This document shows, piece after piece, positions 1 to 64,000 of a DNA stretch of 64,000 nucleotides. The stretch covers positions 1-64,000 of the forward strand of contig JAFUPN010000042.1 in NCBI GenBank assembly GCA_017481205.1, written 5' to 3'. Numbering within the stretch: position 1 is the first letter of the stretch; every line of letters begins with the position of its first letter. Source of the DNA: Clostridia bacterium. GTDB taxonomy: Bacteria > Bacillota > Clostridia > UMGS1810. The translations under genes and the position numbers were made by a program. The notes beneath the pieces are model-generated. The model worked only from the letters and a program-made list of their open reading frames with translations. It was not told the origin of the DNA and did not search any database.

Positions 1-268
1 ATAACTATGACCTCTCGCAATTTCTACATCATGATATTTATTTACATTTGTATCATGACGATTAATAAATCTTGCATTTTTCAAAGCGGTACAATACTTC
101 ATTATAATTATAACAAAATAAAATCGATTTTTCAAGTACAGCTAAAAACATTTCAGGCCGTAAAACACTACATTTCGTGTCGTTGATTATCAATAATGCA
201 ATATATGTGGTAAAATGTTATATAATATGGCTTTACAATAAGCTAACAGAATTTTGGAGGTAATCATA

Positions 269-2716
269 ATGAAGAAAAAGTTTTTAAGCACCTTACTTTG
301 CTTTTGTATGGTTATGACAATGTTATCTGCCGTAACAACAATAGCAAATGCAAGCACTATTATCTATGAAGAATATAACATTCTTTCGGATGAACTCGAA
401 CATGTTGAAACAGTTCTTTCCGGCATTGCGGATGTAACCAAGGATGAAAACGTTGTAACAATCAAGCTTACCTCAGATGTTTACGGAAGAATACACTTTG
501 GCACAGACAGCCTTAGTTCTGCAGATAAAATGTCGGGAACTTTTATCCTTGATTTAGGAGGAAAAACAATTGACGCGGGCGGAAATAAAGAAGAGGCGCT
601 TTGCCTTGACCACACTTTTATAGGAACCGTTACCATTACAGGCGAGGGTAAGTTGAAAACAGGTACAAATCACATTATATACAATGATGGTATATGGGGT
701 TGTACATTTAACTTTGCCCTTGCAGACGGCAAGGTCTACTTCACACTAAAAAACGGAGATACAGATATATTTGACGAGAAAAACTTTACTGAAAAGACAG
801 TAACCGATAATATTGATGGCATCGAGCTTGTTATGACACAGGGCAATAACGCAACAGGAACGACTTACACCTATGCTTATGATGTACAGAGAAGCCCAGC
901 TTTCCCAGAATCTGAGGGAGATGAGATTACTGTACATAGCTTTTCCAAACCTTTGAATAGAAGCGAAACAAGATATTCCTCCTTTGAAGGAGAATGGGCA
1001 CTCACCGAGGTTGGTGCTTATAGTGAAAAGAGTAGCTTTGACCCGGCACCGAATTATTATCTGGATGGCATAGTAGATTCGGTTGCAAATAAATATGATT
1101 TGAACGTTGACGGAAAAAACGGTCTTATTATCCATAAATTAGTTGATGAAAACGACGATCTTGTGGGATATGGGGTTGTTATTGCCATTGACGAAACCAA
1201 CGGATATGCACTATTCATTGCCGACATTTGGGGCAACAGTGGTGCAGGCTACCTTTTGTCATCAACAGAAATTTCCGATGATTCCATCACTCTCAACACT
1301 GAGCAGATGGCACAGAGTACATATTCTATCTCGCTGACTCCTGCTACCGTGCTCTTTACCGAAGTGCAGACAGGATATTCTGAACCTGCAGCTCAGGTGA
1401 TTACAATTACAAATACAGGAGATATTGATACCGGAGATTTGACCGTATCACTTTCAGGTGGCAACGACTCTAACTTTATTTTGAGCAAAAGCAACATCGA
1501 CAGTATTACTGACAGTGGTAACGATACATTTACAGTTGTTCCGAAAACAGGACTGGTGGCAGGCACATTTACCGAAACTATTACTGTGAATGGTGATATG
1601 ATTCTGCCTCAGACGGTTGATGTTAGCTTTACTGTTACCGCACCACCTGCCTATAGTGTGACTTTTGATGCAAACAGTGGTTCTGTAACTACGACAAATG
1701 CTACTACTGCATCAGACGGAAAATTGGCAGTATTGCCTACACCGACAAGAAGTGGAAGCTATACCTTTAATGGTTGGTTCACAGCCTCAAGTGGCGGAAC
1801 TGAGATTACAACCGATACAGTGTTTAGTGCAGATACCACTATTTATGCTCAATGGAGCTACACCGGCAGTAGCGGTGGTGGTTCAAGAAGATACACAGTA
1901 AAATTTGAAGCAAACGGCGGAACTACCGTAGCAAACAAGACTGTTACAAGAAACAGCAAGGTTTCTGAGCCTGCTGCTCCCGAAAAAGAGGGTTACACTT
2001 TTATGGGTTGGTTCAGAGATGAAGAACTTACATCTGCTTACGACTTTGAAAGCAAGGTAACAAAGAACTTTACAATTTATGCAAAGTGGGAAAAGGTTGA
2101 TGATGAAGAGTCTGAAACTCCTGAAGCTCCAGAAACTCTTGAAGATACAGACACGCATAATTGTATTTCTTTAAACTTTGCAGATTTGGATGTTAATGCT
2201 TGGTATCACGAAGATGTTGATTATGTAATTGAAAACGGAATCTTCAAGGGTATAACAGAAACCACATTTGCACCAAATAACAAGCTCACAAGAGCAATGC
2301 TCGTTACTGTTCTCTATCGCATAGAGAATGAACCTGCAACAAACAGAAGCATTCCATTTGCTGATGTTGATATGGGCGCATATTACGCAAATGCAGTTTC
2401 TTGGGCAAAGCAGAATGGTATTGTAAACGGCATAACCGAAAATGAATTTGCGCCGGATAGTAACATCACCCGTGAGCAGATTGCGGCTATTATAATGAGA
2501 TATGTAGTCTATAAAGGAATGTATACTTTAACACTTGAAGAAAACCTCCATTTTGCGGATAGCAATGAAATTTCAGAATATGCAGTATCTTCAATGAATT
2601 GGGCGGTAGGAAGTGGTCTTATAAATGGAAAATCTGAAACAACACTTGCTCCAAAGGATAATGCAACAAGAGCAGAAATCGCAGCTATACTGCACAGATT
2701 TATTAAAGCAAACTAA
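269..2716 (+). CDS. SLH-domain surface protein with InlB-type repeats
   Basis: Secreted cell-surface protein of about 815 residues. The ATG at 269 is preferred over an in-frame TTG at 254 because GGAGG (256-260) lies 8 bases upstream. It begins with an MKKKFLS-type signal peptide. After about 300 residues without a recognised domain come an Ig-like segment and two Listeria-Bacteroides (InlB B / Flg_new) repeats, each ending in a GWF...IYAQW or IYAKW motif. Three C-terminal SLH repeats (for example FADVDMGAYYANAV) follow a Glu/Asp/Pro-rich linker. SLH repeats bind secondary cell-wall polymers, so the protein is probably S-layer anchored at its C-terminus. No catalytic domain was recognised, so an adhesin or scaffold role is inference. 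It is monocistronic, with its own terminator. Confidence 0.88.
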   Translation: MKKKFLSTLLCFCMVMTMLSAVTTIANASTIIYEEYNILSDELEHVETVLSGIADVTKDENVVTIKLTSDVYGRIHFGTDSLSSADKMSGTFILDLGGKTIDAGGNKEEALCLDHTFIGTVTITGEGKLKTGTNHIIYNDGIWGCTFNFALADGKVYFTLKNGDTDIFDEKNFTEKTVTDNIDGIELVMTQGNNATGTTYTYAYDVQRSPAFPESEGDEITVHSFSKPLNRSETRYSSFEGEWALTEVGAYSEKSSFDPAPNYYLDGIVDSVANKYDLNVDGKNGLIIHKLVDENDDLVGYGVVIAIDETNGYALFIADIWGNSGAGYLLSSTEISDDSITLNTEQMAQSTYSISLTPATVLFTEVQTGYSEPAAQVITITNTGDIDTGDLTVSLSGGNDSNFILSKSNIDSITDSGNDTFTVVPKTGLVAGTFTETITVNGDMILPQTVDVSFTVTAPPAYSVTFDANSGSVTTTNATTASDGKLAVLPTPTRSGSYTFNGWFTASSGGTEITTDTVFSADTTIYAQWSYTGSSGGGSRRYTVKFEANGGTTVANKTVTRNSKVSEPAAPEKEGYTFMGWFRDEELTSAYDFESKVTKNFTIYAKWEKVDDEESETPEAPETLEDTDTHNCISLNFADLDVNAWYHEDVDYVIENGIFKGITETTFAPNNKLTRAMLVTVLYRIENEPATNRSIPFADVDMGAYYANAVSWAKQNGIVNGITENEFAPDSNITREQIAAIIMRYVVYKGMYTLTLEENLHFADSNEISEYAVSSMNWAVGSGLINGKSETTLAPKDNATRAEIAAILHRFIKAN

Positions 2717-2722
2717 TCAGAG

Positions 2723-2758
2723 ATACCACCTCTCCTCCGGGAGTAGGTGGTATTTTTT
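2723..2758 (+). terminator. Rho-independent terminator of the SLH gene
   Basis: A perfect 9-bp stem, ATACCACCT / AGGTGGTAT, is followed by a run of six T, starting six bases after the stop codon of the SLH gene. Confidence 0.85.
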
Positions 2759-2966
2759 GTATTTCAAGAAGGTATGGAATAACAATATTTAAAAACATAA
2801 ATAGGAATTGAAAGCATATCTAAAACTCATTTTTGACATCTAATGCAGCAGTTTAAGGTATAAAGGTAGTGATTATTTCCAATAATTCAAATATATATAA
2901 TACAAAACATATATTGTTCGTTTTAAGTATGTTTGTAATTATGTTAGTAATTAGCAATAAGCATTA
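2759..2966. other. AT-rich intergenic spacer
   Basis: This is the middle of a 373-bp gap between the SLH gene and lysS. It is AT-rich, with no convincing reading frame, tRNA or promoter seen. Confidence 0.5.
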
Positions 2967-3003
2967 GAAAAGGGCAATGGATACTTTCCATTGCCCTTTT
3001 AAA
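2967..3003 (-). terminator. Terminator downstream of lysS
   Basis: The inverted repeat AAAAGGGCAATGGA / TCCATTGCCCTTTT has a short loop. It lies about 90 bp beyond the lysS stop and ends in TTTT on the minus strand. It could act in both directions. Confidence 0.7.
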
Positions 3004-3089
3004 ACGTTAGGCACTTTTTCCAACATAAATCTTACACAAAATGGTGCACATTGGTGTAGTAAAATCTGAAAAACTCCTATTTTGCGCTA

Positions 3090-4640
3090 TTATTTATCAA
3101 GTGGCTTCATTGTGGGGAACAGGAGCACGTCACGGATAGCGGCGGAGTCTGTAAGGAGCATACACATACGGTCAATACCGAAGCCTATGCCACCTGTGGG
3201 AGGCATACCGATTTCGAGAGCTTTCATAAAATCTTCATCGGTCGTATTGGCCTCTTCATCGCCGTTGGCAAGGAGCTCTTCCTGTGCCTTGAAGCGTTCT
3301 CTCTGGTCAATGGGGTCATTAAGCTCAGAATAAGCATTTGCCATTTCCCAACCGTTCATGAAGAACTCAAAACGTTCAACATATTCGGGATTTTCGGGCT
3401 TTTTCTTTGTAAGAGGAGATATCTCAATGGGGTGATCCATTACAAAGGTAGGCTGAACAAGGTGTTCTTCAACATATTCTTCAAAGAAGAGGTTGAGAAT
3501 ATCGCCTTTTTTGTGATATTCCTCATACTCTATGTGATGTTCTTTAGCTGCGGCTTTTGCTTCTTCTGCGGTTTTGATTTCGTTAAAGTCTACACCGGAA
3601 TATTTCTTGACAGCATCAAGCATTGTGATGCGCTCAAAGGGCTTGCCGAGATCCATTTCTATGCCGTTGTATACGATTTTTGTGGTGCCGAGAACCTCAG
3701 TTGCTACATGTCGATAGAGATTTTCTGTAAGATCCATCATGCCGTGGTAATCGGTGTAAGCCTGGTAAAGCTCCATGAGGGTAAACTCGGGATTGTGGCG
3801 TGTGTCAAGGCCTTCGTTTCTGAACACTCTGCCGATTTCATACACTTTTTCCAGACCGCCTACGATAAGACGTTTGAGATAGAGCTCAAGAGAAATACGA
3901 AGCTTGAAATCCTCATCAAGAGCATTGAAGTGTGTTTCAAAGGGACGTGCTGCAGCGCCGCCTGCATTTGAAACAAGCATGGGTGTTTCAACCTCTAAAA
4001 ATCCCTGTCCGTTCAGATAGCTTCTGATTGAAGAAATGATTTTTGACCTCTTGATAAAGGTATCCTTAACATCTTCATTCATGATAAGGTCTGTATAACG
4101 CTGTCTGTAGCGCAGGTCGGTATTGGTCATACCGTGGAATTTTTCCGGAAGAGGCTGGAGTGATTTGGAAAGGAGTGTAATCGTATTTACACGGACTGAA
4201 ACCTCGCCTGTCTGAGTGGTAAATACCTCGCCTTCTGCGCCTACTATATCGCCTATGTCATACTTTTTGAATGTATTGTAGGCTTCGTCGCCCAATATAT
4301 CTTTTTTAACAAAAAGCTGAATTCTGCCATCCATATCCTGAATATGGACAAATCCAACCTTGCCCATGCCGCGCTTTGACATAATTCTGCCGGCAACGGT
4401 AACTACAGCTCCGTCGAGAGGAGAGATTTTTGCGGTAATCTGTTTTTCCTCACCGCGAACAGATACTGTTCTTTCTTCTTCGGTGCAGTTTTCGCATATG
4501 TCCTTTGAGCTGTGTGTACGGTTGAATTTGGTTATCTGAAAAGGATCGCAGCCGTTATCCTGAAGCTCTTTGAGCTTGTCTCTTCTTATCTGCAATATTT
4601 CACTTAAATTTACTTCGGGTGTGTTGTTCTGTTCTGACAT
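3090..4640 (-). CDS. lysS: Lysyl-tRNA synthetase, class II
   Basis: Charges tRNA-Lys with lysine in the cytoplasm. At 516 residues it has the usual length for class II LysRS. An N-terminal OB-fold anticodon-binding domain (about residues 60-180, with VTVAGRIMSKRGMGKVGFVHIQD) precedes the catalytic domain. Motif 2 is RVFRNEGLDTRHNPEFT and motif 3 is GGIGFGIDRMCMLLT. AAGGAGG lies 9 bases before the ATG. It is the last gene of recR-greA-lysS, 12 bp after greA. Confidence 0.97.
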   Translation of the reverse strand: MSEQNNTPEVNLSEILQIRRDKLKELQDNGCDPFQITKFNRTHSSKDICENCTEEERTVSVRGEEKQITAKISPLDGAVVTVAGRIMSKRGMGKVGFVHIQDMDGRIQLFVKKDILGDEAYNTFKKYDIGDIVGAEGEVFTTQTGEVSVRVNTITLLSKSLQPLPEKFHGMTNTDLRYRQRYTDLIMNEDVKDTFIKRSKIISSIRSYLNGQGFLEVETPMLVSNAGGAAARPFETHFNALDEDFKLRISLELYLKRLIVGGLEKVYEIGRVFRNEGLDTRHNPEFTLMELYQAYTDYHGMMDLTENLYRHVATEVLGTTKIVYNGIEMDLGKPFERITMLDAVKKYSGVDFNEIKTAEEAKAAAKEHHIEYEEYHKKGDILNLFFEEYVEEHLVQPTFVMDHPIEISPLTKKKPENPEYVERFEFFMNGWEMANAYSELNDPIDQRERFKAQEELLANGDEEANTTDEDFMKALEIGMPPTGGIGFGIDRMCMLLTDSAAIRDVLLFPTMKPLDK

Positions 4641-4652
4641 TTAAATGCCTCC

Positions 4653-5126
4653 TTACTTTTGTATGTCAAGAATTTTGTACTGAATTATTCCGCCGGGGGT
4701 TTCGATATCAATTGTCTCGCCGAGCTTTCTGCCGAGAAGCGCCATGCCTATGGGGGATTCATCGGAAATTTTGCCTGACATGGGGTCTGATTCTGTAGAA
4801 CCTACTATGATAAATTCCTCATCCTCATCTAAATCGCAATCATGTACAACGACCTTTGACATGATGCTTACAACATCTGCGGGAGCCTCATCTCCTGTAA
4901 CTACGATTGCATTGTTAATGATATTGTCAAGCTCAATGATTCTCTGCTCCATTGCTGCCTGAGCATCCTTAGCTGCATCGTACTCAGAGTTTTCCGAGAG
5001 GTCGCCGAAGCCTCTTGCTTCCTGAATTTTTGCGGCGATTTCCTTACGTCCGTTTACTTTGAGGTCCTCCAGCTCTTCTTTAAGCTTTTCGAGTCCTTCT
5101 GGGGTTAATTTTACCTGTTTTGCCAT
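4653..5126 (-). CDS. greA: Transcription elongation factor GreA
   Basis: Rescues backtracked RNA polymerase by stimulating cleavage of the nascent RNA. At 157 residues it matches the family. The N-terminal coiled coil carries the acidic-tip motif GFGDLSENSEYDAAKDAQ, and the C-terminal FKBP-like domain ends near SPIGMALLGRKLGE. It is the middle gene of an operon, 29 bp after recR and 12 bp before lysS, with an AAGGAGAA ribosome-binding site. Confidence 0.97.
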   Translation of the reverse strand: MAKQVKLTPEGLEKLKEELEDLKVNGRKEIAAKIQEARGFGDLSENSEYDAAKDAQAAMEQRIIELDNIINNAIVVTGDEAPADVVSIMSKVVVHDCDLDEDEEFIIVGSTESDPMSGKISDESPIGMALLGRKLGETIDIETPGGIIQYKILDIQK

Positions 5127-5155
5127 TTCTATAATTCTCCTTATTTTAAATAATT

Positions 5156-5752
5156 CTATATTTCGTGTCTGCCTTCGATGGCTTTGACAAGGGTTATCTG
5201 GTCGGCATACTCAAGGTCGCCTCCCACGGGGAGACCGTAGGCTATGCGCGTAACCTTGACACCAAACGGCTTGAGCAGCCTTGATATATACATGGCGGTA
5301 GCTTCACCCTCGATGCTGGGACTGTTTGCCATAATAACTTCTTTTATTTCTCCTCCGGCAATTCTCTGAAGCAGTTCTTTAATCTTAAGATCCTCGGGGC
5401 TTATGCCGTCTGAGGGAGATATGGAGCCATGGAGCACATGATAAAGACCATAATACTCCCTGGTCTTTTCCAGTGCTATAACATCTTTTGGCTGCTCCAT
5501 AACACATATGACGGATTTATCTCTTTTATGATTGGAGCAGATGTCGCACGGGTCTGTTTCGGTAAGATTCTGGCATACTGAACAGTAGTGCATTTTTTCC
5601 TTGGCGTTGGTTATGGCATTTACCACTTCCTGTGCCTCGCTATCGGAAAGGGACAGTATATAATATGCCATGCGTACAGCACTCTTATGTCCTATACCGG
5701 GCATTTTTTGAAAAACCTCTATGAGTTTTGAAAATGACGCTGTGTATAACAT
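5156..5752 (-). CDS. recR: Recombination protein RecR
   Basis: DNA-clamp component of the RecFOR gap-repair pathway; it helps load RecA. At 198 residues it is full length. An N-terminal helix-hairpin-helix ([18 protein letters not shown]) is followed by a four-cysteine zinc finger (CSVC...CDIC, about residues 57-72) and a Toprim domain starting at [17 protein letters not shown]. It is first in recR-greA-lysS and is driven by a good sigma-A promoter at 5815-5843. AAGGAG lies just before the ATG. Confidence 0.97.
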
Positions 5753-5814
5753 ACGAAACTCCTTTTGTGCACAATCCTCTTTGTAATAACCGGGATTTTT
5801 GCATACATAGATGT

Positions 5815-5843
5815 ATTATATCACAAAAATCTGTTAAATGCAA
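5815..5843 (-). promoter_or_regulatory. Sigma-A promoter for recR-greA-lysS
   Basis: On the minus strand: -35 TTGCAT (5838-5843), 17-bp spacer, perfect -10 TATAAT (5815-5820), about 60 bp upstream of recR. Confidence 0.7.
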
Positions 5844-6091
5844 TTATTTTTGACGAAAATATAATGAAGAAAAGATTTTTCTGCTCTAGGTACTCCAAAT
5901 ATAATGGAGTTCAATTTGGAGTTATAATTTTTTGGAGTCGAATTTGTGCGAAATATACGGATTGCCGTTGGATTTTTTCGCAATATAAATAAAAAATGCG
6001 GTAAAAAAGAAAGTTGTTGTACCAAATATTTTGATGAGTTTATAATAATTTTGTAGACACCATTAAAAAAATGTTTTTTTAGGAGGACAAA
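5844..6091 (+). promoter_or_regulatory. spo0A upstream region
   Basis: AT-rich leader of spo0A. It holds TGACGAA (5851-5857), which fits the 0A-box consensus TGNCGAA. A perfect 9-bp inverted repeat ACTCCAAAT / ATTTGGAGT follows near 5890-5925, and a third TTTGGAGT lies just beyond. A weak sigma-A-like promoter, TTGTAC (6017-6022) with an 18-bp spacer and TATAAT (6041-6046), lies 45 bp before the start codon. The ribosome-binding site is AGGAGG. Confidence 0.4.
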
Positions 6092-6862
6092 ATGAAAAGA
6101 ACAACAAGAATTGTAATTGCAGACGATAACAAGGAGTTTTGCGCAGGTTTGAAAAGCTATTTGTCAGAAATCGGAGTATTTGAAGTGGTGGGCGTGGCTC
6201 ATGACGGAAAAAGAGCCTATGAGGCTGTGCTTGAGCTTAAGCCTGATGTGCTACTGCTTAATGTAATACTTCCGTTTTTGGACGGGTTGGCTGTGCTGAG
6301 CAAAATCAACAACAATACTATTATAGGAAAAAAGCCTAAAACAATAGTGTTTGCACCCACCGCGCATGAGAACATTATCAACTCTGCAATGAATCACGGG
6401 GCGGGATATTATCTGATAAAGCCATTTGAGTTTTCTGTACTGAGAGACCGTATTGTGGATATCACTGCCGAGAAGCTGAATGTGAGCGGAAATCTTCCGG
6501 GCAGAAACAAGGATGTGGAAACAAACATCACAATGTATATCCAGCAGCTGGGAGTACCTGCACACATAAAGGGCTATCAGTATATAAGGGACGCAATAGC
6601 AATGGTTATTGAGGATATGGATGCAATAAACTCCATTACAAAGGTGCTGTACCCTTCGGTAGCCAAGCATTACAACACCACTCCATCAAGAGTGGAGCGG
6701 GCAATACGCCATGCTATTGAGGTTGCCTGGGACAGGGGTAATCCCGATGTACTTAACGATTTTTTCGGATATACAATCTTATCCAGCAAGGGAAAACCCA
6801 CCAGCAGTGAGTTTATAGCGATGATTGCGGATAAAATACGCCTTGAAATGAAAGCTTGTTGA
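6092..6862 (+). CDS. spo0A: Spo0A, sporulation master regulator, with Asn at the phospho-acceptor site
   Basis: Response regulator that controls entry into sporulation. At 256 residues it has normal length. The receiver domain (1-125) keeps the acidic pair D11-D12, a Thr in the APTAHE segment and Lys in YYLIKPF. However, the phosphorylation motif, normally VLxLDxxxP, reads VLLLNVILP: residue 57 is Asn (AAT), not Asp (GAT). The Spo0A-specific C-terminal domain is intact, including the recognition region [18 protein letters not shown]. The family and the substitution are seen directly; the effect (a non-phosphorylatable receiver) is inferred from Spo0A biochemistry. The usual neighbour spoIVB is 43 kb away. 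Confidence 0.95.
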
Positions 6863-6870
6863 GAAGCGGA

Positions 6871-6898
6871 AAAGACGGACTGAATGTCTGTCTTTTTT
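6871..6898 (+). terminator. spo0A terminator
   Basis: AAAGACGGAC / GTCTGTCTTT stem with a G-T mismatch and a T6 tail, starting nine bases after the spo0A stop. Confidence 0.75.
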
Positions 6899-6940
6899 GC
6901 TAAGGCTAGTGTGAACAAGCTGTAAAAAAACATATTTATA

Positions 6941-6970
6941 TTGACAAACAGTCTGCGGTATATGTATAAT
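6941..6970 (+). promoter_or_regulatory. Sigma-A promoter of the LRR protein gene
   Basis: Perfect -35 TTGACA (6941-6946) and perfect -10 TATAAT (6965-6970), 18-bp spacer, 40 bp before the ATG at 7011. Confidence 0.8.
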
Positions 6971-7010
6971 ATAGATGTAAAAATGTGTGGTTATGAAGGG
7001 AGTTATTCAA

Positions 7011-8207
7011 ATGAAAAAAACCAGATTTATTATATCGCTGGCTGTGACGGTATTGCTGTTGGTCTCGGGGATTATAGTGTCTCAGGCGGCAGATACTATT
7101 CCTACCTATGGAGATACCGGTACCTGTCAGTGGAACTATTCAGGCGGAAAGCTGACAATCACATCGGATAAAGGCGGAAAAATGGCGGATTATACAACGT
7201 CTTCGCTGCCTGACTGGTACACCTACTATGCCTCATCTATAACAAAAATTGAAATTGCGAACGAGGTTGAGTACATAGGTAATTATGCTTTTTATAACCT
7301 GACAAAGGTTACATCTGTTACAATCGGCACCGGTGTTGAAAAGATAGGGTCATTTGCTTTCAGAAACTGTACAAATCTTTCTGCCGTAAATTACAATGCA
7401 GAAAAATGTGAGACCGCAGGAACTAAAACAACAATGATTTTTTATGATTGTAATAACTTGACCACAATAAACTTCGGTGAAGGTATAAAATATATTCCGT
7501 CTAACCTCTTGCTTTATTGTCGGAAAATTACAAGCGTGACCATACCTGAATCGGTATATAAAATCGGTGAATATGCTTTTGGTTATTGTTACGCTCTTAC
7601 AGAAGTTGTATTGCCTGACAATCTGGCTGAGATATCACCGTATTCATTCTATAACTGCTCGGCGATTTCTTCAATAAATGTACCAACAATGCTCAGTAAT
7701 ATAGGCAATTACGCATTTTACAATTGCTCATCAATTACCGAAATGACACTTCCTGCAACAGTAACCGAGATTGGCTACGGTGCTTTTGACGGATGTACAA
7801 ATATTACCATAAAAACCACAAAAGGTTCATATGCAGAGCTTTTTGCAAATCAGTACGGAATAACATGCGATGCAGGAAATTCATTATTGGTTAATCTTAC
7901 GGTTAACACATCAACTCAGGCAGACTTTGGTAACGGCTATCTTCTCCTAAAAATCAAATTTGATCAGCCTCTTGACGGAGAGTGTGTACATGCTGCGCTG
8001 TACGATGCAAACGGAAAAGTTGTGAATTACTTTATTTTCCCGGTATCCGGCGGTATAAACTATATGGGAATTCCTATTGATATTGATTATATATTTAATG
8101 CTACTTATGCAAAAGTATTTATCTGGGACAGCATGGAGAGCTGTATGCCTGTCAGTCCGGCTGAGACCATTGAGCTTTATCCCTCAACAGAACAACCTTT
8201 AGAATAA
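7011..8207 (+). CDS. Secreted BspA-type leucine-rich repeat protein
   Basis: About 398 residues. The ATG at 7011 is chosen because AAGGGAG (6996-7002) precedes it; upstream in-frame codons lack a site. A signal peptide (MKKTRFIISLAVTVLLLVSG) is followed by five or six BspA/LRR_5 repeats of the form IGNYAFYNCSSITEMTLP, spanning about residues 60-280. The C-terminal 120 residues look like a beta-rich domain. LRR_5 proteins of Firmicutes are typically surface or secreted binding proteins. The ligand is unknown, and no anchor motif is seen. Confidence 0.85.
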   Translation: MKKTRFIISLAVTVLLLVSGIIVSQAADTIPTYGDTGTCQWNYSGGKLTITSDKGGKMADYTTSSLPDWYTYYASSITKIEIANEVEYIGNYAFYNLTKVTSVTIGTGVEKIGSFAFRNCTNLSAVNYNAEKCETAGTKTTMIFYDCNNLTTINFGEGIKYIPSNLLLYCRKITSVTIPESVYKIGEYAFGYCYALTEVVLPDNLAEISPYSFYNCSAISSINVPTMLSNIGNYAFYNCSSITEMTLPATVTEIGYGAFDGCTNITIKTTKGSYAELFANQYGITCDAGNSLLVNLTVNTSTQADFGNGYLLLKIKFDQPLDGECVHAALYDANGKVVNYFIFPVSGGINYMGIPIDIDYIFNATYAKVFIWDSMESCMPVSPAETIELYPSTEQPLE

Positions 8208-8211
8208 CATA

Positions 8212-8258
8212 AAAAATAACTGAATGGAATTTATCGGTTCCATTCAGTTATTTTTTTG
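8212..8258. terminator. Bidirectional terminator between convergent genes
   Basis: A long stem, AAAAATAACTGAATGGA pairing with TCCATTCAGTTATTTTT, has A and T tracts on its two sides. It serves the LRR gene (+) and mgtC (-). Confidence 0.85.
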
Positions 8259-8265
8259 TTGATAA

Positions 8266-8952
8266 TTATATTCGTATGGAGAGTATCTCGGGGATTTTGT
8301 CAATCATATTTAGTGTATCTGTAAAGTCTGTATCCTTTGCGATACGTACTGCGAGAGTTATTTTTATGGTTTCTTCCTCGTCATCCTTACGGATGTTGGT
8401 TTCCATAACGGATATTTTGCGGCTTTCGAGATAGTCTATAAGATTTGAAAGTCCGGTGTCGGAATATTTCATAACTATTTTCAGCTCATGGGTACTCATT
8501 GCTTCGGAGCTGGGCATCCATACATGGAACATAACCTGCACTGCAAGAATGATGATGGTTGCCATTATACCTATTGTATAAAGACCTGCGCCTATGCACA
8601 TGCCTATACCTGCCATGGTCCATATGCCGGCCGCGGTGGTAAGACCTTTTATGGCACCGCCTTTGGTGAATATCACACCTGCGCCTAAAAAACCAACGCT
8701 GGTAAGAATATTTGAGGCGATACGGGAGCCGTCGGCACGCATGGTGTCGAGAGCGGGCATATCCATAAATCCGTATTTTGATACAATCATGGCAAGAGCT
8801 GCACCCATAGCCATAATTGTGTGGGTACGGATCCCTGCGTCTTTTTGCCTGCGGCTTCGCTCAACTCCTATAACTATACCGCATATTCCGGAAATAACTA
8901 TACGAAGCAGACATTCCAATGTTGAAAGCTGACCTTCTATAATCCAATACAT
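8266..8952 (-). CDS. MgtC/SapB family membrane protein
   Basis: 228 residues. Several hydrophobic helices in the first 150 residues carry the family signature GIVIGVERSRRQKDAGIRTHT and VGFLGAGVIFTKGG. A soluble ACT-like C-terminal domain (about 155-228) follows. MgtC proteins are linked to magnesium limitation and membrane ATP-synthase control in pathogens; the role in this organism is not known. It lies 17 bp after the 584-residue unknown gene, so it is probably cotranscribed. AGGAGG lies 13 bases before the ATG, which is rather far. Confidence 0.9.
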   Translation of the reverse strand: MYWIIEGQLSTLECLLRIVISGICGIVIGVERSRRQKDAGIRTHTIMAMGAALAMIVSKYGFMDMPALDTMRADGSRIASNILTSVGFLGAGVIFTKGGAIKGLTTAAGIWTMAGIGMCIGAGLYTIGIMATIIILAVQVMFHVWMPSSEAMSTHELKIVMKYSDTGLSNLIDYLESRKISVMETNIRKDDEEETIKITLAVRIAKDTDFTDTLNMIDKIPEILSIRI

Positions 8953-8969
8953 AATATTATTGATGCCTC

Positions 8970-10724
8970 CTAATCTATAACGGTGTTGTTTACAAAGTCG
9001 TATGTAGTCTTGGTATCCTCAAAGAACACATCTATTTTTTTGCTGTCCCAGTCTGACTGCATAAAGGGGCAGTCATAGGTTTTGGCATAGGGATAGATGT
9101 TTTCTGTGCCGTTTTCGCTGTTTCCGTCTGTGCGGAGAACTATGCCGTCAAAGGAAACGGTTTTATTTGCTCTGTCAAATACAACGGGCAATGATTTTAT
9201 GTGTGCCGAGAAAGCCTCTATAGACTCAAAATCCTTGCAGTACTCAACCCTGCACACAACTGCATTCTGCCTGCCCTCACTGAGGAGCTCCCTGTCGGTA
9301 AATTCATCCTCTTTGTTTACTCTGTAGCCGTTGTCAAAATATAGTGAAATGTACAGATTGTTGTATCTGAAAAACAGATATTTTTCTTCCAGTACCTTTT
9401 CATCAAATATCCCGAGAGGAACAAAGGCGTTTATTGTGTGGGTAACATTAACCGGCACCTGTGACTGTGATGAGTCCTCAATACTGATGTCCTTTTCAAT
9501 ATTATACATGGCAATGGCGGTATTTTTGTTTGTATAATAGCTTCCGCAGCAGCATCTGTTATCCCCTGTCCAGCGGTTGTTGATATGGTGGTAGTCGTCT
9601 ATGCCAAGATGGTGCGAAAAAATCTTGTGGTCATCACCGCCGGGGAGAGTAAGCTCCCATTCGTGCTGCTGATGACGGGCATACCATCTGTCATCGCTGT
9701 GAGAGGGATAATCCTCCTGGCGGGTTACGGAGCCGAGGACATAATCATCGCAGACATAGGTGAACTTGCATATGGAGCCGTCTGCTTCGTCAAGTACATC
9801 CCAAAGGATATCGCCGACCCATGCGGAGCAGCAATGAAGATGCTTGCGCTCGCGGTTTTCATAGGGCATTTTTTTGCCAAGAGCAATTTTATAAACTATG
9901 GGCGACGGCTCGTAGTCTGACAGATATGTGATAATTGCCGGGCGGGAGTCGGGATTGTAGAATTTGCCGCCGAAATAATAGCTGTAGAGTACGGGCAGAC
10001 CGCCCTTTGCACGATGGAGTGTGGCATCGGGATACACACGTCCGTGAGCACCGCCGTACAGGCAATCCCATGAATCGGCAATCATATCAAGAAGGATAAT
10101 ATCCATCATCATCCGGCATTTTTGCTTGAGTTTAATATCGTCGGTATAGCTGTACAGAGTATTGAGAATAAGCATTATCTCCGCACCGTAGCCCATGGAG
10201 TCAAACTCACCCCAGCCTCTGCCGGCACGGAAGTCTATAAAATCGTTTATGTACTGTCTGTCAAGGTCATAGAGCTCGGCTGCGGTTTTGCTGAAGTTGG
10301 CAAAATACTCGTCCTTATAAAACTGAGCTGCGAGACATCGTGCGGCACGGAACATAAGCGAATGATTTTCAGAGCCGTATATGGAGCTGTAGTCTCTGTT
10401 GAGGAAAAATTTCTTAAGAGAAGCCTTCACATCCTGGGGGATTTTGGTATAGCATTCCTCTTCGTACAATGCCATAACCAGCCTTATTGCGGCAAAGTCG
10501 GCTTCTCCCCTGCTGTCTCTGCCCCAGGGATGAGGGTGCTCATACCAATCGGCAGCATATTTAAGCATTTTGACGGACTCTTCAAGCCTGTCGTTTTTTA
10601 TTATATGCAGTATAGGATAGTCGCCGTATGCATTTACGGGATTGTCCTGAACCTTTGATGTATCAAATATATAGGGCACATCCAAAAGTGTTTTCAGTGC
10701 ATTTTCTTTTCTTACAGTATCCAT
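8970..10724 (-). CDS. Unrecognised 584-residue protein, possible alpha-toroid sugar-active enzyme
   Basis: No family was recognised with certainty. No signal peptide is seen, so it is probably cytoplasmic. The N-terminal 250 residues are helix-rich with aromatic and acidic clusters (ADWYEHPHPWGRDSRG, ENHSLMFRAARCLAAQFY, GRGWGEFDSMGYG). This recalls the alpha/alpha-toroid fold of polysaccharide lyases and unsaturated-glycuronyl hydrolases. The C-terminal half is beta-rich and contains a CCCGSYY cysteine cluster. It sits 27 bp after a ROK regulator and before mgtC, so sugar-responsive control is plausible. AAAGGAG precedes the ATG by 9 bases. The catalytic assignment is inference only. Confidence 0.7.
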   Translation of the reverse strand: MDTVRKENALKTLLDVPYIFDTSKVQDNPVNAYGDYPILHIIKNDRLEESVKMLKYAADWYEHPHPWGRDSRGEADFAAIRLVMALYEEECYTKIPQDVKASLKKFFLNRDYSSIYGSENHSLMFRAARCLAAQFYKDEYFANFSKTAAELYDLDRQYINDFIDFRAGRGWGEFDSMGYGAEIMLILNTLYSYTDDIKLKQKCRMMMDIILLDMIADSWDCLYGGAHGRVYPDATLHRAKGGLPVLYSYYFGGKFYNPDSRPAIITYLSDYEPSPIVYKIALGKKMPYENRERKHLHCCSAWVGDILWDVLDEADGSICKFTYVCDDYVLGSVTRQEDYPSHSDDRWYARHQQHEWELTLPGGDDHKIFSHHLGIDDYHHINNRWTGDNRCCCGSYYTNKNTAIAMYNIEKDISIEDSSQSQVPVNVTHTINAFVPLGIFDEKVLEEKYLFFRYNNLYISLYFDNGYRVNKEDEFTDRELLSEGRQNAVVCRVEYCKDFESIEAFSAHIKSLPVVFDRANKTVSFDGIVLRTDGNSENGTENIYPYAKTYDCPFMQSDWDSKKIDVFFEDTKTTYDFVNNTVID

Positions 10725-10751
10725 AGTAAAAATTCTCCTTTGATTTGATAA

Positions 10752-11954
10752 TCAGCTGTTTTGACCGTTTATAAGAGAGGTGGATTCGCAGATTTTTTTC
10801 AGTACCATTGCGATGCCGCCTTTAAGAACTGCCATTTCTCCCAGGTGGGAATATTTTATTTCGGTGCTACTGTCAAAAAATTTCATTTTTCTTTTTTTTG
10901 CTTCCTCGGTAAGACCGGGCATTACTGCTTTGTCAAAATCCTTGATGTCTGAGTTGACCACCACCATCTTGGGATTAAACATATTGATAAGATTGTTTAC
11001 GGTGATGCCCAGATATCTTGCTTCGTCATTGATAACTCTGCAGGCTACGGGGTCGCTGTTGTATATACATGCCCTGACAATATCTGCACAACCGCTGTCC
11101 TGAGAGAGGATTGAAGCTTCGTCGGCAATGTAAGATTTCATGGCATTGAGCATGGCGTTTCGGTTGGCTTTTGTCTGGACGCAGCCTCGGTTTCCGCAGC
11201 TGCACATGTCACCGTCGGTATCAATGGTACAATGACCGATTTCGCCGGAGCCGTTTTTAAAGCCGTTGTACAGATTGCCGTTTATGACAATAGCTCCGCC
11301 TATACCGCTGCCTATGTATACAAACACCAAGTCGGACACGTTTTTTGCCACACCATACCACATTTCTCCTATGGTCATCAGGCGAACGTCGTTGTCTGCA
11401 AATACGGGCAGATTAAGCCTTTCCTGGAGCATATTGCCAATGGGAACATTACGCCAGTCAAGATTCGGCGCAAATACGGATATGCCCGAATCGGTGTCAA
11501 CTATACCGTGAAGCCCCAATCCCAGACCTGATATTTTACGGTTGGTTGTGCGGGAGTATTCGGCATACTGCTTCTCAATAAACTCCATTGATTTTTCCAC
11601 GGAGTTTTCTTTGGGAAGGGGGATTGAGTTGTAATATATTATATCCGCCTCAAAATTTGCCACTGCAAATTCAACCTTGACGGGGCTTATGTAGGCAGAG
11701 CATATGCCGTAGTCCGAGGTGTTGAATTTAAGCATAATGGGCTTTCTGCCGCCTGTGGAGCAACCTGTGTCTGCTTCAACAATTATACCGGCTGTCAGAA
11801 GCTCAGAAGTGAGGTTGGTAACCGTGGCCGGGGTAAGACCTGTTTCCTTGGCAATCTGAACTCTTGATATACTGCCGTGCTCGCGAATTTTATTCAGAAT
11901 CAATGTGATATTTGTGCTTTTCATGCGGGAAAAGCTTCCGATGGAATTTTTCAT
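10752..11954 (-). CDS. ROK-family transcriptional regulator (NagC/XylR type)
   Basis: 400 residues. The N-terminal winged helix-turn-helix (GSISRVQIAKETGLTPATVTNLTSELL, about residues 25-60) is followed by a ROK sugar-binding domain with VFVYIGSGIGGAIVINGNLY. The zinc-binding CSCGNRGC motif is at about residues 255-262. Such repressors release DNA on binding a sugar or sugar phosphate. It lies 22 bp after ctpA and 27 bp before the 584-residue gene that it may control. Confidence 0.9.
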   Translation of the reverse strand: MKNSIGSFSRMKSTNITLILNKIREHGSISRVQIAKETGLTPATVTNLTSELLTAGIIVEADTGCSTGGRKPIMLKFNTSDYGICSAYISPVKVEFAVANFEADIIYYNSIPLPKENSVEKSMEFIEKQYAEYSRTTNRKISGLGLGLHGIVDTDSGISVFAPNLDWRNVPIGNMLQERLNLPVFADNDVRLMTIGEMWYGVAKNVSDLVFVYIGSGIGGAIVINGNLYNGFKNGSGEIGHCTIDTDGDMCSCGNRGCVQTKANRNAMLNAMKSYIADEASILSQDSGCADIVRACIYNSDPVACRVINDEARYLGITVNNLINMFNPKMVVVNSDIKDFDKAVMPGLTEEAKKRKMKFFDSSTEIKYSHLGEMAVLKGGIAMVLKKICESTSLINGQNS

Positions 11955-11976
11955 TATAAATAATACTGTCCTTTGA

Positions 11977-13167
11977 TTAATTTAATACCTGCACAGCAGT
12001 GCGGAGCTGTTCGTCTTCCTCAAGGGTAAGCTCGTCAATACTTTTATTCAGCAGCTCTTCGGGGAGAGTCACCTCAATGTCCGGGGTAATACCATGACCG
12101 TCGATACATTCACCACTTGGAGTATAATATTTTGCTGTTGTAAGCTTAAATGCAGAGCCGTCGCCGAATTCCATAAGAGACTGCACTACTCCCTTGCCGT
12201 AAGATTTGGTTCCGATGAGTGTGCCCTTCTTGAGGTCGCGGACAGCGCCTGCAAGTACCTCGGACGCACTGGCACTGTTTTCGTTTATGAGTACGCACAG
12301 AGGCAGGTCGATGGAGCTTTCTCCGGAATCATAGGGGGTTTCGTTGCCCTGCTTATCCTTTATAGTGAGGATATTTCCGCTAGGGAGGATTGCATCGGCA
12401 ATATTTACCACGGTGGTGAGCATTCCGCCGGGGTTGTTGCGCAGGTCTATGATAAGACCTGTGATATTCTGATTTTTAAGCTGAGTATATTGTACCGCAA
12501 AATCCGCATAGGTCTTTTCGCCAAAATCCGTAAGCCTGATATATCCTATAGAGGGCGCTATTACTTTTGAAAAAACCGTGTCTACGGATACAGCTTCTCT
12601 TATAAGGGTAAAATCTATTGTTTCCTCGCCACGCAGTATGGTTATGATAATGTCATTATCTCCTTCGGGTGCGTCTATTCCCTTGATTTTGTTTATGGAT
12701 TCCTGATAATTTGAGGAATCGGCTTTTTCGCCTTCTACGGCAATGATTTTGTCACCCTTGAGAATACCGGCTTTTTTTGCAGGAGAGTTTTCAAAAACGG
12801 ACATGATAGTAATGAAATCATCGTTGATATATACCTCAACACCGATACCTACATAATCACCGCCCATGCTCTCAAGCATGGCTGTGTAGTTATCTTTGTT
12901 GATATACATGGTATAGGGGTCATTTATTTCGGCAGCATAGGCACTGAGAGCAGCGTCTTCCATTTTTTTACTGTCGTATTCATTTATGTAATATTTATCT
13001 ACCAGCTGACTCATTCTGTCCATTTTTGCAGAAAAGGACATGTCACCGGACAAAGTTTTGATTATCAAATAAATATTTTCTCCTACGGGAGTCATATAAA
13101 AGGCGGATGTCAGAAATACTGTGACAATTGCTGTGATAACTATTGATTTTTTATTATTCATATACAT
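11977..13167 (-). CDS. S41 C-terminal processing peptidase (CtpA type)
   Basis: 396 residues. One N-terminal membrane anchor (SIVITAIVTVFLTSAFYM) places the rest outside the membrane. A PDZ domain (about 85-170, GDYVGIGVEVY...SPAKKAGILKGDKIIAVEG) is followed by the S41 protease domain. The catalytic Ser lies in NENSASASEVLAG and the Lys in GTKSYGKGVVQ, the Ser-Lys dyad of the family. The start may be codon 1 or codon 3; both have AGGAG upstream. It follows the envC-like gene, a common pairing next to ftsEX in Firmicutes. Confidence 0.95.
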   Translation of the reverse strand: MYMNNKKSIVITAIVTVFLTSAFYMTPVGENIYLIIKTLSGDMSFSAKMDRMSQLVDKYYINEYDSKKMEDAALSAYAAEINDPYTMYINKDNYTAMLESMGGDYVGIGVEVYINDDFITIMSVFENSPAKKAGILKGDKIIAVEGEKADSSNYQESINKIKGIDAPEGDNDIIITILRGEETIDFTLIREAVSVDTVFSKVIAPSIGYIRLTDFGEKTYADFAVQYTQLKNQNITGLIIDLRNNPGGMLTTVVNIADAILPSGNILTIKDKQGNETPYDSGESSIDLPLCVLINENSASASEVLAGAVRDLKKGTLIGTKSYGKGVVQSLMEFGDGSAFKLTTAKYYTPSGECIDGHGITPDIEVTLPEELLNKSIDELTLEEDEQLRTAVQVLN

Positions 13168-13256
13168 ACTCTCCTGAGTGATAAAATTAGGGATTGTAAA
13201 AGACTATTCAATGGCTTAACATATATTTAATTTGCCATAAAAATATAAATTAATGA

Positions 13257-13282
13257 AGAAATCCGCTTTGCGAGCGGATTTC
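13257..13282 (-). terminator. Hairpin between the envC-like gene and ctpA
   Basis: GAAATCCGCT / AGCGGATTTC, a 10-bp stem with a short T-rich tail on the minus strand. It lies in a 193-bp gap and may end or attenuate the cdaR-ftsEX-envC transcript before ctpA. Confidence 0.55.
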
Positions 13283-13360
13283 TCTTTGCTATATGCCATT
13301 GAAATATGAACGTAATTTCAGCCGGAAATTCGTATCCGAAAAAAAGTCCGGATATAGGAA

Positions 13361-14527
13361 TTACGGTAAATATGCTGCAGGGTTAGTATGGCTTCCGTTT
13401 ACCAGCACCTCAAAGTGAAGATGGGGACCTGTGGACATGCCTGTGGAACCTACCTTGGCTATAACCTGACCCTGGCTTACTGTCTGACCCTTTGATACAA
13501 GCAGGGAGCTTGCATGACCGTAAAGTGTGGTAACTCCGTTTCCGTGGTTAATAACAACGTAGTTTCCGTAGCCACCGGAATTATATCCGGCAACAATAAC
13601 CTTTCCGGCTGCCGCTGCTACAATATTGGAGCCATAGGGAGAGCCGTAGTCGATACCGGTATGGGTCTTGCGCTTGCCTGTTACAGGATGAATTCTGGTG
13701 CCGTAGGAAGATGTAACGGGACCTGAGGCTGGCCGAACCATTCCCCCGGAGCCAATCTTGGGCAATGAAGCTACATCAGAGCTTGACTGTGCGGCGAGCC
13801 TTGCAATTTCTGCTCTGGCATTTGCCTCAGCCTGCTCTTGCTCTTTAAGAGCTTTTTCATAGGAGCTCTTATCGCTTTGCAAATCATCTATAATCTTCTG
13901 GCTTGCTGCTCTTTTGGCAGCAAGGGAATTCATCTGCTCTGTTTCATTTGTCTTGAGAGCAACCAGATTTGATTTTTCTGCTTCAAGCTCATTTTTTATA
14001 GCGGCGATCTGCTGTTCTATTGCCTTGAGCTCGTCAAGTCTGTTGCTGTCGTAGCGTACAATCTGCTTTACAACAGAATATCTGGACAAAAGGTCGCTGA
14101 AGGATTTTGAATTGAGCAAAACCTCCAGATATGTGACAGAGCCTTTTTCCACCATCATTTTTGCACGGTGGAAGTAGTTGTCATACTGTTTCTGACTGTT
14201 TTGCTGAGCCACGGTAAGCTCCTGCTCCTTTGCTGCAATTTTGTTATTTGAAGTTGTTATCTGAGAATTGAGTTTGTCAATCTCGCTTTGCACCTTGGCA
14301 ATTTCTGCATCAAGTGCTTGTTTTTCTTTTGAATTTGCTGTAATTTTGGTCTTGGTGTCATTTATTTTGTCTTTAAGCTCGCTTTGTTTTTTTTGAGCAT
14401 CTTTAAGCTGACTTTCAGCTGATTTTGCACCGACATTCATCGGAATAATGGTCAGAACCGATACTGCCAGAAAAGCTACCAGAGCAACTATGGCAAAAAT
14501 TCTTACCCATATACTGTTTCTGTGCAA
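13361..14527 (-). CDS. Murein hydrolase activator/M23 peptidase, EnvC-like
   Basis: 388 residues starting with TTG at 14527, seven bases after GGAGGTCAT. A signal/anchor segment is followed by a long coiled coil (about residues 35-255). The C-terminal LytM/M23 domain has the metal and catalytic motifs RIHPVTGKRKTHTGIDYG and HLHFE, so the zinc site looks intact. Extracellular coiled-coil M23 proteins are the partners that FtsEX activates for peptidoglycan cleavage. The gene directly follows ftsX by 24 bp, which supports that role. Confidence 0.93.
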   Translation of the reverse strand: MHRNSIWVRIFAIVALVAFLAVSVLTIIPMNVGAKSAESQLKDAQKKQSELKDKINDTKTKITANSKEKQALDAEIAKVQSEIDKLNSQITTSNNKIAAKEQELTVAQQNSQKQYDNYFHRAKMMVEKGSVTYLEVLLNSKSFSDLLSRYSVVKQIVRYDSNRLDELKAIEQQIAAIKNELEAEKSNLVALKTNETEQMNSLAAKRAASQKIIDDLQSDKSSYEKALKEQEQAEANARAEIARLAAQSSSDVASLPKIGSGGMVRPASGPVTSSYGTRIHPVTGKRKTHTGIDYGSPYGSNIVAAAAGKVIVAGYNSGGYGNYVVINHGNGVTTLYGHASSLLVSKGQTVSQGQVIAKVGSTGMSTGPHLHFEVLVNGSHTNPAAYLP

Positions 14528-14551
14528 TTTTATGACCTCCGTATTTTTGTT

Positions 14552-15451
14552 TTAAACCTTCAGGTATCTTCTTACGGAAATGGCGCTGCCAAATGCTCCT
14601 ATAAAAGCTCCAAGAAGCAGATATGACAGGAGAATCTGATTCCATATTTCGCTGAAGGTTCTTAAGTTGAGCAGGGCGGAAAGCGCAGTGTTTCCCTCTA
14701 CTGCGGACAGAACGCCCATATATGCCCCCTGGGTGATAAAGAAGGATACAACGGCAGATGCACATCCCACCAATATACCTTCGATAATAAAGGGCCATCT
14801 GATATAGGCATCTGTAGCGCCTACATATTTCATGATATTTATCTCTCTGCCGCGGCTGTGAACCGTAAGCTTAATGGTGTTTGAAATAATAAACAGGCTG
14901 ATGATTGCAAAGATAATTACTATCCATATAGAAACATGTCTGATAATCTGAGTAACGTTGTTTACAATATTCATAATATCCTGTTTGTTTTCAACTCTTT
15001 CAACACCTTCGATTGCCTCAAGCTTTGCAACCACAGCTTCTGACAGATTTATATCTGTAAGGGTAACCTTAAAGGAGTCTGAAATAATATTTTCGGGAAG
15101 CCCCTCAAAGGCAGCCAGCTCGCTTTTGCTGAGACCGCTTTTAAAATTGGCAAAGGTTGCTTCGCCGGTTTCAAAGGACACCTCGTTGATACCCTCTATT
15201 TGTTTTATCCGGTCGGAAATACCCTGGATTTTTCCGCCGTATTTTGCTTCGCTTGTAATATACGCCTGTATCTGACATTCATTTGCCAACTGCTCACCTA
15301 TATAATTTATATTCATGGTGATAACCATAAATACTCCGAATATGAAAAGGCAGGAGGTAACAACAAACAGAGACGCAATTGTCATCAGTCCGTTTCTTAC
15401 CATGCCCGAGCAGGCTTCGGCAATGAATCTGCGCAGCATTCTAATCGACAT
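14552..15451 (-). CDS. ftsX: Cell-division permease FtsX
   Basis: Integral membrane half of the FtsEX complex that transmits ATP hydrolysis to an extracellular peptidoglycan hydrolase. The ATG at 15451 lies inside the ftsE 3' end and follows AAGGTGG; this gives 299 residues, normal for FtsX. There is one N-terminal transmembrane helix, an extracellular loop (about 50-165), and three C-terminal helices including IWIVIIFAIISLFIISNTIKL. The conserved HSRGREINIMKYVGATDAYIR segment is present. Its overlap with ftsE indicates translational coupling. Confidence 0.95.
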   Translation of the reverse strand: MSIRMLRRFIAEACSGMVRNGLMTIASLFVVTSCLFIFGVFMVITMNINYIGEQLANECQIQAYITSEAKYGGKIQGISDRIKQIEGINEVSFETGEATFANFKSGLSKSELAAFEGLPENIISDSFKVTLTDINLSEAVVAKLEAIEGVERVENKQDIMNIVNNVTQIIRHVSIWIVIIFAIISLFIISNTIKLTVHSRGREINIMKYVGATDAYIRWPFIIEGILVGCASAVVSFFITQGAYMGVLSAVEGNTALSALLNLRTFSEIWNQILLSYLLLGAFIGAFGSAISVRRYLKV

Positions 15452-16142
15452 AACTGTAACCACCTTTTTTCTCGTCGTGGGCAACATGACCCTTTTCGAT
15501 AACGATAACGCGTTTTTGCATGTTGTCGACTATTTTTTCTGCATGAGTAGCCATAACCACTGTTGTACCACGGCGGTTGATAGCTTCCATGATATCCATA
15601 ATTTCAAGTGCTGTGTCCGGGTCGAGATTTCCGGTAGGTTCGTCTGCAATAAGTACTGCAGGATTGTTTACAATAGCTCTGGCAATAGCAACTCTTTGCT
15701 GCTCACCGCCCGAGAGCTGGTTGGGATACATCTTTGCTTTGTGGGCAAGACCTACCATGCTGAGTACATTGGGAACGGTTTTGCGGATTTCGCGGGTAGA
15801 GGCACCTACAATCTCCATAGCGTATGCCACATTTTCCTGAGCTGTCTTGTTGGGAAGCAGGCGGAAATCCTGGAATACAACACCAAGGGTTCTGCGGAAA
15901 TAGGGTATATCCTTTCTGCGGAGGTCCCCAAGGTCAATTCCGTTTATAAATATATCGCCATCTGACTGGTCCAGCTCTTTCATCATCAGCTTGATTATGG
16001 TTGATTTTCCTGCTGCACTGCTGCCTACAAGGAACACAAACTCACCCTTTTCAATGTGAAAGGATATGTCCTCTAAGGCAACAAAGCCGTTTTCATAGGT
16101 TTTGAAAACCTTATCAAATATTATCACTTCACTGCACCTCAT
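15441..16142 (-). CDS. ftsE: Cell-division ATPase FtsE
   Basis: ABC-type ATPase partner of FtsX, 233 residues. Walker A is GSSAAGKST, the signature is LSGGEQQR and Walker B is VLIADEPTGN. The ATG at 16142 overlaps the stop codon of the upstream regulator (TAATG). A GTG five codons later, with AGGTG 7 bases upstream, is an equally good start and gives VIIFDKVFKTYENG, the usual FtsE N-terminus. It belongs to a five-gene minus-strand run with ftsX, envC-like and ctpA. Confidence 0.96.
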   Translation of the reverse strand: MRCSEVIIFDKVFKTYENGFVALEDISFHIEKGEFVFLVGSSAAGKSTIIKLMMKELDQSDGDIFINGIDLGDLRRKDIPYFRRTLGVVFQDFRLLPNKTAQENVAYAMEIVGASTREIRKTVPNVLSMVGLAHKAKMYPNQLSGGEQQRVAIARAIVNNPAVLIADEPTGNLDPDTALEIMDIMEAINRRGTTVVMATHAEKIVDNMQKRVIVIEKGHVAHDEKKGGYSYVD

Positions 16143-17227
16143 TAAAGTTTTGCGGAGTTTGAGATGAGATATTTGTTGACCATCATAGCTACCTTAAATA
16201 TGAGCGCCTGATCAAACTGCCTCAGGTCAAGTCCTGTAATTTTCTGGATTTTATCAAGTCTGTACACAAGGGTGTTGCGGTGAACATACAGCTGACGTGA
16301 GGTTTCGGATACGTTGAGGTTGTTTTCAAAGAATTTCTGGATGGTATAGATAATTTCCTGGTCCAGCTCGTCAATGGAGCCTCTCTTGAATACCTCTGTA
16401 AGGAAGAGCTTACACAGAGTAGTGGGCAGCTGATATATAAGTCTGCCTATACCTAGGTCCTCATAGCTGAGAATGTATTTTTCATCGTCAAAAACCTTGC
16501 CTACATCAAGAGCGGTTCTTGCTTCCTTATAGGAACGGGCAATATCCTTGATGTTGGAAACGATTGTGCCGATACCGATGGTCGCTTTTGCCATGATTTC
16601 GGAATTGATATTGTTACAGATTTCTTTTGCCATATTCTGCAAATCTGCCAGAACCACATCTGCATCAAGTTCCTTTACCAGAGCAACATTGTTTTCATCG
16701 ATGCTTACGATAAAGTCGTTTTGCTTATTGGGATACATGCTCTCTATAAGCTCAAGCACTGAAAAATCGGTTACCTTATCGGTCTGGATAAGGAAAACAA
16801 CACGTTTTTCATCAACGGCAATATGAAGCTCGGCAGCCTTTGCCAGGACATCTCCGGGAAGGATATTGTCTAAAAGGAAGTTTTTGATAAAATTGAGCTT
16901 GTCATATTTGTCGTCATAAAGAGATTTTACGGAAGAAAAGCTTACGTCAAGAATATCGGCGTAGCTTCTTGCAACTGCGTCGTCACCCTTTACAAAAATA
17001 ATGTAAGAAATCTTACCCATGCTGAGAACCGGTTTGTAGGTAAATCCGTTGTAGGTAAAGGTATCTGTATTATCCTCGGTAAACGAGAGAACACATTCTA
17101 AGTCGTTATTGCTGATACAGCCCTCATCAGAAGAAACAACAAAACCGCCGTCTGCAATCAGACCAAGGTCACGGTTCATTACTTCTCTCATCTGGTGAGA
17201 AATTTGTTGGAATAATCTAACATTCAT
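16142..17227 (-). CDS. CdaR/PucR-family helix-turn-helix regulator
   Basis: About 361 residues. The ATG at 17227 is preferred because GGGGTGA sits 6 bases upstream. The C-terminus has the PucR/CdaR winged-helix motif LNVSETSRQLYVHRNTLVYRLDKI (about residues 305-345). The centre has a GGDEF-like CdaR domain containing ATIGIGTIVSNIKDIARSYKEA. Regulators of this type often answer to sugar diacids or other small molecules, but the ligand here is unknown. It overlaps ftsE by one base, which is an unusual partner for such a regulator. Confidence 0.88.
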   Translation of the reverse strand: MNVRLFQQISHQMREVMNRDLGLIADGGFVVSSDEGCISNNDLECVLSFTEDNTDTFTYNGFTYKPVLSMGKISYIIFVKGDDAVARSYADILDVSFSSVKSLYDDKYDKLNFIKNFLLDNILPGDVLAKAAELHIAVDEKRVVFLIQTDKVTDFSVLELIESMYPNKQNDFIVSIDENNVALVKELDADVVLADLQNMAKEICNNINSEIMAKATIGIGTIVSNIKDIARSYKEARTALDVGKVFDDEKYILSYEDLGIGRLIYQLPTTLCKLFLTEVFKRGSIDELDQEIIYTIQKFFENNLNVSETSRQLYVHRNTLVYRLDKIQKITGLDLRQFDQALIFKVAMMVNKYLISNSAKL

Positions 17228-17266
17228 TAATGTCACCCCATCTTTATAGTATAAGTATACATTGTA

Positions 17267-17295
17267 ATTATAATATTTTTAATCGGATTTTGCAA
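17267..17295 (-). promoter_or_regulatory. Sigma-A promoter of the cdaR-ftsEX operon
   Basis: On the minus strand: TTGCAA (17290-17295), 17-bp spacer, perfect TATAAT (17267-17272), 40 bp before the regulator's ATG. Confidence 0.7.
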
Positions 17296-17505
17296 GAAAA
17301 TAGGTAAATCTTTTGTTAATAATGTATAATTTGTATATTTTGGGCACAATCGGATTGTGATAATTGTACATATAACACAAAAATTATACACTATATGTAT
17401 AGAATTATTGTTACTGAAATGTTAATAAAGTGTAAATTTGTGAATTTTTAGGGGAATATCGGATGGGATAAGCTCATAGGATTAAATCAGGAAAGAGGTG
17501 TGAAT

Positions 17506-17775
17506 ATGGACGGTATGACATTTGGTACGGTTGTGGGATATCTGTTGGGATTACTTATTATTTTCGTGGCGGCAAGGATATTTTTTGCACCTTTGAAGGT
17601 CATAGTCAGGCTTCTTATAAACAGCGTTATCGGTATAGGAATACTTTTTGTGATAAATCTCATGAAGCCTGTACTTAATATATACATAGGTATTAATGCG
17701 GTATCGGCTCTGGTTGTGGGGATACTGGGTATTCCCGGGCTATGTCTGCTGATGCTTTTGCAGGTATTTTTCTGA
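17506..17775 (+). CDS. bofA: BofA-family pro-sigma-K processing inhibitor
   Basis: 89-residue membrane protein. The ATG at 17506 follows AAAGAGGTG. It is almost entirely hydrophobic, with two or three helices. The family-typical middle is FAPLKVIVRLLINSVIG and the C-terminus IPGLCLLMLLQVFF. In Bacillus, BofA holds the SpoIVFB protease inactive in the mother-cell outer forespore membrane until SpoIVB signals from the forespore. A SpoIVB homologue is present at 49-50 kb. Recognition rests on the overall pattern rather than on catalytic residues. Confidence 0.85.
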   Translation: MDGMTFGTVVGYLLGLLIIFVAARIFFAPLKVIVRLLINSVIGIGILFVINLMKPVLNIYIGINAVSALVVGILGIPGLCLLMLLQVFF

Positions 17776-17784
17776 ATAAATGGT

Positions 17785-17917
17785 AAAGGCTGCAGCAAAA
17801 TAAAGCATCCCGTTCCTGCAGAATGGCGAGCAAAAATACGAATTATCCGACATCCTGATGTCAGATTTATCGAAAGCTTGCCCGGATGTGGGGACTTATA
17901 TTTTGCTACAGCCTTTT
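17785..17917. repeat. Giant inverted-repeat terminator containing a degenerate repeat element
   Basis: AAAGGCTGCAGCAAAATA (17785-17802) pairs with TATTTTGCTACAGCCTTT (17899/17900-17917) at 17 of 18 positions and is followed by T. It probably terminates both bofA (+) and the GH2 operon (-). The 96-nt loop holds a degraded copy of one end of the 170-bp element found at 29.3 and 39.2 kb, around GAATGGCGAGCAAAAATAC, and the 16-mer GCCCGGATGTGGGGAC, which recurs next to the 29.3-kb copy. Confidence 0.6.
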
Positions 17918-17921
17918 GTAT

Positions 17922-20048
17922 TCAGGCAAATATCCCGTAAATCAGCAATGAATATCCGTTGTTTGCGGATTTTATTTCGATTTTTTTTATTTTCTTTTTT
18001 TCTGCCGGGTTGATTTCCAGTGAATTCATCACATAGTTATCAAAATCCTTACAAAAGCCGAAGACGGCATATCTTTGTGCGGTGCACGCCACAGGATTTA
18101 TTCTTGAGGATTTACACAGGGCAAAGACGGTGGTTATATGCTCTCCGTTGAGAAGGGAGATTGTTTCGGTTGTGCCATTCTCAAATGTGAGAATAATTTC
18201 TGCTGTCTTTTCGCTGTATTCTCCCCCGAGGGGGTAGCCTTTTGTCATACTTGTGAGACCGATGACGGTAAGCTTATGGGCATATATGTCACAAGCGATT
18301 GATATAGATGTGCCGTTGGAAATGACAAGCGGATTGTTCAATAGACCACCGGGATTGCCGGAAAGCTGCGGACCATAGCTCAGCTCACGCTTGCGAAGAC
18401 CTGACTCGGATTGTCTGATGCTGTCAATAATCTCTGCAAGAGCTGCATTACTGCCCTCGGTAATCAGATTTGTACCATCCGGGGAGGATGATACTCTGTC
18501 AAACCAGAAGCTGTCAGAGACAGGGGGATTATCCATTCTTTCTATAGCCTTTTTGAAGGCGGTATAGATGAGGGAGGGCTCGCGGTCTGCCGTCAGAAGA
18601 CCTTCAAAAAGATTTCCGTCGATGCAGGCGGGTCTGCCGCGGTTGAAATCGTTTACATTTGCCCAGCACCAGAAAAAGGCTCCGGCAAGAGCGGCTTCAT
18701 CTGAGGCATTTGTATAAAGGCTGTACAGTTCATCCATAAATTCGCCCATGAGCCGCGGGTTATCGTACATATACAGACCGCCCCATTCTGTAAAGAGTAG
18801 TGGCTTGTCTGTAAGATATCGTGCCGCTTCTGAGGGAATCTCCATGGTGGGGGCATAGGGATGGGCAGTGTAAAAATCAAAGGCGCATTTGTCGTAAAGT
18901 TTTTTTGTTGTTTCGTTATCCATACAGTTAGCGCCGGACACCATTCGTGTGGGGTCGGCTTCACGGCAGGCTGCTGCACTGTCTGAAAGGAATTTCTCGG
19001 TAAACATGCACTCATTGAAGCAGAGCCAGAACATAATCGAAGGATGATTTCTATCCCGTATTATAGTACGGCGAAGCACCTCTATGCTGCCGCTGCTTAC
19101 CTCCGGGTCGGACACCTCGGACCACCACAGCCCCGGCTCCTCGGATACCATGAGACCCAGCCTGTCGGCTATATCCAGAACCTTTTTGCCGTGGGGATAA
19201 TGAACCAGGCGTACAAAATTACAGCCGGTATCTTTAATCATCTGCATATCCCGCTCTATCTGCTCATATGTGGGGCAGTGACCGCTGCCGCCTATCATCT
19301 CATGCTTGCATACACCTCTGAGGAAAATATGCTTTCCGTTAAGAATAAAACGGTGCTTATCACAGGAGAATTCGCGGAAGCCCACGCTGCAGGTATAGAA
19401 ATCAAGCTCACAGTCATTCTTTACAAGGCGAACTTTGAGGCTGTAGAGATTAGGCTCATCCGGCGACCAGAGCTTTATGCCGGATATTTTTTGTACTATG
19501 GAATCTGCACCAGCGGGCTGAGTATAGGAAATTATTTCTTTATCCCCGTCAAGCAGCTTTATTTCAAAAATTCCGTCATCGGAAAGGGCAGAAGCTTCAA
19601 CAGCAAATTCCGCTCCGGTATAGCCGTCTGTGAGAGTTGAGCGAAAAAATACATCGGTTATATAGTTTTCATTTTTATAAACAAGATTTACATCACGGAT
19701 AATTCCGCCAAAGTTTTCCCAACCGGCAGTAGGACCGAATTTTGGAGAAAGGTCCTCAAGTTCAACGGTGAGAAAATTCTCTTTTTCTTTTACCGTATCG
19801 GTGATATCGAACATATATTCGCAGTAAGGCAGCATCTCTCCTACAAAGGCTCCGTTGAGGATTACCTTTGCGTAATAGGTTATTCCGTCGAATTTAAGAA
19901 AAATTCTGTCAAAGGACATATCGGCATCAAAATATCTGCTGCACTCGGAATGACCTACGGGCAGAGCAGAAAAAGGCACTTCACGGTCGGATATCTTTCC
20001 TTTTCCTATACGGTAGCTCCATGTGCCGTTAAGATTTTGTGTTTTCAT
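17922..20048 (-). CDS. Glycoside hydrolase family 2 (beta-galactosidase/glucuronidase-like)
   Basis: 708 residues, no signal peptide, so an intracellular exo-glycosidase. Sugar-binding and immunoglobulin-like domains (1-225) precede a TIM barrel. The acid/base Glu is E346 in MFWLCFNECMF and the nucleophile is E421 in LLFTEWGG. The C-terminal 200 residues are a beta-domain. Substrate preference (beta-galactoside, beta-glucuronide or beta-mannoside) cannot be read from the sequence. It is the last gene of a five-gene operon; its ATG overlaps the previous stop by four bases (ATGA), implying coupled translation. Confidence 0.92.
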   Translation of the reverse strand: MKTQNLNGTWSYRIGKGKISDREVPFSALPVGHSECSRYFDADMSFDRIFLKFDGITYYAKVILNGAFVGEMLPYCEYMFDITDTVKEKENFLTVELEDLSPKFGPTAGWENFGGIIRDVNLVYKNENYITDVFFRSTLTDGYTGAEFAVEASALSDDGIFEIKLLDGDKEIISYTQPAGADSIVQKISGIKLWSPDEPNLYSLKVRLVKNDCELDFYTCSVGFREFSCDKHRFILNGKHIFLRGVCKHEMIGGSGHCPTYEQIERDMQMIKDTGCNFVRLVHYPHGKKVLDIADRLGLMVSEEPGLWWSEVSDPEVSSGSIEVLRRTIIRDRNHPSIMFWLCFNECMFTEKFLSDSAAACREADPTRMVSGANCMDNETTKKLYDKCAFDFYTAHPYAPTMEIPSEAARYLTDKPLLFTEWGGLYMYDNPRLMGEFMDELYSLYTNASDEAALAGAFFWCWANVNDFNRGRPACIDGNLFEGLLTADREPSLIYTAFKKAIERMDNPPVSDSFWFDRVSSSPDGTNLITEGSNAALAEIIDSIRQSESGLRKRELSYGPQLSGNPGGLLNNPLVISNGTSISIACDIYAHKLTVIGLTSMTKGYPLGGEYSEKTAEIILTFENGTTETISLLNGEHITTVFALCKSSRINPVACTAQRYAVFGFCKDFDNYVMNSLEINPAEKKKIKKIEIKSANNGYSLLIYGIFA

Positions 20049-21127
20049 ATGCTGTTTCCTTTCGTGAGGCTGAGCTTTTTATAAATTGAGAGGATTCTGT
20101 CAGAAAGTGCGCTACCCTTGGGGAGTCCGCAGATGCTCTCAAGAAGATCGGCAGGGGTGTTTTCGCTCTTGATTTTTCTCCATGCCTCCTCGCCGTCATT
20201 GTCATAAAGGAGCATGGCGGCAACGGTTTTTTCAAGAACCGAGGTGTCCTCGCCGTATTTATCCATAACCAGCATGGGACCTATTACCCGCTCGGTTCTG
20301 CCAAGCTTTCTCTGGGGCTCGCGGGCATTTCTTGCCACAGTGTCGGCTATGGTGCGGTCGGTGAATTTGTTTCGGGAGAGAAGGGCAAATTCCTCCTGGT
20401 CCTGCTTGTCATAGCCAAACTCCCTGCAGAGAACTCTGTTGGTTATCTCATAGTTTTTGTCAAGCAGGCTGAGTATGGCTTCATCGTTTGCTGCCTCGGC
20501 ATAGTCGGTATATCCCGCCAGCCAGCCCAAGTATGCTATAATGCAGCTTGCGGCATTGTATGTAAAGAGCTTGCGTGTGAGAAAATTACCGAATTCCGCT
20601 ACGGGTCTGACAGAATCAACAGTAGGAACATAGCCTCCCAGCAGGTCTGCATTGCACTGGAGATAAGGATAATTTTCGGAGGAAATGTCAATACCGTCGG
20701 CATCTATGGTAGTGCAGAAAACGGTTGCCTCGCTGACGGATACATTGTCCATGCCGATTACTTCTTTCAGTCTGCCAGCCGGGTCGGGGTAGTTTTCACA
20801 GGTGATGATACAGTATTTTTTGTCAGGCACAAGGCGGTCTCTGAGCTTCTCGCCCACATCCTGAAGATTTGTACCGCATACTGATACAAAAATGAGCTCT
20901 GTGTCCGAAAAATCTGCATCGCCCCAGGTGTATGCCTCATAGCCGGATACAGTCACAGGTTCTCTTACATTGCCGAAAAAGTTTACCTGAAAAGGAGCTT
21001 TATTCAGCTTATCAACAAGAGCTTTGTCCTTGTCTACAAAGGAAAATTCCGTATCGCTTTCGGCAACAAGTCTGCCGATAAAGCCGCGTCCGGTTTTTCC
21101 TGCACCGATTATTGTTATTTTACTCAT
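20045..21127 (-). CDS. Mannitol-dehydrogenase-family oxidoreductase, copy 1
   Basis: 360 residues. An N-terminal Rossmann domain with IIGAGKTGRGFIGRL binds NAD. The mannitol-1-phosphate-dehydrogenase-like helical C-terminal domain carries DTVARNAREPQRKLGRTERV. The family interconverts polyols or polyol phosphates with ketoses (mannitol-1-phosphate, altronate, fructuronate types). It overlaps its upstream paralogue by 8 bases and the GH2 gene by 4. The exact substrate is unknown. Confidence 0.88.
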   Translation of the reverse strand: MSKITIIGAGKTGRGFIGRLVAESDTEFSFVDKDKALVDKLNKAPFQVNFFGNVREPVTVSGYEAYTWGDADFSDTELIFVSVCGTNLQDVGEKLRDRLVPDKKYCIITCENYPDPAGRLKEVIGMDNVSVSEATVFCTTIDADGIDISSENYPYLQCNADLLGGYVPTVDSVRPVAEFGNFLTRKLFTYNAASCIIAYLGWLAGYTDYAEAANDEAILSLLDKNYEITNRVLCREFGYDKQDQEEFALLSRNKFTDRTIADTVARNAREPQRKLGRTERVIGPMLVMDKYGEDTSVLEKTVAAMLLYDNDGEEAWRKIKSENTPADLLESICGLPKGSALSDRILSIYKKLSLTKGNSI

Positions 21128-22292
21128 TTATATAACCCTCGCTTTTCAGATAGTTTATTTTCTCTTTGACAAGCATTCCGATAGTGCCCCGGGGATCAAG
21201 CTTACATACATTTTCAAGTATATAGTCAATGCCCTGAGCGGTTCTCATTTCCCCGAGCTTTACGGCAAATTCATCGCTGTCGTTGGTATAATATATTGCT
21301 GCAGCAATGGCGATACAGAGATTTTCGGGTACTATACCGCAGGATTCCACCAGCCTTGCGGAGCCTACGAGTCTGTCATCGGGTCCCAGCTTTCTCAACG
21401 GGTCACGGGCATTGCGCTCAATAAAGTCGACTATGGTGTAGTCCTGAAGCTTGTTGAGAGATGTGCGTGTAAATGCCCACTGGTCATCAAAGGGGATTCT
21501 GTGCTTTACAGAAAGAGCCCGAGCGGTCTCATTATACACGCCGTCAAGGATTTTAAGAATTTTTTCGTCATGAGCCGCATCGGCAATTTTTTCATAGCCC
21601 ATAAGAGCGCCTACGAACGATGTGGTTCCGTTGGCGGCATTGTATGTATAAAACTTTCTTTCCAGAAAGCCGGTAAATTCCTCTACAAGCTTAAGCCCTT
21701 TGATATGGGGAAGGCTGCCCTTAACCCTTGAGGCATCTAAGGGAAGCTCCCAGAAATTCTGTACATTTACAATAAGAGGGTCTTTTTTGAGAAGCTCAGC
21801 ATCAGCTTCGATTGCACTTCGCATGATTACTGCTTCGGTAATGCCTGTGTTGTTTTCAAAAAATTCCCTTGCATTATCGCTTATGGCAGCTGAAATACCG
21901 TCTCTTAGTATATCGGCAGGCTTTTTCCAGTTTTCGCAAGTGATAAAGTTGATAAAGCCGCCCTGTTTTGCCTTTGCTTCGATGCCTGCGGCAAGGAAGG
22001 GGACTATTTCACCAAGGTTTTTGCCGCCTACGGCATTGAAAACCGCATCGCTTTGGGCAATTGCTTGGGCGATTTCTTCTTTCTGAGAGAATTTGAGCGC
22101 CTTTGCATTTTTTACAACGCAGTTTTCGGCGCTGTTGCCGAGAATGTTGACCGTATATTCGCCCCGCTCGTTGATAAGGTCTGCAAGGGCATCTGCTTTT
22201 TCTACAAAAACAAAATCAATATTGCTCAGATAGAGCAGGTGACCGATAAAGCCTCTGGCTATCTTGCCTGCTCCGAAAATTACACAGCTCAT
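21120..22292 (-). CDS. Mannitol-dehydrogenase-family oxidoreductase, copy 2
   Basis: 390 residues, with the same architecture as its downstream neighbour. The Rossmann motif is VIFGAGKIARGFIGHLLYLS and the C-terminal motif is DFIERNARDPLRKLGPDDRL. The two paralogues are clearly divergent, so they probably act on different substrates or as a heteromer rather than being a recent duplication. The ATG overlaps the FGGY-kinase stop by four bases. Confidence 0.88.
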   Translation of the reverse strand: MSCVIFGAGKIARGFIGHLLYLSNIDFVFVEKADALADLINERGEYTVNILGNSAENCVVKNAKALKFSQKEEIAQAIAQSDAVFNAVGGKNLGEIVPFLAAGIEAKAKQGGFINFITCENWKKPADILRDGISAAISDNAREFFENNTGITEAVIMRSAIEADAELLKKDPLIVNVQNFWELPLDASRVKGSLPHIKGLKLVEEFTGFLERKFYTYNAANGTTSFVGALMGYEKIADAAHDEKILKILDGVYNETARALSVKHRIPFDDQWAFTRTSLNKLQDYTIVDFIERNARDPLRKLGPDDRLVGSARLVESCGIVPENLCIAIAAAIYYTNDSDEFAVKLGEMRTAQGIDYILENVCKLDPRGTIGMLVKEKINYLKSEGYINE

Positions 22293-23668
22293 AGCTGCAC
22301 CTCCTTGAATTTTTTATATGTATTTTTTAGTGAGGGATATAGCTCTTTATATATTTCATAGCGTTTAAGCAAAAGAGTTCTTAAGCATCCTGATGGCTTT
22401 ATCCGCTGCTTTATGCGACAAAATGCCTTCGACGCCGCCATTGCATCGGGATAAGCTCCGCTGCCTATTGCCGCTGTCATGGCTGCGCCAAGGGCTGAGG
22501 TGTCATTTTCCTCCATAATCACAGCCGGGATATTGAACATTTCTGCCTTAAGGAAATTCAAAGTATTGTTATTAGCCGCACCACCGCTGATTTTCAGCTC
22601 ACGGGCAGGCGGGAAGCCGAGATTTTCGTATATATGATAAATACTGAAGGTTACGCCCTCAAGCACGGAATATGCCAGGCTTTCGCGGCTGCAGCCTGAG
22701 CTTATGCCAAAAAAGGTGCCGGTGGCATTGCTGTCGAATACCGGGGCTCTCTCTCCGTTGAGATACGGGGTGAAAACCGGAGAGCTTTGTACAAGGCTTT
22801 CGCTGACAGTGATGTTGCCAAGTCCAAAGCTTTTTAAACCGAAGTCCAGGGATGCTCCGCTTGATGCCGTTACGCCGTAATGTACAAAATTGTTTATATA
22901 CGGTCCGGAGACCATTGAGGTGGATTCATCAACAGAATCTGTTATGACGCCGAGATGCTCGCTTGTTCCGGTTATATCAAACATATCTCCCGGTGATGTC
23001 ATGCCCATTCCCATAAGTGAAGCAAAGAAATCGTTGAGCCCTGTATAAACAGGGGTTCCTGGCGGTATGCCGGTAAGCAGGCTCACCTCAGAGGTTATCC
23101 CACCAAGGGGTGAACAATGACCGATTATCTCCGGCAGCTGCGGATTGTCTGTTTCATTAAGAAAAAAGCGGCTGTATGCGCCTGTGTCCATATCGGCAAG
23201 ACCGCGCCAGGAGTATTTATCCGTGGCATAATTGCCTGTAAGCAGTCTGCCTATAATGTCCTTTGGCTGACAAACCGCGGCACCGTTTCCGTAAATTTTC
23301 TGGATATATTTCAGTCGTGGTATGGGATATGAAATAATATCCGGATGAGGCATGGATATTTCTCTTACAAATTCTGCCGTGGTGAAACGGCTTTTAATAT
23401 CCTCAAGCTCCTCTTTGCCCCCAGGGCTGTTCCAGCTTATCACATCTTTTTCGTTTATTATATATGTGCCTACCTGAGACGAAAGCCCTATTGCACAGCT
23501 TTCAGGGAAATCAATATGCGAAAGTGCCTTAAGAACGGCATTACACCACCCGCAGGGAGAAGGCTCGTTATATTCTGCTTTTGATTTTGCTGTCCTGCCG
23601 TCCGGATATCTGCATATTACCTTTACCGATGATGTACCCAGGTCTATGCCCGCATATGCTCTATTCAT
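22289..23668 (-). CDS. FGGY-family carbohydrate kinase
   Basis: Phosphorylates a sugar or polyol with ATP in the cytoplasm. The ATG at 23668 is chosen because it gives the family N-terminus MNRAYAGIDLGTSSVKV and overlaps the upstream stop by 8 bases; the longer frame would invade the upstream gene. About 459 residues. Actin-fold motifs are DLGTSSVK near the start, FDITGTSEHLG in the middle and ELKISGGAANNNTLNFLKAEMF near the C-terminus. Its polyol-dehydrogenase neighbours suggest a sugar alcohol or ketose substrate. Confidence 0.92.
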   Translation of the reverse strand: MNRAYAGIDLGTSSVKVICRYPDGRTAKSKAEYNEPSPCGWCNAVLKALSHIDFPESCAIGLSSQVGTYIINEKDVISWNSPGGKEELEDIKSRFTTAEFVREISMPHPDIISYPIPRLKYIQKIYGNGAAVCQPKDIIGRLLTGNYATDKYSWRGLADMDTGAYSRFFLNETDNPQLPEIIGHCSPLGGITSEVSLLTGIPPGTPVYTGLNDFFASLMGMGMTSPGDMFDITGTSEHLGVITDSVDESTSMVSGPYINNFVHYGVTASSGASLDFGLKSFGLGNITVSESLVQSSPVFTPYLNGERAPVFDSNATGTFFGISSGCSRESLAYSVLEGVTFSIYHIYENLGFPPARELKISGGAANNNTLNFLKAEMFNIPAVIMEENDTSALGAAMTAAIGSGAYPDAMAASKAFCRIKQRIKPSGCLRTLLLKRYEIYKELYPSLKNTYKKFKEVQL

Positions 23669-24677
23669 TGATAAAAACCGCCTTGATAAAGCCGTCGGGG
23701 CGCCTTCTTGCCATGTCAAGACCTTTATCAAATTCGTCAAGACAAAGCCTGTGGGTAATAAAGCAGGAAAGATCCACAAGACCTTCTTCCATAAGATTTA
23801 CAGCTTTTTTAAACATATTCCAGTTGTTGCCGGCGCCGATAACTTTAAGGTTTTTTACATGGATATCATCCATGCGTATGCTTATGGTCTTGCCTCTGCC
23901 ATAGCCTGCAAGCATGACAGTGCCGCCTCTTTTTGCAATACGCAGACAGCTCTGTATACATTCCTCAATGCCTGTGGCGTCAATTATAAGGTCGGTGCCA
24001 CCGGGATGAAGCTTTTTCATGGCGGTTTCAATATTTTCTTCGCTTGTGGCAACGGTTGCATATGCTCCCATGGCTTTTGCTGTCCTGAGTCTTGACTCCT
24101 TGGTGGCGCATACCACAATTTTGCGCATGCCCATCGCCTTGCCTACTGCCAGCATGGAAAGACCTATGGAGCCCGCTCCCATTATAAGCAGGGTATCGCC
24201 GGATTTTGCCTTTGCTTTTTTAAAGGTTCCGAGAGCAACCCCCAGAGGCTCGCACAGTGCAGCATGCTCAAAGGATATATTATCCGGTTTTTCGCACAGA
24301 CCATACACGGGGACTATTACATATTCCGCATAAGCTCCGTTGCGCCTGAAGCCGATTTCCTCAAAGCTTTCGCAATATCTCCAATTGCCGTTAAGGCAGG
24401 CCTCGCACCTGAGGCACACTACGTCGTTGCTTCCCACGACATTTTTTCCTACCCAATGTGCATCGGCTTCGTCTCCCACGCAGTCTACGGTACCGCTCCA
24501 TTCATGACCGGGGATTATGGGGTAGTTTGCGGGGATATTGCCGTCGATTATCTCCAGGTCTGTAGCACATATTGCTGCCGCCTTTACCTTGATTCTTGCA
24601 AAGCCCTTTGGAGGTACGGGGATATCCACATCCTTTAAAGCAAGCTCTCCGGGCTTTTGTATAACTACTGCCTTCAT
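23661..24677 (-). CDS. Zinc-dependent medium-chain alcohol dehydrogenase
   Basis: About 338 residues. The ATG at 24677 is preceded by AAGGGAG with 8-base spacing; an upstream in-frame start lacks a site. GroES-like N-terminal domain: catalytic zinc Cys in AAAICATDLE and His/Glu in PGHEWSG; structural zinc cysteines in VCLRCEACLNGNWRYCESF. NAD-binding motif GAGSIGLSMLAVG. Related enzymes include sorbitol, galactitol and threonine dehydrogenases. First gene of the five-gene operon, driven by the palindromic promoter at 24708-24742. Confidence 0.93.
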   Translation of the reverse strand: MKAVVIQKPGELALKDVDIPVPPKGFARIKVKAAAICATDLEIIDGNIPANYPIIPGHEWSGTVDCVGDEADAHWVGKNVVGSNDVVCLRCEACLNGNWRYCESFEEIGFRRNGAYAEYVIVPVYGLCEKPDNISFEHAALCEPLGVALGTFKKAKAKSGDTLLIMGAGSIGLSMLAVGKAMGMRKIVVCATKESRLRTAKAMGAYATVATSEENIETAMKKLHPGGTDLIIDATGIEECIQSCLRIAKRGGTVMLAGYGRGKTISIRMDDIHVKNLKVIGAGNNWNMFKKAVNLMEEGLVDLSCFITHRLCLDEFDKGLDMARRRPDGFIKAVFINE

Positions 24678-24707
24678 GGTATATACTCCCTTCAATATCA
24701 TTGATTA

Positions 24708-24742
24708 TTGACAATTATATCACGGTGTGATATAATTGTCAA
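24708..24742. promoter_or_regulatory. Perfectly palindromic bidirectional promoter/operator
   Basis: A 35-bp perfect palindrome: TTGACAATTATATCAC, then GGT, then GTGATATAATTGTCAA. Each strand carries a consensus sigma-A promoter within it. Plus strand: TTGACA 24708-24713, 17-bp spacer, TATAAT 24731-24736. Minus strand: TTGACA 24737-24742, 17-bp spacer, TATAAT 24714-24719. The plus promoter drives the UlaG-like gene and the minus promoter the five-gene operon. Polymerase cannot occupy both at once, and any dimeric repressor would see a symmetric site. Confidence 0.88.
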
Positions 24743-24755
24743 GAGGTGATTAATC

Positions 24756-25583
24756 ATGACAAAGGAATTTTTTACTGAAACGAGGCTTGCAGACGGACAA
24801 ATCGGTATTTTTTATCTGGGACAGGTAGGCTTTATCATTAAGTACAGAGATAAATATATTCTGATTGACGGGTATCTGTCGGACTATGTTGACAAAAACT
24901 GCTCTTCTGACGCTGTAAAATGGATACGAAGATATCCGGCACCCATAGATGCGGAAAAGCTGGATTTTGTGGATTATGTATTCTGTACTCATGCCCACTA
25001 CGACCATGCCGACCCGTATACCCTCGGTAAGCTTAATAAGGTTAACAAAAAGGCGAAATATATAGTCTCAGCCGCTATAGCGGATACAATCGCTTCTTAC
25101 GGAATTGCAAAGGAAAACATAATCGGTCTTGAATGTGACAAAAAGACATCTCTATGCAGGGATATTGCAGTTACAGCCATCCCCTCTGCCCATGAGGAGT
25201 TTCATATGGATGGAAATGATAATTTCCTTGAGGTTGGCTTCCGTTTTGAGCTTGGCAATATAAGTATCTACCACGGCGGAGACGGCTGCCCCTATGATGG
25301 GCTGGAGGAGAGAATATCCGGCTGTGATATACTCATGCTTCCTGTCAATGGCAGGGATTATTACAGAACAAATGTGTGCGACATAATAGGCTGCTTTGAT
25401 AGCACCGAGGCGGCGATTATTGCAAAAAGAAGCGGTGCGGATTTGCTTATACCCACACATTTTGATTTATATGACGTAAACTGTATCAATCCTGCTGAAT
25501 TTGTGGACAAGCTGTACAGGGTAAATCCCGGACAGAAATTCCATATGTTTGCACCGGGAGAAAGATATATTTACAGCAAATAA
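24756..25583 (+). CDS. Metallo-beta-lactamase-fold hydrolase, UlaG-like
   Basis: 275 residues, cytoplasmic. The MBL metal motif is THAHYDHADPYT (about residues 81-92); further ligands lie in AIPSAHEE, HGGD and PTHFD. It resembles L-ascorbate-6-phosphate lactonase (UlaG) and related sugar-lactone hydrolases, but ascorbate use is not supported by any neighbouring Ula gene. Divergent from the polyol operon. SD AGAGGTG (24742-24748) begins right where transcription would start, so the leader is very short. Likely part of the same pathway, for example opening a lactone made by one of the dehydrogenases. Confidence 0.85.
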   Translation: MTKEFFTETRLADGQIGIFYLGQVGFIIKYRDKYILIDGYLSDYVDKNCSSDAVKWIRRYPAPIDAEKLDFVDYVFCTHAHYDHADPYTLGKLNKVNKKAKYIVSAAIADTIASYGIAKENIIGLECDKKTSLCRDIAVTAIPSAHEEFHMDGNDNFLEVGFRFELGNISIYHGGDGCPYDGLEERISGCDILMLPVNGRDYYRTNVCDIIGCFDSTEAAIIAKRSGADLLIPTHFDLYDVNCINPAEFVDKLYRVNPGQKFHMFAPGERYIYSK

Positions 25584-25584
25584 T

Positions 25585-25628
25585 TTGACAAAGCACCCGG
25601 TAGAATGATATACTTTAACCGTACCGGG
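25585..25628 (+). promoter_or_regulatory. Promoter and candidate autoregulatory operator of the ROK gene
   Basis: TTGACA (25585-25590), 18-bp spacer, TATACT (25609-25614). An inverted repeat CCCGGTA (25596-25602) / TACCGGG (25622-25628) brackets the -10 element, a position suited to repression. Confidence 0.6.
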
Positions 25629-25638
25629 AGGTGTTGAT

Positions 25639-26700
25639 TTGAAAAAATATATAGACCTTGAGGATATGGTTAATGTAAACTGCTCAAATGTTCTTGATAT
25701 TATACAGAAAAACGGAGTTGTTTCGAGAAAAGCCATTACCGATATCAGCGGACTAAGCTGGGGAGGTATGACAAAAATTGTAAATAAGCTTTTAGAAAAC
25801 GGATATATCACCGAGAAGAAGCAGAAAAACACCTCTTCAAGCGGAAGAACTCCCGGGGTGCTGACTGTTAACACAGAAAAAAATTTTGTGGCGGGTCTGG
25901 ATATAAACAAAACAGGTCTTAAGGCAGTTGTGACTGACTTGACGGGAAAAATCCTTAAAAGCTATTCCGCACCGGTATATACCGCTGAAAAGGAGAGCTT
26001 TTTGGAGGAAATTACGGATTTTATCGGAAAGGTGTTTTCTGATTTTGAAAAAGGGTTGATTATCTCCATGGGGGTTGCCATGCAGGGAATTGTGGACAGC
26101 AGGCGAGGGATTTCGGTTAAATTTCCCGATGCGGAGGGCTGGGAAAATGTGCCCGTAAAAAAATTGCTGGAAGAAAAATTCGGCGTAAGTGTATTTATTG
26201 AGCACGACCCGGACTGCCTGCTATATTCTCAGCTGGGGTACGGAGCAAAGGAAAATGCCGTATTGCTCCGTATAGACAAAAGCATAGGTATGGCGGCGGC
26301 AATCGGTGGCAGGATAATCAAGGGTGAAGGAATCTTTGAAATTGCACACAATGTTGTCATGCCGGGCGGCGCAAAATGCAGCTGCGGTATGCATGGATGT
26401 ATGGAAGCATATATCCGCCCGTGCATGGATGGGGACAAAATCAACACTGGTGCTGTGGGAGAGCTGATGCTGCCCTTGGCTGCCACGGTAAAGAATATGT
26501 GCGGTATTTTTAATGCAGACAGAGTTATTCTCACAGGGGCATTGATGGAGCATGAGGAGTTGTTCTGCAATGACTTGCACGATGCTTTGGCAAGTCTGGA
26601 CTGTAATGTAAAAATAGAGTTTTTGCCTCTGGCGGATTTTGCAGTAAAGGGAGCCGCGCTTATTGCAGTGAATAAGTCAATAAATTCACTGCTTATATAA
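25639..26700 (+). CDS. ROK-family transcriptional regulator
   Basis: 353 residues. Starts with TTG at 25639, five bases after GGGAGGTG. N-terminal winged helix (NGVVSRKAITDISGLSWGGMTKIVNKLL, about residues 23-52) and ROK domain with a FVAGLDINKTGLKAVVTDL phosphate-binding segment. The zinc motif CSCGMHGCMEAY is near residue 253. Transcribed with or just after the UlaG-like gene. The probable local repressor of the palindromic promoter or of its own promoter; this is inference from position. Confidence 0.9.
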   Translation: MKKYIDLEDMVNVNCSNVLDIIQKNGVVSRKAITDISGLSWGGMTKIVNKLLENGYITEKKQKNTSSSGRTPGVLTVNTEKNFVAGLDINKTGLKAVVTDLTGKILKSYSAPVYTAEKESFLEEITDFIGKVFSDFEKGLIISMGVAMQGIVDSRRGISVKFPDAEGWENVPVKKLLEEKFGVSVFIEHDPDCLLYSQLGYGAKENAVLLRIDKSIGMAAAIGGRIIKGEGIFEIAHNVVMPGGAKCSCGMHGCMEAYIRPCMDGDKINTGAVGELMLPLAATVKNMCGIFNADRVILTGALMEHEELFCNDLHDALASLDCNVKIEFLPLADFAVKGAALIAVNKSINSLLI

Positions 26701-26708
26701 TCAAAATA

Positions 26709-26752
26709 AAAGGAGCTGAAGCAAGATGAATTCGTTTTGCTTCAGCTCCTTT
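26709..26752 (+). terminator. Terminator of the ROK gene
   Basis: AAAGGAGCTGAAGCAA pairs perfectly with TTGCTTCAGCTCCTTT, starting nine bases after the ROK stop. The tail is TTTGTGTTT. Confidence 0.85.
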
Positions 26753-26798
26753 GTGTTTAGCCGAAAGTTAAAATCTGCCCTCGAAAACCGTGGTTCGG

Positions 26799-26924
26799 TT
26801 AGAAGGAAACAGAAATAATAGCTGTCTTAGACAGTCTGTCGTCCCCGAATGACCTTGCATTGCATATTAATTCATTTTGCTACAGCCTGTTTGTATTCAG
26901 AAAGAAACAGAAATAATAGCTGTT
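26799..26924. repeat. Repeated 3' end of the GH51 gene around a repeat-derived insert
   Basis: The last nine codons of the GH51 gene (TAIISVSF plus stop) occur twice in direct orientation: an isolated copy at 26799-26826 and the real gene end at 26897-26924. The 70 bp between contains an end-fragment of the 170-bp element (ACAGTCTGTCGTCCCC) and ATTTTGCTACAGCC...TTTGTATTCAG (26874-26900). The latter also lies immediately before the GH2 stop at 17900-17925. Confidence 0.65.
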
Positions 26925-28351
26925 TTTGGAAGGACAAAGGGTTTTGATATATCTATTTCCATATTTTTGGGAGCCACATTGTCGGGATTTTCAAATGTAT
27001 TGTGAGCGTGCATGTCTTCGTTGTACAGCAGGGTGGCATTTGCCCTTTGAGGCAGAGTCGTTCCCAGGCTTTCCAGTGAGATTTCCGCATCCTCGGTGCA
27101 GGAAAGATTGCCGACGGTAAGCAGGGTCTTGCCGTCCTTTACAGAGGCAGAAACGGTGATTGAAGAAGCAAAATCGCTATTAGCGGTAACGGCTGTTTCT
27201 ATTGCCTCTGCTCCCTGATGCTCCTTGTACATATCAAAAACATGGTATGTGGGAGTAGTGATGCAGTGTTCGCCATGAGCCAGGAAAAGGGTATGAAGAT
27301 TGTTTACCAGCTGTGCTGCATTTGCCATGCGGATTTTGTCACAGTGGTTGTTGAAAATATTAAGGGTCAAAGCACTGACCATTGCATCACGCATGGTGCT
27401 TTGCTGTTCAAAGAGGTTTTTGCCCTTGCTGGGACCTGAGCCCTCGGGATGCCAGCAGCCCCATTCGTCAATAACCAGTTTTGCATGGTTTTCCATAGCA
27501 TGACCGCAGATAATATGCCAGTTACGAAGGACGATATTCTCCATATAAGCAGCTTTTTTTAGCTGTTCTGTCCACTCTTCCCCGGTAAATGCAGTTACAT
27601 CTCCCGAACTTCCGCAGTAATAATGCATGGCAAAGCCGTTCATGTGGCGTTCAGAATTTTTTGTCATGCGCATAAGACCGTCTGTCCAGTCATAATTATC
27701 ACTATTTGAGCCGCAGGCATAGAGCTCTGTCTTGGGGAAGGCATATTCCATAATGGTTGAAAAACGGCGGAATTCCATAGCATAATACTCGGGAGTCATA
27801 TTGCCTCCGCCTCCCCAGTTTTCGTTGCCTACCCCCCAGTAAGGAATATTAAAGGGCTCGGCATGTCCGTTTGCCTCGCGCTCCTTTGCCAGGGTGGTTG
27901 TACCCCTGGGCGACAGACAGTAGTCCATCCAGTTGCGCACGTGCAGAGGTGTTACTCCGGTGAGATTTGCGGCAAAATATGCTTCTGCGCCCACTGCCTC
28001 GCAAAAATCCATAAATTCATGGGTACCCACTTCATTTGGCTCATAGCGCCCGTCATCTCTTGTCCACCAGTTTATCCTGGTGGGTCTGTCCTCCCCTATG
28101 CCGTCTCTCCAGTCGTACACCTCGGCATAGCAGCCTCCGGGCCAGCGGATAACGGGGGCTTTTATAGCGCGGAGCTTTTCTATAATATCCTTGCGGAAGC
28201 CTTTAATATTTGGAATTGGCGAATTTTTTCCTACCCATATGCCGTCATACATAACACCGCCTATATGCTCGGTGAAATGACCGTATATCTCTGGGGCGAT
28301 TGTCCCCTTTTTCTGAGGGTAGATAAGATAAATTTTTTTTGCGTTTTTCAA
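26897..28351 (-). CDS. Alpha-L-arabinofuranosidase, GH51
   Basis: 484 residues, no signal peptide, so probably acts on imported arabino-oligosaccharides. Starts with TTG at 28351 after AAAGGAGATG; the nearby ATG is out of frame and stops at once. GH51 hallmarks: KAPVIRWPGGCYAEVYDWRDGIG, acid/base E177 in GVGNENWGGG, nucleophile E296 in VIDEWGCW, and a C-terminal beta-sandwich. Divergent from an AraC-type regulator that may control it. Its 3' end has been partly duplicated downstream. Confidence 0.95.
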   Translation of the reverse strand: MKNAKKIYLIYPQKKGTIAPEIYGHFTEHIGGVMYDGIWVGKNSPIPNIKGFRKDIIEKLRAIKAPVIRWPGGCYAEVYDWRDGIGEDRPTRINWWTRDDGRYEPNEVGTHEFMDFCEAVGAEAYFAANLTGVTPLHVRNWMDYCLSPRGTTTLAKEREANGHAEPFNIPYWGVGNENWGGGGNMTPEYYAMEFRRFSTIMEYAFPKTELYACGSNSDNYDWTDGLMRMTKNSERHMNGFAMHYYCGSSGDVTAFTGEEWTEQLKKAAYMENIVLRNWHIICGHAMENHAKLVIDEWGCWHPEGSGPSKGKNLFEQQSTMRDAMVSALTLNIFNNHCDKIRMANAAQLVNNLHTLFLAHGEHCITTPTYHVFDMYKEHQGAEAIETAVTANSDFASSITVSASVKDGKTLLTVGNLSCTEDAEISLESLGTTLPQRANATLLYNEDMHAHNTFENPDNVAPKNMEIDISKPFVLPKTAIISVSF

Positions 28352-28387
28352 GATATCATCTCCTTTACTTGATTGTATAGCTTTTAA

Positions 28388-28417
28388 TTGACATTTTCTC
28401 GCTGTTTGTTGTATAAT
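28388..28417 (+). promoter_or_regulatory. Sigma-A promoter of the AraC gene at 28451
   Basis: TTGACA (28388-28393), 18-bp spacer, TATAAT (28412-28417), 33 bp before the ATG. Confidence 0.8.
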
Positions 28418-28450
28418 ATTAGCAATAATTTATCTTTTTTGGAGGCTTTA

Positions 28451-29233
28451 ATGATTTTCCATCAGCCCTTTAACTCATTGAGCGGAAATAAATATAATGC
28501 CTGTTTTTATACGAAGCAGAACTTTGAATTTCATTTTCACAAAAATATTGAGATTATATATGTACTTGAGGGAGCAATAAATTGTAATATCAACAGCAGA
28601 AGCGGAACACTAAAAAAAGGAGAATTCGGAATTTGTCTGCCATATGATATTCATTCCTATACGCCTAAGCCTGATTCCCGGTACTGGGTGGCGGTTTTTT
28701 CTGAGGACCAAGTTCATGCTTTCGGCAAGCTTATCAAGGGCAAGGAGGGCAAGGCTTTTAAATTTTGCTGCAGTGAATCGGTAAAAAATTATGTTTCGGA
28801 AAATCTGATTAACAGCCAAGACCCCTCCCTCTTTACTCTGAAATCCGGTCTTTATGCACTGTGCGGAGAATATCTTGAGTCGGTGGAGCTTGTGGAAAAA
28901 AACACGGGCAAAATGCAAATGATGGCTGAGATAACAGAGTTTATATCAAATCATCATAGCGAAAATATAGGGTTGTCGGACATTGCCGGGCTACTGGGAT
29001 ATGACTACCACTATGTGTCAAGATATTTTCACAATACGTTTAATATGCCCTTTAAGGATTTTCTCAACAGCTACAGGCTCGAAACCGCCCTGGAACTTTT
29101 GGAAGCCGGTGACAAAAAGCTTCTTGACATTGCCTATGAAAGCGGATTTCAGAGCGTGCGCACCTTTAACAGCTGCTTCAGAAAGCATTTTGGCATGAGT
29201 CCTTCGGAATACAAAAAATCATATTCGATTTAA
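28451..29233 (+). CDS. AraC-family transcriptional regulator
   Basis: About 260 residues. The ATG at 28451 follows GGAGG (28441-28445) by 5 bases; an upstream in-frame start would lie inside the promoter. N-terminal cupin-like sensor (FHFHKNIEIIYVLEGAINCNI) and a C-terminal double helix-turn-helix (NIGLSDIAGLLGYDYHYVSRYFH and LDIAYESGFQSVRTFNSCFRKHFGMSPSEYKK). Divergent from the GH51 arabinofuranosidase, its most likely target. Confidence 0.93.
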   Translation: MIFHQPFNSLSGNKYNACFYTKQNFEFHFHKNIEIIYVLEGAINCNINSRSGTLKKGEFGICLPYDIHSYTPKPDSRYWVAVFSEDQVHAFGKLIKGKEGKAFKFCCSESVKNYVSENLINSQDPSLFTLKSGLYALCGEYLESVELVEKNTGKMQMMAEITEFISNHHSENIGLSDIAGLLGYDYHYVSRYFHNTFNMPFKDFLNSYRLETALELLEAGDKKLLDIAYESGFQSVRTFNSCFRKHFGMSPSEYKKSYSI

Positions 29234-29304
29234 TATTGGTAAAAAACCAATAGATGCCGGATATGATATCTTCCCGGCGTGAAAGTGTTCGCCCGGATGT
29301 GGGG

Positions 29305-29474
29305 ACGTCAGACTGTCGAATAATTCAATTGTCGCATAAAAGAGCCATTCAGGGACGGTGGCAGTCAGATGCTTTGCATCCTTTTTGCATAGAAAATCTT
29401 GATTTTCTGTGCAAAAAGCGCCCCGTCCCTATAGAGTGGCGAGTAAAAATGATAATAATTCGACAGTCTGACGT
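29305..29474 (+). repeat. 170-bp MITE-like element, copy A
   Basis: Non-coding, with 21-bp terminal inverted repeats that match at 20 positions: ACGTCAGACTGTCGAATAAT at the left, its complement at the right. A second copy at 39221-39390 is in the opposite orientation and differs at only 7 of 170 positions. Internal palindromes (GCATAGAAAATC / GATTTTCTGTGC and GGGACGG / CCGTCCC) give a strong secondary structure. No transposase is present, as expected for a MITE. Confidence 0.85.
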
Positions 29475-29618
29475 ACATGCTGTGTCACCAAAATGCGTTG
29501 TGCCACGGGTCTTTCAGCCTGTCATGTACGTCCCCCCACCGAGCTCTTTTGTGTGAATCTTTTATTACTTGATTTGTGTGCTAATAATTTTTTGTCTCTG
29601 TATCACTTGGCAGTGCTT
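29471..29618. other. Extra palindromic module and spacer beside repeat copy A
   Basis: Directly abutting copy A, GACGTACATG and CATGTACGTC (ending 29532) form 10-bp arms around a 43-bp loop. The block ends in ACGTCCCC, complementary to GGGGACGT just outside the left end of copy A, so one repeat structure appears nested in another. The rest of the 385-bp gap (29536-29618) shows no gene. Confidence 0.5.
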
Positions 29619-31874
29619 TTATATCAAGCCTTCTGCCTGCCTGATAAACCCATCCTGCTCCGGTTTTGTTATATTGTTAAAAAGCACATTCCAGCCGCAA
29701 ACACGAATTTGCAAATCCCGGTACTTCTCCGGTTCCTTTTGAGCCCGGCGTAGAGTATCGGCATCAAAAACATTTATATGCAGAGCATGACCGCCGCGTT
29801 TTATAAAGGTCATAAGCAGTCCGTACATGGCTACAAGTCCGTCCTCACCCTTTACGGCGGAGGGCAAGAGTCCCATATCCAGCGTTGCATCGGAGCAAAA
29901 TGCTGTTGCGTCGATTTTTGTGACAGAAAGTATTGCCGATGTTGCACCCTCGCGGTTCATACCCATAGAAGCCGAAAGATTTTTGGAAAGCTCCTCTCCT
30001 TTGAGTCTTCCATTAGGCGAAGATGCCGTAAGGGGTGCCTGAGAATATGACTGACGTGCAACATGGAAGCCTAAATTCCATTTTCCGCCCCGCTCCTCGG
30101 TGTTTGGTCTGCCGCAAACACGGGAGCAGACAAATTCTGCAATATCCTTTGCAAAATAATCGGGCAAATCCTTGTTGTTGCCGTATTTGTCCCTATCGGC
30201 AAGGAGCTGCATACGCAACAATTCATTACCCTTGAAATCCTTATCCAGAATATCCCGAAGCTTACTTAATGTGAGCTTTTTGCTGTCGAACACGTATTTT
30301 TTTATGTTGGTTAAAGAATCAGAAATATCTGCCATGAAGCCGAACATCATTTGGCTTCCGTTTGATGCCGCACCGCCGCCCATTGCATCCTTTGCGCTTT
30401 CAATACAGGACGATATGGTTGCCGAAAGTATTGACTGAGGACTGATATAAGGCAGATAAGCTTCAAAGGAATTTGAAATATCAATTACTTCATCTACCAG
30501 ATAGCTCAGCTGCTTTTTATATTCGTTGTAAAATTCCTCAAAGGTTTCATATTCCTCCGCTTTGGGACTTTTGAGACCTGCAAAATTACCATTTATACCG
30601 TCGCAGCCTGCGTGCAAAGCATATTCCAACGGTTTGAGAAGATTAACATAATTCATACTTGTACTGTCATAAGCACCCTGCAGAGCGTATTCATAGCAGC
30701 CCTTGATATCGCAAAGTCTTGCCTGCTCTTTGGTTGCGCCTGTATTCATAAGTGCCCTTCTTATAATGGCGTCATTGACAAAAACAATACTGTTGTTGCC
30801 ACGGCGTATCATATCAAGTGCTTTAAGTATAAAGTCTTTGGGAGTGCTGTCAGCAATTTTTATCTGAATTTTGGGGTTATAAATACCCATTTTGTCATAA
30901 ACATCAAGAAAAATATAGGAAAGCTCATTTATTTGGGTGGATTCATCCTCTTTGCAGCCGCCAAGATAAACAGGTTGACCCCAATAGTTGCCGATAGCGG
31001 TAAACTGAAGTAGAAAATATGCAAGGTCGGTTCGTATTTCCTGTTCGCTTATGCCGTTTTCCAGGTCTTTTTTATAAAAACTGTATAAAACACGGTCAAA
31101 GTTGGACAGGGAACGCACCTGCAAGCCCTCGACGTGTTCGCACAGTATAAAGTAAAGGTAATCTGTAAGCAGGGCTTCATAAAAGCTCTGAGGCGCATTG
31201 CTTTTAATATTTTCAAGTGCTCTTGCCATTTTAAGCGAGCCCTGCTTTTCAGCCTGTATATGTAAGCGCTCTATAAAATTCAGGATAGCGGTATATGTGA
31301 TTTTAATACCGTCAAAGAATGCTTCCTGATTTTCAGTAATATTTTTCCTCATTGCGCGCATTTTTTCGCTCGCTTCAAGTATTCCGCAAAATCCCAACGC
31401 AAAAACACGTTCCCAAACGGGTACGCTGTGGTCATAATCGGGCCAGATTGTAGCAATGCCATTGTCCTCCATATAAGCACGCTTTTTTTCTACATCGGGT
31501 ATTATTGTGCCGAATACTTCATTTTTCCACTCGGCGACAACTGTTTTGTTCAGCGGGCGATCCACCATATTAATCCCGGGGAAAATATCTCTTTTGTCAC
31601 AGGAAATTCTTGTGTTTTTCAGCACATATTCAAAAGCCTTTGCCTTGCGCACAGGGTGTGAAAGGTTTTTGATTTGTTCATCCTGCTTCTTAATGCCGTC
31701 TATAATATCGTCCCCCAGCATACCCGTGCTCTCATCAAAGATTTCATCATGGCGGATAAAACGGTTGAAAATATGTGCACCTCTGTGAACGCTGTCAAAG
31801 CTCTCTGATTTTTCTTTTTGGTCGTGATATTTATTCATTATGTAGTCGTAATCTGTGTTTTTGATGTATTCCAT
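29619..31874 (-). CDS. Glycyl radical enzyme of unrecognised substrate (GRE1)
   Basis: 751 residues, pyruvate formate-lyase fold, cytoplasmic and oxygen-sensitive. Thiyl-radical site C393 in DIKGCYEYALQG, with the following Glu (E395) that serves as general base in non-PFL enzymes. The glycyl-radical motif is RVCGW (G727), 28 residues from the end. PFL itself has a Cys-Cys pair, so this is not PFL. The segment after the cysteine does not match the choline, glycerol, hydroxyproline or isethionate classes that I can recall. It has its own promoter and an AAGGAGGT site; no activase lies beside it. The enzyme at 43508-45709 is a paralogue. Confidence 0.9.
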   Translation of the reverse strand: MEYIKNTDYDYIMNKYHDQKEKSESFDSVHRGAHIFNRFIRHDEIFDESTGMLGDDIIDGIKKQDEQIKNLSHPVRKAKAFEYVLKNTRISCDKRDIFPGINMVDRPLNKTVVAEWKNEVFGTIIPDVEKKRAYMEDNGIATIWPDYDHSVPVWERVFALGFCGILEASEKMRAMRKNITENQEAFFDGIKITYTAILNFIERLHIQAEKQGSLKMARALENIKSNAPQSFYEALLTDYLYFILCEHVEGLQVRSLSNFDRVLYSFYKKDLENGISEQEIRTDLAYFLLQFTAIGNYWGQPVYLGGCKEDESTQINELSYIFLDVYDKMGIYNPKIQIKIADSTPKDFILKALDMIRRGNNSIVFVNDAIIRRALMNTGATKEQARLCDIKGCYEYALQGAYDSTSMNYVNLLKPLEYALHAGCDGINGNFAGLKSPKAEEYETFEEFYNEYKKQLSYLVDEVIDISNSFEAYLPYISPQSILSATISSCIESAKDAMGGGAASNGSQMMFGFMADISDSLTNIKKYVFDSKKLTLSKLRDILDKDFKGNELLRMQLLADRDKYGNNKDLPDYFAKDIAEFVCSRVCGRPNTEERGGKWNLGFHVARQSYSQAPLTASSPNGRLKGEELSKNLSASMGMNREGATSAILSVTKIDATAFCSDATLDMGLLPSAVKGEDGLVAMYGLLMTFIKRGGHALHINVFDADTLRRAQKEPEKYRDLQIRVCGWNVLFNNITKPEQDGFIRQAEGLI

Positions 31875-31903
31875 ACAAAATACCTCCTTGTAATCATGGC
31901 ATT

Positions 31904-31978
31904 ATTATACTCAAATACGGTTGATTTGTGAATTAACAAAACAAAACACTTGATTAAAACGAAACAATATGTTATTAT
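31904..31978. promoter_or_regulatory. Divergent promoters between GRE1 and its AraC gene
   Basis: Minus strand for GRE1: TTCACA (31927-31932), 17-bp spacer, TATAAT (31904-31909). Plus strand for the regulator: TTGATT (31950-31955), 17-bp spacer, TATTAT (31973-31978). Between them lie two near-identical 11-mers, AAAACAAAACA (31938) and AAAACGAAACA (31956), 18 bp apart, which are candidate regulator half-sites. Confidence 0.65.
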
Positions 31979-31996
31979 GCTTATGAGGTGATGAAA

Positions 31997-32779
31997 ATGC
32001 TCAGAGACTGGGATAATGCAATAGTAACGGATATTAATCTTGCAATATACGTTGCTCCGGATATTGCCGTGCATATACATAATAACCGCGGCTTTTACGG
32101 CTTGGTAATAAACGATTCTACGGCTGAAAAGGAAATATATTTTTCTGACGGTACGGTTATAAAAACCGGTCCCAACGAGGTGCATTATTTCCCAAAGGGT
32201 TCAAGCTACCATGTGGAAACTCTGGTTTCCGGTGGGTGTTATGCCATCAATTTTGATTTGCTTGACGGAATTGACGAAAAGCCGTTTAATATAAAATTCA
32301 GAAATCATGAGGCTGTTTTGAAAGATTTTAAATCGGCAGTTGATGCCTGGGGAGAAAAAAACGAATTCTGCAATACATATATAAGAGAATGTATTTATGC
32401 TATAATTATTAAAATAAACAAAGAGTACAGGCGCAGCTATATGCCCAAAAGAAAGGAATTGCTTATAAAGCCTGCAGTTGACACTATTAAACGGGATTTT
32501 GCAAGGTGCAATTTATCGGTAAAGCAACTGGCGCAGCTTTGCGGTATCAGTGAGGTGTATTTTCGCCGTCTGTTTATTGATGAATTTTCGCTGAGCCCCA
32601 AGGAGTATATAATAAATCTTCGGCTTGAATATGCAAAACGTCTTTTGTTGAGTGCCCAGTTTTCTGTAAGTGATATTGCTCTTATGTGCGGCTATTTTGA
32701 GCCTTGTCATTTTTCTCGAGAATTTAAAAAGCATTTTGGTATATCACCTGCAGAATATGTAAAAGCATCTCAAAAATAA
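31997..32779 (+). CDS. AraC-family regulator divergent from GRE1
   Basis: About 260 residues. The ATG at 31997 follows GAGGTG (31985-31990) by 6 bases. N-terminal cupin-like sensor (AVHIHNNRGFYGLVIND; GPNEVHYFPKGSSYHVETL) and a C-terminal double helix-turn-helix (NLSVKQLAQLCGISEVYFRRLFIDEF and SVSDIALMCGYFEPCHFSREFKKHFGISPAEY). Probably controls GRE1. Confidence 0.93.
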   Translation: MLRDWDNAIVTDINLAIYVAPDIAVHIHNNRGFYGLVINDSTAEKEIYFSDGTVIKTGPNEVHYFPKGSSYHVETLVSGGCYAINFDLLDGIDEKPFNIKFRNHEAVLKDFKSAVDAWGEKNEFCNTYIRECIYAIIIKINKEYRRSYMPKRKELLIKPAVDTIKRDFARCNLSVKQLAQLCGISEVYFRRLFIDEFSLSPKEYIINLRLEYAKRLLLSAQFSVSDIALMCGYFEPCHFSREFKKHFGISPAEYVKASQK

Positions 32780-32791
32780 TTGAGATGCTTT
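32762..32791 (+). terminator. Terminator overlapping the AraC stop codon
   Basis: AAAGCATCTCAA / TTGAGATGCTTT, a perfect 12-bp stem that includes the last codons of the gene. Palindromic, so it may also serve the convergent nucleoside hydrolase. Confidence 0.75.
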
Positions 32792-32810
32792 CTGATATCT
32801 GTCTTGACAA

Positions 32811-33743
32811 TTATACAAAATCCGTATGAATCTGCTGTAAAAATTCCTGCAGCTTTACGGTTTTTGCTACTCTGCATTTTTTCATGGGGAAGCCTTTGTA
32901 TGCATCCTGATTCATACGCATTTTGCCGTATGCATCTACATTCAGAGACATACCCCTGGCAAATCCCTCACTGAGCACCGCTACAGTGACCTGCTGCATA
33001 CTACACAGAGCAGGATTGGCAAGATAGTGCACTACTAACGGATCGTGAAGCACCAGCTTTACATTCGGGCGGTCTATCTGCCAGATGGTGCACATTTCCT
33101 GCAGATAGCGGCGAGCAGGGTTGTCTCCGGTGTAGTTAAGGAGAGCATCATACAGTATGTCATCGCCTACACAAAGATGAGTTACATCTGCACCCAGACA
33201 TTCCAGATTATCGAGAGTACGGAACATGAGGTCTGCAGCCTCAACATCGCACATAATATTCCAATCAGCATACTGCTTGTAGAAAGCACCGCCCATAATA
33301 CATACTTTTTCGCAAAGCTTCAGTGCTTCCGGGTCCTTTTCGATGACCCGTGCCAGGTTGGTAAAGGGACCGATGGCGATTATGGTAAGCTCCTGTCCGT
33401 ATGTATGGCATGATTTGATGATAAAATCCACTGCATCGTCAGGATTGGTGCTGTCGGGCAGGTAGTTTTCCGCATCGGGTGTGAAATGGGGAACACGGTC
33501 ATACTCTCCGGCATCTTCGGCCAAGGGAACTCCGAATCCTGCATAAACAGGTGTGTTTTCGTAGCCATGACCGTATAGAGTTGTCATTTTTTTTGCCATT
33601 TTTGCACGCTGTGCAGTGTTTTGGAATACGGTTGTAATGCCGATAATATCAAATCCTTGCTGCATGGCGGAGTACAAGGCGATGGCATCGTCAATATCGT
33701 CTCCTATGTCCATGTCCATTAATACTTTATGGTTTTCGCTCAT
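32811..33743 (-). CDS. Inosine-uridine-type nucleoside hydrolase
   Basis: Cleaves N-glycosidic bonds of ribonucleosides. The ATG at 33743 follows GGAGGT, giving about 310 residues, normal for the family. The calcium/ribose-binding motif DMDIGDDIDDAIAL lies at the N-terminus. Other conserved parts are ITIIAIGPFTNLARVIEKDP and KLVLHDPLVVHYL. Purine or pyrimidine preference is not evident. It has its own consensus promoter and is apparently monocistronic. Confidence 0.93.
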   Translation of the reverse strand: MSENHKVLMDMDIGDDIDDAIALYSAMQQGFDIIGITTVFQNTAQRAKMAKKMTTLYGHGYENTPVYAGFGVPLAEDAGEYDRVPHFTPDAENYLPDSTNPDDAVDFIIKSCHTYGQELTIIAIGPFTNLARVIEKDPEALKLCEKVCIMGGAFYKQYADWNIMCDVEAADLMFRTLDNLECLGADVTHLCVGDDILYDALLNYTGDNPARRYLQEMCTIWQIDRPNVKLVLHDPLVVHYLANPALCSMQQVTVAVLSEGFARGMSLNVDAYGKMRMNQDAYKGFPMKKCRVAKTVKLQEFLQQIHTDFV

Positions 33744-33806
33744 ATTATACCTCCGTTTGTATTTGTCTGACATAATCTATCTGTTGGTATTTTTGATATA
33801 TTGTAG

Positions 33807-33835
33807 ATTATACGGCATTTATACCCGGTTGTCAA
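33807..33835 (-). promoter_or_regulatory. Consensus promoter of the nucleoside hydrolase
   Basis: Minus strand: TTGACA (33830-33835), 17-bp spacer, TATAAT (33807-33812), both hexamers perfect. Confidence 0.85.
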
Positions 33836-33862
33836 GCAAGGAGTATCTGTCCCTATAAAAAG

Positions 33863-33915
33863 AAATTCAAAAACCCTGTCTTGCCGGATGATGCAAAACA
33901 GGGTTTTTGAATTTT
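33863..33915 (-). terminator. Terminator of the SLH-esterase gene
   Basis: A 17-bp perfect stem, AAATTCAAAAACCCTGT / ACAGGGTTTTTGAATTT, with a 19-nt loop, just downstream of the SLH-esterase stop. Confidence 0.85.
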
Positions 33916-33922
33916 ATGTTTA

Positions 33923-36595
33923 TTATTCGTTTTCGGTGTCTTCGGTTACGATGACGTTAAATGTCAGCAGCTCTACGGGGATTTCGGTTTCGCTCTTGAC
34001 CAGAGCTGCGATTGTGACGGTATGCTCGCCCACAGAAAGGTCGCTTATGTCAAAGTCTACCAGAAATCTCTTTGCATACTGTCCGCCGTTGTCAAGGTCA
34101 GACTGTCTTGCGGCAGTATTATAGGTATTGAACACAGCATCTGCTCCGTCTATGGAGTAACCAAACAGGAGTGTTTCGTATTTAAGACCTATCCAGCCGG
34201 TAACATTTGCAGTTTTGGCACTTTCGCTTATGGTGATTGTGTTGTTAACCTCCTTAAGCTGACCGTCAATATTTCTTGCAGGGAAGAGCTTTACGCCGTC
34301 TATCTTGAGGAGTTCAAAGTCCTTGCCGAGAAGACCGAGGCTCTCGTCGGTGTAATTGATGAAGGTATCTGGTGAGTAAGCGCCGTACAATTTTTCTTCA
34401 GTTACTTCGCAAAAGCCTGTTGCAGGGTTGCCGAAGCTGTTGCACAGATTGAGAGTGTCTGTGTAGTAATCACTGCTTCTGAAATTATATGCAACACCTC
34501 TCACCTTTTTGTCAAAGGTTACGGCGATTGTATCTTTTCCTGTAATTACTGCGGTTTTTGCATCAACGGGCTGCAGGTCATAATGCTCGTTGGAAAGCCC
34601 CACAATACCTTTTACATCGGTGGCTTTATCACAGGTTGTGAGTCCGCTGCCTACGTTGCCAAAGGTGATTACTGCAGACATACCGTCCTCGCTCATATCA
34701 AGAGACTTGAATACGGGACCCGAAATCTCATTAAGGTCGCCATTGCCGAGAACTACAGCTTCGGCAATATCTGCAAGTCTGCCTGCCTGCTCATATTTGA
34801 TAAAGGGATGCAGATTGTTGTAGTATTCTTTATTATTCCAGATGTCGGATGAGGCTGAAATATAGCAGTTATCTGTTATGGAAGGAATTACGCCCATAAA
34901 TGAACGTATCATGCCAAACTCCATAAAGCGCCATTTTAAATCGCCTGTGTCGGTATATCCTTCGGGCTGGGGATAGATTGAGGGGAATTCCACAATAAAC
35001 ACAGGGAAATCCTTGTTTACAAGGTTATGGGTGGAGCGCATATGCTTTATAAGAGCATCAAAGGTTTTGTTGTAGTCGGGAGCTTCGGTAATATCGCAGT
35101 TGCTCTCGCCCTGGTACCAAACCACACCTGCGATTGCATATTTGTCAAAGGGATACATATGACGATTGTATACAAAGCGTCCGCTTCCTCCGGTGGAGTT
35201 TCTTCCGGTGGTGGTATAGTATCCGGCTTCTTCGTTGTATGTATCGGTCTTGAACTCATCTGCAACCTCATTGGGCAGGAATGATCCCAGCGGGAAGCCT
35301 GAGAAGCCAAACTCGATAACGCCTACGGGAACCTTGTTTTCGGATTTTTCTACCATTTCTCTTGCAAAATAGTATCCCAGTGCAGAGAAAGGAAGTGTAT
35401 CTTCAAGCGTGGTTTTTGTCCACTGTTTTTTATTCAGAAAATCCGGGCTTACTTCTGCCGAGCCTCTGGTGGGGTAGATGCTGTCGTCGGATTCTGCAGT
35501 GGTTGTCATATTGAGCCTTATAAGTGAATCGGGGGTGATAGCTTCTTCTCCGCCGCCATGGGTAGCAGGGTCTGTGAGTTTAAGATGATCGGTCATATTT
35601 GCTTCGACATTTGACTGCCCGATAACCATATACACATCGCCGACCAGCACGTCGTTGAATACAGCTTCTTTTTCGTCCGAATAGATTTTCAACTGACTGC
35701 CCCGGGCATCGGCATCCAAAATTTCCGGGAAGGTTATGCACCATTCACCCTCTGCAATGACTGCTTCGGCTTTCATATCCTTGAACTCGCCATAGATTGT
35801 TTTGCCGTTGCTCTTTTCATCGGCAAAGCCCCATACACGGATTTTTTCACCGCGCTGAAGCACCATGTTGTCAGAAAAAACTCTTGAAACGGAAAAACCA
35901 GCTTTATCCTGAACCACCAAAGAATCGGCAAGCTTATATATTCTTAAGGAAAGGGCTATTGCCTGCTCTCTTGTTGCAGCAGATTCTTCGTCGGCATTTA
36001 TCGGGGCAAAGCGTGAGCCGCCCACTCCTTTTATTGCGCCTATTCCCGTAAGGTAGTATACCGAGGGTATTGCATAATCGGAAATGGTGTCATGATCTGC
36101 AAATTTTTCTGTATCCTCATAATCAAGAGGATAGTCTGAATCCGTTGTCGGAGTCCAGCCTTCAACCTTGTATTTTTTGATTGTGCGGCACAGCATTACT
36201 GCCATGTCCTGTCTGTCTATACATGTGTCCGGTGCAAATGCTTTTTCGGAAATACCGTCAATAAGCTTTAAATCATAAGCTTTTTTTATGGCATTTTCGT
36301 CATCAGCTCCGGTAATATCGTCAAACGGTACAGAAGCGGGAGTTTCCTGCTTTTCGCCGGATAATGCCTCAAAAAGTTTCAGAGAAACTGCGGCAAACTC
36401 ACCTCTGGTGACGGGCCGTGATAGGTCTTTTTCCTCCATGGTTTCGGGAATCAGATTTTTTTCGTATGCTTCGGAGATTTCAGCTACAGCCCATTCTGAA
36501 GCATATTTTGTCGCAAAGACACTTTCGCCGTTTGCCATGGCGGTAACAGTCAGCATTACCATGATTGCCATAATAGCGGATAGTACTTTTTTCAT
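33923..36595 (-). CDS. SLH-anchored sialate O-acetylesterase-like enzyme
   Basis: About 890 residues, secreted. The ATG at 36595 follows AAGGAG; the signal peptide is MKKVLSAIMAIMVMLTVTAMA. Three N-terminal SLH repeats (about 28-230) anchor it to the cell wall. An SGNH-type acetylesterase domain (SASA) follows, with the Ser block VIGQSNVEAN and WYQGESNCD. The last 200 residues form beta-domains. It probably deacetylates a glycan at the cell surface; sialic acid itself is not implied, because relatives act on acetylated xylan or pectin too. N-terminal SLH anchoring contrasts with the C-terminal SLH of the protein at 269. Confidence 0.9.
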   Translation of the reverse strand: MKKVLSAIMAIMVMLTVTAMANGESVFATKYASEWAVAEISEAYEKNLIPETMEEKDLSRPVTRGEFAAVSLKLFEALSGEKQETPASVPFDDITGADDENAIKKAYDLKLIDGISEKAFAPDTCIDRQDMAVMLCRTIKKYKVEGWTPTTDSDYPLDYEDTEKFADHDTISDYAIPSVYYLTGIGAIKGVGGSRFAPINADEESAATREQAIALSLRIYKLADSLVVQDKAGFSVSRVFSDNMVLQRGEKIRVWGFADEKSNGKTIYGEFKDMKAEAVIAEGEWCITFPEILDADARGSQLKIYSDEKEAVFNDVLVGDVYMVIGQSNVEANMTDHLKLTDPATHGGGEEAITPDSLIRLNMTTTAESDDSIYPTRGSAEVSPDFLNKKQWTKTTLEDTLPFSALGYYFAREMVEKSENKVPVGVIEFGFSGFPLGSFLPNEVADEFKTDTYNEEAGYYTTTGRNSTGGSGRFVYNRHMYPFDKYAIAGVVWYQGESNCDITEAPDYNKTFDALIKHMRSTHNLVNKDFPVFIVEFPSIYPQPEGYTDTGDLKWRFMEFGMIRSFMGVIPSITDNCYISASSDIWNNKEYYNNLHPFIKYEQAGRLADIAEAVVLGNGDLNEISGPVFKSLDMSEDGMSAVITFGNVGSGLTTCDKATDVKGIVGLSNEHYDLQPVDAKTAVITGKDTIAVTFDKKVRGVAYNFRSSDYYTDTLNLCNSFGNPATGFCEVTEEKLYGAYSPDTFINYTDESLGLLGKDFELLKIDGVKLFPARNIDGQLKEVNNTITISESAKTANVTGWIGLKYETLLFGYSIDGADAVFNTYNTAARQSDLDNGGQYAKRFLVDFDISDLSVGEHTVTIAALVKSETEIPVELLTFNVIVTEDTENE

Positions 36596-36772
36596 AAACA
36601 ACAGCTCCTTGGTAATTATTATGTGTTTATGATATCACCGGTCGCTGAAATAAGCAATATTTAAATTGAAAAGTGTAAACCGTGCGTCGAAAAGTGCAAA
36701 AAGGCTTCGGTGAGGGACAGATGCTAATATCCGCAGATTTATACCGGGAATTAGTCGTACAAGGCTTGAAGA

Positions 36773-38071
36773 TTAGCAATCAAATTCCACAAGCATTACG
36801 GTATCGCAATGCCATCCGCCGGTATGAGCTGAGTATATTCCCTCATGCCAGTATACGGGCAGATTGTCCTGAGCGTGAAGCGGTACTATGGGACGCCAGA
36901 TTTTTGTGCAGTCGCTTAAAGGAATTTTCCTTATTGTCTGCTCAAGGCTGTAGGAATGGCCGGAGTCGTGTGAAACATAGCTTTCAAGCAGCCAGCTGTC
37001 TTTGCTTTGTCTGGCAAGGTATATGCGATTGGTATCAATACATCCGCCGTGAAGAGGGTAAAATCCTGCTTCTCCTACTCCGTAATAATATGCCATACCG
37101 GGAACATAGGTTTCGGAGCCGTCAATCTGATTTTCTGCGAGAAAAGCTCCAGCGCTTGCAATAGCTTCTGACAGTTGCCAGCCTGTTTTGCCGTATGATG
37201 CACTGTAATACACTGCTGTGTCGGGCTTGCCCAAAACAAAAGCACACAGACCCACTCTTAAAGGAAGAGTCGGTGATACTGCAAGGAGACGGACTGTGGT
37301 ATTTTCCGGCGAAGAGTATACTACAGACAGTTTTTCGAGATTGATTGTATTTTTCCCTTTATAAAGATTAACTCCGAGCTTTTCGCCGTCGGGATTAACA
37401 AGCTCTCCGTCGGAGGTGAAAATTCCGCTGCGGATTGTGTGGTCGGCAGATACTCTGGGATGACCGTAAAGAGAGAAAAACCATTGTTCATCTGTTCCTT
37501 CTGAAGATGGCACAAGCTGTTTTCTTACTTCAAAATAAAACAGTCCGCCGGCGTCTGAGTTGAGAAAAATTCTTTCGCTGCTCCAGGTAATTCCTTCATC
37601 AGCGGAAAATCTGAACTGCCATGTGGTGCTGTTAACGCGTGTAAACAGCCACAGTTCATGCTTTTGTGTGTTTTCAAAAAGCTGTGCGTAGGTTACGCTG
37701 CCGTCGTAAGTTAAAATCCTTTCTTCGCCGAAGGACATTATGTCATAGGGCTTTTCGGTAATGCGGTATCTGATACCGCCCGTTACCGCGTGACCGGTGT
37801 ATGCAACCATGATTTTTCCGTTTTCAAGTATGCACATAGACGGGGCATTGTGCTCATCGGCATAGTTGCGGTTCATCCGACAGAGACACACATCGCGGCT
37901 GATGCTGTTTGAGCATTTTGCGTCAAACTCCTTGACATGAATTTCTCCCATATCCGTCATATAGGCAATGTAGGTTAATCCGTTCATGCCAACTATGGAT
38001 TTTTCGTTTATCCACCAATCGGTATTGGCTCTTTTTATTCTCACTTCTTTTGATTTTTCTGCTGAAATCAT
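36773..38071 (-). CDS. BNR-repeat (sialidase-fold) protein
   Basis: About 432 residues. The ATG at 38071 follows AAGGGAGAAAG; the longer in-frame extension is unsupported. No signal peptide. Beta-propeller with BNR/Asp-box-like pieces (FRFSADEGITWSSERI; VSHDSGHSYSLEQTI) and a BNR_4-type core (DEHNAPSMCILENGKIMVAYTGH). Relatives include sialidases and polysaccharide lyases, but the catalytic residues could not be assigned. It lies 177 bp upstream of the SLH-esterase on the same strand and is divergent from an AraC regulator. Confidence 0.78.
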   Translation of the reverse strand: MISAEKSKEVRIKRANTDWWINEKSIVGMNGLTYIAYMTDMGEIHVKEFDAKCSNSISRDVCLCRMNRNYADEHNAPSMCILENGKIMVAYTGHAVTGGIRYRITEKPYDIMSFGEERILTYDGSVTYAQLFENTQKHELWLFTRVNSTTWQFRFSADEGITWSSERIFLNSDAGGLFYFEVRKQLVPSSEGTDEQWFFSLYGHPRVSADHTIRSGIFTSDGELVNPDGEKLGVNLYKGKNTINLEKLSVVYSSPENTTVRLLAVSPTLPLRVGLCAFVLGKPDTAVYYSASYGKTGWQLSEAIASAGAFLAENQIDGSETYVPGMAYYYGVGEAGFYPLHGGCIDTNRIYLARQSKDSWLLESYVSHDSGHSYSLEQTIRKIPLSDCTKIWRPIVPLHAQDNLPVYWHEGIYSAHTGGWHCDTVMLVEFDC

Positions 38072-38257
38072 CGTCTTTCTCCCTTCGGATATTTTTTTGT
38101 CTGTACAATTCTGCGAATTTGTATTTGCTGTCAGCTGCTTTAAATTATACAGCCCCCTGCTTTTTATCAGTATATATCCGGGCACAGATGGAAAATATGA
38201 AATACCGTTCAATAAACATAATATTTATTTCATTTAAAGGTTAATTGTGAAATTAAC

Positions 38258-38286
38258 TTGCAATTATGCTGTTTCGGTTATATAAT
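38258..38286 (+). promoter_or_regulatory. Sigma-A promoter of the AraC gene at 38323
   Basis: TTGCAA (38258-38263), 17-bp spacer, perfect TATAAT (38281-38286). Confidence 0.75.
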
Positions 38287-38322
38287 TAATAATGAAGAAT
38301 CAATATTAAGGAAGGTGTTATT

Positions 38323-39207
38323 GTGGCGTTTACTCAGCCGTATACAATAAATTTTTCGGACAGCGGTGATAAATATCTGCAATTTTTGCACGAGGTGATA
38401 AATACTCCCCTGCCGGAAGAAGGCAAAATACTGGACAGTGAGGGATTCAGACCTCCGCACAGCCAGAATTTTTATGAACTGATATTTTTTAATTCGGGCA
38501 GCCGTATAATAAGGGTGGAGCAATCACAGTACAGCTTTGGAACGGGAGATATTTTTGCAGTCGGACCCGGACAAAAGCATTCTGGAAAGAGTACGGAATG
38601 CAATCTTGACAGATATTATATACATATTTCCGTCAATGCTTTCGACCATCTCAAAAATAGCGGCGGAGAGCTTATGAAAATTTTTTTGGATAAAAAAGGA
38701 CATAAAATCACACCCTCTGCAGAAAAAAGAAAAATGATTTTTGAATATCTCCGGACGGTAGACAGTATTGTACGTTTTGACAAAAGTTCTTTGAAGGATA
38801 TAAATGCATACAGCTGCATATTAAGAATACTTGCCCTTATAAACGAAGAGTGCAGGGATAGTGTTAAAGACAGCAAAAATGAGCTTTTTCTTAATGTGCT
38901 GTCATATATTGAAAATTCGTATAATGAAAAAGATGTTATAGAAAACATTACCTCTGTTTTCGGTATAAGCAGAAGCAGTTTGTGGAGAATGTTTTGCAGC
39001 ATGCTTGACACCACACCGGGAAAATATCTGCTTGAGGTAAGACTGAAAAATGCAAAATTACTGCTGGAAAACGGAAATGATGTTACATGGACTGCCATGG
39101 AATGTGGATTTTCGGATTGTTCGCATTTCATAAAAAGGTTTAAGGAGAGATATTCGGTCACACCTTTAAAATATAAAAAAGCTTATTGCGATACCGGCGA
39201 CTGTTAA
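38323..39207 (+). CDS. AraC-family regulator
   Basis: 294 residues. Starts with GTG at 38323, five bases after GGAAGGTG. Cupin-like sensor half (FYELIFFNSGSRIIRVEQSQYSFGTGDIFAVGPGQKHSG) and a C-terminal double helix-turn-helix (VIENITSVFGISRSSLWRMFCSML; AMECGFSDCSHFIKRFKERYSVTPLKYKKAY). Divergent from the BNR-repeat gene, its most likely target together with the SLH-esterase downstream of it. Confidence 0.92.
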   Translation: MAFTQPYTINFSDSGDKYLQFLHEVINTPLPEEGKILDSEGFRPPHSQNFYELIFFNSGSRIIRVEQSQYSFGTGDIFAVGPGQKHSGKSTECNLDRYYIHISVNAFDHLKNSGGELMKIFLDKKGHKITPSAEKRKMIFEYLRTVDSIVRFDKSSLKDINAYSCILRILALINEECRDSVKDSKNELFLNVLSYIENSYNEKDVIENITSVFGISRSSLWRMFCSMLDTTPGKYLLEVRLKNAKLLLENGNDVTWTAMECGFSDCSHFIKRFKERYSVTPLKYKKAYCDTGDC

Positions 39208-39220
39208 AAAACAGCTTAGG

Positions 39221-39390
39221 ACGTCAGACTGTCGAATTATTATCATTTTTACTCGCCATTCTATAGGGACGGGGCGCTTTTTGCACAGAAAATCAGGATT
39301 TTCCATGCAAAAAGGATGCAAAGCATCTTAATGCCACCGTCCCTGAATGGCTCTTTTGTGCGACAATTGAATAATTCGACAGTCTGACGT
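39221..39390 (-). repeat. 170-bp MITE-like element, copy B
   Basis: Inverted copy of the element at 29305-29474, about 96 percent identical (7 differences counted by eye), with the same terminal inverted repeats. It sits 14 bp after the AraC stop. The remainder of the 316-bp gap to the DMT transporter holds only a hairpin terminator. Confidence 0.85.
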
Positions 39391-39400
39391 ACATATAAAA

Positions 39401-39428
39401 ACGCCCATTGAGAGAAGTCAATGAGCGT
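39401..39428. terminator. Hairpin terminator near repeat copy B
   Basis: ACGCCCATTGA / TCAATGAGCGT stem with one mismatch. The same ACGCCCAT...ATGAGCGT design ends the AraC gene at 46616-46647. Confidence 0.55.
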
Positions 39429-39523
39429 CTATTCCGGGTAAAGATTGGCTTGGTGTCTGTATAATATTAATGAATATTTGATGATATAAATTGAGTCTTG
39501 TCACACTAAAATGAAATTTGTTT

Positions 39524-40378
39524 CTACAAATTCAAAACCACTATTGCTATTATGCCCAGAAGAAAACCTATCTTTTGAAAAGATGACAGCTTTTCTTTAT
39601 ACACAAACATAGAAACCAGCGCAGTGGCTATTATACCTCCTGCGGAAATTACGGGAAACATAACCGATGCGGGCAATCTGAGTGACAGTACAAGCACAAA
39701 AAAATTAACCACGCCGTTTGCCAGTCCGCATATTACATACCATATGAAGCCTTTTTTTAGATTAAAAATAAGCATATCTTTTTCATAGAAAATGCCGAAC
39801 AGCATCAGAACTATTGCAGTAATTGCAAGTGCTGCAATCATGAATTCGTTTTTGTACATACCGCTACAATCTATCTGCTGCATCTTTTGAATTACAGAGC
39901 AAGCTCCGTTTCCCACAAATGACAGGAATGCATAAACGCCCCATGTGAAAGTGATTTTTTTCTGTTCTTCCTCGGTTTCCCGATTTATTAATATCAGCGA
40001 TATCAGGAGCAGCACAATACCGCAAATCAGCCATATATCCATGGGCTCGTCAAGAGCAATCAACCCGTACATTGCCGGAATAACCAGCGAATACTGTACA
40101 ATAAGCGAAGTCAATGCCAGGGGACCCGTGCTTATGGCAAGCATGGACCCTACGACAGACACACCGTATGCGGCGGCGAAACCGACGGAATATGACATAG
40201 CTTTATACGAAAGTGCAAAGCTGCCCTTGCCGGTGGCGATAAAGACAATTATTGCAAAAAAAGCACTTGCTGCAGAAAAACTGTAGGTGCCGCCTGAAAC
40301 CCTTGTGTTAAAAGCCTTTTTGCACACCTGCTGAAGAGTTACGCCTATAATAACAAATATTAGTAAAATTGTATTCAT
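39524..40378 (-). CDS. EamA/DMT-family membrane transporter
   Basis: 284 residues with about ten transmembrane helices in two EamA-like halves, such as MNTILLIFVIIGVTLQQVCKK and IIATALVSMFVYKEKLSSFQKIGFLLGIIAI near the end. This superfamily moves small metabolites by exchange or proton coupling; the substrate is unknown. It lies 3 bp downstream of the 644-residue protein and in line with the GRE2 operon, so it may import the substrate or export the product of that pathway. Confidence 0.85.
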   Translation of the reverse strand: MNTILLIFVIIGVTLQQVCKKAFNTRVSGGTYSFSAASAFFAIIVFIATGKGSFALSYKAMSYSVGFAAAYGVSVVGSMLAISTGPLALTSLIVQYSLVIPAMYGLIALDEPMDIWLICGIVLLLISLILINRETEEEQKKITFTWGVYAFLSFVGNGACSVIQKMQQIDCSGMYKNEFMIAALAITAIVLMLFGIFYEKDMLIFNLKKGFIWYVICGLANGVVNFFVLVLSLRLPASVMFPVISAGGIIATALVSMFVYKEKLSSFQKIGFLLGIIAIVVLNL

Positions 40379-40381
40379 AAT

Positions 40382-42301
40382 TTATTTTACCTCAAATGCA
40401 GCAAAGCCATAGGGTGATATGTCAGATAAATATACCGAATTACCTTCTAATCTGCCGATGCAATTTACAAATCTGATTTCCGAATAACTTCTGTCTAGCT
40501 TAATTTCAGGATTTAATACTTCGTCCAAAAAAACATTAATCAATGCAACTGACATTGCATTTTCACCGGAGGATGCAAGAATATACAAATTCGGATTTTT
40601 TGTGCATACTGCCGGAAGCTTTTTTCTGCCAGCCCACTGAGCAGCTTCAATTAACTGCGCCTGTCTGTAATAATTGTTCATATAATCCTTATTAGCATTG
40701 TCACAGAAATCAAAGCAGTCAGGGCTTACAGAGTCATACAAATCATATGCAAGCACAAAAAATCTCATGCCCTCATCATTTTCATACAGATATGATGCAG
40801 GAGTATTATCGGGAATGAATTTACTGAGCACCATTGTTCTTTCACTGCACGTTATTTTTTTCAGAATTCCGCTGTCTATATTTCCTATACAGTCGTCATC
40901 GTTTACAAAGTACTCTCCCGTAAAACTACAGTTTTTTTCAGATATAAGTCCTGTATCTATACCTCTTTCCTGAAGAATTTTTGCGGCAGGAATATCTACG
41001 AGTGCACCGTTTTTAAGCTCTGTCTTGTCTATATATCTTGCATTTTCTCCACACAGCAGCACCGGGTAATCACCGATGCCGAAGGCTGTGGGTATGCTGT
41101 TTTTTGACAGGAGATTTCTCGAAACACTTTTGTATGAATTAATAAGCTTATCGGCAATTTTCTTCTGACATATTTCCGGCAAAAGCCAGTTTTCAATTTT
41201 ATGCATCACATTATATGACCTTACTCCCACGGGAGTCTTACCGGAAAAAATTTCGCTGACCTGATTTCTCAAGGACTCATTTTTTATGTGACGATTAATA
41301 TATCCGCTTTCATACTCCGGCTTTCTAGCATAGTCAAACATATATTTGAGAATACCGTCGCCGCTGCCGTCGGCAAGCAGCGCAAGGTCAAATAGCTCCA
41401 GAACATTGGACGGTATGTTGTATCGCGGTCTGGGATATGTATCACCTTCGGCAAAAACTTCAACATCCGTATTTGCGCACCAGTTAAGCTGCATCCGTGT
41501 ATTTTCTATCACGTCAATAATATTGCTACTCCAGTAAGGTGCACCGGATGTCCGCATAAAAGGCTTCGTATTACCTGCAAAAGCTTTGGCAAGTTCTATG
41601 GAGTCGGTACCGCAAAAATCCCAGTTGTCAAAGCAGCTGCACGCACCAAGACGTATTGATTCATCGACTTCATCTACAGCTTTTCTGAGTTTTTTTGCAA
41701 AGTCAAGAAGCGTATCTGCCGAAAGCTTCATATATTCGCTGCGGTATTTGTTTCTGCCTCCAATGAAAATAAGGTTTTCTATCTTGTCCCGGGGAATTTC
41801 CTCCCCTATCCTTTTGTAATATTCCTTAAGATGCCCAGGGCAGAAGCAACCCATATAATACGAACGCACATTAAGTCTGAAATCATCGTCAAGCATAATG
41901 ATATCAGGATGCAATGAGGCAATCTGCCTTATACCGTCGGCATAAGCATCTGAAAAACGGCTGTCCATCGGGCAATAGCCGTAAGTCGTTTTATCGCCGT
42001 AAACACCTTCAAGCAGAGTGAAATTCTCTGTATTTTCACTTGATGTCTCATGCACAAGCTGCGAGCCGTGCCCGAGAGCATTAACCCATATGCCGACCTC
42101 AAGACCGTGGGAGCGGAAATAGTTTACTGACTTTTCTATCCATTCCGGCCGAGTATAGATAACAGATTCTTTTTCAAATATATTTCCCAGAAAGGCAATA
42201 AATACTCTCTGAGCCTTGCTCTTTTGTATATAATCGAGATATACGGGCAATGCCTTGTCGGTCAGGGTATCCATAATAAGCGGTACAGATAACATATACA
42301 T
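40382..42301 (-). CDS. TIM-barrel glycoside-hydrolase-like protein of unknown function
   Basis: About 639 residues, no signal peptide. The ATG at 42301 follows GGAGG by 9 bases. N-terminal barrel-like half with ADGIRQIASLHPDIIMLDDDFRL and TDVEVFAEGDTYPRPRY, acidic strand-end segments typical of clan GH-A. A middle domain (GALVDIPAAKILQERGIDTGL) resembles the beta-galactosidase trimerisation domain of GH42. The C-terminal beta-domain ends in SPYGFAAFEVK. The family is not certain, and a scaffold without activity is possible. Same strand as GRE2 and its activase, and 3 bp from the transporter. Confidence 0.7.
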   Translation of the reverse strand: MYMLSVPLIMDTLTDKALPVYLDYIQKSKAQRVFIAFLGNIFEKESVIYTRPEWIEKSVNYFRSHGLEVGIWVNALGHGSQLVHETSSENTENFTLLEGVYGDKTTYGYCPMDSRFSDAYADGIRQIASLHPDIIMLDDDFRLNVRSYYMGCFCPGHLKEYYKRIGEEIPRDKIENLIFIGGRNKYRSEYMKLSADTLLDFAKKLRKAVDEVDESIRLGACSCFDNWDFCGTDSIELAKAFAGNTKPFMRTSGAPYWSSNIIDVIENTRMQLNWCANTDVEVFAEGDTYPRPRYNIPSNVLELFDLALLADGSGDGILKYMFDYARKPEYESGYINRHIKNESLRNQVSEIFSGKTPVGVRSYNVMHKIENWLLPEICQKKIADKLINSYKSVSRNLLSKNSIPTAFGIGDYPVLLCGENARYIDKTELKNGALVDIPAAKILQERGIDTGLISEKNCSFTGEYFVNDDDCIGNIDSGILKKITCSERTMVLSKFIPDNTPASYLYENDEGMRFFVLAYDLYDSVSPDCFDFCDNANKDYMNNYYRQAQLIEAAQWAGRKKLPAVCTKNPNLYILASSGENAMSVALINVFLDEVLNPEIKLDRSYSEIRFVNCIGRLEGNSVYLSDISPYGFAAFEVK

Positions 42302-42349
42302 TTGTGTATCCTCCAAAATAGTATATTAATATTATGTCATACAAAAGAT

Positions 42350-42532
42350 TCATAAACAAGAAGCTATATTCCCTGATTTTATAACTATATTCCTTTTTGA
42401 AAATGTAGCGACCTTTTCCGGCACCATGTCGCTTGTCTTTATTACAGGCAATTCAATGTAGCCGTCATAGTCTGCATTTTCTACAAGAAATGCACGAAAC
42501 ACATCATAAGTATAAAATTATTCATTTGTCAT
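42350..42532 (-). pseudogene. Short decayed reading frame, DUF4417-like N-terminus
   Basis: After a good ribosome-binding site (GGAGGT at 42542-42547), ATG at 42532 starts MTNE and then meets a TAA. The same frame stays open for 55 more codons, reading YDVFRAFLVENADYDGYIEL and then DMVPEKVATFSK before a stop. This resembles, from memory, the start of DUF4417-type proteins, which are usually over 200 residues. It is therefore a truncated remnant with a nonsense codon. It occupies most of the 325-bp gap between the activase and the 644-residue gene. Confidence 0.45.
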
Positions 42533-42626
42533 AAAGTATATTACCTCCGTAAACATAAAATTGGGCTGTCAAATTATTGAGTTATGTTTACGAATATGCT
42601 AAAATACAACTTGGACATGAATGTTG

Positions 42627-43508
42627 TCAATATGGGATAGCATTTTTTACCCCGCTGTGTTTGATTTTTTCTATTACACCTGAAATTTCTTCTTTTGTGG
42701 GTGGTACAATATGGGGAAGCGGATAATTCAGCCCAAGAGTATTGTATTTTCTTTCTGCATAATTGTGATAAGGTAATATCCGCATTACTTTTACGGACTT
42801 CAGGTTTTTTACAAATTCTGCAATTTTCTCCGCTTCACCTTCATTCATTGCAGGTATATACGGATATCTTATTTCCATAGGAATGCTGAGAGAGTCAATA
42901 TATTTGATATTTTCTAATATCTGATTGTTTGATACACCCGTGCATTTTATGTGCACGTCATCATCAATTGCCTTTATGTCAAAGAGGAATGTATCTGTAT
43001 AGGGAATTATTTTGTCAAGAGTTTCTTTTTTTACAAATCCGCTTGTATCTACAGCGATGTTTATTCCGTGTTTTTTTAAAATCCTTGCGGTTTCAATACA
43101 CAAATCCACCTGCATAAGCGGCTCGCCGCCTGAAAAAGTCACTCCGCCGCCGCTTCCTTTCATAAAAATCTCGTCTTTAAGAACTGCATCTGCAATTTCC
43201 TCTGCTGACATTTCTTTGCCTGATATATCAAAGGCATTATTGGGACACAGTGCCTCACATTTACCGCACAAGGTGCAGTTTTCTTTAATGAAAATATGTT
43301 TTCCGTCTTTGGCGATATTGGCATTACATATTCCGATACAGCTTAAACAGCTTGTGCAAAGCTCGTTGTCAAAGAGTATTTCTTTTTCAAAAGACAGAGA
43401 TTCCGGATTGTGGCACCATTTGCATCTCAGTGGACAGCCCTTGAAGAATACAGTTGTTCTTATACCGTCACCGTCATGAATTTCAAAAGGTTTTATTGCA
43501 AAAATCAT
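42627..43508 (-). CDS. Glycyl radical enzyme activase (radical SAM)
   Basis: Installs the glycyl radical on its partner, using S-adenosylmethionine and a [4Fe-4S] cluster. 293 residues. The radical-SAM motif is CPLRCKWC (C25, C29, C32). A bis-[4Fe-4S] ferredoxin-like insert with eight cysteines follows (C51, 54, 57, 61 and 78, 81, 84, 88). This is the long activase type found with non-PFL glycyl radical enzymes. TAATG overlap with the GRE2 stop means translational coupling. It is the only activase in the window, so it might also serve GRE1. Confidence 0.95.
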   Translation of the reverse strand: MIFAIKPFEIHDGDGIRTTVFFKGCPLRCKWCHNPESLSFEKEILFDNELCTSCLSCIGICNANIAKDGKHIFIKENCTLCGKCEALCPNNAFDISGKEMSAEEIADAVLKDEIFMKGSGGGVTFSGGEPLMQVDLCIETARILKKHGINIAVDTSGFVKKETLDKIIPYTDTFLFDIKAIDDDVHIKCTGVSNNQILENIKYIDSLSIPMEIRYPYIPAMNEGEAEKIAEFVKNLKSVKVMRILPYHNYAERKYNTLGLNYPLPHIVPPTKEEISGVIEKIKHSGVKNAIPY

Positions 43509-45709
43509 TAACCTGACACCTCACATTGCTTTATGAACATGTCTTGTTTTACCTTACTTAGTTTAACAAAATATTCATTCCAGCCGCATACTCTCACTTG
43601 AAGCGTTGAATATTTTTCGGGATTGCGCTGCGCATCCATTAAAGTTTCTTTATTTACTACATTCCCCTGAATTGCGAAGCCGCCGTTGTTAATAAAAATT
43701 TTTATAAGAGAGATAAAATCTGCAAGCCCTTTTTCGCCTTCAACAGCAGATGGATGCAATATAAAATCAAAGGGTACGCCATTCACATAAGATGCCGAAT
43801 CAATTTTCAGCACAGACTGCATATATGCCGTTATGCCGCCTCTGTCCATTCCGTTTGAGGCACATAAATTTTTTGAAACCGGTTTTTTAGCATTTCTCCC
43901 GTCAGGTGTAGCGGATGTTTTTTCACCGTGAGCTATACAGTGATATACCGAATCAAGACCGAGACGTAAAACACCGCCTCTTTTAAGCTTTCTTCCGCAG
44001 TATCTGTCTGCAAGGTGGTTTGTAATATCAGTCATTATTTTATCGGGAGTTGTCAGGTTATTTCCGTATTTTTCCTTATCGCGGATAATCTTATTTTGCA
44101 GGTCATTAAATCCTTTCCAATCCTGCAAAAGGGCTTTTCTCATATCCTCAAGAGAAATTTCTTTGCTGTCAAAAACATATTTTTTTATTGCGGTAAGAGA
44201 ATCAACAGTGGTTGCAAGACCATGATGCTTTAAAGACAAATTATTATATTTTAACGGATATTCATGCACATCCATTCCCTTTTCAATACACTCCGAAAAA
44301 CTGCTTGAATATATAGGTGACGGATTCATGAGAGTGCTGTAGTCCCCTTGCTTTTCAATAAAATCTAAAGCAAAATCCGTACAGTAATCAAGTTGTTTTA
44401 AGAAAATATCAAAAAACTCGTCAAAGCTTTTGATTTCTAATTTGCTTTCATAACCTATTTGCCTGTCTGTCAATATATCCCTTCCTCCGTTTATGGCAAA
44501 TTCTATGCATTTTACCATATTAAAACGAAGCGGCGCAATTTCGCCTTCTTCAAGCCCGATAATAATTGGCTCATAGCATCCAAGCAAAACGTAATTCTGT
44601 GAGTCCTCTTTGGGAATACCGATTTTTTTGTATCCTTCAAATACTGCTTCGTCATTTACAATACAGATACTGCTGTGACCGCCTCTTATCATTGAAAGAG
44701 CTTTTTTGAGTATTTCGCCATCCAGATTTTTATGGTATCTTATCTGGATTTTAGGATTGTAAATATTCAGTTCATCATATGTGTTAAGAATAAGATGACT
44801 AAGCTTATTTGTCATATCGTTTCCGTCTTTATCTGATCCACACATGGTAAAAGGCTGTTCTGCATATCTTTTTGCTGCTGTAAAATGAATAAAGAAATAT
44901 CGGAAAAGCTCTTTTAGCTCAGCTTCTGTTTTTCCGCTCTTTATATCATTTTCAAAATACGGAAGATACAATCTGTCGATGTGTCCGAGTGTTCTTCCTC
45001 TTTCGATTCCTATTTCTTCAAAATACAGATAAAGTATGGAAAACTGCATAACCTCATACAAGGTTTCAGGGGGATTTGTCATAAGATTTTTTATGCACTT
45101 TGAAAATTCAGGTACATTGAATTTGAGTGAATAGATGTATATTCTGTTAAGAAGCCTTAAAATTGCATTATAGCATATTATTACCGAGTCAAGAAATACA
45201 ATCTGTTTCTCATTGTGATTCTTACTTGAAAGGAGCTTTTCTTTTGAAGCTTGTGCATTTTTCAGGATTCCGGAAAAGCCGCATTTCAATAAGTATGACC
45301 AATTCGGAACTGTATGGGTAAAATCAACACACATCCAGTCCAGTCCGACATCTGCCAATTTTTTCATTTTTGTGTATTCTTCGGGAAGCTTTTCGTTCAG
45401 AATCTTTTTAACCTGCGAAGAAAACAATGCATTTTGAAAAATACTTTCTGTAGCAAAATAAGAATAGTCGATACCAAGGTTTATTTTTACGGAAAACGGA
45501 GTATGCTCGTTAATCTCAAGCTGCACATTGTCCAAAAGATACGAATATGCATTTGCATACACAATTTGTCGGGATTCGTCTGTGGGTGCATCTTGTATTT
45601 CTTTGAATTTTTCATACATAATGTCGGCATCAAGTCCTGTTGAAGTATCAAATACTGCATTTTCAAACTCATTTTCAATGTGCTTTCGGTTTTCAATAAA
45701 AGTTTTCAT
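43508..45709 (-). CDS. Glycyl radical enzyme of unrecognised substrate (GRE2)
   Basis: 733 residues, somewhat short for the family. Thiyl-radical site C378 in VLLGCYEPIIIG, general-base Glu E380, glycyl motif RVCGW (G709), 28 residues from the C-terminus exactly as in GRE1. The Cys-site context (GCYEP) is near but not identical to the GCVEP of choline-lyase and dehydratase types. GAGGTG lies 8 bases before the ATG. Operon: GRE2, activase, a pseudogene remnant, the TIM-barrel protein, the DMT transporter. No microcompartment shell genes are nearby, so any aldehyde product would be free in the cytoplasm. Confidence 0.92.
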   Translation of the reverse strand: MKTFIENRKHIENEFENAVFDTSTGLDADIMYEKFKEIQDAPTDESRQIVYANAYSYLLDNVQLEINEHTPFSVKINLGIDYSYFATESIFQNALFSSQVKKILNEKLPEEYTKMKKLADVGLDWMCVDFTHTVPNWSYLLKCGFSGILKNAQASKEKLLSSKNHNEKQIVFLDSVIICYNAILRLLNRIYIYSLKFNVPEFSKCIKNLMTNPPETLYEVMQFSILYLYFEEIGIERGRTLGHIDRLYLPYFENDIKSGKTEAELKELFRYFFIHFTAAKRYAEQPFTMCGSDKDGNDMTNKLSHLILNTYDELNIYNPKIQIRYHKNLDGEILKKALSMIRGGHSSICIVNDEAVFEGYKKIGIPKEDSQNYVLLGCYEPIIIGLEEGEIAPLRFNMVKCIEFAINGGRDILTDRQIGYESKLEIKSFDEFFDIFLKQLDYCTDFALDFIEKQGDYSTLMNPSPIYSSSFSECIEKGMDVHEYPLKYNNLSLKHHGLATTVDSLTAIKKYVFDSKEISLEDMRKALLQDWKGFNDLQNKIIRDKEKYGNNLTTPDKIMTDITNHLADRYCGRKLKRGGVLRLGLDSVYHCIAHGEKTSATPDGRNAKKPVSKNLCASNGMDRGGITAYMQSVLKIDSASYVNGVPFDFILHPSAVEGEKGLADFISLIKIFINNGGFAIQGNVVNKETLMDAQRNPEKYSTLQVRVCGWNEYFVKLSKVKQDMFIKQCEVSG

Positions 45710-45731
45710 AATTCAATCACCTCTGAGATAT

Positions 45732-45825
45732 ATAATACTCTGATTTTACAAGGATGTAAATGCATTTTTTCGTCAGTGAAATATAAAAATCCGTCATTGA
45801 CGCTTATATCAAAAGGTGTTAAAAT
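45732..45825. promoter_or_regulatory. Divergent GRE2/AraC control region with AraC-type half-sites
   Basis: Minus-strand promoter for GRE2: TTTACA (45755-45760), 17-bp spacer, TATTAT (45732-45737). Direct repeats CGTCAGTGA (45771-45779) and CGTCATTGA (45792-45800) are exactly 21 bp apart, two helical turns, upstream of that -35, as for AraC class activators. The plus promoter for the regulator (TTGACG 45797-45802, 17-bp spacer, TAAAAT 45820-45825) overlaps the distal half-site, suggesting autoregulation. Confidence 0.65.
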
Positions 45826-45843
45826 AAAATCGGTGATATTATC

Positions 45844-46616
45844 ATGCATGATATAAACATTCAAAAAATATTAAATGTGTACTACAGAGAAAATAAAAGC
45901 TGGAATCGAAATTCATTTACCTCGCGCTCTTTTGATGCAGTAGTTTTTTTACAGATGGAAAAATAGAATATTCTTTTTCTGACAAAACAGTTACAGTTCA
46001 AAAAGGTGATTTGTTGTTTTTGCCGGGAAATATTCCGTATTCAGGGGAAAAGCACAGCGACAATGTTGCATATTTTGTCGTTGATTTTATATGCGGATTA
46101 CCGGATGAGTTTGAAAAGCTGATTGCTCCTGCGGTTTGTACTCCGGAAAGTTATGAAATAATACTGTCTAAGTTTTCAAAAGCATTGCAGTTGTGGAGCA
46201 AACAACAGATGGATGTTAATTTAAAACTGAAATCTTTTGTATATTCTGTGATATGCGAGGCATTTAAGGACAACGGTATTAAAAAAACAACTGCACCGGT
46301 GGAGGAAATACTTGAATATATTGTTGAAAACTTGAGAGATTCTTCTCTCAGGGTTTCAAGTCTGTGCGACAGATTCTTTATATCGGAATCACAACTTCGC
46401 CGTAATTTCATAAAGGCAACAGGTCTTTCTCCAAACGAATATATACTGACTTTGAGAATTAACAAGGCAAAAAATGAGCTGATTTGTACGGAAAAGGCAA
46501 TTAAACAAATATCCGTAGAATGCGGTTTTTCATCCCAATATTATTTTTCGCGCTGTTTTTCGGAAAATACAAAAATGACTCCAACAGAGTACAGAAAGAA
46601 ATATTATTTCATATAA
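45844..46616 (+). pseudogene. AraC-family regulator of GRE2, frameshifted in a T7 tract
   Basis: From ATG at 45844 (GGTGA 7 bases upstream) the frame reads MHDINIQKIL through SRSFDAVVF and then stops at 45964. In another frame the homologous sensor domain continues as FFTDGKIEYSFSD into the remaining 201-residue frame, with its double helix-turn-helix intact (SLRVSSLCDRFFISESQLRRNF; QISVECGFSSQYYFSRCF). One extra T in the run of seven T at 45944-45950 would join the halves. It is a recent loss, a sequencing error or a slippage-controlled switch; promoter and operator look intact. Expected length about 257 residues. Confidence 0.75.
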
Positions 46617-46647
46617 AACGCCCATCGCAGATTACGATGAGCGTTTT
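46616..46647 (+). terminator. Terminator of the AraC gene
   Basis: AAAACGCCCATCG / CGATGAGCGTTTT with one mismatch and a 6-nt loop, starting at the stop codon. Confidence 0.75.
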
Positions 46648-46656
46648 AGGTTTATA

Positions 46657-46789
46657 TTATTTATCTTTTTCTGCCTCCGCCAGCATATTTTCAATAAATA
46701 TCCCATACCCACGGGTTGGATCATTAACAAATACGTGTGTCACAGCTCCCACAATTTTACCATTTTGCAGCACAGGCGAACCTGACACG
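46657..46789 (-). pseudogene. Fragment of the spoIVB 3' end
   Basis: The minus strand reads [20 protein letters not shown], continues [20 protein letters not shown] and stops. This matches the C-terminal 42 residues of the intact SpoIVB at 49165, including the active-site Ser motif, with only a few changes. DNA identity is roughly 80-85 percent by eye over 130 bp. Upstream of residue V the similarity stops abruptly at about 46789. It is a decayed direct repeat of the gene end, 2.5 kb away, with the AbiE/kinase block between. Confidence 0.85.
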
Positions 46790-47039
46790 ATTGATGTTAA
46801 TATGGGACAACAAATTTTTCTTTAAAAATTTTTGAATTCAAGCTGTTTTGTTGACAAAATTACCTACATTGATGATAAAATGAGTAAAATTGTCAACATA
46901 TTTTAGCTTTGGATTATAGGGTTGCCGGACTAAATAATAGGAAAACCTCATAGTTTTTTCTGTTGACAATTATATTAAAATCAGCAATGGAGTTTATATC
47001 AAAGTCAACAAGGAAACAGCATCTTTATGATTTGATTTT
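46790..47039. other. Non-coding spacer with GTTGAC-type inverted repeats
   Basis: No gene seen in 250 bp. TGTTGACAAAATT (about 46848) pairs with AAAATTGTCAACA (about 46900). A further TGTTGACAATT (about 46970) faces AAAGTCAACA (47001-47010). The motif GTTGAC/GTCAAC is shared with the abiE operator at 49036-49081, so these may be extra binding sites or remnants of one. Confidence 0.45.
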
Positions 47040-47549
47040 TTAGACAGATTTCAAGAAAAGTTTAGCCTGATGTCTGTTTTTAAATCTTATAACCTCAATT
47101 CCTTTAGTGGAATTTAACATATGGTTGTATTTTTCACTATGTTGTTTTTTGAATTGAATAACATTCCGGTAAAGAGTTAATTTCTGTTTATCAAAGTATT
47201 CCGTACAGTTTCCTCCCATATCACTTCTTGTTTTTCCGTAGCTTTTTAAAATCCTCTTTGTTACACCCCAAATACAAGTTATGATTGGTACATCAAAATA
47301 AAATACAGTGTCGCAATATTTTAATCTATGAGGAATTGTTCTGTTAAAATTGCCGTCTATAATCCATTCCGACTTTTCCAATTCTTTTTGTAAAATATTA
47401 TCAAATTCGTTTTTATCAATATGTTCCCAATCCCCCGACCAGTAAATTTTATCTAAATGTACAAGCGGTATCCCTGTTTTTTGAGCAAGCTTTAATGCAA
47501 AGGTGGTTTTCCCACTTCCTGCATTTCCGATTATCAATATTCGTTTCAT
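47040..47549 (-). CDS. Small P-loop kinase, FlaR/adenylate-kinase-like
   Basis: 169 residues. Walker A GNAGSGKTT at residues 8-16, then LAQKTGIPLVHLDKIYW and WIIDGNFNRTIPHRLKYCD. This pattern is typical of the 'topology modulation'/FlaR-like P-loop proteins, thought to be small-molecule or nucleotide kinases with no firm substrate. It is 55 bp downstream of abiEii on the same strand, and may be cargo of the toxin-antitoxin island rather than a functional partner. Confidence 0.85.
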   Translation of the reverse strand: MKRILIIGNAGSGKTTFALKLAQKTGIPLVHLDKIYWSGDWEHIDKNEFDNILQKELEKSEWIIDGNFNRTIPHRLKYCDTVFYFDVPIITCIWGVTKRILKSYGKTRSDMGGNCTEYFDKQKLTLYRNVIQFKKQHSEKYNHMLNSTKGIEVIRFKNRHQAKLFLKSV

Positions 47550-47604
47550 GGTGTTTCCTCCGTGTATTTAGTTGTGTATTCTGTAAAGTTTGAAACTTAT
47601 ATAT

Positions 47605-48429
47605 CTACAAAAACAGTTTACTGAGTATATCAATAATCTGTTCGTATGAGATATCTTTAGCATATGTAAATTGTTTACGATATTTGTCCCACCTTGATTT
47701 TAGCTCCGAGCTTTCTTCGAGGTTCTTCAGAATGTCAGATGTATCTGCAATTTGATTGGTTGTACCACGATGTTCTGCAGTTGCTTTCAGCGCTTCGGCA
47801 AACAATGTTTTATCATATTCTTGTGTTGTAGTCAGTATGTAAACATCATAAAAATCTCTTGGACGGGTATTAAATACGCCTCTTCGAAGAATGGTTTCGA
47901 CTTTTTCAGCCATAACAGTTTCAATATTGTATGCCCACAATTCATATGACATATCGTCATTAAAAATCTCGGTGAATGTATATGGAATTGCATTGGGAGT
48001 AATTACATCACCTGTAGATACATCAATACTCAGTGGTGTAATAAGAGTCTCAAATTTTGCATTCAACATGACTCTATATCCTCCGTAAAGATCGTCTTCT
48101 CTAATAGGCGCAATTTTTCCGACATCGAAGCTCACATCATCTTCGCATGAGATATTGCAAATATTTTCTAAAGCCGTCCTAATCGCTTCCGGTGTAAGAG
48201 GCAAGTTTTTGAGTGTGGTATCCATATCCATTGTTGCACGGTTATCAAGTCCCACAATTGCAGCAACAAGCATTCCACCTTTCAGCACGAACTTTTCTTT
48301 GAACTCAGACATTGAAAGCCGCACTAACAAGCGTTCAAACATATAATTTTGCAATATTACCTGAGCGGGAATGTTTTTCTGTTTAGCTATATTTCGAATT
48401 TTAGCTTTTAAACTCATAGCTTTACTCAT
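47605..48429 (-). CDS. AbiEii-type nucleotidyltransferase toxin
   Basis: 274 residues, AbiEii/AbiGii family. Nucleotidyltransferase motif KGGMLVAAIVG followed by TMDMDTT (about residues 46-70). A conserved helical segment with VETILRRGVFNTRPRDFYDVYIL follows near residue 180. In related phage-defence and toxin-antitoxin systems this protein transfers nucleotides to tRNA ends and arrests growth. Its ATG overlaps the antitoxin stop by four bases (48426-48429), as expected for the pair. Confidence 0.92.
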   Translation of the reverse strand: MSKAMSLKAKIRNIAKQKNIPAQVILQNYMFERLLVRLSMSEFKEKFVLKGGMLVAAIVGLDNRATMDMDTTLKNLPLTPEAIRTALENICNISCEDDVSFDVGKIAPIREDDLYGGYRVMLNAKFETLITPLSIDVSTGDVITPNAIPYTFTEIFNDDMSYELWAYNIETVMAEKVETILRRGVFNTRPRDFYDVYILTTTQEYDKTLFAEALKATAEHRGTTNQIADTSDILKNLEESSELKSRWDKYRKQFTYAKDISYEQIIDILSKLFL

Positions 48430-49019
48430 AAAAGCACCTCCAAATACTGACGAACCAGTTTTTCAACTCTCAATTTTTTTGCATACATATTTAATTTGTT
48501 CAAATCTTTTTTTGGATTTGACACATACATTTTGAGTGCTGATAAAAAGGTCTCTGTTCCGATTTTATTGCGACTGCGGATTATATCACATATTGTTCTT
48601 TCCATATCATATGCCGGCACGCTATTTCCTGCAGGAGTTTTTACGACTGTCTTTCCTAAAGAAAATAGTTCTTGTTTAATATAATACACTTTGCATTCTG
48701 CCTTTATTGATGTAGACGGAATACACCCGGAAGGTGCAGTAATGGTATGTTCAAAAGGTGTTCGGTCAGAAATCCCATGTAAAAACAAAGCGGTCTCATG
48801 TGAAAAAATGATTTTTTCGGAACGCTTACTTATAGATAAGAGTTCATCTTGCATATCATCCGGAAGAATGTACTGACCTTTTACAATTCTTTGAATTTTA
48901 TTTTCTTTGCATAATTTATAGAGCATTGCCTTAGATATACCATGTTCGGCAGCGATTTTAGTTTCTATAATTCCGCCGTTATTTTTCGAAATGGTATTAA
49001 GTTCTGTCATATAATCCAT
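48426..49019 (-). CDS. AbiEi-type antitoxin/autorepressor
   Basis: 197 residues. N-terminal winged helix (NNGGIIETKIAAEHGISKAMLYKLCKE; IQRIVKGQYILPDD) binds DNA. The C-terminal AbiEi domain contains IIFSHETALFLHGISDRTP and VPAYDMERTICDIIRSRNKIG. It counteracts the toxin and represses the operon. Transcribed first, with the toxin gene overlapping by 4 bases; an inverted-repeat operator lies just upstream. Confidence 0.92.
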   Translation of the reverse strand: MDYMTELNTISKNNGGIIETKIAAEHGISKAMLYKLCKENKIQRIVKGQYILPDDMQDELLSISKRSEKIIFSHETALFLHGISDRTPFEHTITAPSGCIPSTSIKAECKVYYIKQELFSLGKTVVKTPAGNSVPAYDMERTICDIIRSRNKIGTETFLSALKMYVSNPKKDLNKLNMYAKKLRVEKLVRQYLEVLL

Positions 49020-49035
49020 TACTTCACCTTCTTTT

Positions 49036-49081
49036 TTGACTTTGATAATAATATTATAAATCGAATTATGATTAAAGTCAA
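49036..49081 (-). promoter_or_regulatory. abiE promoter and inverted-repeat operator
   Basis: Minus-strand promoter TTGACT (49076-49081), 17-bp spacer, TATAAT (49053-49058). The arms TTGACTTTGATAAT (49036-49049) and ATGATTAAAGTCAA (49068-49081) match at 12 of 14 positions and overlap the -35. AbiEi proteins repress by binding such inverted repeats. Confidence 0.75.
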
Positions 49082-49105
49082 CAGTTTTTCCTTGCTTACA
49101 ATATT

Positions 49106-49161
49106 AAAAGGGATCGAATGCGACCCCTTTCGAGATAACCCCTCGAAATCGAGGGGTTATC
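49106..49161 (-). terminator. Double hairpin after spoIVB
   Basis: GATAACCCCTCGA / TCGAGGGGTTATC (49134-49161, perfect 13-bp stem) is followed by a second hairpin AAAGGGATCG / CGACCCCTTT (49107-49130) with TTTT on the minus strand. The spoIVB fragment at 46657 lacks both. Confidence 0.75.
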
Positions 49162-49164
49162 AGC

Positions 49165-50400
49165 TTATTTAATCTTTTCCGCCTCAGCCAGCATGTTTTC
49201 AATAAATATCCCATAACCTCTTGTTGGATCATTCACGAACACGTGTGTCACAGCTCCCACAATTTTACCGTTTTGAATTATCGGTGAGCCTGACATCCCC
49301 TGTACAATTCCTCCTGTTGTGGCAAGAAGCTTGCTGTCTGTGATTTTTATTACCATTCCTTTTGATGTGTCGGAGCTCATATGCAGTATTTTTTCTATTT
49401 CTATATCGTATTTTTGTGTGCCTTCATCGTTTACTGTACATAGGATATGGGCTTTGCCTTCCTTTGTTTCGGATATGGCTGCTACTGGAATGGCATTTTC
49501 TAATGAAGAATCAGAATTTTTAAATGTGCCGAAAATACCCTGAGGGCAGTTGACAGTAATATTTCCCATGCTATGCCTGCCGGTAAACATACCGTGGATT
49601 TCGCCGGGGACTCCTTTTTTTCCCTTGGAAACACTGAGTATGGAAGCCTCCTCAACAGAGCCGCGGCTTAATGGAAAGATAATATCAGTGTCGGAATCCT
49701 CTATTGCATGTCCCAGGGCGCCAAAGGTGTTGTCGGCAGGATTGTGATATGTGAGGGTGCCGATTCCTGCAATACTGTCTCTGACAATAAGTCCTATTCT
49801 GAATTTGTGGCTGCCGGAGTCAATATGTGGTGTTACGGAGGCGGTATAGGTGTTTTTGCGTCCTGAAACAGTTAGTTTTGCGGTGTTGTCCTTGTTTTTT
49901 GACATTTCTTTTGAAAATTCCTGTATTGTTTTAACTCTTATACCGTTTACCTCGGTTATTACATCGCCTTTTCTGAACGGAATGGCTTCGGCAGGATTTA
50001 CCGTGACCCCTTCGGAATTTACAAAGCTTTCACTGCCGATTATCTCAAGTCCGTCTGCATAGAGCTTTATGCCTATGGGGGTTCCGCAGGGTATAAGCAT
50101 GGGTTTGTCAATAACATTTACATTGACAGTTTTTACCGGTATATTCAAAAGCTGTATGTTGGCTGTGTATGTGCCGCTTGAGTCAATCCTGCCCTCTCTT
50201 GACAGGGCTCCGGAGGTATCTGCGGCTGAGCTTACGGAAAACAGATTTGAAAAAATGTGATATTTATCAAACCTGTATTCCTCGCCCTCCATGATGTATA
50301 TTTTATCGGGAACGGAGTAACAAATAAATCCGATGCGACATGCAGAGGCGGTCAATATGGTGAGTAGAATGACGGATAGCAGTATTTTTCTTTTTTTCAT
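49165..50400 (-). CDS. spoIVB: SpoIVB-type S55 serine peptidase
   Basis: About 411 residues from the ATG at 50400 (GGAG 8 bases upstream). An N-terminal membrane/signal segment (ILLSVILLTILTASACRIG) is followed by a PDZ domain (about residues 100-190; AIPFRKGDVITEVNGIRVKTIQEF) and the S55 domain with the catalytic Ser in TGGIVQGMSGSPI. In Bacillus the forespore secretes SpoIVB to trigger SpoIVFB-dependent activation of sigma-K. BofA at 17506 belongs to the same signalling step. It usually sits next to spo0A, but not here. Confidence 0.94.
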   Translation of the reverse strand: MKKRKILLSVILLTILTASACRIGFICYSVPDKIYIMEGEEYRFDKYHIFSNLFSVSSAADTSGALSREGRIDSSGTYTANIQLLNIPVKTVNVNVIDKPMLIPCGTPIGIKLYADGLEIIGSESFVNSEGVTVNPAEAIPFRKGDVITEVNGIRVKTIQEFSKEMSKNKDNTAKLTVSGRKNTYTASVTPHIDSGSHKFRIGLIVRDSIAGIGTLTYHNPADNTFGALGHAIEDSDTDIIFPLSRGSVEEASILSVSKGKKGVPGEIHGMFTGRHSMGNITVNCPQGIFGTFKNSDSSLENAIPVAAISETKEGKAHILCTVNDEGTQKYDIEIEKILHMSSDTSKGMVIKITDSKLLATTGGIVQGMSGSPIIQNGKIVGAVTHVFVNDPTRGYGIFIENMLAEAEKIK

Positions 50401-50452
50401 TATTTTTTCTCCGGTTTTCATTGAATTTTTGCTGATTTTTGCCGACAAATTT

Positions 50453-50480
50453 AAATTATCCCGCAAAATTGCTTTTATGC
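50453..50480 (-). promoter_or_regulatory. Forespore-type promoter candidate for spoIVB
   Basis: Minus strand: GCATA (50476-50480), 15-bp spacer, GATAATTT (50453-50460). This resembles the sigma-F/sigma-G type rather than sigma-A and suits a forespore gene. Only an approximate match. Confidence 0.4.
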
Positions 50481-50513
50481 TTGAAAAAATTTATCAAAAA
50501 AACAAAAATAGCC

Positions 50514-50542
50514 TTGATATTTGTCTGATATACAGGTATAAT
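50514..50542 (+). promoter_or_regulatory. Sigma-A promoter of the deacetylase
   Basis: TTGATA (50514-50519), 17-bp spacer, perfect TATAAT (50537-50542), about 40 bp before the start codon. Confidence 0.75.
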
Positions 50543-50582
50543 AAAGTTGGAGATTTTCAAACTAAAATCAGAAGGAGGAAAA

Positions 50583-52157
50583 TTGGCGGTGTTTAAATCA
50601 AAAAAAACATACATAAAACGCTATGCCTCAAAAAATATAGATAAAAAAATCAAATTTGCCTCAAGTATAAGCTCGGAATTTGGTAATGGCGGAAAGATTT
50701 CAGCCGTAAAGCCGGGTTCTTCTGCCGAAGCACACAAGCCTCAGGAAATTAATTCAGCTAAGGGCTACAGCGGAGAAATAAAGTTTGCAGAGCCAAATAA
50801 TGCTTATCAACCGAAATACAAATTTACAAGTGTAGATGGCGACGGACTTGTGAATCCCGGTAAGGTTATTTCAGGTCCCGGCTTTGTAAAGCCGGAGCCT
50901 ATTGATAAGCCTGACCTTACTAATGTGAAGGCCGATGCTCATGTGCGTCCTGTACTGGATACCAACGGAGAAGCTGCGGCAGAAGCAGAGCCTTTATATA
51001 AAACTGACAGTGATGCAGAAGAAGTAAAAGCTCAGAGGACTGATGTTCAGTCGGAAATCAAAGCGGAGATAATCCCAGAGCCGGCAGAAACGGAGCAGGC
51101 TTCCACTGTTGCAGTATTGGAAAAACCTGCGGAAAAGACAGCGTCACAGGGTCAAGTAAAAAAGCCGGCTGCAGTGGCACAGCAGGAAAAGCCTAAGCAA
51201 CGGAATGTGAAAAAGCAGTCCGGACCTTCCGGTGTGAAATCCGTATCCTCCGGACATAGAAGCAATGTTTTCCCCGTGGTGGCAGCTGTTATAATAATTA
51301 TCGGAATCCTGGGTACGGGAGGATATTACGGCTACCGTTACATGAGTGAAAAAATAGAGCGTACAAATCTTCTTAATTCAGAACTGGCTATTGTATACGG
51401 TCCCGAGGACTATATTTATCCCGAGACTCCTCAGGATGTTGCTGCCAAGGTAAAAGCAGATAGAGACGCCGCGTACAACAGGGCTGTGGCGAATGCATAT
51501 GTTCCAAAAAGAGCCGAGGTGCCCAATCTGTTTAAATACGACTATGTAAAAACCTGTTATCTTACCTTTGATGACGGTCCCAATCCAGAGGTTACCGCAA
51601 GCATATTGGATACACTTAAGCAGTATAATGTGCCTGCAACCTTCTTTGTGGTGGGTAAAAATGCTGTTGCATATCCTGACCTTATAAAGAGAATGGATGC
51701 AGAAGGTCATTCTATAGGAAATCACTCGTATTCCCACAATTATGACTACATGTATTCGGGTGATGCTGAGTTTGATGAAGAAATGACAAGATGTAAATCT
51801 GCAATTAACAATATCCTGGGAAAAACCTATCCGAATTTGCTTTACAGATTTCCCGGTGGTTCCTTTGAGGTATATAAGCAGTATTATATATGGAATATAG
51901 AAGCAGAGGGATATCAGTATGTGGATTGGACTGCTCTTACCGGAGACAGCGAAATTCAGAATCCTGATGCAGAATATATAATGAATACTCTCAAAGAAAG
52001 CACAAACAACGGAACTAAGGAGGATATAGTGGTGCTCTTGCATGATGCAGGTGCAAAAAAAATCACCGCAGAAACACTTCCTCAGGTTATTGAGTATTTA
52101 AAAAGTAAAAACTATGTGTTTAAGGCTGTGACAAATTCAAATTTTGTTGCACAGTAA
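50583..52157 (+). CDS. Membrane-anchored polysaccharide deacetylase
   Basis: About 524 residues. TTG at 50583 (AAGGAGG 4 bases upstream) or GTG at 50589 is the start. A cytoplasmic low-complexity region of about 220 residues (rich in Glu, Lys, Pro and Ala) is followed by one transmembrane helix (FPVVAAVIIIIGILGTGGYYG). The extracellular NodB domain has TFDDGPNP (motif 1), HSIGNHSYSH (motif 2 metal histidines), RFPGGS and LLHDAG. It probably removes acetyl groups from peptidoglycan or another wall glycan. The unusually long cytoplasmic tail hints at regulation or partner binding. Confidence 0.92.
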   Translation: MAVFKSKKTYIKRYASKNIDKKIKFASSISSEFGNGGKISAVKPGSSAEAHKPQEINSAKGYSGEIKFAEPNNAYQPKYKFTSVDGDGLVNPGKVISGPGFVKPEPIDKPDLTNVKADAHVRPVLDTNGEAAAEAEPLYKTDSDAEEVKAQRTDVQSEIKAEIIPEPAETEQASTVAVLEKPAEKTASQGQVKKPAAVAQQEKPKQRNVKKQSGPSGVKSVSSGHRSNVFPVVAAVIIIIGILGTGGYYGYRYMSEKIERTNLLNSELAIVYGPEDYIYPETPQDVAAKVKADRDAAYNRAVANAYVPKRAEVPNLFKYDYVKTCYLTFDDGPNPEVTASILDTLKQYNVPATFFVVGKNAVAYPDLIKRMDAEGHSIGNHSYSHNYDYMYSGDAEFDEEMTRCKSAINNILGKTYPNLLYRFPGGSFEVYKQYYIWNIEAEGYQYVDWTALTGDSEIQNPDAEYIMNTLKESTNNGTKEDIVVLLHDAGAKKITAETLPQVIEYLKSKNYVFKAVTNSNFVAQ

Positions 52158-52230
52158 AGGTATTATATAAAAGTTTTAAGCATATATTTAATATAGACTA
52201 TTTTTACCGATGGAACGGAAGGTGGCGCAT

Positions 52231-54108
52231 ATGAAAAAGATTGTTGGCATTAAAGAGCAATTCAAAAGGTTCACCGAGGGAAACAGCACAGATGCTTATG
52301 AATTTATGGGCTGTCACAAGGCAAAGAAGGGCTTCGTGTTCAGAGTATGGGCTCCCAATGCAAAGGAAGTCAGCATAGCGGGAGATTTTAATGAGTGGGA
52401 CAAGCAGGCAAATCTCATGACAAAAATTTACGGCGGTATCTGGGAGGGAGTGGTTGAAACTGCAAAAATATATGATAACTACAAGTACTGCATCCTGACT
52501 CAGAATGGCGAATATAAGCTTAAAAGTGACCCTTATGGTTTCCATATGTGCACCCGTCCTGAAAATGCATCAAAGGTATATGATATCAGCGGATTTAAAT
52601 GGACCGATGCAGAATTTGAAAAGAAAAAGAGGAAGTATAGTCCCATTGACTCTCCCGTAAACATATATGAAGTGCATCTGGGCTCGTGGAGGCTGTACGA
52701 AGATGGTAACTACTACGACTATGTTGCTCTGGCAAAAAAGCTGGTACCTTATGTTAAAAAAATGGGATATACCCACATAGAAATAATGCCTGTGTCCGAA
52801 TACCCCTACGATCCTTCATGGGGCTACCAGGTAACGGGCTATTATGCTCCCACCTCAAGATACGGAACTCCGGAGGATTTTGCCAGGTTTGTGGACATAT
52901 GCCACAAAAACGGCATCGGAGTAATCCTTGACTGGGTGGGTGCACACTTTCCTAAAGATGAAAACGGACTTATGGAGTTTGACGGAGGCTTCTGCTACGA
53001 ATATTCCGACCCTTTAAAGAATGAGCATCCTGATTGGAATACGCGGATATTTGACTACGGGCGTAATGAGGTTATGTCTTTTCTTATATCAAATGTGGTA
53101 TTCTGGCAGAAGGTATATCATATAGACGGTATCCGAGTTGACGCTGTTGCTTCAATGCTGTATTTGGACTACGGAAAGCAGGGAGGGCAGTGGAGACCCA
53201 ATGTCTTTGGCGGAAATCATAATCTGGAGGCTATAGATTTTTTGAAAAAGCTTAACGAAGCTGCCTTTGAGTACAATCCCGGTGCAATGATGATTGCCGA
53301 GGAATCCACTGCATTTCCTATGATAACCAAGCCTGCATATGTGGGCGGTTTGGGATTTAATTTCAAATGGAATATGGGCTGGATGAATGATATGTTGGAG
53401 TATATGTCTGCTGATCCGCTTTTCAGAAAGGGCAGACACAACAATCTGACCTTCTCTCTTACTTATGCTTTTTCTGAAAACTTTATATTGCCTCTGTCTC
53501 ATGATGAAGTGGTTCACGGCAAGTGCTCCCTTATAAACAAAATGCCCGGCGACTATGAAACAAAGTTCAGCAATCTTCGTGCATTTTACGGGTATATGAT
53601 GGCGCATCCCGGCAAAAAGCTACTGTTTATGGGCGGCGAATTTGCACAGTTTATTGAATGGGATTATGCCAAGGAGCTGGACTGGATGCTCCTTGGCTAC
53701 GATGCCCACAAAAATATGCAGAAATATGTAAAGGATCTGAATAACTTCTATCTTTCTCACCCTGAATTCTGGGAAAATGACAGGGACTGGGAAGGTTTCA
53801 AATGGATAATACCCGACGACGATGCACAGAGCGTGGTAGCCTTTATACGTACGGACCGCAAGGGAAACAAGGTTATTGCAGTATGCAATTTCTGCCCTGT
53901 GGAGCGCAAGGGCTATTGTATGGGAGTGCCGGAGGAAGGCACCTATAAATGTGTATTTAACAGTGATAAAACAACTTATGGAGGAAGTACATCGAGGCTT
54001 TGCCGTGCAAAGACAAAGAAAAAGCCCATGCATGGATATGAGCAAAGCATAGAACTCACAATCCCCGGAATGTCAGCGAGCTATTATATATTGGATAGCA
54101 AAAAATAA
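52231..54108 (+). CDS. glgB: 1,4-alpha-glucan branching enzyme
   Basis: Makes alpha-1,6 branches in glycogen. ATG at 52231 follows AAGGTGG; about 625 residues, normal. The CBM48 domain (FVFRVWAPNAKEVSIAGDFNEWD) precedes the GH13 barrel with nucleophile Asp in GIRVDAVASMLYLDY and acid/base Glu in AMMIAEESTAFP. The transition-state Asp lies in LPLSHDEVVHG, and MPGDYETK fits the branching-enzyme type. First gene of glgBCDAP. Confidence 0.96.
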   Translation: MKKIVGIKEQFKRFTEGNSTDAYEFMGCHKAKKGFVFRVWAPNAKEVSIAGDFNEWDKQANLMTKIYGGIWEGVVETAKIYDNYKYCILTQNGEYKLKSDPYGFHMCTRPENASKVYDISGFKWTDAEFEKKKRKYSPIDSPVNIYEVHLGSWRLYEDGNYYDYVALAKKLVPYVKKMGYTHIEIMPVSEYPYDPSWGYQVTGYYAPTSRYGTPEDFARFVDICHKNGIGVILDWVGAHFPKDENGLMEFDGGFCYEYSDPLKNEHPDWNTRIFDYGRNEVMSFLISNVVFWQKVYHIDGIRVDAVASMLYLDYGKQGGQWRPNVFGGNHNLEAIDFLKKLNEAAFEYNPGAMMIAEESTAFPMITKPAYVGGLGFNFKWNMGWMNDMLEYMSADPLFRKGRHNNLTFSLTYAFSENFILPLSHDEVVHGKCSLINKMPGDYETKFSNLRAFYGYMMAHPGKKLLFMGGEFAQFIEWDYAKELDWMLLGYDAHKNMQKYVKDLNNFYLSHPEFWENDRDWEGFKWIIPDDDAQSVVAFIRTDRKGNKVIAVCNFCPVERKGYCMGVPEEGTYKCVFNSDKTTYGGSTSRLCRAKTKKKPMHGYEQSIELTIPGMSASYYILDSKK

Positions 54109-54150
54109 GACAGTATTTTATGTTTAAACATATATTAAGGAGGAGTTTTT

Positions 54151-55329
54151 ATGTACACAATACGTAAGGAATGTATAGCTATGCTGCTTGCGGGGGGGCA
54201 AGGAAGCAGATTGCTTGTACTTACCGAGAATACAGCTAAACCTGCTGTGCCTTTTGGAGGTAAGTATCGTATTATTGATTTTCCCCTTTCCAACTGTGTT
54301 AATTCAGATATAGATACCGTGGGAATTATGACCCAGTATCAGCCTCTTGAGCTCAATGCCTACATAGGTAACGGTGCTCCCTGGGGGCTCAGCCGCAATT
54401 TCGGAGGTGTGCATGTGCTGCCGCCCTATGCCAAGAGCGACAACAGTGAGTGGTACAAGGGTACCGCCAATGCCATATATCAGAATATGAGCTTTGTGGA
54501 TATGTACAATCCCAAGTATGTTCTCGTACTGTCCGGTGACCATATTTACAAGGCAGATTATTCCGAAATGATAAGATTCCACAAAAAGAAAAATGCAGAA
54601 TGTACCATTGCAGTGCTGGATGTTCCCATCGAAGAGGCTTCAAGATTCGGTATCATGAACACCAATGACGACGACTCCATATATGAATTTGAAGAAAAAC
54701 CCGCACAGCCCAAGAGCACAAAGGCTTCTATGGGTGTATATCTTTTTAACTATGATGTGCTCAAAAAATATCTTACCGAGGACGAGGCTGATCCCAATTC
54801 TTCAAACGATTTCGGAAAAAATATTATTCCAAAAATGCTTGGTGATGGTAAGCGTATGTTTGCTTACCAGTTCAACGGCTACTGGAAGGATGTGGGAACA
54901 ATTCGCAGTCTCTGGGAGGCAAATATGGATTTGCTTGACCACGAAGTACCTCTTGACCTTAAGGATCCCGATTTTAAGATTTATGCGCGCAACTACGCAC
55001 AGCCCGCGACATATATATCCTCTACCGCAGAAAATATCAATTCACTTATTGCAGAAGGCTGCACAATCAAAGGTAAAATCAACAACTCTATTATTTCAAC
55101 AGGCTGCAGCATAGGCGAAGGCGCAGTTATAAATCACAGTGTAATCATGCCCAATGTTACTGTTGAGCCAGGCGCTGTGGTTGAATATGCTATTGTAGGT
55201 GAAAACTGCAATATCGGTAATAATGCCGTTGTAGGAACAAATTATGACAATGCAGAAAGCAGCGATATAAACATATGCGTTGTAGGCAAGGGCAGAAAAA
55301 TAGCTGACGGCGAAACCGTTACAGAATAA
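54151..55329 (+). CDS. glgC: Glucose-1-phosphate adenylyltransferase
   Basis: Makes ADP-glucose from ATP and glucose-1-phosphate, the committed step of glycogen synthesis. 392 residues. The N-terminal nucleotidyltransferase motif [28 protein letters not shown] is intact, as are [12 protein letters not shown] and the C-terminal left-handed beta-helix ([17 protein letters not shown]). AAGGAGGAG lies 9 bases before the ATG. Followed by glgD. Confidence 0.96.
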
Positions 55330-55347
55330 AAAAGAGGTGTATTTACT

Positions 55348-56475
55348 ATGAAAATGTGCGGAATTGTTTTTTCAAATATATATGACTCCACAATGGGCGA
55401 GCTGACAGCTCACAGAACCGTGGCTTCAATGCCATTTGGCGGAAGATACCGTTTTATAGATTTTGTTTTGTCAAACATGGTTAATTCAGGTATATACAAC
55501 ATCGGTGTTATCACAAAATACAATTATCAGTCTCTTATGGATCATCTGGGTGCAGGCAGAGAATGGGATCTTGGCAGAAAGAATGCAAATCTGTATATCC
55601 TGCCTCCCTTCGGTACCGGCGTATCCAATGTATACAGAGGAAATCTGGAGGCACTTAACAACGCCATGACATTCCTCAATGCTACAAAGCCGGATTATGT
55701 ACTTATGTGTGATACAACGGTTATATGCAATATCGACTATGATGAGGCACTGCAGTCTCATATTGATTCCGGTGCCGATGTAACCGTAATCGCAAACAAC
55801 GAAATCAAGTCTTATGAATGTGACAGCAATGATTTTGTCATTACTGTCGATGAAAACGGCGTTGTAAATGACCTGGCTATCGGATATATGCTGGACGGAA
55901 AGCCCCTTATAGGCATGGGAATGTTTATCATAGCAAGGAAAACGCTTATCAATATAATTGAAAGCTATGTTTCCAGAGGACGATACAGCTTTGAAAAGGA
56001 TTATCTCCTCAGCCGCTTTGTAGACGGCTCTGTAAAAATCAATGCATATGAATTTAAGGGTCATGTGCTTAGAAACCACAATACACTGTCATACTTTAAG
56101 AATAACTTCAAAATTATGAATGAAGAAATCCGTGCCGATATTTTCAAATCGGATGCACCCATCTATACAAAAATCAGAGACGAGGCACCTTCCTACTACC
56201 ATGAGGGCTGTCAGGTAAAGGAATGTACCGTAGCCGACGGATGCAACATCTACGGCAGAGTGGATAATTCAATCATCTTCCGCGATGTTGTTATCGAAAA
56301 AGGCGCCACCGTGCGCAACTCCATTATCATGCAGGGCTCACGCATAGGCGCGGGCGCTAATATAAATTATGCAATTATTGACAAAAATGTAACCGTTTCT
56401 CCTACTGCAGAGCTTATGGGAGCATCAAGTGTACCTGTTGTTGTACACAAGGGCGATACGGTAAACGGCAAATAA
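55348..56475 (+). CDS. glgD: GlgD, regulatory-type ADP-glucose pyrophosphorylase subunit
   Basis: 375 residues, GlgC-like but without the GGxGxRL nucleotide loop at its N-terminus (the start reads MKMCGIVFSNIYDSTMGELT), so by itself probably poorly active. It keeps FGGRYRFIDFVLSNMVNSGI and the beta-helix. In Bacillota, GlgD forms a heterotetramer with GlgC and raises its activity. 18 bp after glgC, 19 bp before glgA. Confidence 0.95.
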   Translation: MKMCGIVFSNIYDSTMGELTAHRTVASMPFGGRYRFIDFVLSNMVNSGIYNIGVITKYNYQSLMDHLGAGREWDLGRKNANLYILPPFGTGVSNVYRGNLEALNNAMTFLNATKPDYVLMCDTTVICNIDYDEALQSHIDSGADVTVIANNEIKSYECDSNDFVITVDENGVVNDLAIGYMLDGKPLIGMGMFIIARKTLINIIESYVSRGRYSFEKDYLLSRFVDGSVKINAYEFKGHVLRNHNTLSYFKNNFKIMNEEIRADIFKSDAPIYTKIRDEAPSYYHEGCQVKECTVADGCNIYGRVDNSIIFRDVVIEKGATVRNSIIMQGSRIGAGANINYAIIDKNVTVSPTAELMGASSVPVVVHKGDTVNGK

Positions 56476-56494
56476 AACGAAAGGGCTGAAACAA

Positions 56495-57958
56495 ATGAAA
56501 ATACTTTTTGCAACCAGTGAGGCGGCTCCATATGCAAAATCAGGTGGTCTGGGCGACGTTGCAGGCGCACTGCCTCCTGAGCTTAATAAAATAAAGGATA
56601 ATGAGGTATGTATTGTCATGCCTTATTACGGCACAATAAAGAACAATCCCGAAATAGGTGCAGAATATGTTACAAGCTTCTATATGCCCCTGGCATGGAG
56701 AGGAACCTATGTGGGAGTATTCAAAAAAGTTATAAAGAGTAAGGGAGTGGGCAGAAATAAAAGAGCTGACCTGACCTACTACTTTATTGACAACGAATAC
56801 TACTTTTGCAGAAACAATAATCCATACGGCTATGCGGATGACGGCGAGAGATTTGCTTTTTTCTCAAAGGCTGTGCTGGAATTTCTCAATCATGTGGACT
56901 TCGCTCCCGACATTATTCACTGCAACGACTGGCAGACGGGCTTTGTGCCTCTTTTCCTGAAGGCATTTTATCAGGAGGGCGAAAAATTCAAAAATATACG
57001 CACAGTATTTACCATTCACAACATAGAATATCAGGGTAAGGCTGATCCCGACTTCCTTACCGAAGTACTTGGTGTTGACGAAAAATGGCGTAATGCTGCA
57101 ACCTTTGACAAGCTTATCAATTCGCTGAAATGTGCAATTGTGCTTGCAGACAAGGTTACCACAGTGTCCGACACCTATGCTCACGAGCTTAACTATGCAT
57201 ATTTTGCCCACAAGCTAGAGGATATCCTCAAAGAAAATCAGTACAAAACCTGCGGTATCGTAAACGGTATCGACACCAAGCTCTATGACCCCGAAACCGA
57301 TTCAACTATCCCCTGCAATTTCAAGGCAAGTGATTTATCCGGCAAGGCCAAATGTAAAGAAGAGCTCCAGAAGGCTCTGGGACTCCCTGTGCGTCCGGAT
57401 GTGCCTGTTGTGGCAATGATATCACGTCTTGTAAGCCACAAGGGACTTGAGCTTGTGGAAAGAGTTTCAGGTGAACTGATGAATATGGATATTCAGATGG
57501 TGGTTCTTGGTACAGGTGATTCAAGATTTGAAGATTTGTTTAAATTTATGGATTATGCATATCCTGATAAAATGGCGGCAAGAATAATGTTTAACGGGGC
57601 TCTGGCAAATCAGATATATGCAGGCGCAGACTTTTTCCTGATGCCTTCAAAGAGCGAGCCCTGTGGACTTTCTCAGCTGATTTCCATGAGATACGGCACA
57701 GTGCCTATTGTCCGTGAAACAGGCGGTCTTGTGGATACGGTGCCGCCTGTCAATACCACGACACTTGAGGGAAGAGGCTTTACCTTCAAGGCATTCAATG
57801 CACACGATATGCTGAATGCAGTTGAAAGAGCAACAGAATTTTACAAGGACAAAGACAAAATGGATAAATTCAGAGCAAAGCTTATCCGCTATGACAGCAG
57901 CTGGAAAATTCCTGCAGAGCTGTACAACGGTATATATAAGGAGCTTTGCGGGATTTAA
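56495..57958 (+). CDS. glgA: Glycogen synthase (ADP-glucose), GT5
   Basis: Extends alpha-1,4-glucan from ADP-glucose. 487 residues. The ADP-glucose motif YAKSGGLGDVAGALPPEL lies at the N-terminus; HCNDWQTGFVP and SKSEPCGLSQLISMRYGT carry the conserved catalytic-site residues. Fourth gene of the operon. Confidence 0.97.
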   Translation: MKILFATSEAAPYAKSGGLGDVAGALPPELNKIKDNEVCIVMPYYGTIKNNPEIGAEYVTSFYMPLAWRGTYVGVFKKVIKSKGVGRNKRADLTYYFIDNEYYFCRNNNPYGYADDGERFAFFSKAVLEFLNHVDFAPDIIHCNDWQTGFVPLFLKAFYQEGEKFKNIRTVFTIHNIEYQGKADPDFLTEVLGVDEKWRNAATFDKLINSLKCAIVLADKVTTVSDTYAHELNYAYFAHKLEDILKENQYKTCGIVNGIDTKLYDPETDSTIPCNFKASDLSGKAKCKEELQKALGLPVRPDVPVVAMISRLVSHKGLELVERVSGELMNMDIQMVVLGTGDSRFEDLFKFMDYAYPDKMAARIMFNGALANQIYAGADFFLMPSKSEPCGLSQLISMRYGTVPIVRETGGLVDTVPPVNTTTLEGRGFTFKAFNAHDMLNAVERATEFYKDKDKMDKFRAKLIRYDSSWKIPAELYNGIYKELCGI

Positions 57959-58000
57959 ACAGGACAGAATAAGCTGCCCTGACAATATACAAATGTTCTC

Positions 58001-58053
58001 AGCGGGAGCATTGCTCCCGCTTGAATATTGAATAAGAGATAAATTTCTTATTC
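58001..58053 (+). promoter_or_regulatory. Tandem intra-operon hairpins between glgA and glgP
   Basis: AGCGGGAGC / GCTCCCGCT (58001-58021, perfect) and then GAATAAGAGA / TTTCTTATTC (58030-58053). Neither has a strong T tract, so they are more likely an RNA-stability or partial-termination element that sets glgP apart from the synthetic genes. Confidence 0.55.
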
Positions 58054-58087
58054 AAAGGCTTTAAAATGAAAGGAAGATAGACTTAAA

Positions 58088-60499
58088 ATGAAAATGGACA
58101 AGAATACAGCCCTTAAGCTTATGGAGGAGCACAATAAAAAATATTTTGGCTGCAGCCTCAAGGAAGCAACAAAACAGCAGGTATATCAGACCATATGCTA
58201 TGTTGTTAAGGAACTTCTTATTGACAAAAACATGGACTTTTCAAAACAGGAAAATGACAACGGCGACAAGCACATTTATTACATGTCAATGGAATTTCTT
58301 GTTGGTACCTCACTCCACAACAACCTGTATAATCTGCAGGTTGAAGATGCTTTTAAATCAGCACTCGGCGGTATTGGTATTGATATTGAAGAAATATATG
58401 AAATCGAACCTGACGCAGGTCTGGGTAACGGCGGTCTGGGCAGACTGGCTTCCTGCTACATGGACTCCTTTACATCGCTGGGAATTCCTGCAACAGGCTA
58501 TTCAATCAGATATGAGTTCGGTATTTTTAAGCAGAAGATTATCGACGGCTGGCAGATGGAATTTCCTGATGATTGGCTCAACTTGGGCGATGTATGGCTT
58601 ATGGCAAGAACAGATGAGTCTGTTGAGGTTAAATTCAACGGTTATGTAGACGAATATACTGACGAAAACGGATATCATGCTCAGCTGAAGGATTACAACA
58701 GTGTTATTGCTGTACCTTACGATATGTTTATATCAGGCTATGACACAAAGGCTGTAAACAAGCTCGTTCTCTGGAGTGCAAAATCTCCCAAGAACCTGGA
58801 TATGGCGGCTTTTTCCCGCGGAGACTATTTAAAAGCTCTTGAAGAAAACAACAAGGCAGAGGTAATTTCAAAAATACTCTATCCCGCCGATGACCATATG
58901 GAGGGCAAAATCCTCCGTATAAGACAGCAGTATTTCTTTGTAAGCGCATCACTGCAGACCATAGTAGGCAAGCACCACAAGAAGTACGGCACTTTGGATA
59001 ACCTTGCAGACAAGGTTTCTATCCATATCAACGATACTCACCCCGCACTTTGCGTGCCCGAGCTTATGAGACTCCTTATGGACGACTACAACTACGGCTG
59101 GGACGATGCGTGGGAGATTACCAAGAAAACACTTTCTTACACCAACCATACAGTAATGAGCGAGGCTCTGGAAAAATGGTCGGAAAATATGTTCCGCGAC
59201 CAGCTGCCCAGAATTTATCAGATTGTTGCAGAAATCAACCGCAGACTCATGATTTCTCTTAATGAAATCTACCCAGGAGATTTTGCGAAGATGGATTATA
59301 TGGCAGTTATCGCCAACGGACAGATAAGAATGGCAAATCTTTGCCTGGCTTGCTGTCACACAATCAACGGTGTTTCAAAGCTTCATTCCGAAATACTCAA
59401 AAACAGTATTTTCAATGACTACTACAATATTGACAACAGCCGCTTTACCAATGTTACCAACGGTATTGCTTACAGAAGATGGCTCTGTCAGTCAAATCCC
59501 GAGCTTACAGCACTTCTTTCCGAGCTTATAGGTGACGGCTTCAAGAAAGACAGCATGGAGCTGGAAAAGCTGCTTAAATATCACGACGACAAAGAGGTTC
59601 TTGCGAAGCTCAAGCAGATTAAATACAACAATAAGGTTAAGCTCAGTAAGTATATTGCATCTGCAAACGGTGTAAATATAGACCCCAACTCTATATTTGA
59701 TATTCAGATAAAGAGACTCCACGAGTACAAGAGACAGCTTCTCAATGTGCTACAGATTATGCATATGTACCGCATGATTAAGGAAAATCCCAAGCTGGAT
59801 ATTCCTCCCAGAACCTTTATATTTGCTTCAAAGGCATCTGCAGGATATTTTATGGCAAAGCAGATAATAAGACTTATTGTTGCTCTTTCCAATACAATCA
59901 ACTCCGATCCTGTTGTGCGTGACAAGATTAAGGTTGTATTTATCGAGGACTACAAGGTATCTCTTGCAGAAAAGATTATCCCTGCTGCAGATATTTCCGA
60001 GCAGATTTCGATTGCAGGTAAAGAGGCTTCCGGTACAGGCAACATGAAGCTGATGATAAACGGCGCCGTCACTCTGGGTACGCTGGACGGTGCAAATGTT
60101 GAAATTTCGGAGCAGGTGGGCGAGGACAATATCTTCCTCTTCGGTCTCAAGGCTCACGAGGTTGACGAGCTCTGGAGACGAGGCTACTCCCCCACAGATT
60201 ACCTCAGAGCAAATGCCGAGCTGCAGGCGGTTGTTGATATGCTCACATCCAATGTACTTGGTGCAAGATTTGACGATATAGCAAAATCTCTGCTTACAAA
60301 CGCTTACGGCGTGGCAGATGCATATATGTGCTTTGCTGACTTTGACTCCTACTGCAAGGCTCAGGAGCGCGTGTCCGAAACCTATAAGGATGAGCGCAAA
60401 TTTATGAATATGTCTCTTACAAATATAGCAAAAGCGGGCATATTCTCCTCTGACAGAGCCATTGGCGAGTACGCCGAGAATATATGGCACTGCAGATAA
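58088..60499 (+). CDS. glgP: Glycogen phosphorylase
   Basis: Releases glucose-1-phosphate from glycogen. 803 residues, GT35. N-terminal conserved part DAGLGNGGLGRLASCYMDS; the PLP-binding lysine lies in EASGTGNMKLMINGAVTLG. AAAGGAAG precedes the start; codon 3 (ATG at 58094) is an alternative. Fifth gene of the operon, after two hairpins. Confidence 0.97.
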   Translation: MKMDKNTALKLMEEHNKKYFGCSLKEATKQQVYQTICYVVKELLIDKNMDFSKQENDNGDKHIYYMSMEFLVGTSLHNNLYNLQVEDAFKSALGGIGIDIEEIYEIEPDAGLGNGGLGRLASCYMDSFTSLGIPATGYSIRYEFGIFKQKIIDGWQMEFPDDWLNLGDVWLMARTDESVEVKFNGYVDEYTDENGYHAQLKDYNSVIAVPYDMFISGYDTKAVNKLVLWSAKSPKNLDMAAFSRGDYLKALEENNKAEVISKILYPADDHMEGKILRIRQQYFFVSASLQTIVGKHHKKYGTLDNLADKVSIHINDTHPALCVPELMRLLMDDYNYGWDDAWEITKKTLSYTNHTVMSEALEKWSENMFRDQLPRIYQIVAEINRRLMISLNEIYPGDFAKMDYMAVIANGQIRMANLCLACCHTINGVSKLHSEILKNSIFNDYYNIDNSRFTNVTNGIAYRRWLCQSNPELTALLSELIGDGFKKDSMELEKLLKYHDDKEVLAKLKQIKYNNKVKLSKYIASANGVNIDPNSIFDIQIKRLHEYKRQLLNVLQIMHMYRMIKENPKLDIPPRTFIFASKASAGYFMAKQIIRLIVALSNTINSDPVVRDKIKVVFIEDYKVSLAEKIIPAADISEQISIAGKEASGTGNMKLMINGAVTLGTLDGANVEISEQVGEDNIFLFGLKAHEVDELWRRGYSPTDYLRANAELQAVVDMLTSNVLGARFDDIAKSLLTNAYGVADAYMCFADFDSYCKAQERVSETYKDERKFMNMSLTNIAKAGIFSSDRAIGEYAENIWHCR

Positions 60500-60521
60500 A
60501 ATCCTGTCAGCAGTAGAATTA

Positions 60522-62351
60522 ATGCGTATTTTATACGACAGTAAAAAGCTGAAATACAAAAAGCCCTTTGGCTGTCTCAGACAAAATGAGGAATGTACAA
60601 TCAATCTGTACATTCCTCAGTCTTGTATGACGGAGTCGGCAGTCATTGTGCTTGATGGAGAAAAGCACGGCAGAATTACCGTTCAAATGAAATATGTATC
60701 CGTAGCGGATGGATACGGTATATGGTCGGCAGATTTTTCTCTTGAAAACTGTGATTTGTATTTTTATTATTTCAGAATAAATACAAAAGAATCAAGCTTT
60801 AACCTGTACAAGCAGGGCGAGAGCGATACCAATATTGGCGAGGGCGGCAAATGGCAGCTTACCTGCTATGAGGAGGATTATGACACTCCAGCGGATTTCA
60901 GAGGAAGGGTTATGTATCAGATATTCCCCGACAGATTTGCTATCGGTAACAGAACTTTGCCTGACGGTAAGCTTGAGCCCTATTGGGTACATGAAAATAT
61001 GGCCGATATGCCTGAATGGCGTCCCGATGAACATGGTAAAATACTTAACAATGACTTTTTCGGCGGAAATTTGAGCGGTATTACCCAAAAGCTTGAATAT
61101 ATCAAAGACCTTGGGGTATCAATAATATATCTCAACCCAATTTTTAAGGCGTATTCAAACCATCGCTACGATACCTGCGATTACAAAACAGTTGACCCTT
61201 TGCTTGGTGACGAAAATGACTTTTCTGCCTTGTGCAAAAAGGCTCATGAGCTTGGGATAAAAATTATTCTTGACGGTGTATTTTCCCATACAGGCAGTAA
61301 CAGTATATATTTTGACAAAAAGGGAATTTTCGGCGGCGGTGCATACAGCAACCCGGATTCGCCATACCGCAGTTGGTTCAGGTTTTCGCGGTATCCGGAT
61401 GAGTACGAAAGCTGGTGGGGAATAGACACTCTGCCTTGCGTTGAGGAGCTCAGTGAGGATTATATCCGCTATATAATAACTGGTGAGGACAGTGTTGTAC
61501 GTCACTGGATGAGATTGGGAGCAGACGGCTTTCGCCTTGATGTGGCTGACGAGCTGCCCGATGAGTTTATAAAGCTGCTTCATGATACGGTCAAGGAGGA
61601 AAAGGAAAATTCTCTGGTTATCGGCGAGGTATGGGAGGATGCATCAAACAAGATTGCTTATGATGTACGCAGAAGATATTTTGCTGACACTGAGCTGGAT
61701 TCTGTGATGAACTATCCCTTTATGAATGGTATCATAGCGCTTGCCAAGGGTGATATGGATGCAAATAGCTTTTCCTCTCTGGTGATGACAATTGCCGAGA
61801 ATTATCCCGAGCCGGTGCTTCATTGCCTGATGAACAGTCTTTCTACCCATGATACAGCTAGAATTGCTACAGTGCTTACTGGTGCAGATACCTATATCCC
61901 CAGAGAAGTAGCGGCTTCTTACAGGCTGACTGATGAGCAGAGGGCAATCTCCCACTCAAGGCTTATGCTTGCGGTAATGCTGCAGTTTGTGCTACCCGGT
62001 ACGGCGTGCATATACTATGGTGATGAAATAGGTACCGAGGGCTTTGGAGACCCCTTTAACCGCAGCTTCTTTGACTGGAGCAGACAGGATGAGCCCATAA
62101 GGGAGTACTATAGATATATGGCATGTCTGAAAAACACCCTGCCTCAGCTGCAGACTGGAAAGGTTAATGTATATGTGAAGAATGATATTCTCTTTGTTGA
62201 AAGATATGATAATGACAAAAAAATAACCGCCGCAATCAACAAAAGCGGTAGAGAATATGTTGTATCCGGGAAAAAATGCCTTGTGAGCCACAATGCTACC
62301 GTTGCAGGTGACACAGTATATGTGGGCATTGACGGTTTTGTGGTTTACTGA
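60522..62351 (+). CDS. GH13 alpha-glucan hydrolase (neopullulanase/cyclomaltodextrinase-like)
   Basis: About 609 residues. The ATG at 60522, 22 bp after the glgP stop, is the likely start; no good ribosome-binding site precedes it, so translation may depend on reinitiation after glgP. N-terminal beta-domain, then a GH13 barrel: IIYLNPIFKAYSNHRYDT, nucleophile Asp in GFRLDVADELP, acid Glu in VIGEVWEDA, transition-state Asp in LSTHDTARI. This matches the GH13_20 group, which hydrolyses maltodextrins, pullulan or cyclodextrins. It probably processes glycogen breakdown products. No signal peptide. Confidence 0.9.
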   Translation: MRILYDSKKLKYKKPFGCLRQNEECTINLYIPQSCMTESAVIVLDGEKHGRITVQMKYVSVADGYGIWSADFSLENCDLYFYYFRINTKESSFNLYKQGESDTNIGEGGKWQLTCYEEDYDTPADFRGRVMYQIFPDRFAIGNRTLPDGKLEPYWVHENMADMPEWRPDEHGKILNNDFFGGNLSGITQKLEYIKDLGVSIIYLNPIFKAYSNHRYDTCDYKTVDPLLGDENDFSALCKKAHELGIKIILDGVFSHTGSNSIYFDKKGIFGGGAYSNPDSPYRSWFRFSRYPDEYESWWGIDTLPCVEELSEDYIRYIITGEDSVVRHWMRLGADGFRLDVADELPDEFIKLLHDTVKEEKENSLVIGEVWEDASNKIAYDVRRRYFADTELDSVMNYPFMNGIIALAKGDMDANSFSSLVMTIAENYPEPVLHCLMNSLSTHDTARIATVLTGADTYIPREVAASYRLTDEQRAISHSRLMLAVMLQFVLPGTACIYYGDEIGTEGFGDPFNRSFFDWSRQDEPIREYYRYMACLKNTLPQLQTGKVNVYVKNDILFVERYDNDKKITAAINKSGREYVVSGKKCLVSHNATVAGDTVYVGIDGFVVY

Positions 62352-62374
62352 TAATAAAAAATATTTTAACAGCT

Positions 62375-62416
62375 TAAAAGCCTGTCAAGCCGAATTTTTC
62401 GGTCTGACAGGCTTTG
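62375..62416. terminator. Bidirectional terminator between convergent genes
   Basis: AAAAGCCTGTCA / TGACAGGCTTT with an inner GCCGAA / TTCGGT extension. Ends the glycogen operon (+) and the alcohol dehydrogenase (-). Confidence 0.85.
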
Positions 62417-62446
62417 TGTTTATGTAGTGTTTATTTAAAAATCAAC

Positions 62447-63616
62447 TTATGTGCCGTAGAATGTGCACTTAAACAGCTTTGCCATCTGTTCAGGATTTAT
62501 GCTTCTGGGGTTGGAGCCTGTGCAGGCATCGGCAACTGCATTTTCTGCAATACCGTCCAGCTTTTCCAAAAATTCATCTTCTTTTACACCGAACTCGGCA
62601 ATTGTTTTGGGAATACCCATTGCGCGGTTAAACTCTTCGATTTTTGCGATAAGAGCTTCCACCTGTGATTTCTCTGATGTGCCGCCAAGACCCACGCGTC
62701 TTGCAATTTCAGCATATCTTCTCATAGCCTGGGGCTCATGAGCATTATATTTGATTACATAAGGCAGATAGATGGCATTTGCGCATCCGTGAGGAATATG
62801 ACCTGTTGAGAATGCGGCGCCGGTTTTATGTGCCATTGAATGTACTATACCCAAAAGGGCGTTGGAAAATGCCTGACCTGCCAGACACTGTGCGTAGTGC
62901 ATCTGCTCTCTTGCGCACATATCCTTTTTGTAGGAAGCGGGCAGATAGTCAAACACCATTTCTATAGCCTTGATAGCCAAAGGATCGGTGAAGGGGCTGT
63001 TAAGGCTGGACACAAATGCTTCGATAGCATGAGTAAGTGCATCCATACCTGTGTATGCAACCTGAGTTACGGGAAGACCTTCTACCAGTTCCGGATCTAC
63101 TATTGCTACGTCGGGAGTAATTTCAAAATCTGCCAAAGGATATTTTATGCCCTTTGCATAGTCTGTTATAACAGAGAACGCGGTAACTTCTGTAGCTGTA
63201 CCCGATGTTGAGGGGACTGCACAGAACTTTGCTTTTGTACGAAGCTTGGGGAAATTGAAGGGGATGCAGAGATCTTCAAAGGTTGTATCGGGGTATTCAT
63301 AGAATGCCCACATTGCCTTTGCCGCATCTATAGGCGAGCCGCCGCCGATGGAAACAATCCAGTCGGGTTCAAAGTCAGTCATAGCCTTTGCGCCGCTCAT
63401 TACTGTTTCAACTGAAGGATCCGGCTCTACGCCTTCAAAAAAAGCTACTTCCATGCCGCCTTCTTCAAGATATGCTTTTGCTTTGTCGAGGAAGCCGCCC
63501 TTTCTCATTGAGCTGCCGCCTGATACGATTATTGCTTTTTTACCTCCGAGATTCTTGAGGTTTTCCAAAGAGCCTTTGCCGTAGTAAAGGTCTCTGGGTA
63601 ATGTAAACCTTGCCAT
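62447..63616 (-). CDS. Iron-containing alcohol dehydrogenase
   Basis: 389 residues, type III ADH family, cytoplasmic. NAD(P)-binding GGGSPIDAAKAM (about residues 93-104), and iron ligands in YTGMDALTHAIEAFVS and GIVHSMAHKTGAAFSTGHIPHGCAN. Relatives reduce aldehydes such as butanal, acetaldehyde or 3-hydroxypropanal during fermentation. A Rex-like site lies upstream, which fits redox control. It could use an aldehyde made by a glycyl radical dehydratase, but no linkage shows this. Confidence 0.94.
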   Translation of the reverse strand: MARFTLPRDLYYGKGSLENLKNLGGKKAIIVSGGSSMRKGGFLDKAKAYLEEGGMEVAFFEGVEPDPSVETVMSGAKAMTDFEPDWIVSIGGGSPIDAAKAMWAFYEYPDTTFEDLCIPFNFPKLRTKAKFCAVPSTSGTATEVTAFSVITDYAKGIKYPLADFEITPDVAIVDPELVEGLPVTQVAYTGMDALTHAIEAFVSSLNSPFTDPLAIKAIEMVFDYLPASYKKDMCAREQMHYAQCLAGQAFSNALLGIVHSMAHKTGAAFSTGHIPHGCANAIYLPYVIKYNAHEPQAMRRYAEIARRVGLGGTSEKSQVEALIAKIEEFNRAMGIPKTIAEFGVKEDEFLEKLDGIAENAVADACTGSNPRSINPEQMAKLFKCTFYGT

Positions 63617-63673
63617 TGGACCATACCTCCTGATTTTTATTTTGTTGACACAAAAGTTAATTTGTATATATTT

Positions 63674-63702
63674 ATTTTAACATCTTTTTGTGCAGTTTTC
63701 AA
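63674..63702 (-). promoter_or_regulatory. Promoter of the alcohol dehydrogenase
   Basis: Minus strand: TTGAAA (63697-63702), 17-bp spacer, TAAAAT (63674-63679), about 60 bp before the ATG. Confidence 0.65.
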
Positions 63703-63747
63703 GATGAAAATTGTGAATTTTTTGTGAATTTATTGCACTTTAACAAA

Positions 63748-63765
63748 TTGTTAAATATTTCACAA
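63748..63765. promoter_or_regulatory. Rex-type redox operator candidate
   Basis: TTGTTAAATATTTCACAA differs from the Rex consensus TTGTTAAnnnnTTAACAA at one position. A perfect palindrome TTTAACAAATTGTTAAA overlaps its left half. The site lies about 45 bp upstream of the alcohol-dehydrogenase -35. Confidence 0.6.
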
Positions 63766-63856
63766 AAGGTAAGGCGTAAAATGATGCATTACTGCTAAAA
63801 TATATTGATTGCTTCGGCTATTTTATGAATATTGTGTAAAGGGTGATAATTTGTAC

Positions 63857-63885
63857 TTGATTTTACGTCGGTTTCATTATATAAT
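63857..63885 (+). promoter_or_regulatory. Promoter of the darA-like gene
   Basis: TTGATT (63857-63862), 17-bp spacer, TATAAT (63880-63885), about 40 bp before the ATG at 63924. Confidence 0.7.
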
Positions 63886-63923
63886 ATTATTGAGATAATA
63901 AAACAAAAAAGGAGCGGATAATT

Positions 63924-64000
63924 ATGAAACTGGTTATGGCAATTGTCAATGATGAGGATGGTAATGTTGTTCTCAGTGAACTGAATAAAAATAAGTTCAG
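63924..64000 (+). CDS. Start of a DarA-like cyclic-di-AMP receptor (partial)
   Basis: Only the first 25 codons are inside the window. AAAGGAG precedes the ATG at 63924. MKLVMAIVNDEDGNVVLSEL closely follows the N-terminus of the PII-like DarA/PstA family of c-di-AMP receptors (about 110 residues). Tentative because so little is visible. Confidence 0.65.
   Translation, partial: MKLVMAIVNDEDGNVVLSELNKNKF

Follow-up and report, generated by a model that had tools for sequence, protein, structure and literature searches.

Interlocked divergent consensus promoters with a predicted ROK operator in their shared spacer at a carbohydrate-catabolism locus of Clostridia

Overlapping divergent promoters have been described in several bacteria. 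On the Bacillus subtilis plasmid pLS20, the divergent promoters Pc and Pr of the RcoLS20 switch coincide, and their starts have been mapped; the authors consider it most likely that the -10 and -35 elements swap places exactly, and they note that the site can hold a single polymerase (PMC4207663). There, a strong Pc is paired with a weak Pr that is activated by RcoLS20, and regulation involves multiple motifs and tetramer-driven DNA looping (PMC4207663). In the bidirectional promoters described by Warman, Grainger, and coworkers, the two -10 elements are shared and the starts lie 7 to 25 bp apart, typically 18 bp (PMC12825309, PMC10268837). One of these is the acrA/acrR promoter, where the repressor represses both RNAs (PMC12825309, PMC10268837). 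The bidirectional promoters that were tested had low basal activity and no two-sided consensus hexamers (PMC12825309, PMC10268837), and improving the -35 on one side of E. coli bidirectional promoters produced competition (PMC12825309). For the ROK family, XylR of Bacillus and Paenibacillus binds a palindrome between the divergent xylR and xylA genes, with half-sites of the form GTTT-N7-AAAC (PMC9104551).

We analyzed a 64,000-nucleotide stretch of DNA from a Clostridia bacterium (the window) in which positions 24708 to 24742 carry two divergent sigma-A promoters, and the element reads TTGACAATTATATCAC GGT GTGATATAATTGTCAA (Table 1). It had been described, in the original prediction, as a perfect 35-bp palindrome. 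The arms, 16 bp each, are indeed 100% complementary, but the 3-nt center GGT is not self-complementary, which makes the element an interrupted palindrome of 16+3+16. The -35 and -10 hexamers were said to be perfect on both strands, and this was confirmed: TTGACA-N17-TATAAT is present on each strand with 12/12 matches, and a TG ahead of each -10 makes it an extended -10. The promoters overlap each other, although not on exactly the same 35 bp as had been proposed. Each is 29 bp long, 23 bp are common to both, their union is 35 bp, and each -35 abuts the opposite -10. At the central trinucleotide the two strands differ, with TGTGA preceding the rightward -10 and CGTGA preceding the leftward one. 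The claim that the two promoters are of equal strength was not supported, since the flanks, leaders, and -16 bases are unlike on the two sides and the hexamers themselves differ in several relatives.

Table 1. Coordinates of the twin-promoter element, its predicted parts, and the neighboring features in the window
Feature	Position	Strand	Remarks
Symmetric element	24708..24742	.	16-bp arms + GGT; union of two interlocked promoters; conserved in 21 loci
Rightward sigma-A promoter	24708..24736	+	-35 TTGACA 24708-24713; 17-bp spacer; TG 24728-24729; -10 TATAAT 24731-24736
Leftward sigma-A promoter	24714..24742	-	-35 TTGACA 24742-24737; 17-bp spacer; TG 24722-24721; -10 TATAAT 24719-24714
Predicted operator core TATCAC-GGT-GTGATA	24718..24732	.	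Lies in common spacer; overlaps innermost bases of each -10
Predicted rightward transcription start	24743..24744	+	Inferred, 7-8 nt past -10
Predicted leftward transcription start	24706..24707	-	Inferred, 7-8 nt past -10
Shine-Dalgarno GAGGTGAT of MBL gene	24743..24750	+	Abuts palindrome
Shine-Dalgarno AAGGGAG of ADH gene	24686..24692	-	ADH start ATG at 24677
MBL-fold (Lactamase_B_2) protein, UlaG/metal-dependent-hydrolase-like	24756..25583	+	First gene rightward
Promoter-like site TTGACA-N18-TATACT before ROK gene	25585..25614	+	11/12
ROK-family regulator, N-terminal winged HTH	25639..26700	+	Predicted ligand of operator
Hairpin, -33.5 kcal/mol	26709..26752	.	Between convergent ROK and arabinofuranosidase genes
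Zinc-dependent medium-chain dehydrogenase (ADH)	23661..24677	-	First gene leftward
FGGY-family sugar kinase	22289..23668	-	
Mannitol-1-phosphate-dehydrogenase-like protein a	21120..22292	-	
Mannitol-1-phosphate-dehydrogenase-like protein b	20045..21127	-	
GH2 glycosidase	17922..20048	-	Last of leftward gene run

The element resembles pLS20 Pc/Pr in that divergent sigma-A promoters occupy one stretch of DNA, beside a regulator gene, with a putative regulator motif inside the promoters. Its four hexamers fall within 35 bp, and with the 23 shared base pairs this would place it among coinciding promoters of the pLS20 type; the geometry of the overlap suggests that one polymerase would exclude the other. 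The original prediction had the two transcription units forced to compete for polymerase, and with this geometry such competition is plausible. Complete overlap is unusual, as had been claimed, but it has this mapped precedent in Bacillota. The window differs from pLS20 in its two consensus promoters, its one palindromic site, and its ROK candidate, and each -10 abuts the opposite -35 rather than coinciding with it. As at the promoters of Warman et al., symmetry in the element would drive divergent initiation, and polymerases would exclude each other. However, its -10s (24714-24719 and 24731-24736) are separate, and the start spacing predicted from their positions is about 36 to 38 bp, compared with the 7 to 25 bp of those promoters. 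Having no shared -10, the element falls outside the strict definition of a bidirectional promoter used by Warman et al. As with XylR, a palindrome lies between divergent sugar-use genes and is predicted to bind a ROK repressor; unlike the XylR site, its sequence is TATCAC-N3-GTGATA and it sits within interlocked promoters. The NagC/Mlc operators of E. coli, CGC-N3-GCG in AT-rich arms, have a layout that may resemble TCAC-N3-GTGA, with different central bases. NagC/Mlc operators are not known to be combined with a pair of interlocked consensus promoters. A further possible precedent is the E. coli bio operator.

In the region 24743-24756, the rightward mRNA is predicted to begin at or beside the Shine-Dalgarno site of the MBL gene, with a leader of only about 12 to 13 nt. 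An MBL Shine-Dalgarno site that abuts the element, with a short predicted leader, was likewise found in four relatives (L001, L005, L007, and L029). The hairpin downstream of the ROK gene is probably a two-way terminator. The NCBIfam matches of the locus proteins all fall under the curated cutoffs. A role of the palindrome as an RNA hairpin or attenuator was rejected: neither predicted transcript would include it, both starts being downstream of it on their own strands, and folding of the leaders is not unusual (z = 1.81 and 0.22).

Chance does not account for the twin-promoter element. In 60 first-order surrogates of the window, perfect 12/12 promoters occurred at 0.017 per surrogate, and 8 such surrogates contained no perfect inverted repeat with arms of more than 10 bp and a spacer of 0 to 10. 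The window holds other perfect promoters, at 6941, 28388, and 33835, and so consensus promoters are not unique to this element. Its copy number in the whole genome is 1, which ruled out a repeated element. The core TATCAC-N3-GTGATA has one exact copy and seven one-mismatch matches in this 71% complete genome, and a genome-wide regulon was rejected on present data because the exact core is single-copy there. When 391 genomes of the class were searched with the element pattern at up to 3 mismatches, matches were confined to this locus. A search of 398 Bacillota genomes for the generic geometry TTGACAATTATA-N11-TATAATTGTCAA, again with up to 3 mismatches, found the pattern without mismatch in the window alone, plus eight further matches that each had exactly 3 mismatches; the reversed control of the pattern gave two genomes in the same search. 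The element sequence was not found in the literature searched.

Relatives of the locus were collected by scanning other Clostridia for the MBL protein, which gave 23 loci (L005 to L027) and one distant partial match (L028); L001 and L029 were added from the pattern searches. Immediately upstream of the MBL gene, the element was present in 21 loci, counting the window, from several Clostridia families. Its divergent neighbor is the ADH operon in 11 of the 21 and the ROK gene in the other 10, and the element is kept despite this swap of partner. Arm symmetry is 16/16 in nine loci (the window, L005, L007, L010, L021, L022, L025, L026, and L029), which include both gene arrangements, and most of the core is kept in all 21. 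Thus, the symmetry that the original prediction expected to persist in orthologous loci has mostly done so. Once the near duplicates L021/L022, L023/L024, and L007/L029 were reduced, leaving 18 distinct loci, the element averaged 1.61 bits of information per position, and the 40-nt flanks averaged 0.39 and 0.31. The left half of the operator core, TATCAC, is present in 21/21 loci, and the right half is nearly invariant. We also compared spacer bases that lie outside the hexamers, counting both half-sites in the 21 loci: C16/G20 match the consensus in 41/42 cases and T13/A23 in 42/42. Sigma-A alone could account for retention of the hexamers, but it has no requirement for these spacer bases.

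In the Lachnospiraceae loci, exact symmetry about the center is reduced to 6-bp arms, TATCAC/GTGATA (2 bp in L023 and L024), while their outer hexamers drift on each side. Therefore, the palindromic operator is probably short. Most of these loci nevertheless retain, on each strand, hexamers that a polymerase could use (TTGAC[TGC] with TAAAAT leftward). We infer that the long symmetry of the window may arise from a short operator and two near-consensus promoters superposed at 17-bp spacing. L006, L008, and L009 have lost the left -35, and a new TTGACA-17-TACAAT stands exactly 21 bp upstream, with the operator kept; the leftward promoter, which faces the ROK gene, remains 12/12. This displacement of the rightward promoter means that full overlap is common but not obligatory. 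Arms in L007 and L029 are perfect over 27 bp (57 bp in all) and take in both Shine-Dalgarno sites, so that the two transcripts would start with mirror-identical leaders.

The product of 25639-26700 matches PF00480 with 98.8 bits and PF13412 with 28.5 bits, each over the cutoff, and is thus a ROK protein with an N-terminal winged helix-turn-helix. Its nearest solved structures are Lmo0178 and Mlc. By profile, NagC and Mlc are the nearest characterized ROK regulators, and its scores stay below the curated equivalog thresholds of both orthologs, with 120.8 of 650 bits for NagC and 117.6 of 530 bits for Mlc. A local ROK ortholog is present in 19/21 loci with the element and in 0/5 without it (Fisher p = 3e-4, kinship ignored), and all 19 loci that carry the ROK gene have the element. 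Seven MBL loci have no local ROK gene; five of these have no element, and the other two, L023 and L024, have its most decayed form (25/32 positions). Searches at E up to 1e-20 found no ROK ortholog in the whole genomes of L012, L014, L018, L020, L023, and L027, which like the others are mostly metagenome assembled, so that absence of a gene is not certain. The only match, in the L024 genome, is a paralog with 25% identity and with different residues at the S-W-G positions described below.

The ROK proteins of the 19 loci form two groups with about 34% mean identity between them. Even so far apart, all 19 have S40-W41-G42, which fall in the region that aligns with the HTH recognition helix, and share the linker G69-R70-x-P72. 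ROK paralogs differ at S-W-G, and the second ROK protein of the window (10752-11954) has TPA there. In L013, the ROK gene is placed elsewhere in the locus and transcribed separately, and a second, weaker operator copy, TTGACAGTTTTATCACATCGTGACATGATTGACAG, is found in its promoter (L013:3863-3897). From this co-occurrence and co-decay, and from the divergent rok gene in ten relatives, we strongly favor the ROK protein at 25639-26700 as the putative repressor of the element. The promoter-like site ahead of the ROK gene in the window has no operator, and autoregulation there would therefore be indirect. In L012 and L014, the losses of the ROK gene and of the operator could both be consequences of operon rearrangement.

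We consider it likely, from sequence comparison, that the element holds a ROK-repressor operator in the spacer common to its two interlocked, divergent promoters and controls the carbohydrate-catabolism locus, with one dimer shutting both. Without inducer, the ROK repressor, most likely dimeric, would occupy TATCAC-N3-GTGATA. With the core in the common spacer and touching both -10s, one bound dimer would block RNA polymerase on either strand. The leftward block would silence the ADH-kinase-dehydrogenase genes; the rightward block would silence the MBL gene and also the ROK gene, which read-through would reach. Release of ROK from the operator would be brought about by an inducer, presumably a sugar or sugar phosphate of the pathway, and the free element would then load one polymerase at a time, in either direction. 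That one repressor dimer could shut both promoters had been suggested from the start, and a symmetric site suitable for such a dimer is present. It seems unlikely that the mirror symmetry itself was selected, with two equal, saturating promoters acting as a one-polymerase divider that would fix the ratio of the operons and lower noise after induction independently of the repressor.

A perfect palindrome inevitably duplicates a promoter, and we asked whether there might be a single real promoter, the opposite hexamers arising only because a long palindromic operator, through its symmetry, copies the promoter of the first strand. This is rather improbable. The operator of the Lachnospiraceae needs no long palindrome, given its 6-bp arms, yet most of these loci keep hexamers on two strands, and in L006, L008, and L009 the leftward promoter has stayed intact after the rightward one moved upstream. 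In addition, each flanking gene begins close to the element with a Shine-Dalgarno site. The operator might also belong to another regulator, for example of the TetR, GntR, or Crp type, with the ROK gene merely linked to it. Outward TCAC-N3-GTGA palindromes do occur beyond ROK proteins. However, the recurrence of ROK with the element, and its genome-wide absence wherever the element has disappeared or decayed furthest, make this very unlikely, and an unsystematic look saw no second regulator recurring with the element. Finally, the locus is patchy: the MBL gene is missing from the 15 other genomes of the family (1/16, the one being the genome of the window), as might be expected if the symmetry were a chance arrangement or a mobile or recombination palindrome with no regulatory role. 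We give this almost no credence, since the element holds the same position in 21 loci despite diverged flanks, is present once in the genome, and is not expected by chance.

Overlapping divergent promoters being already known, we judge that the element would work in the same way as these, while its symmetry and its match to consensus are unusual and it is widely conserved. The overlapping divergent promoters that we compared from the literature are unequal, activator dependent, or weak. Here, in a natural and conserved case, both promoters are consensus and one predicted operator lies between them, and competition for polymerase should peak. The relatives form a ready-made series of symmetric, asymmetric, and uncoupled elements, the last with a promoter moved by 21 bp, in which the cost and benefit of site sharing would be measurable without design work. 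The core also provides a testable candidate operator for an uncharacterized ROK regulator of gut Clostridia.

Several other features of the window were observed. A perfect TTGACA-N18-TATAAT at 28388-28417 precedes an AraC-family regulator gene that is divergent from the arabinofuranosidase gene. Two glycyl-radical enzymes of a PFL-like family (29619-31874 and 43508-45709) are encoded amid AraC regulators, and the radical-SAM protein at 42627-43508, which adjoins one of them, is probably its activase. An 18-nt inverted repeat (17785-17802 and 17899-17916), its copies 96 nt apart, lies next to the GH2 gene on its 3' side. A related end (TTTTGCTACAGCC) is found again next to the arabinofuranosidase gene, near 26875.
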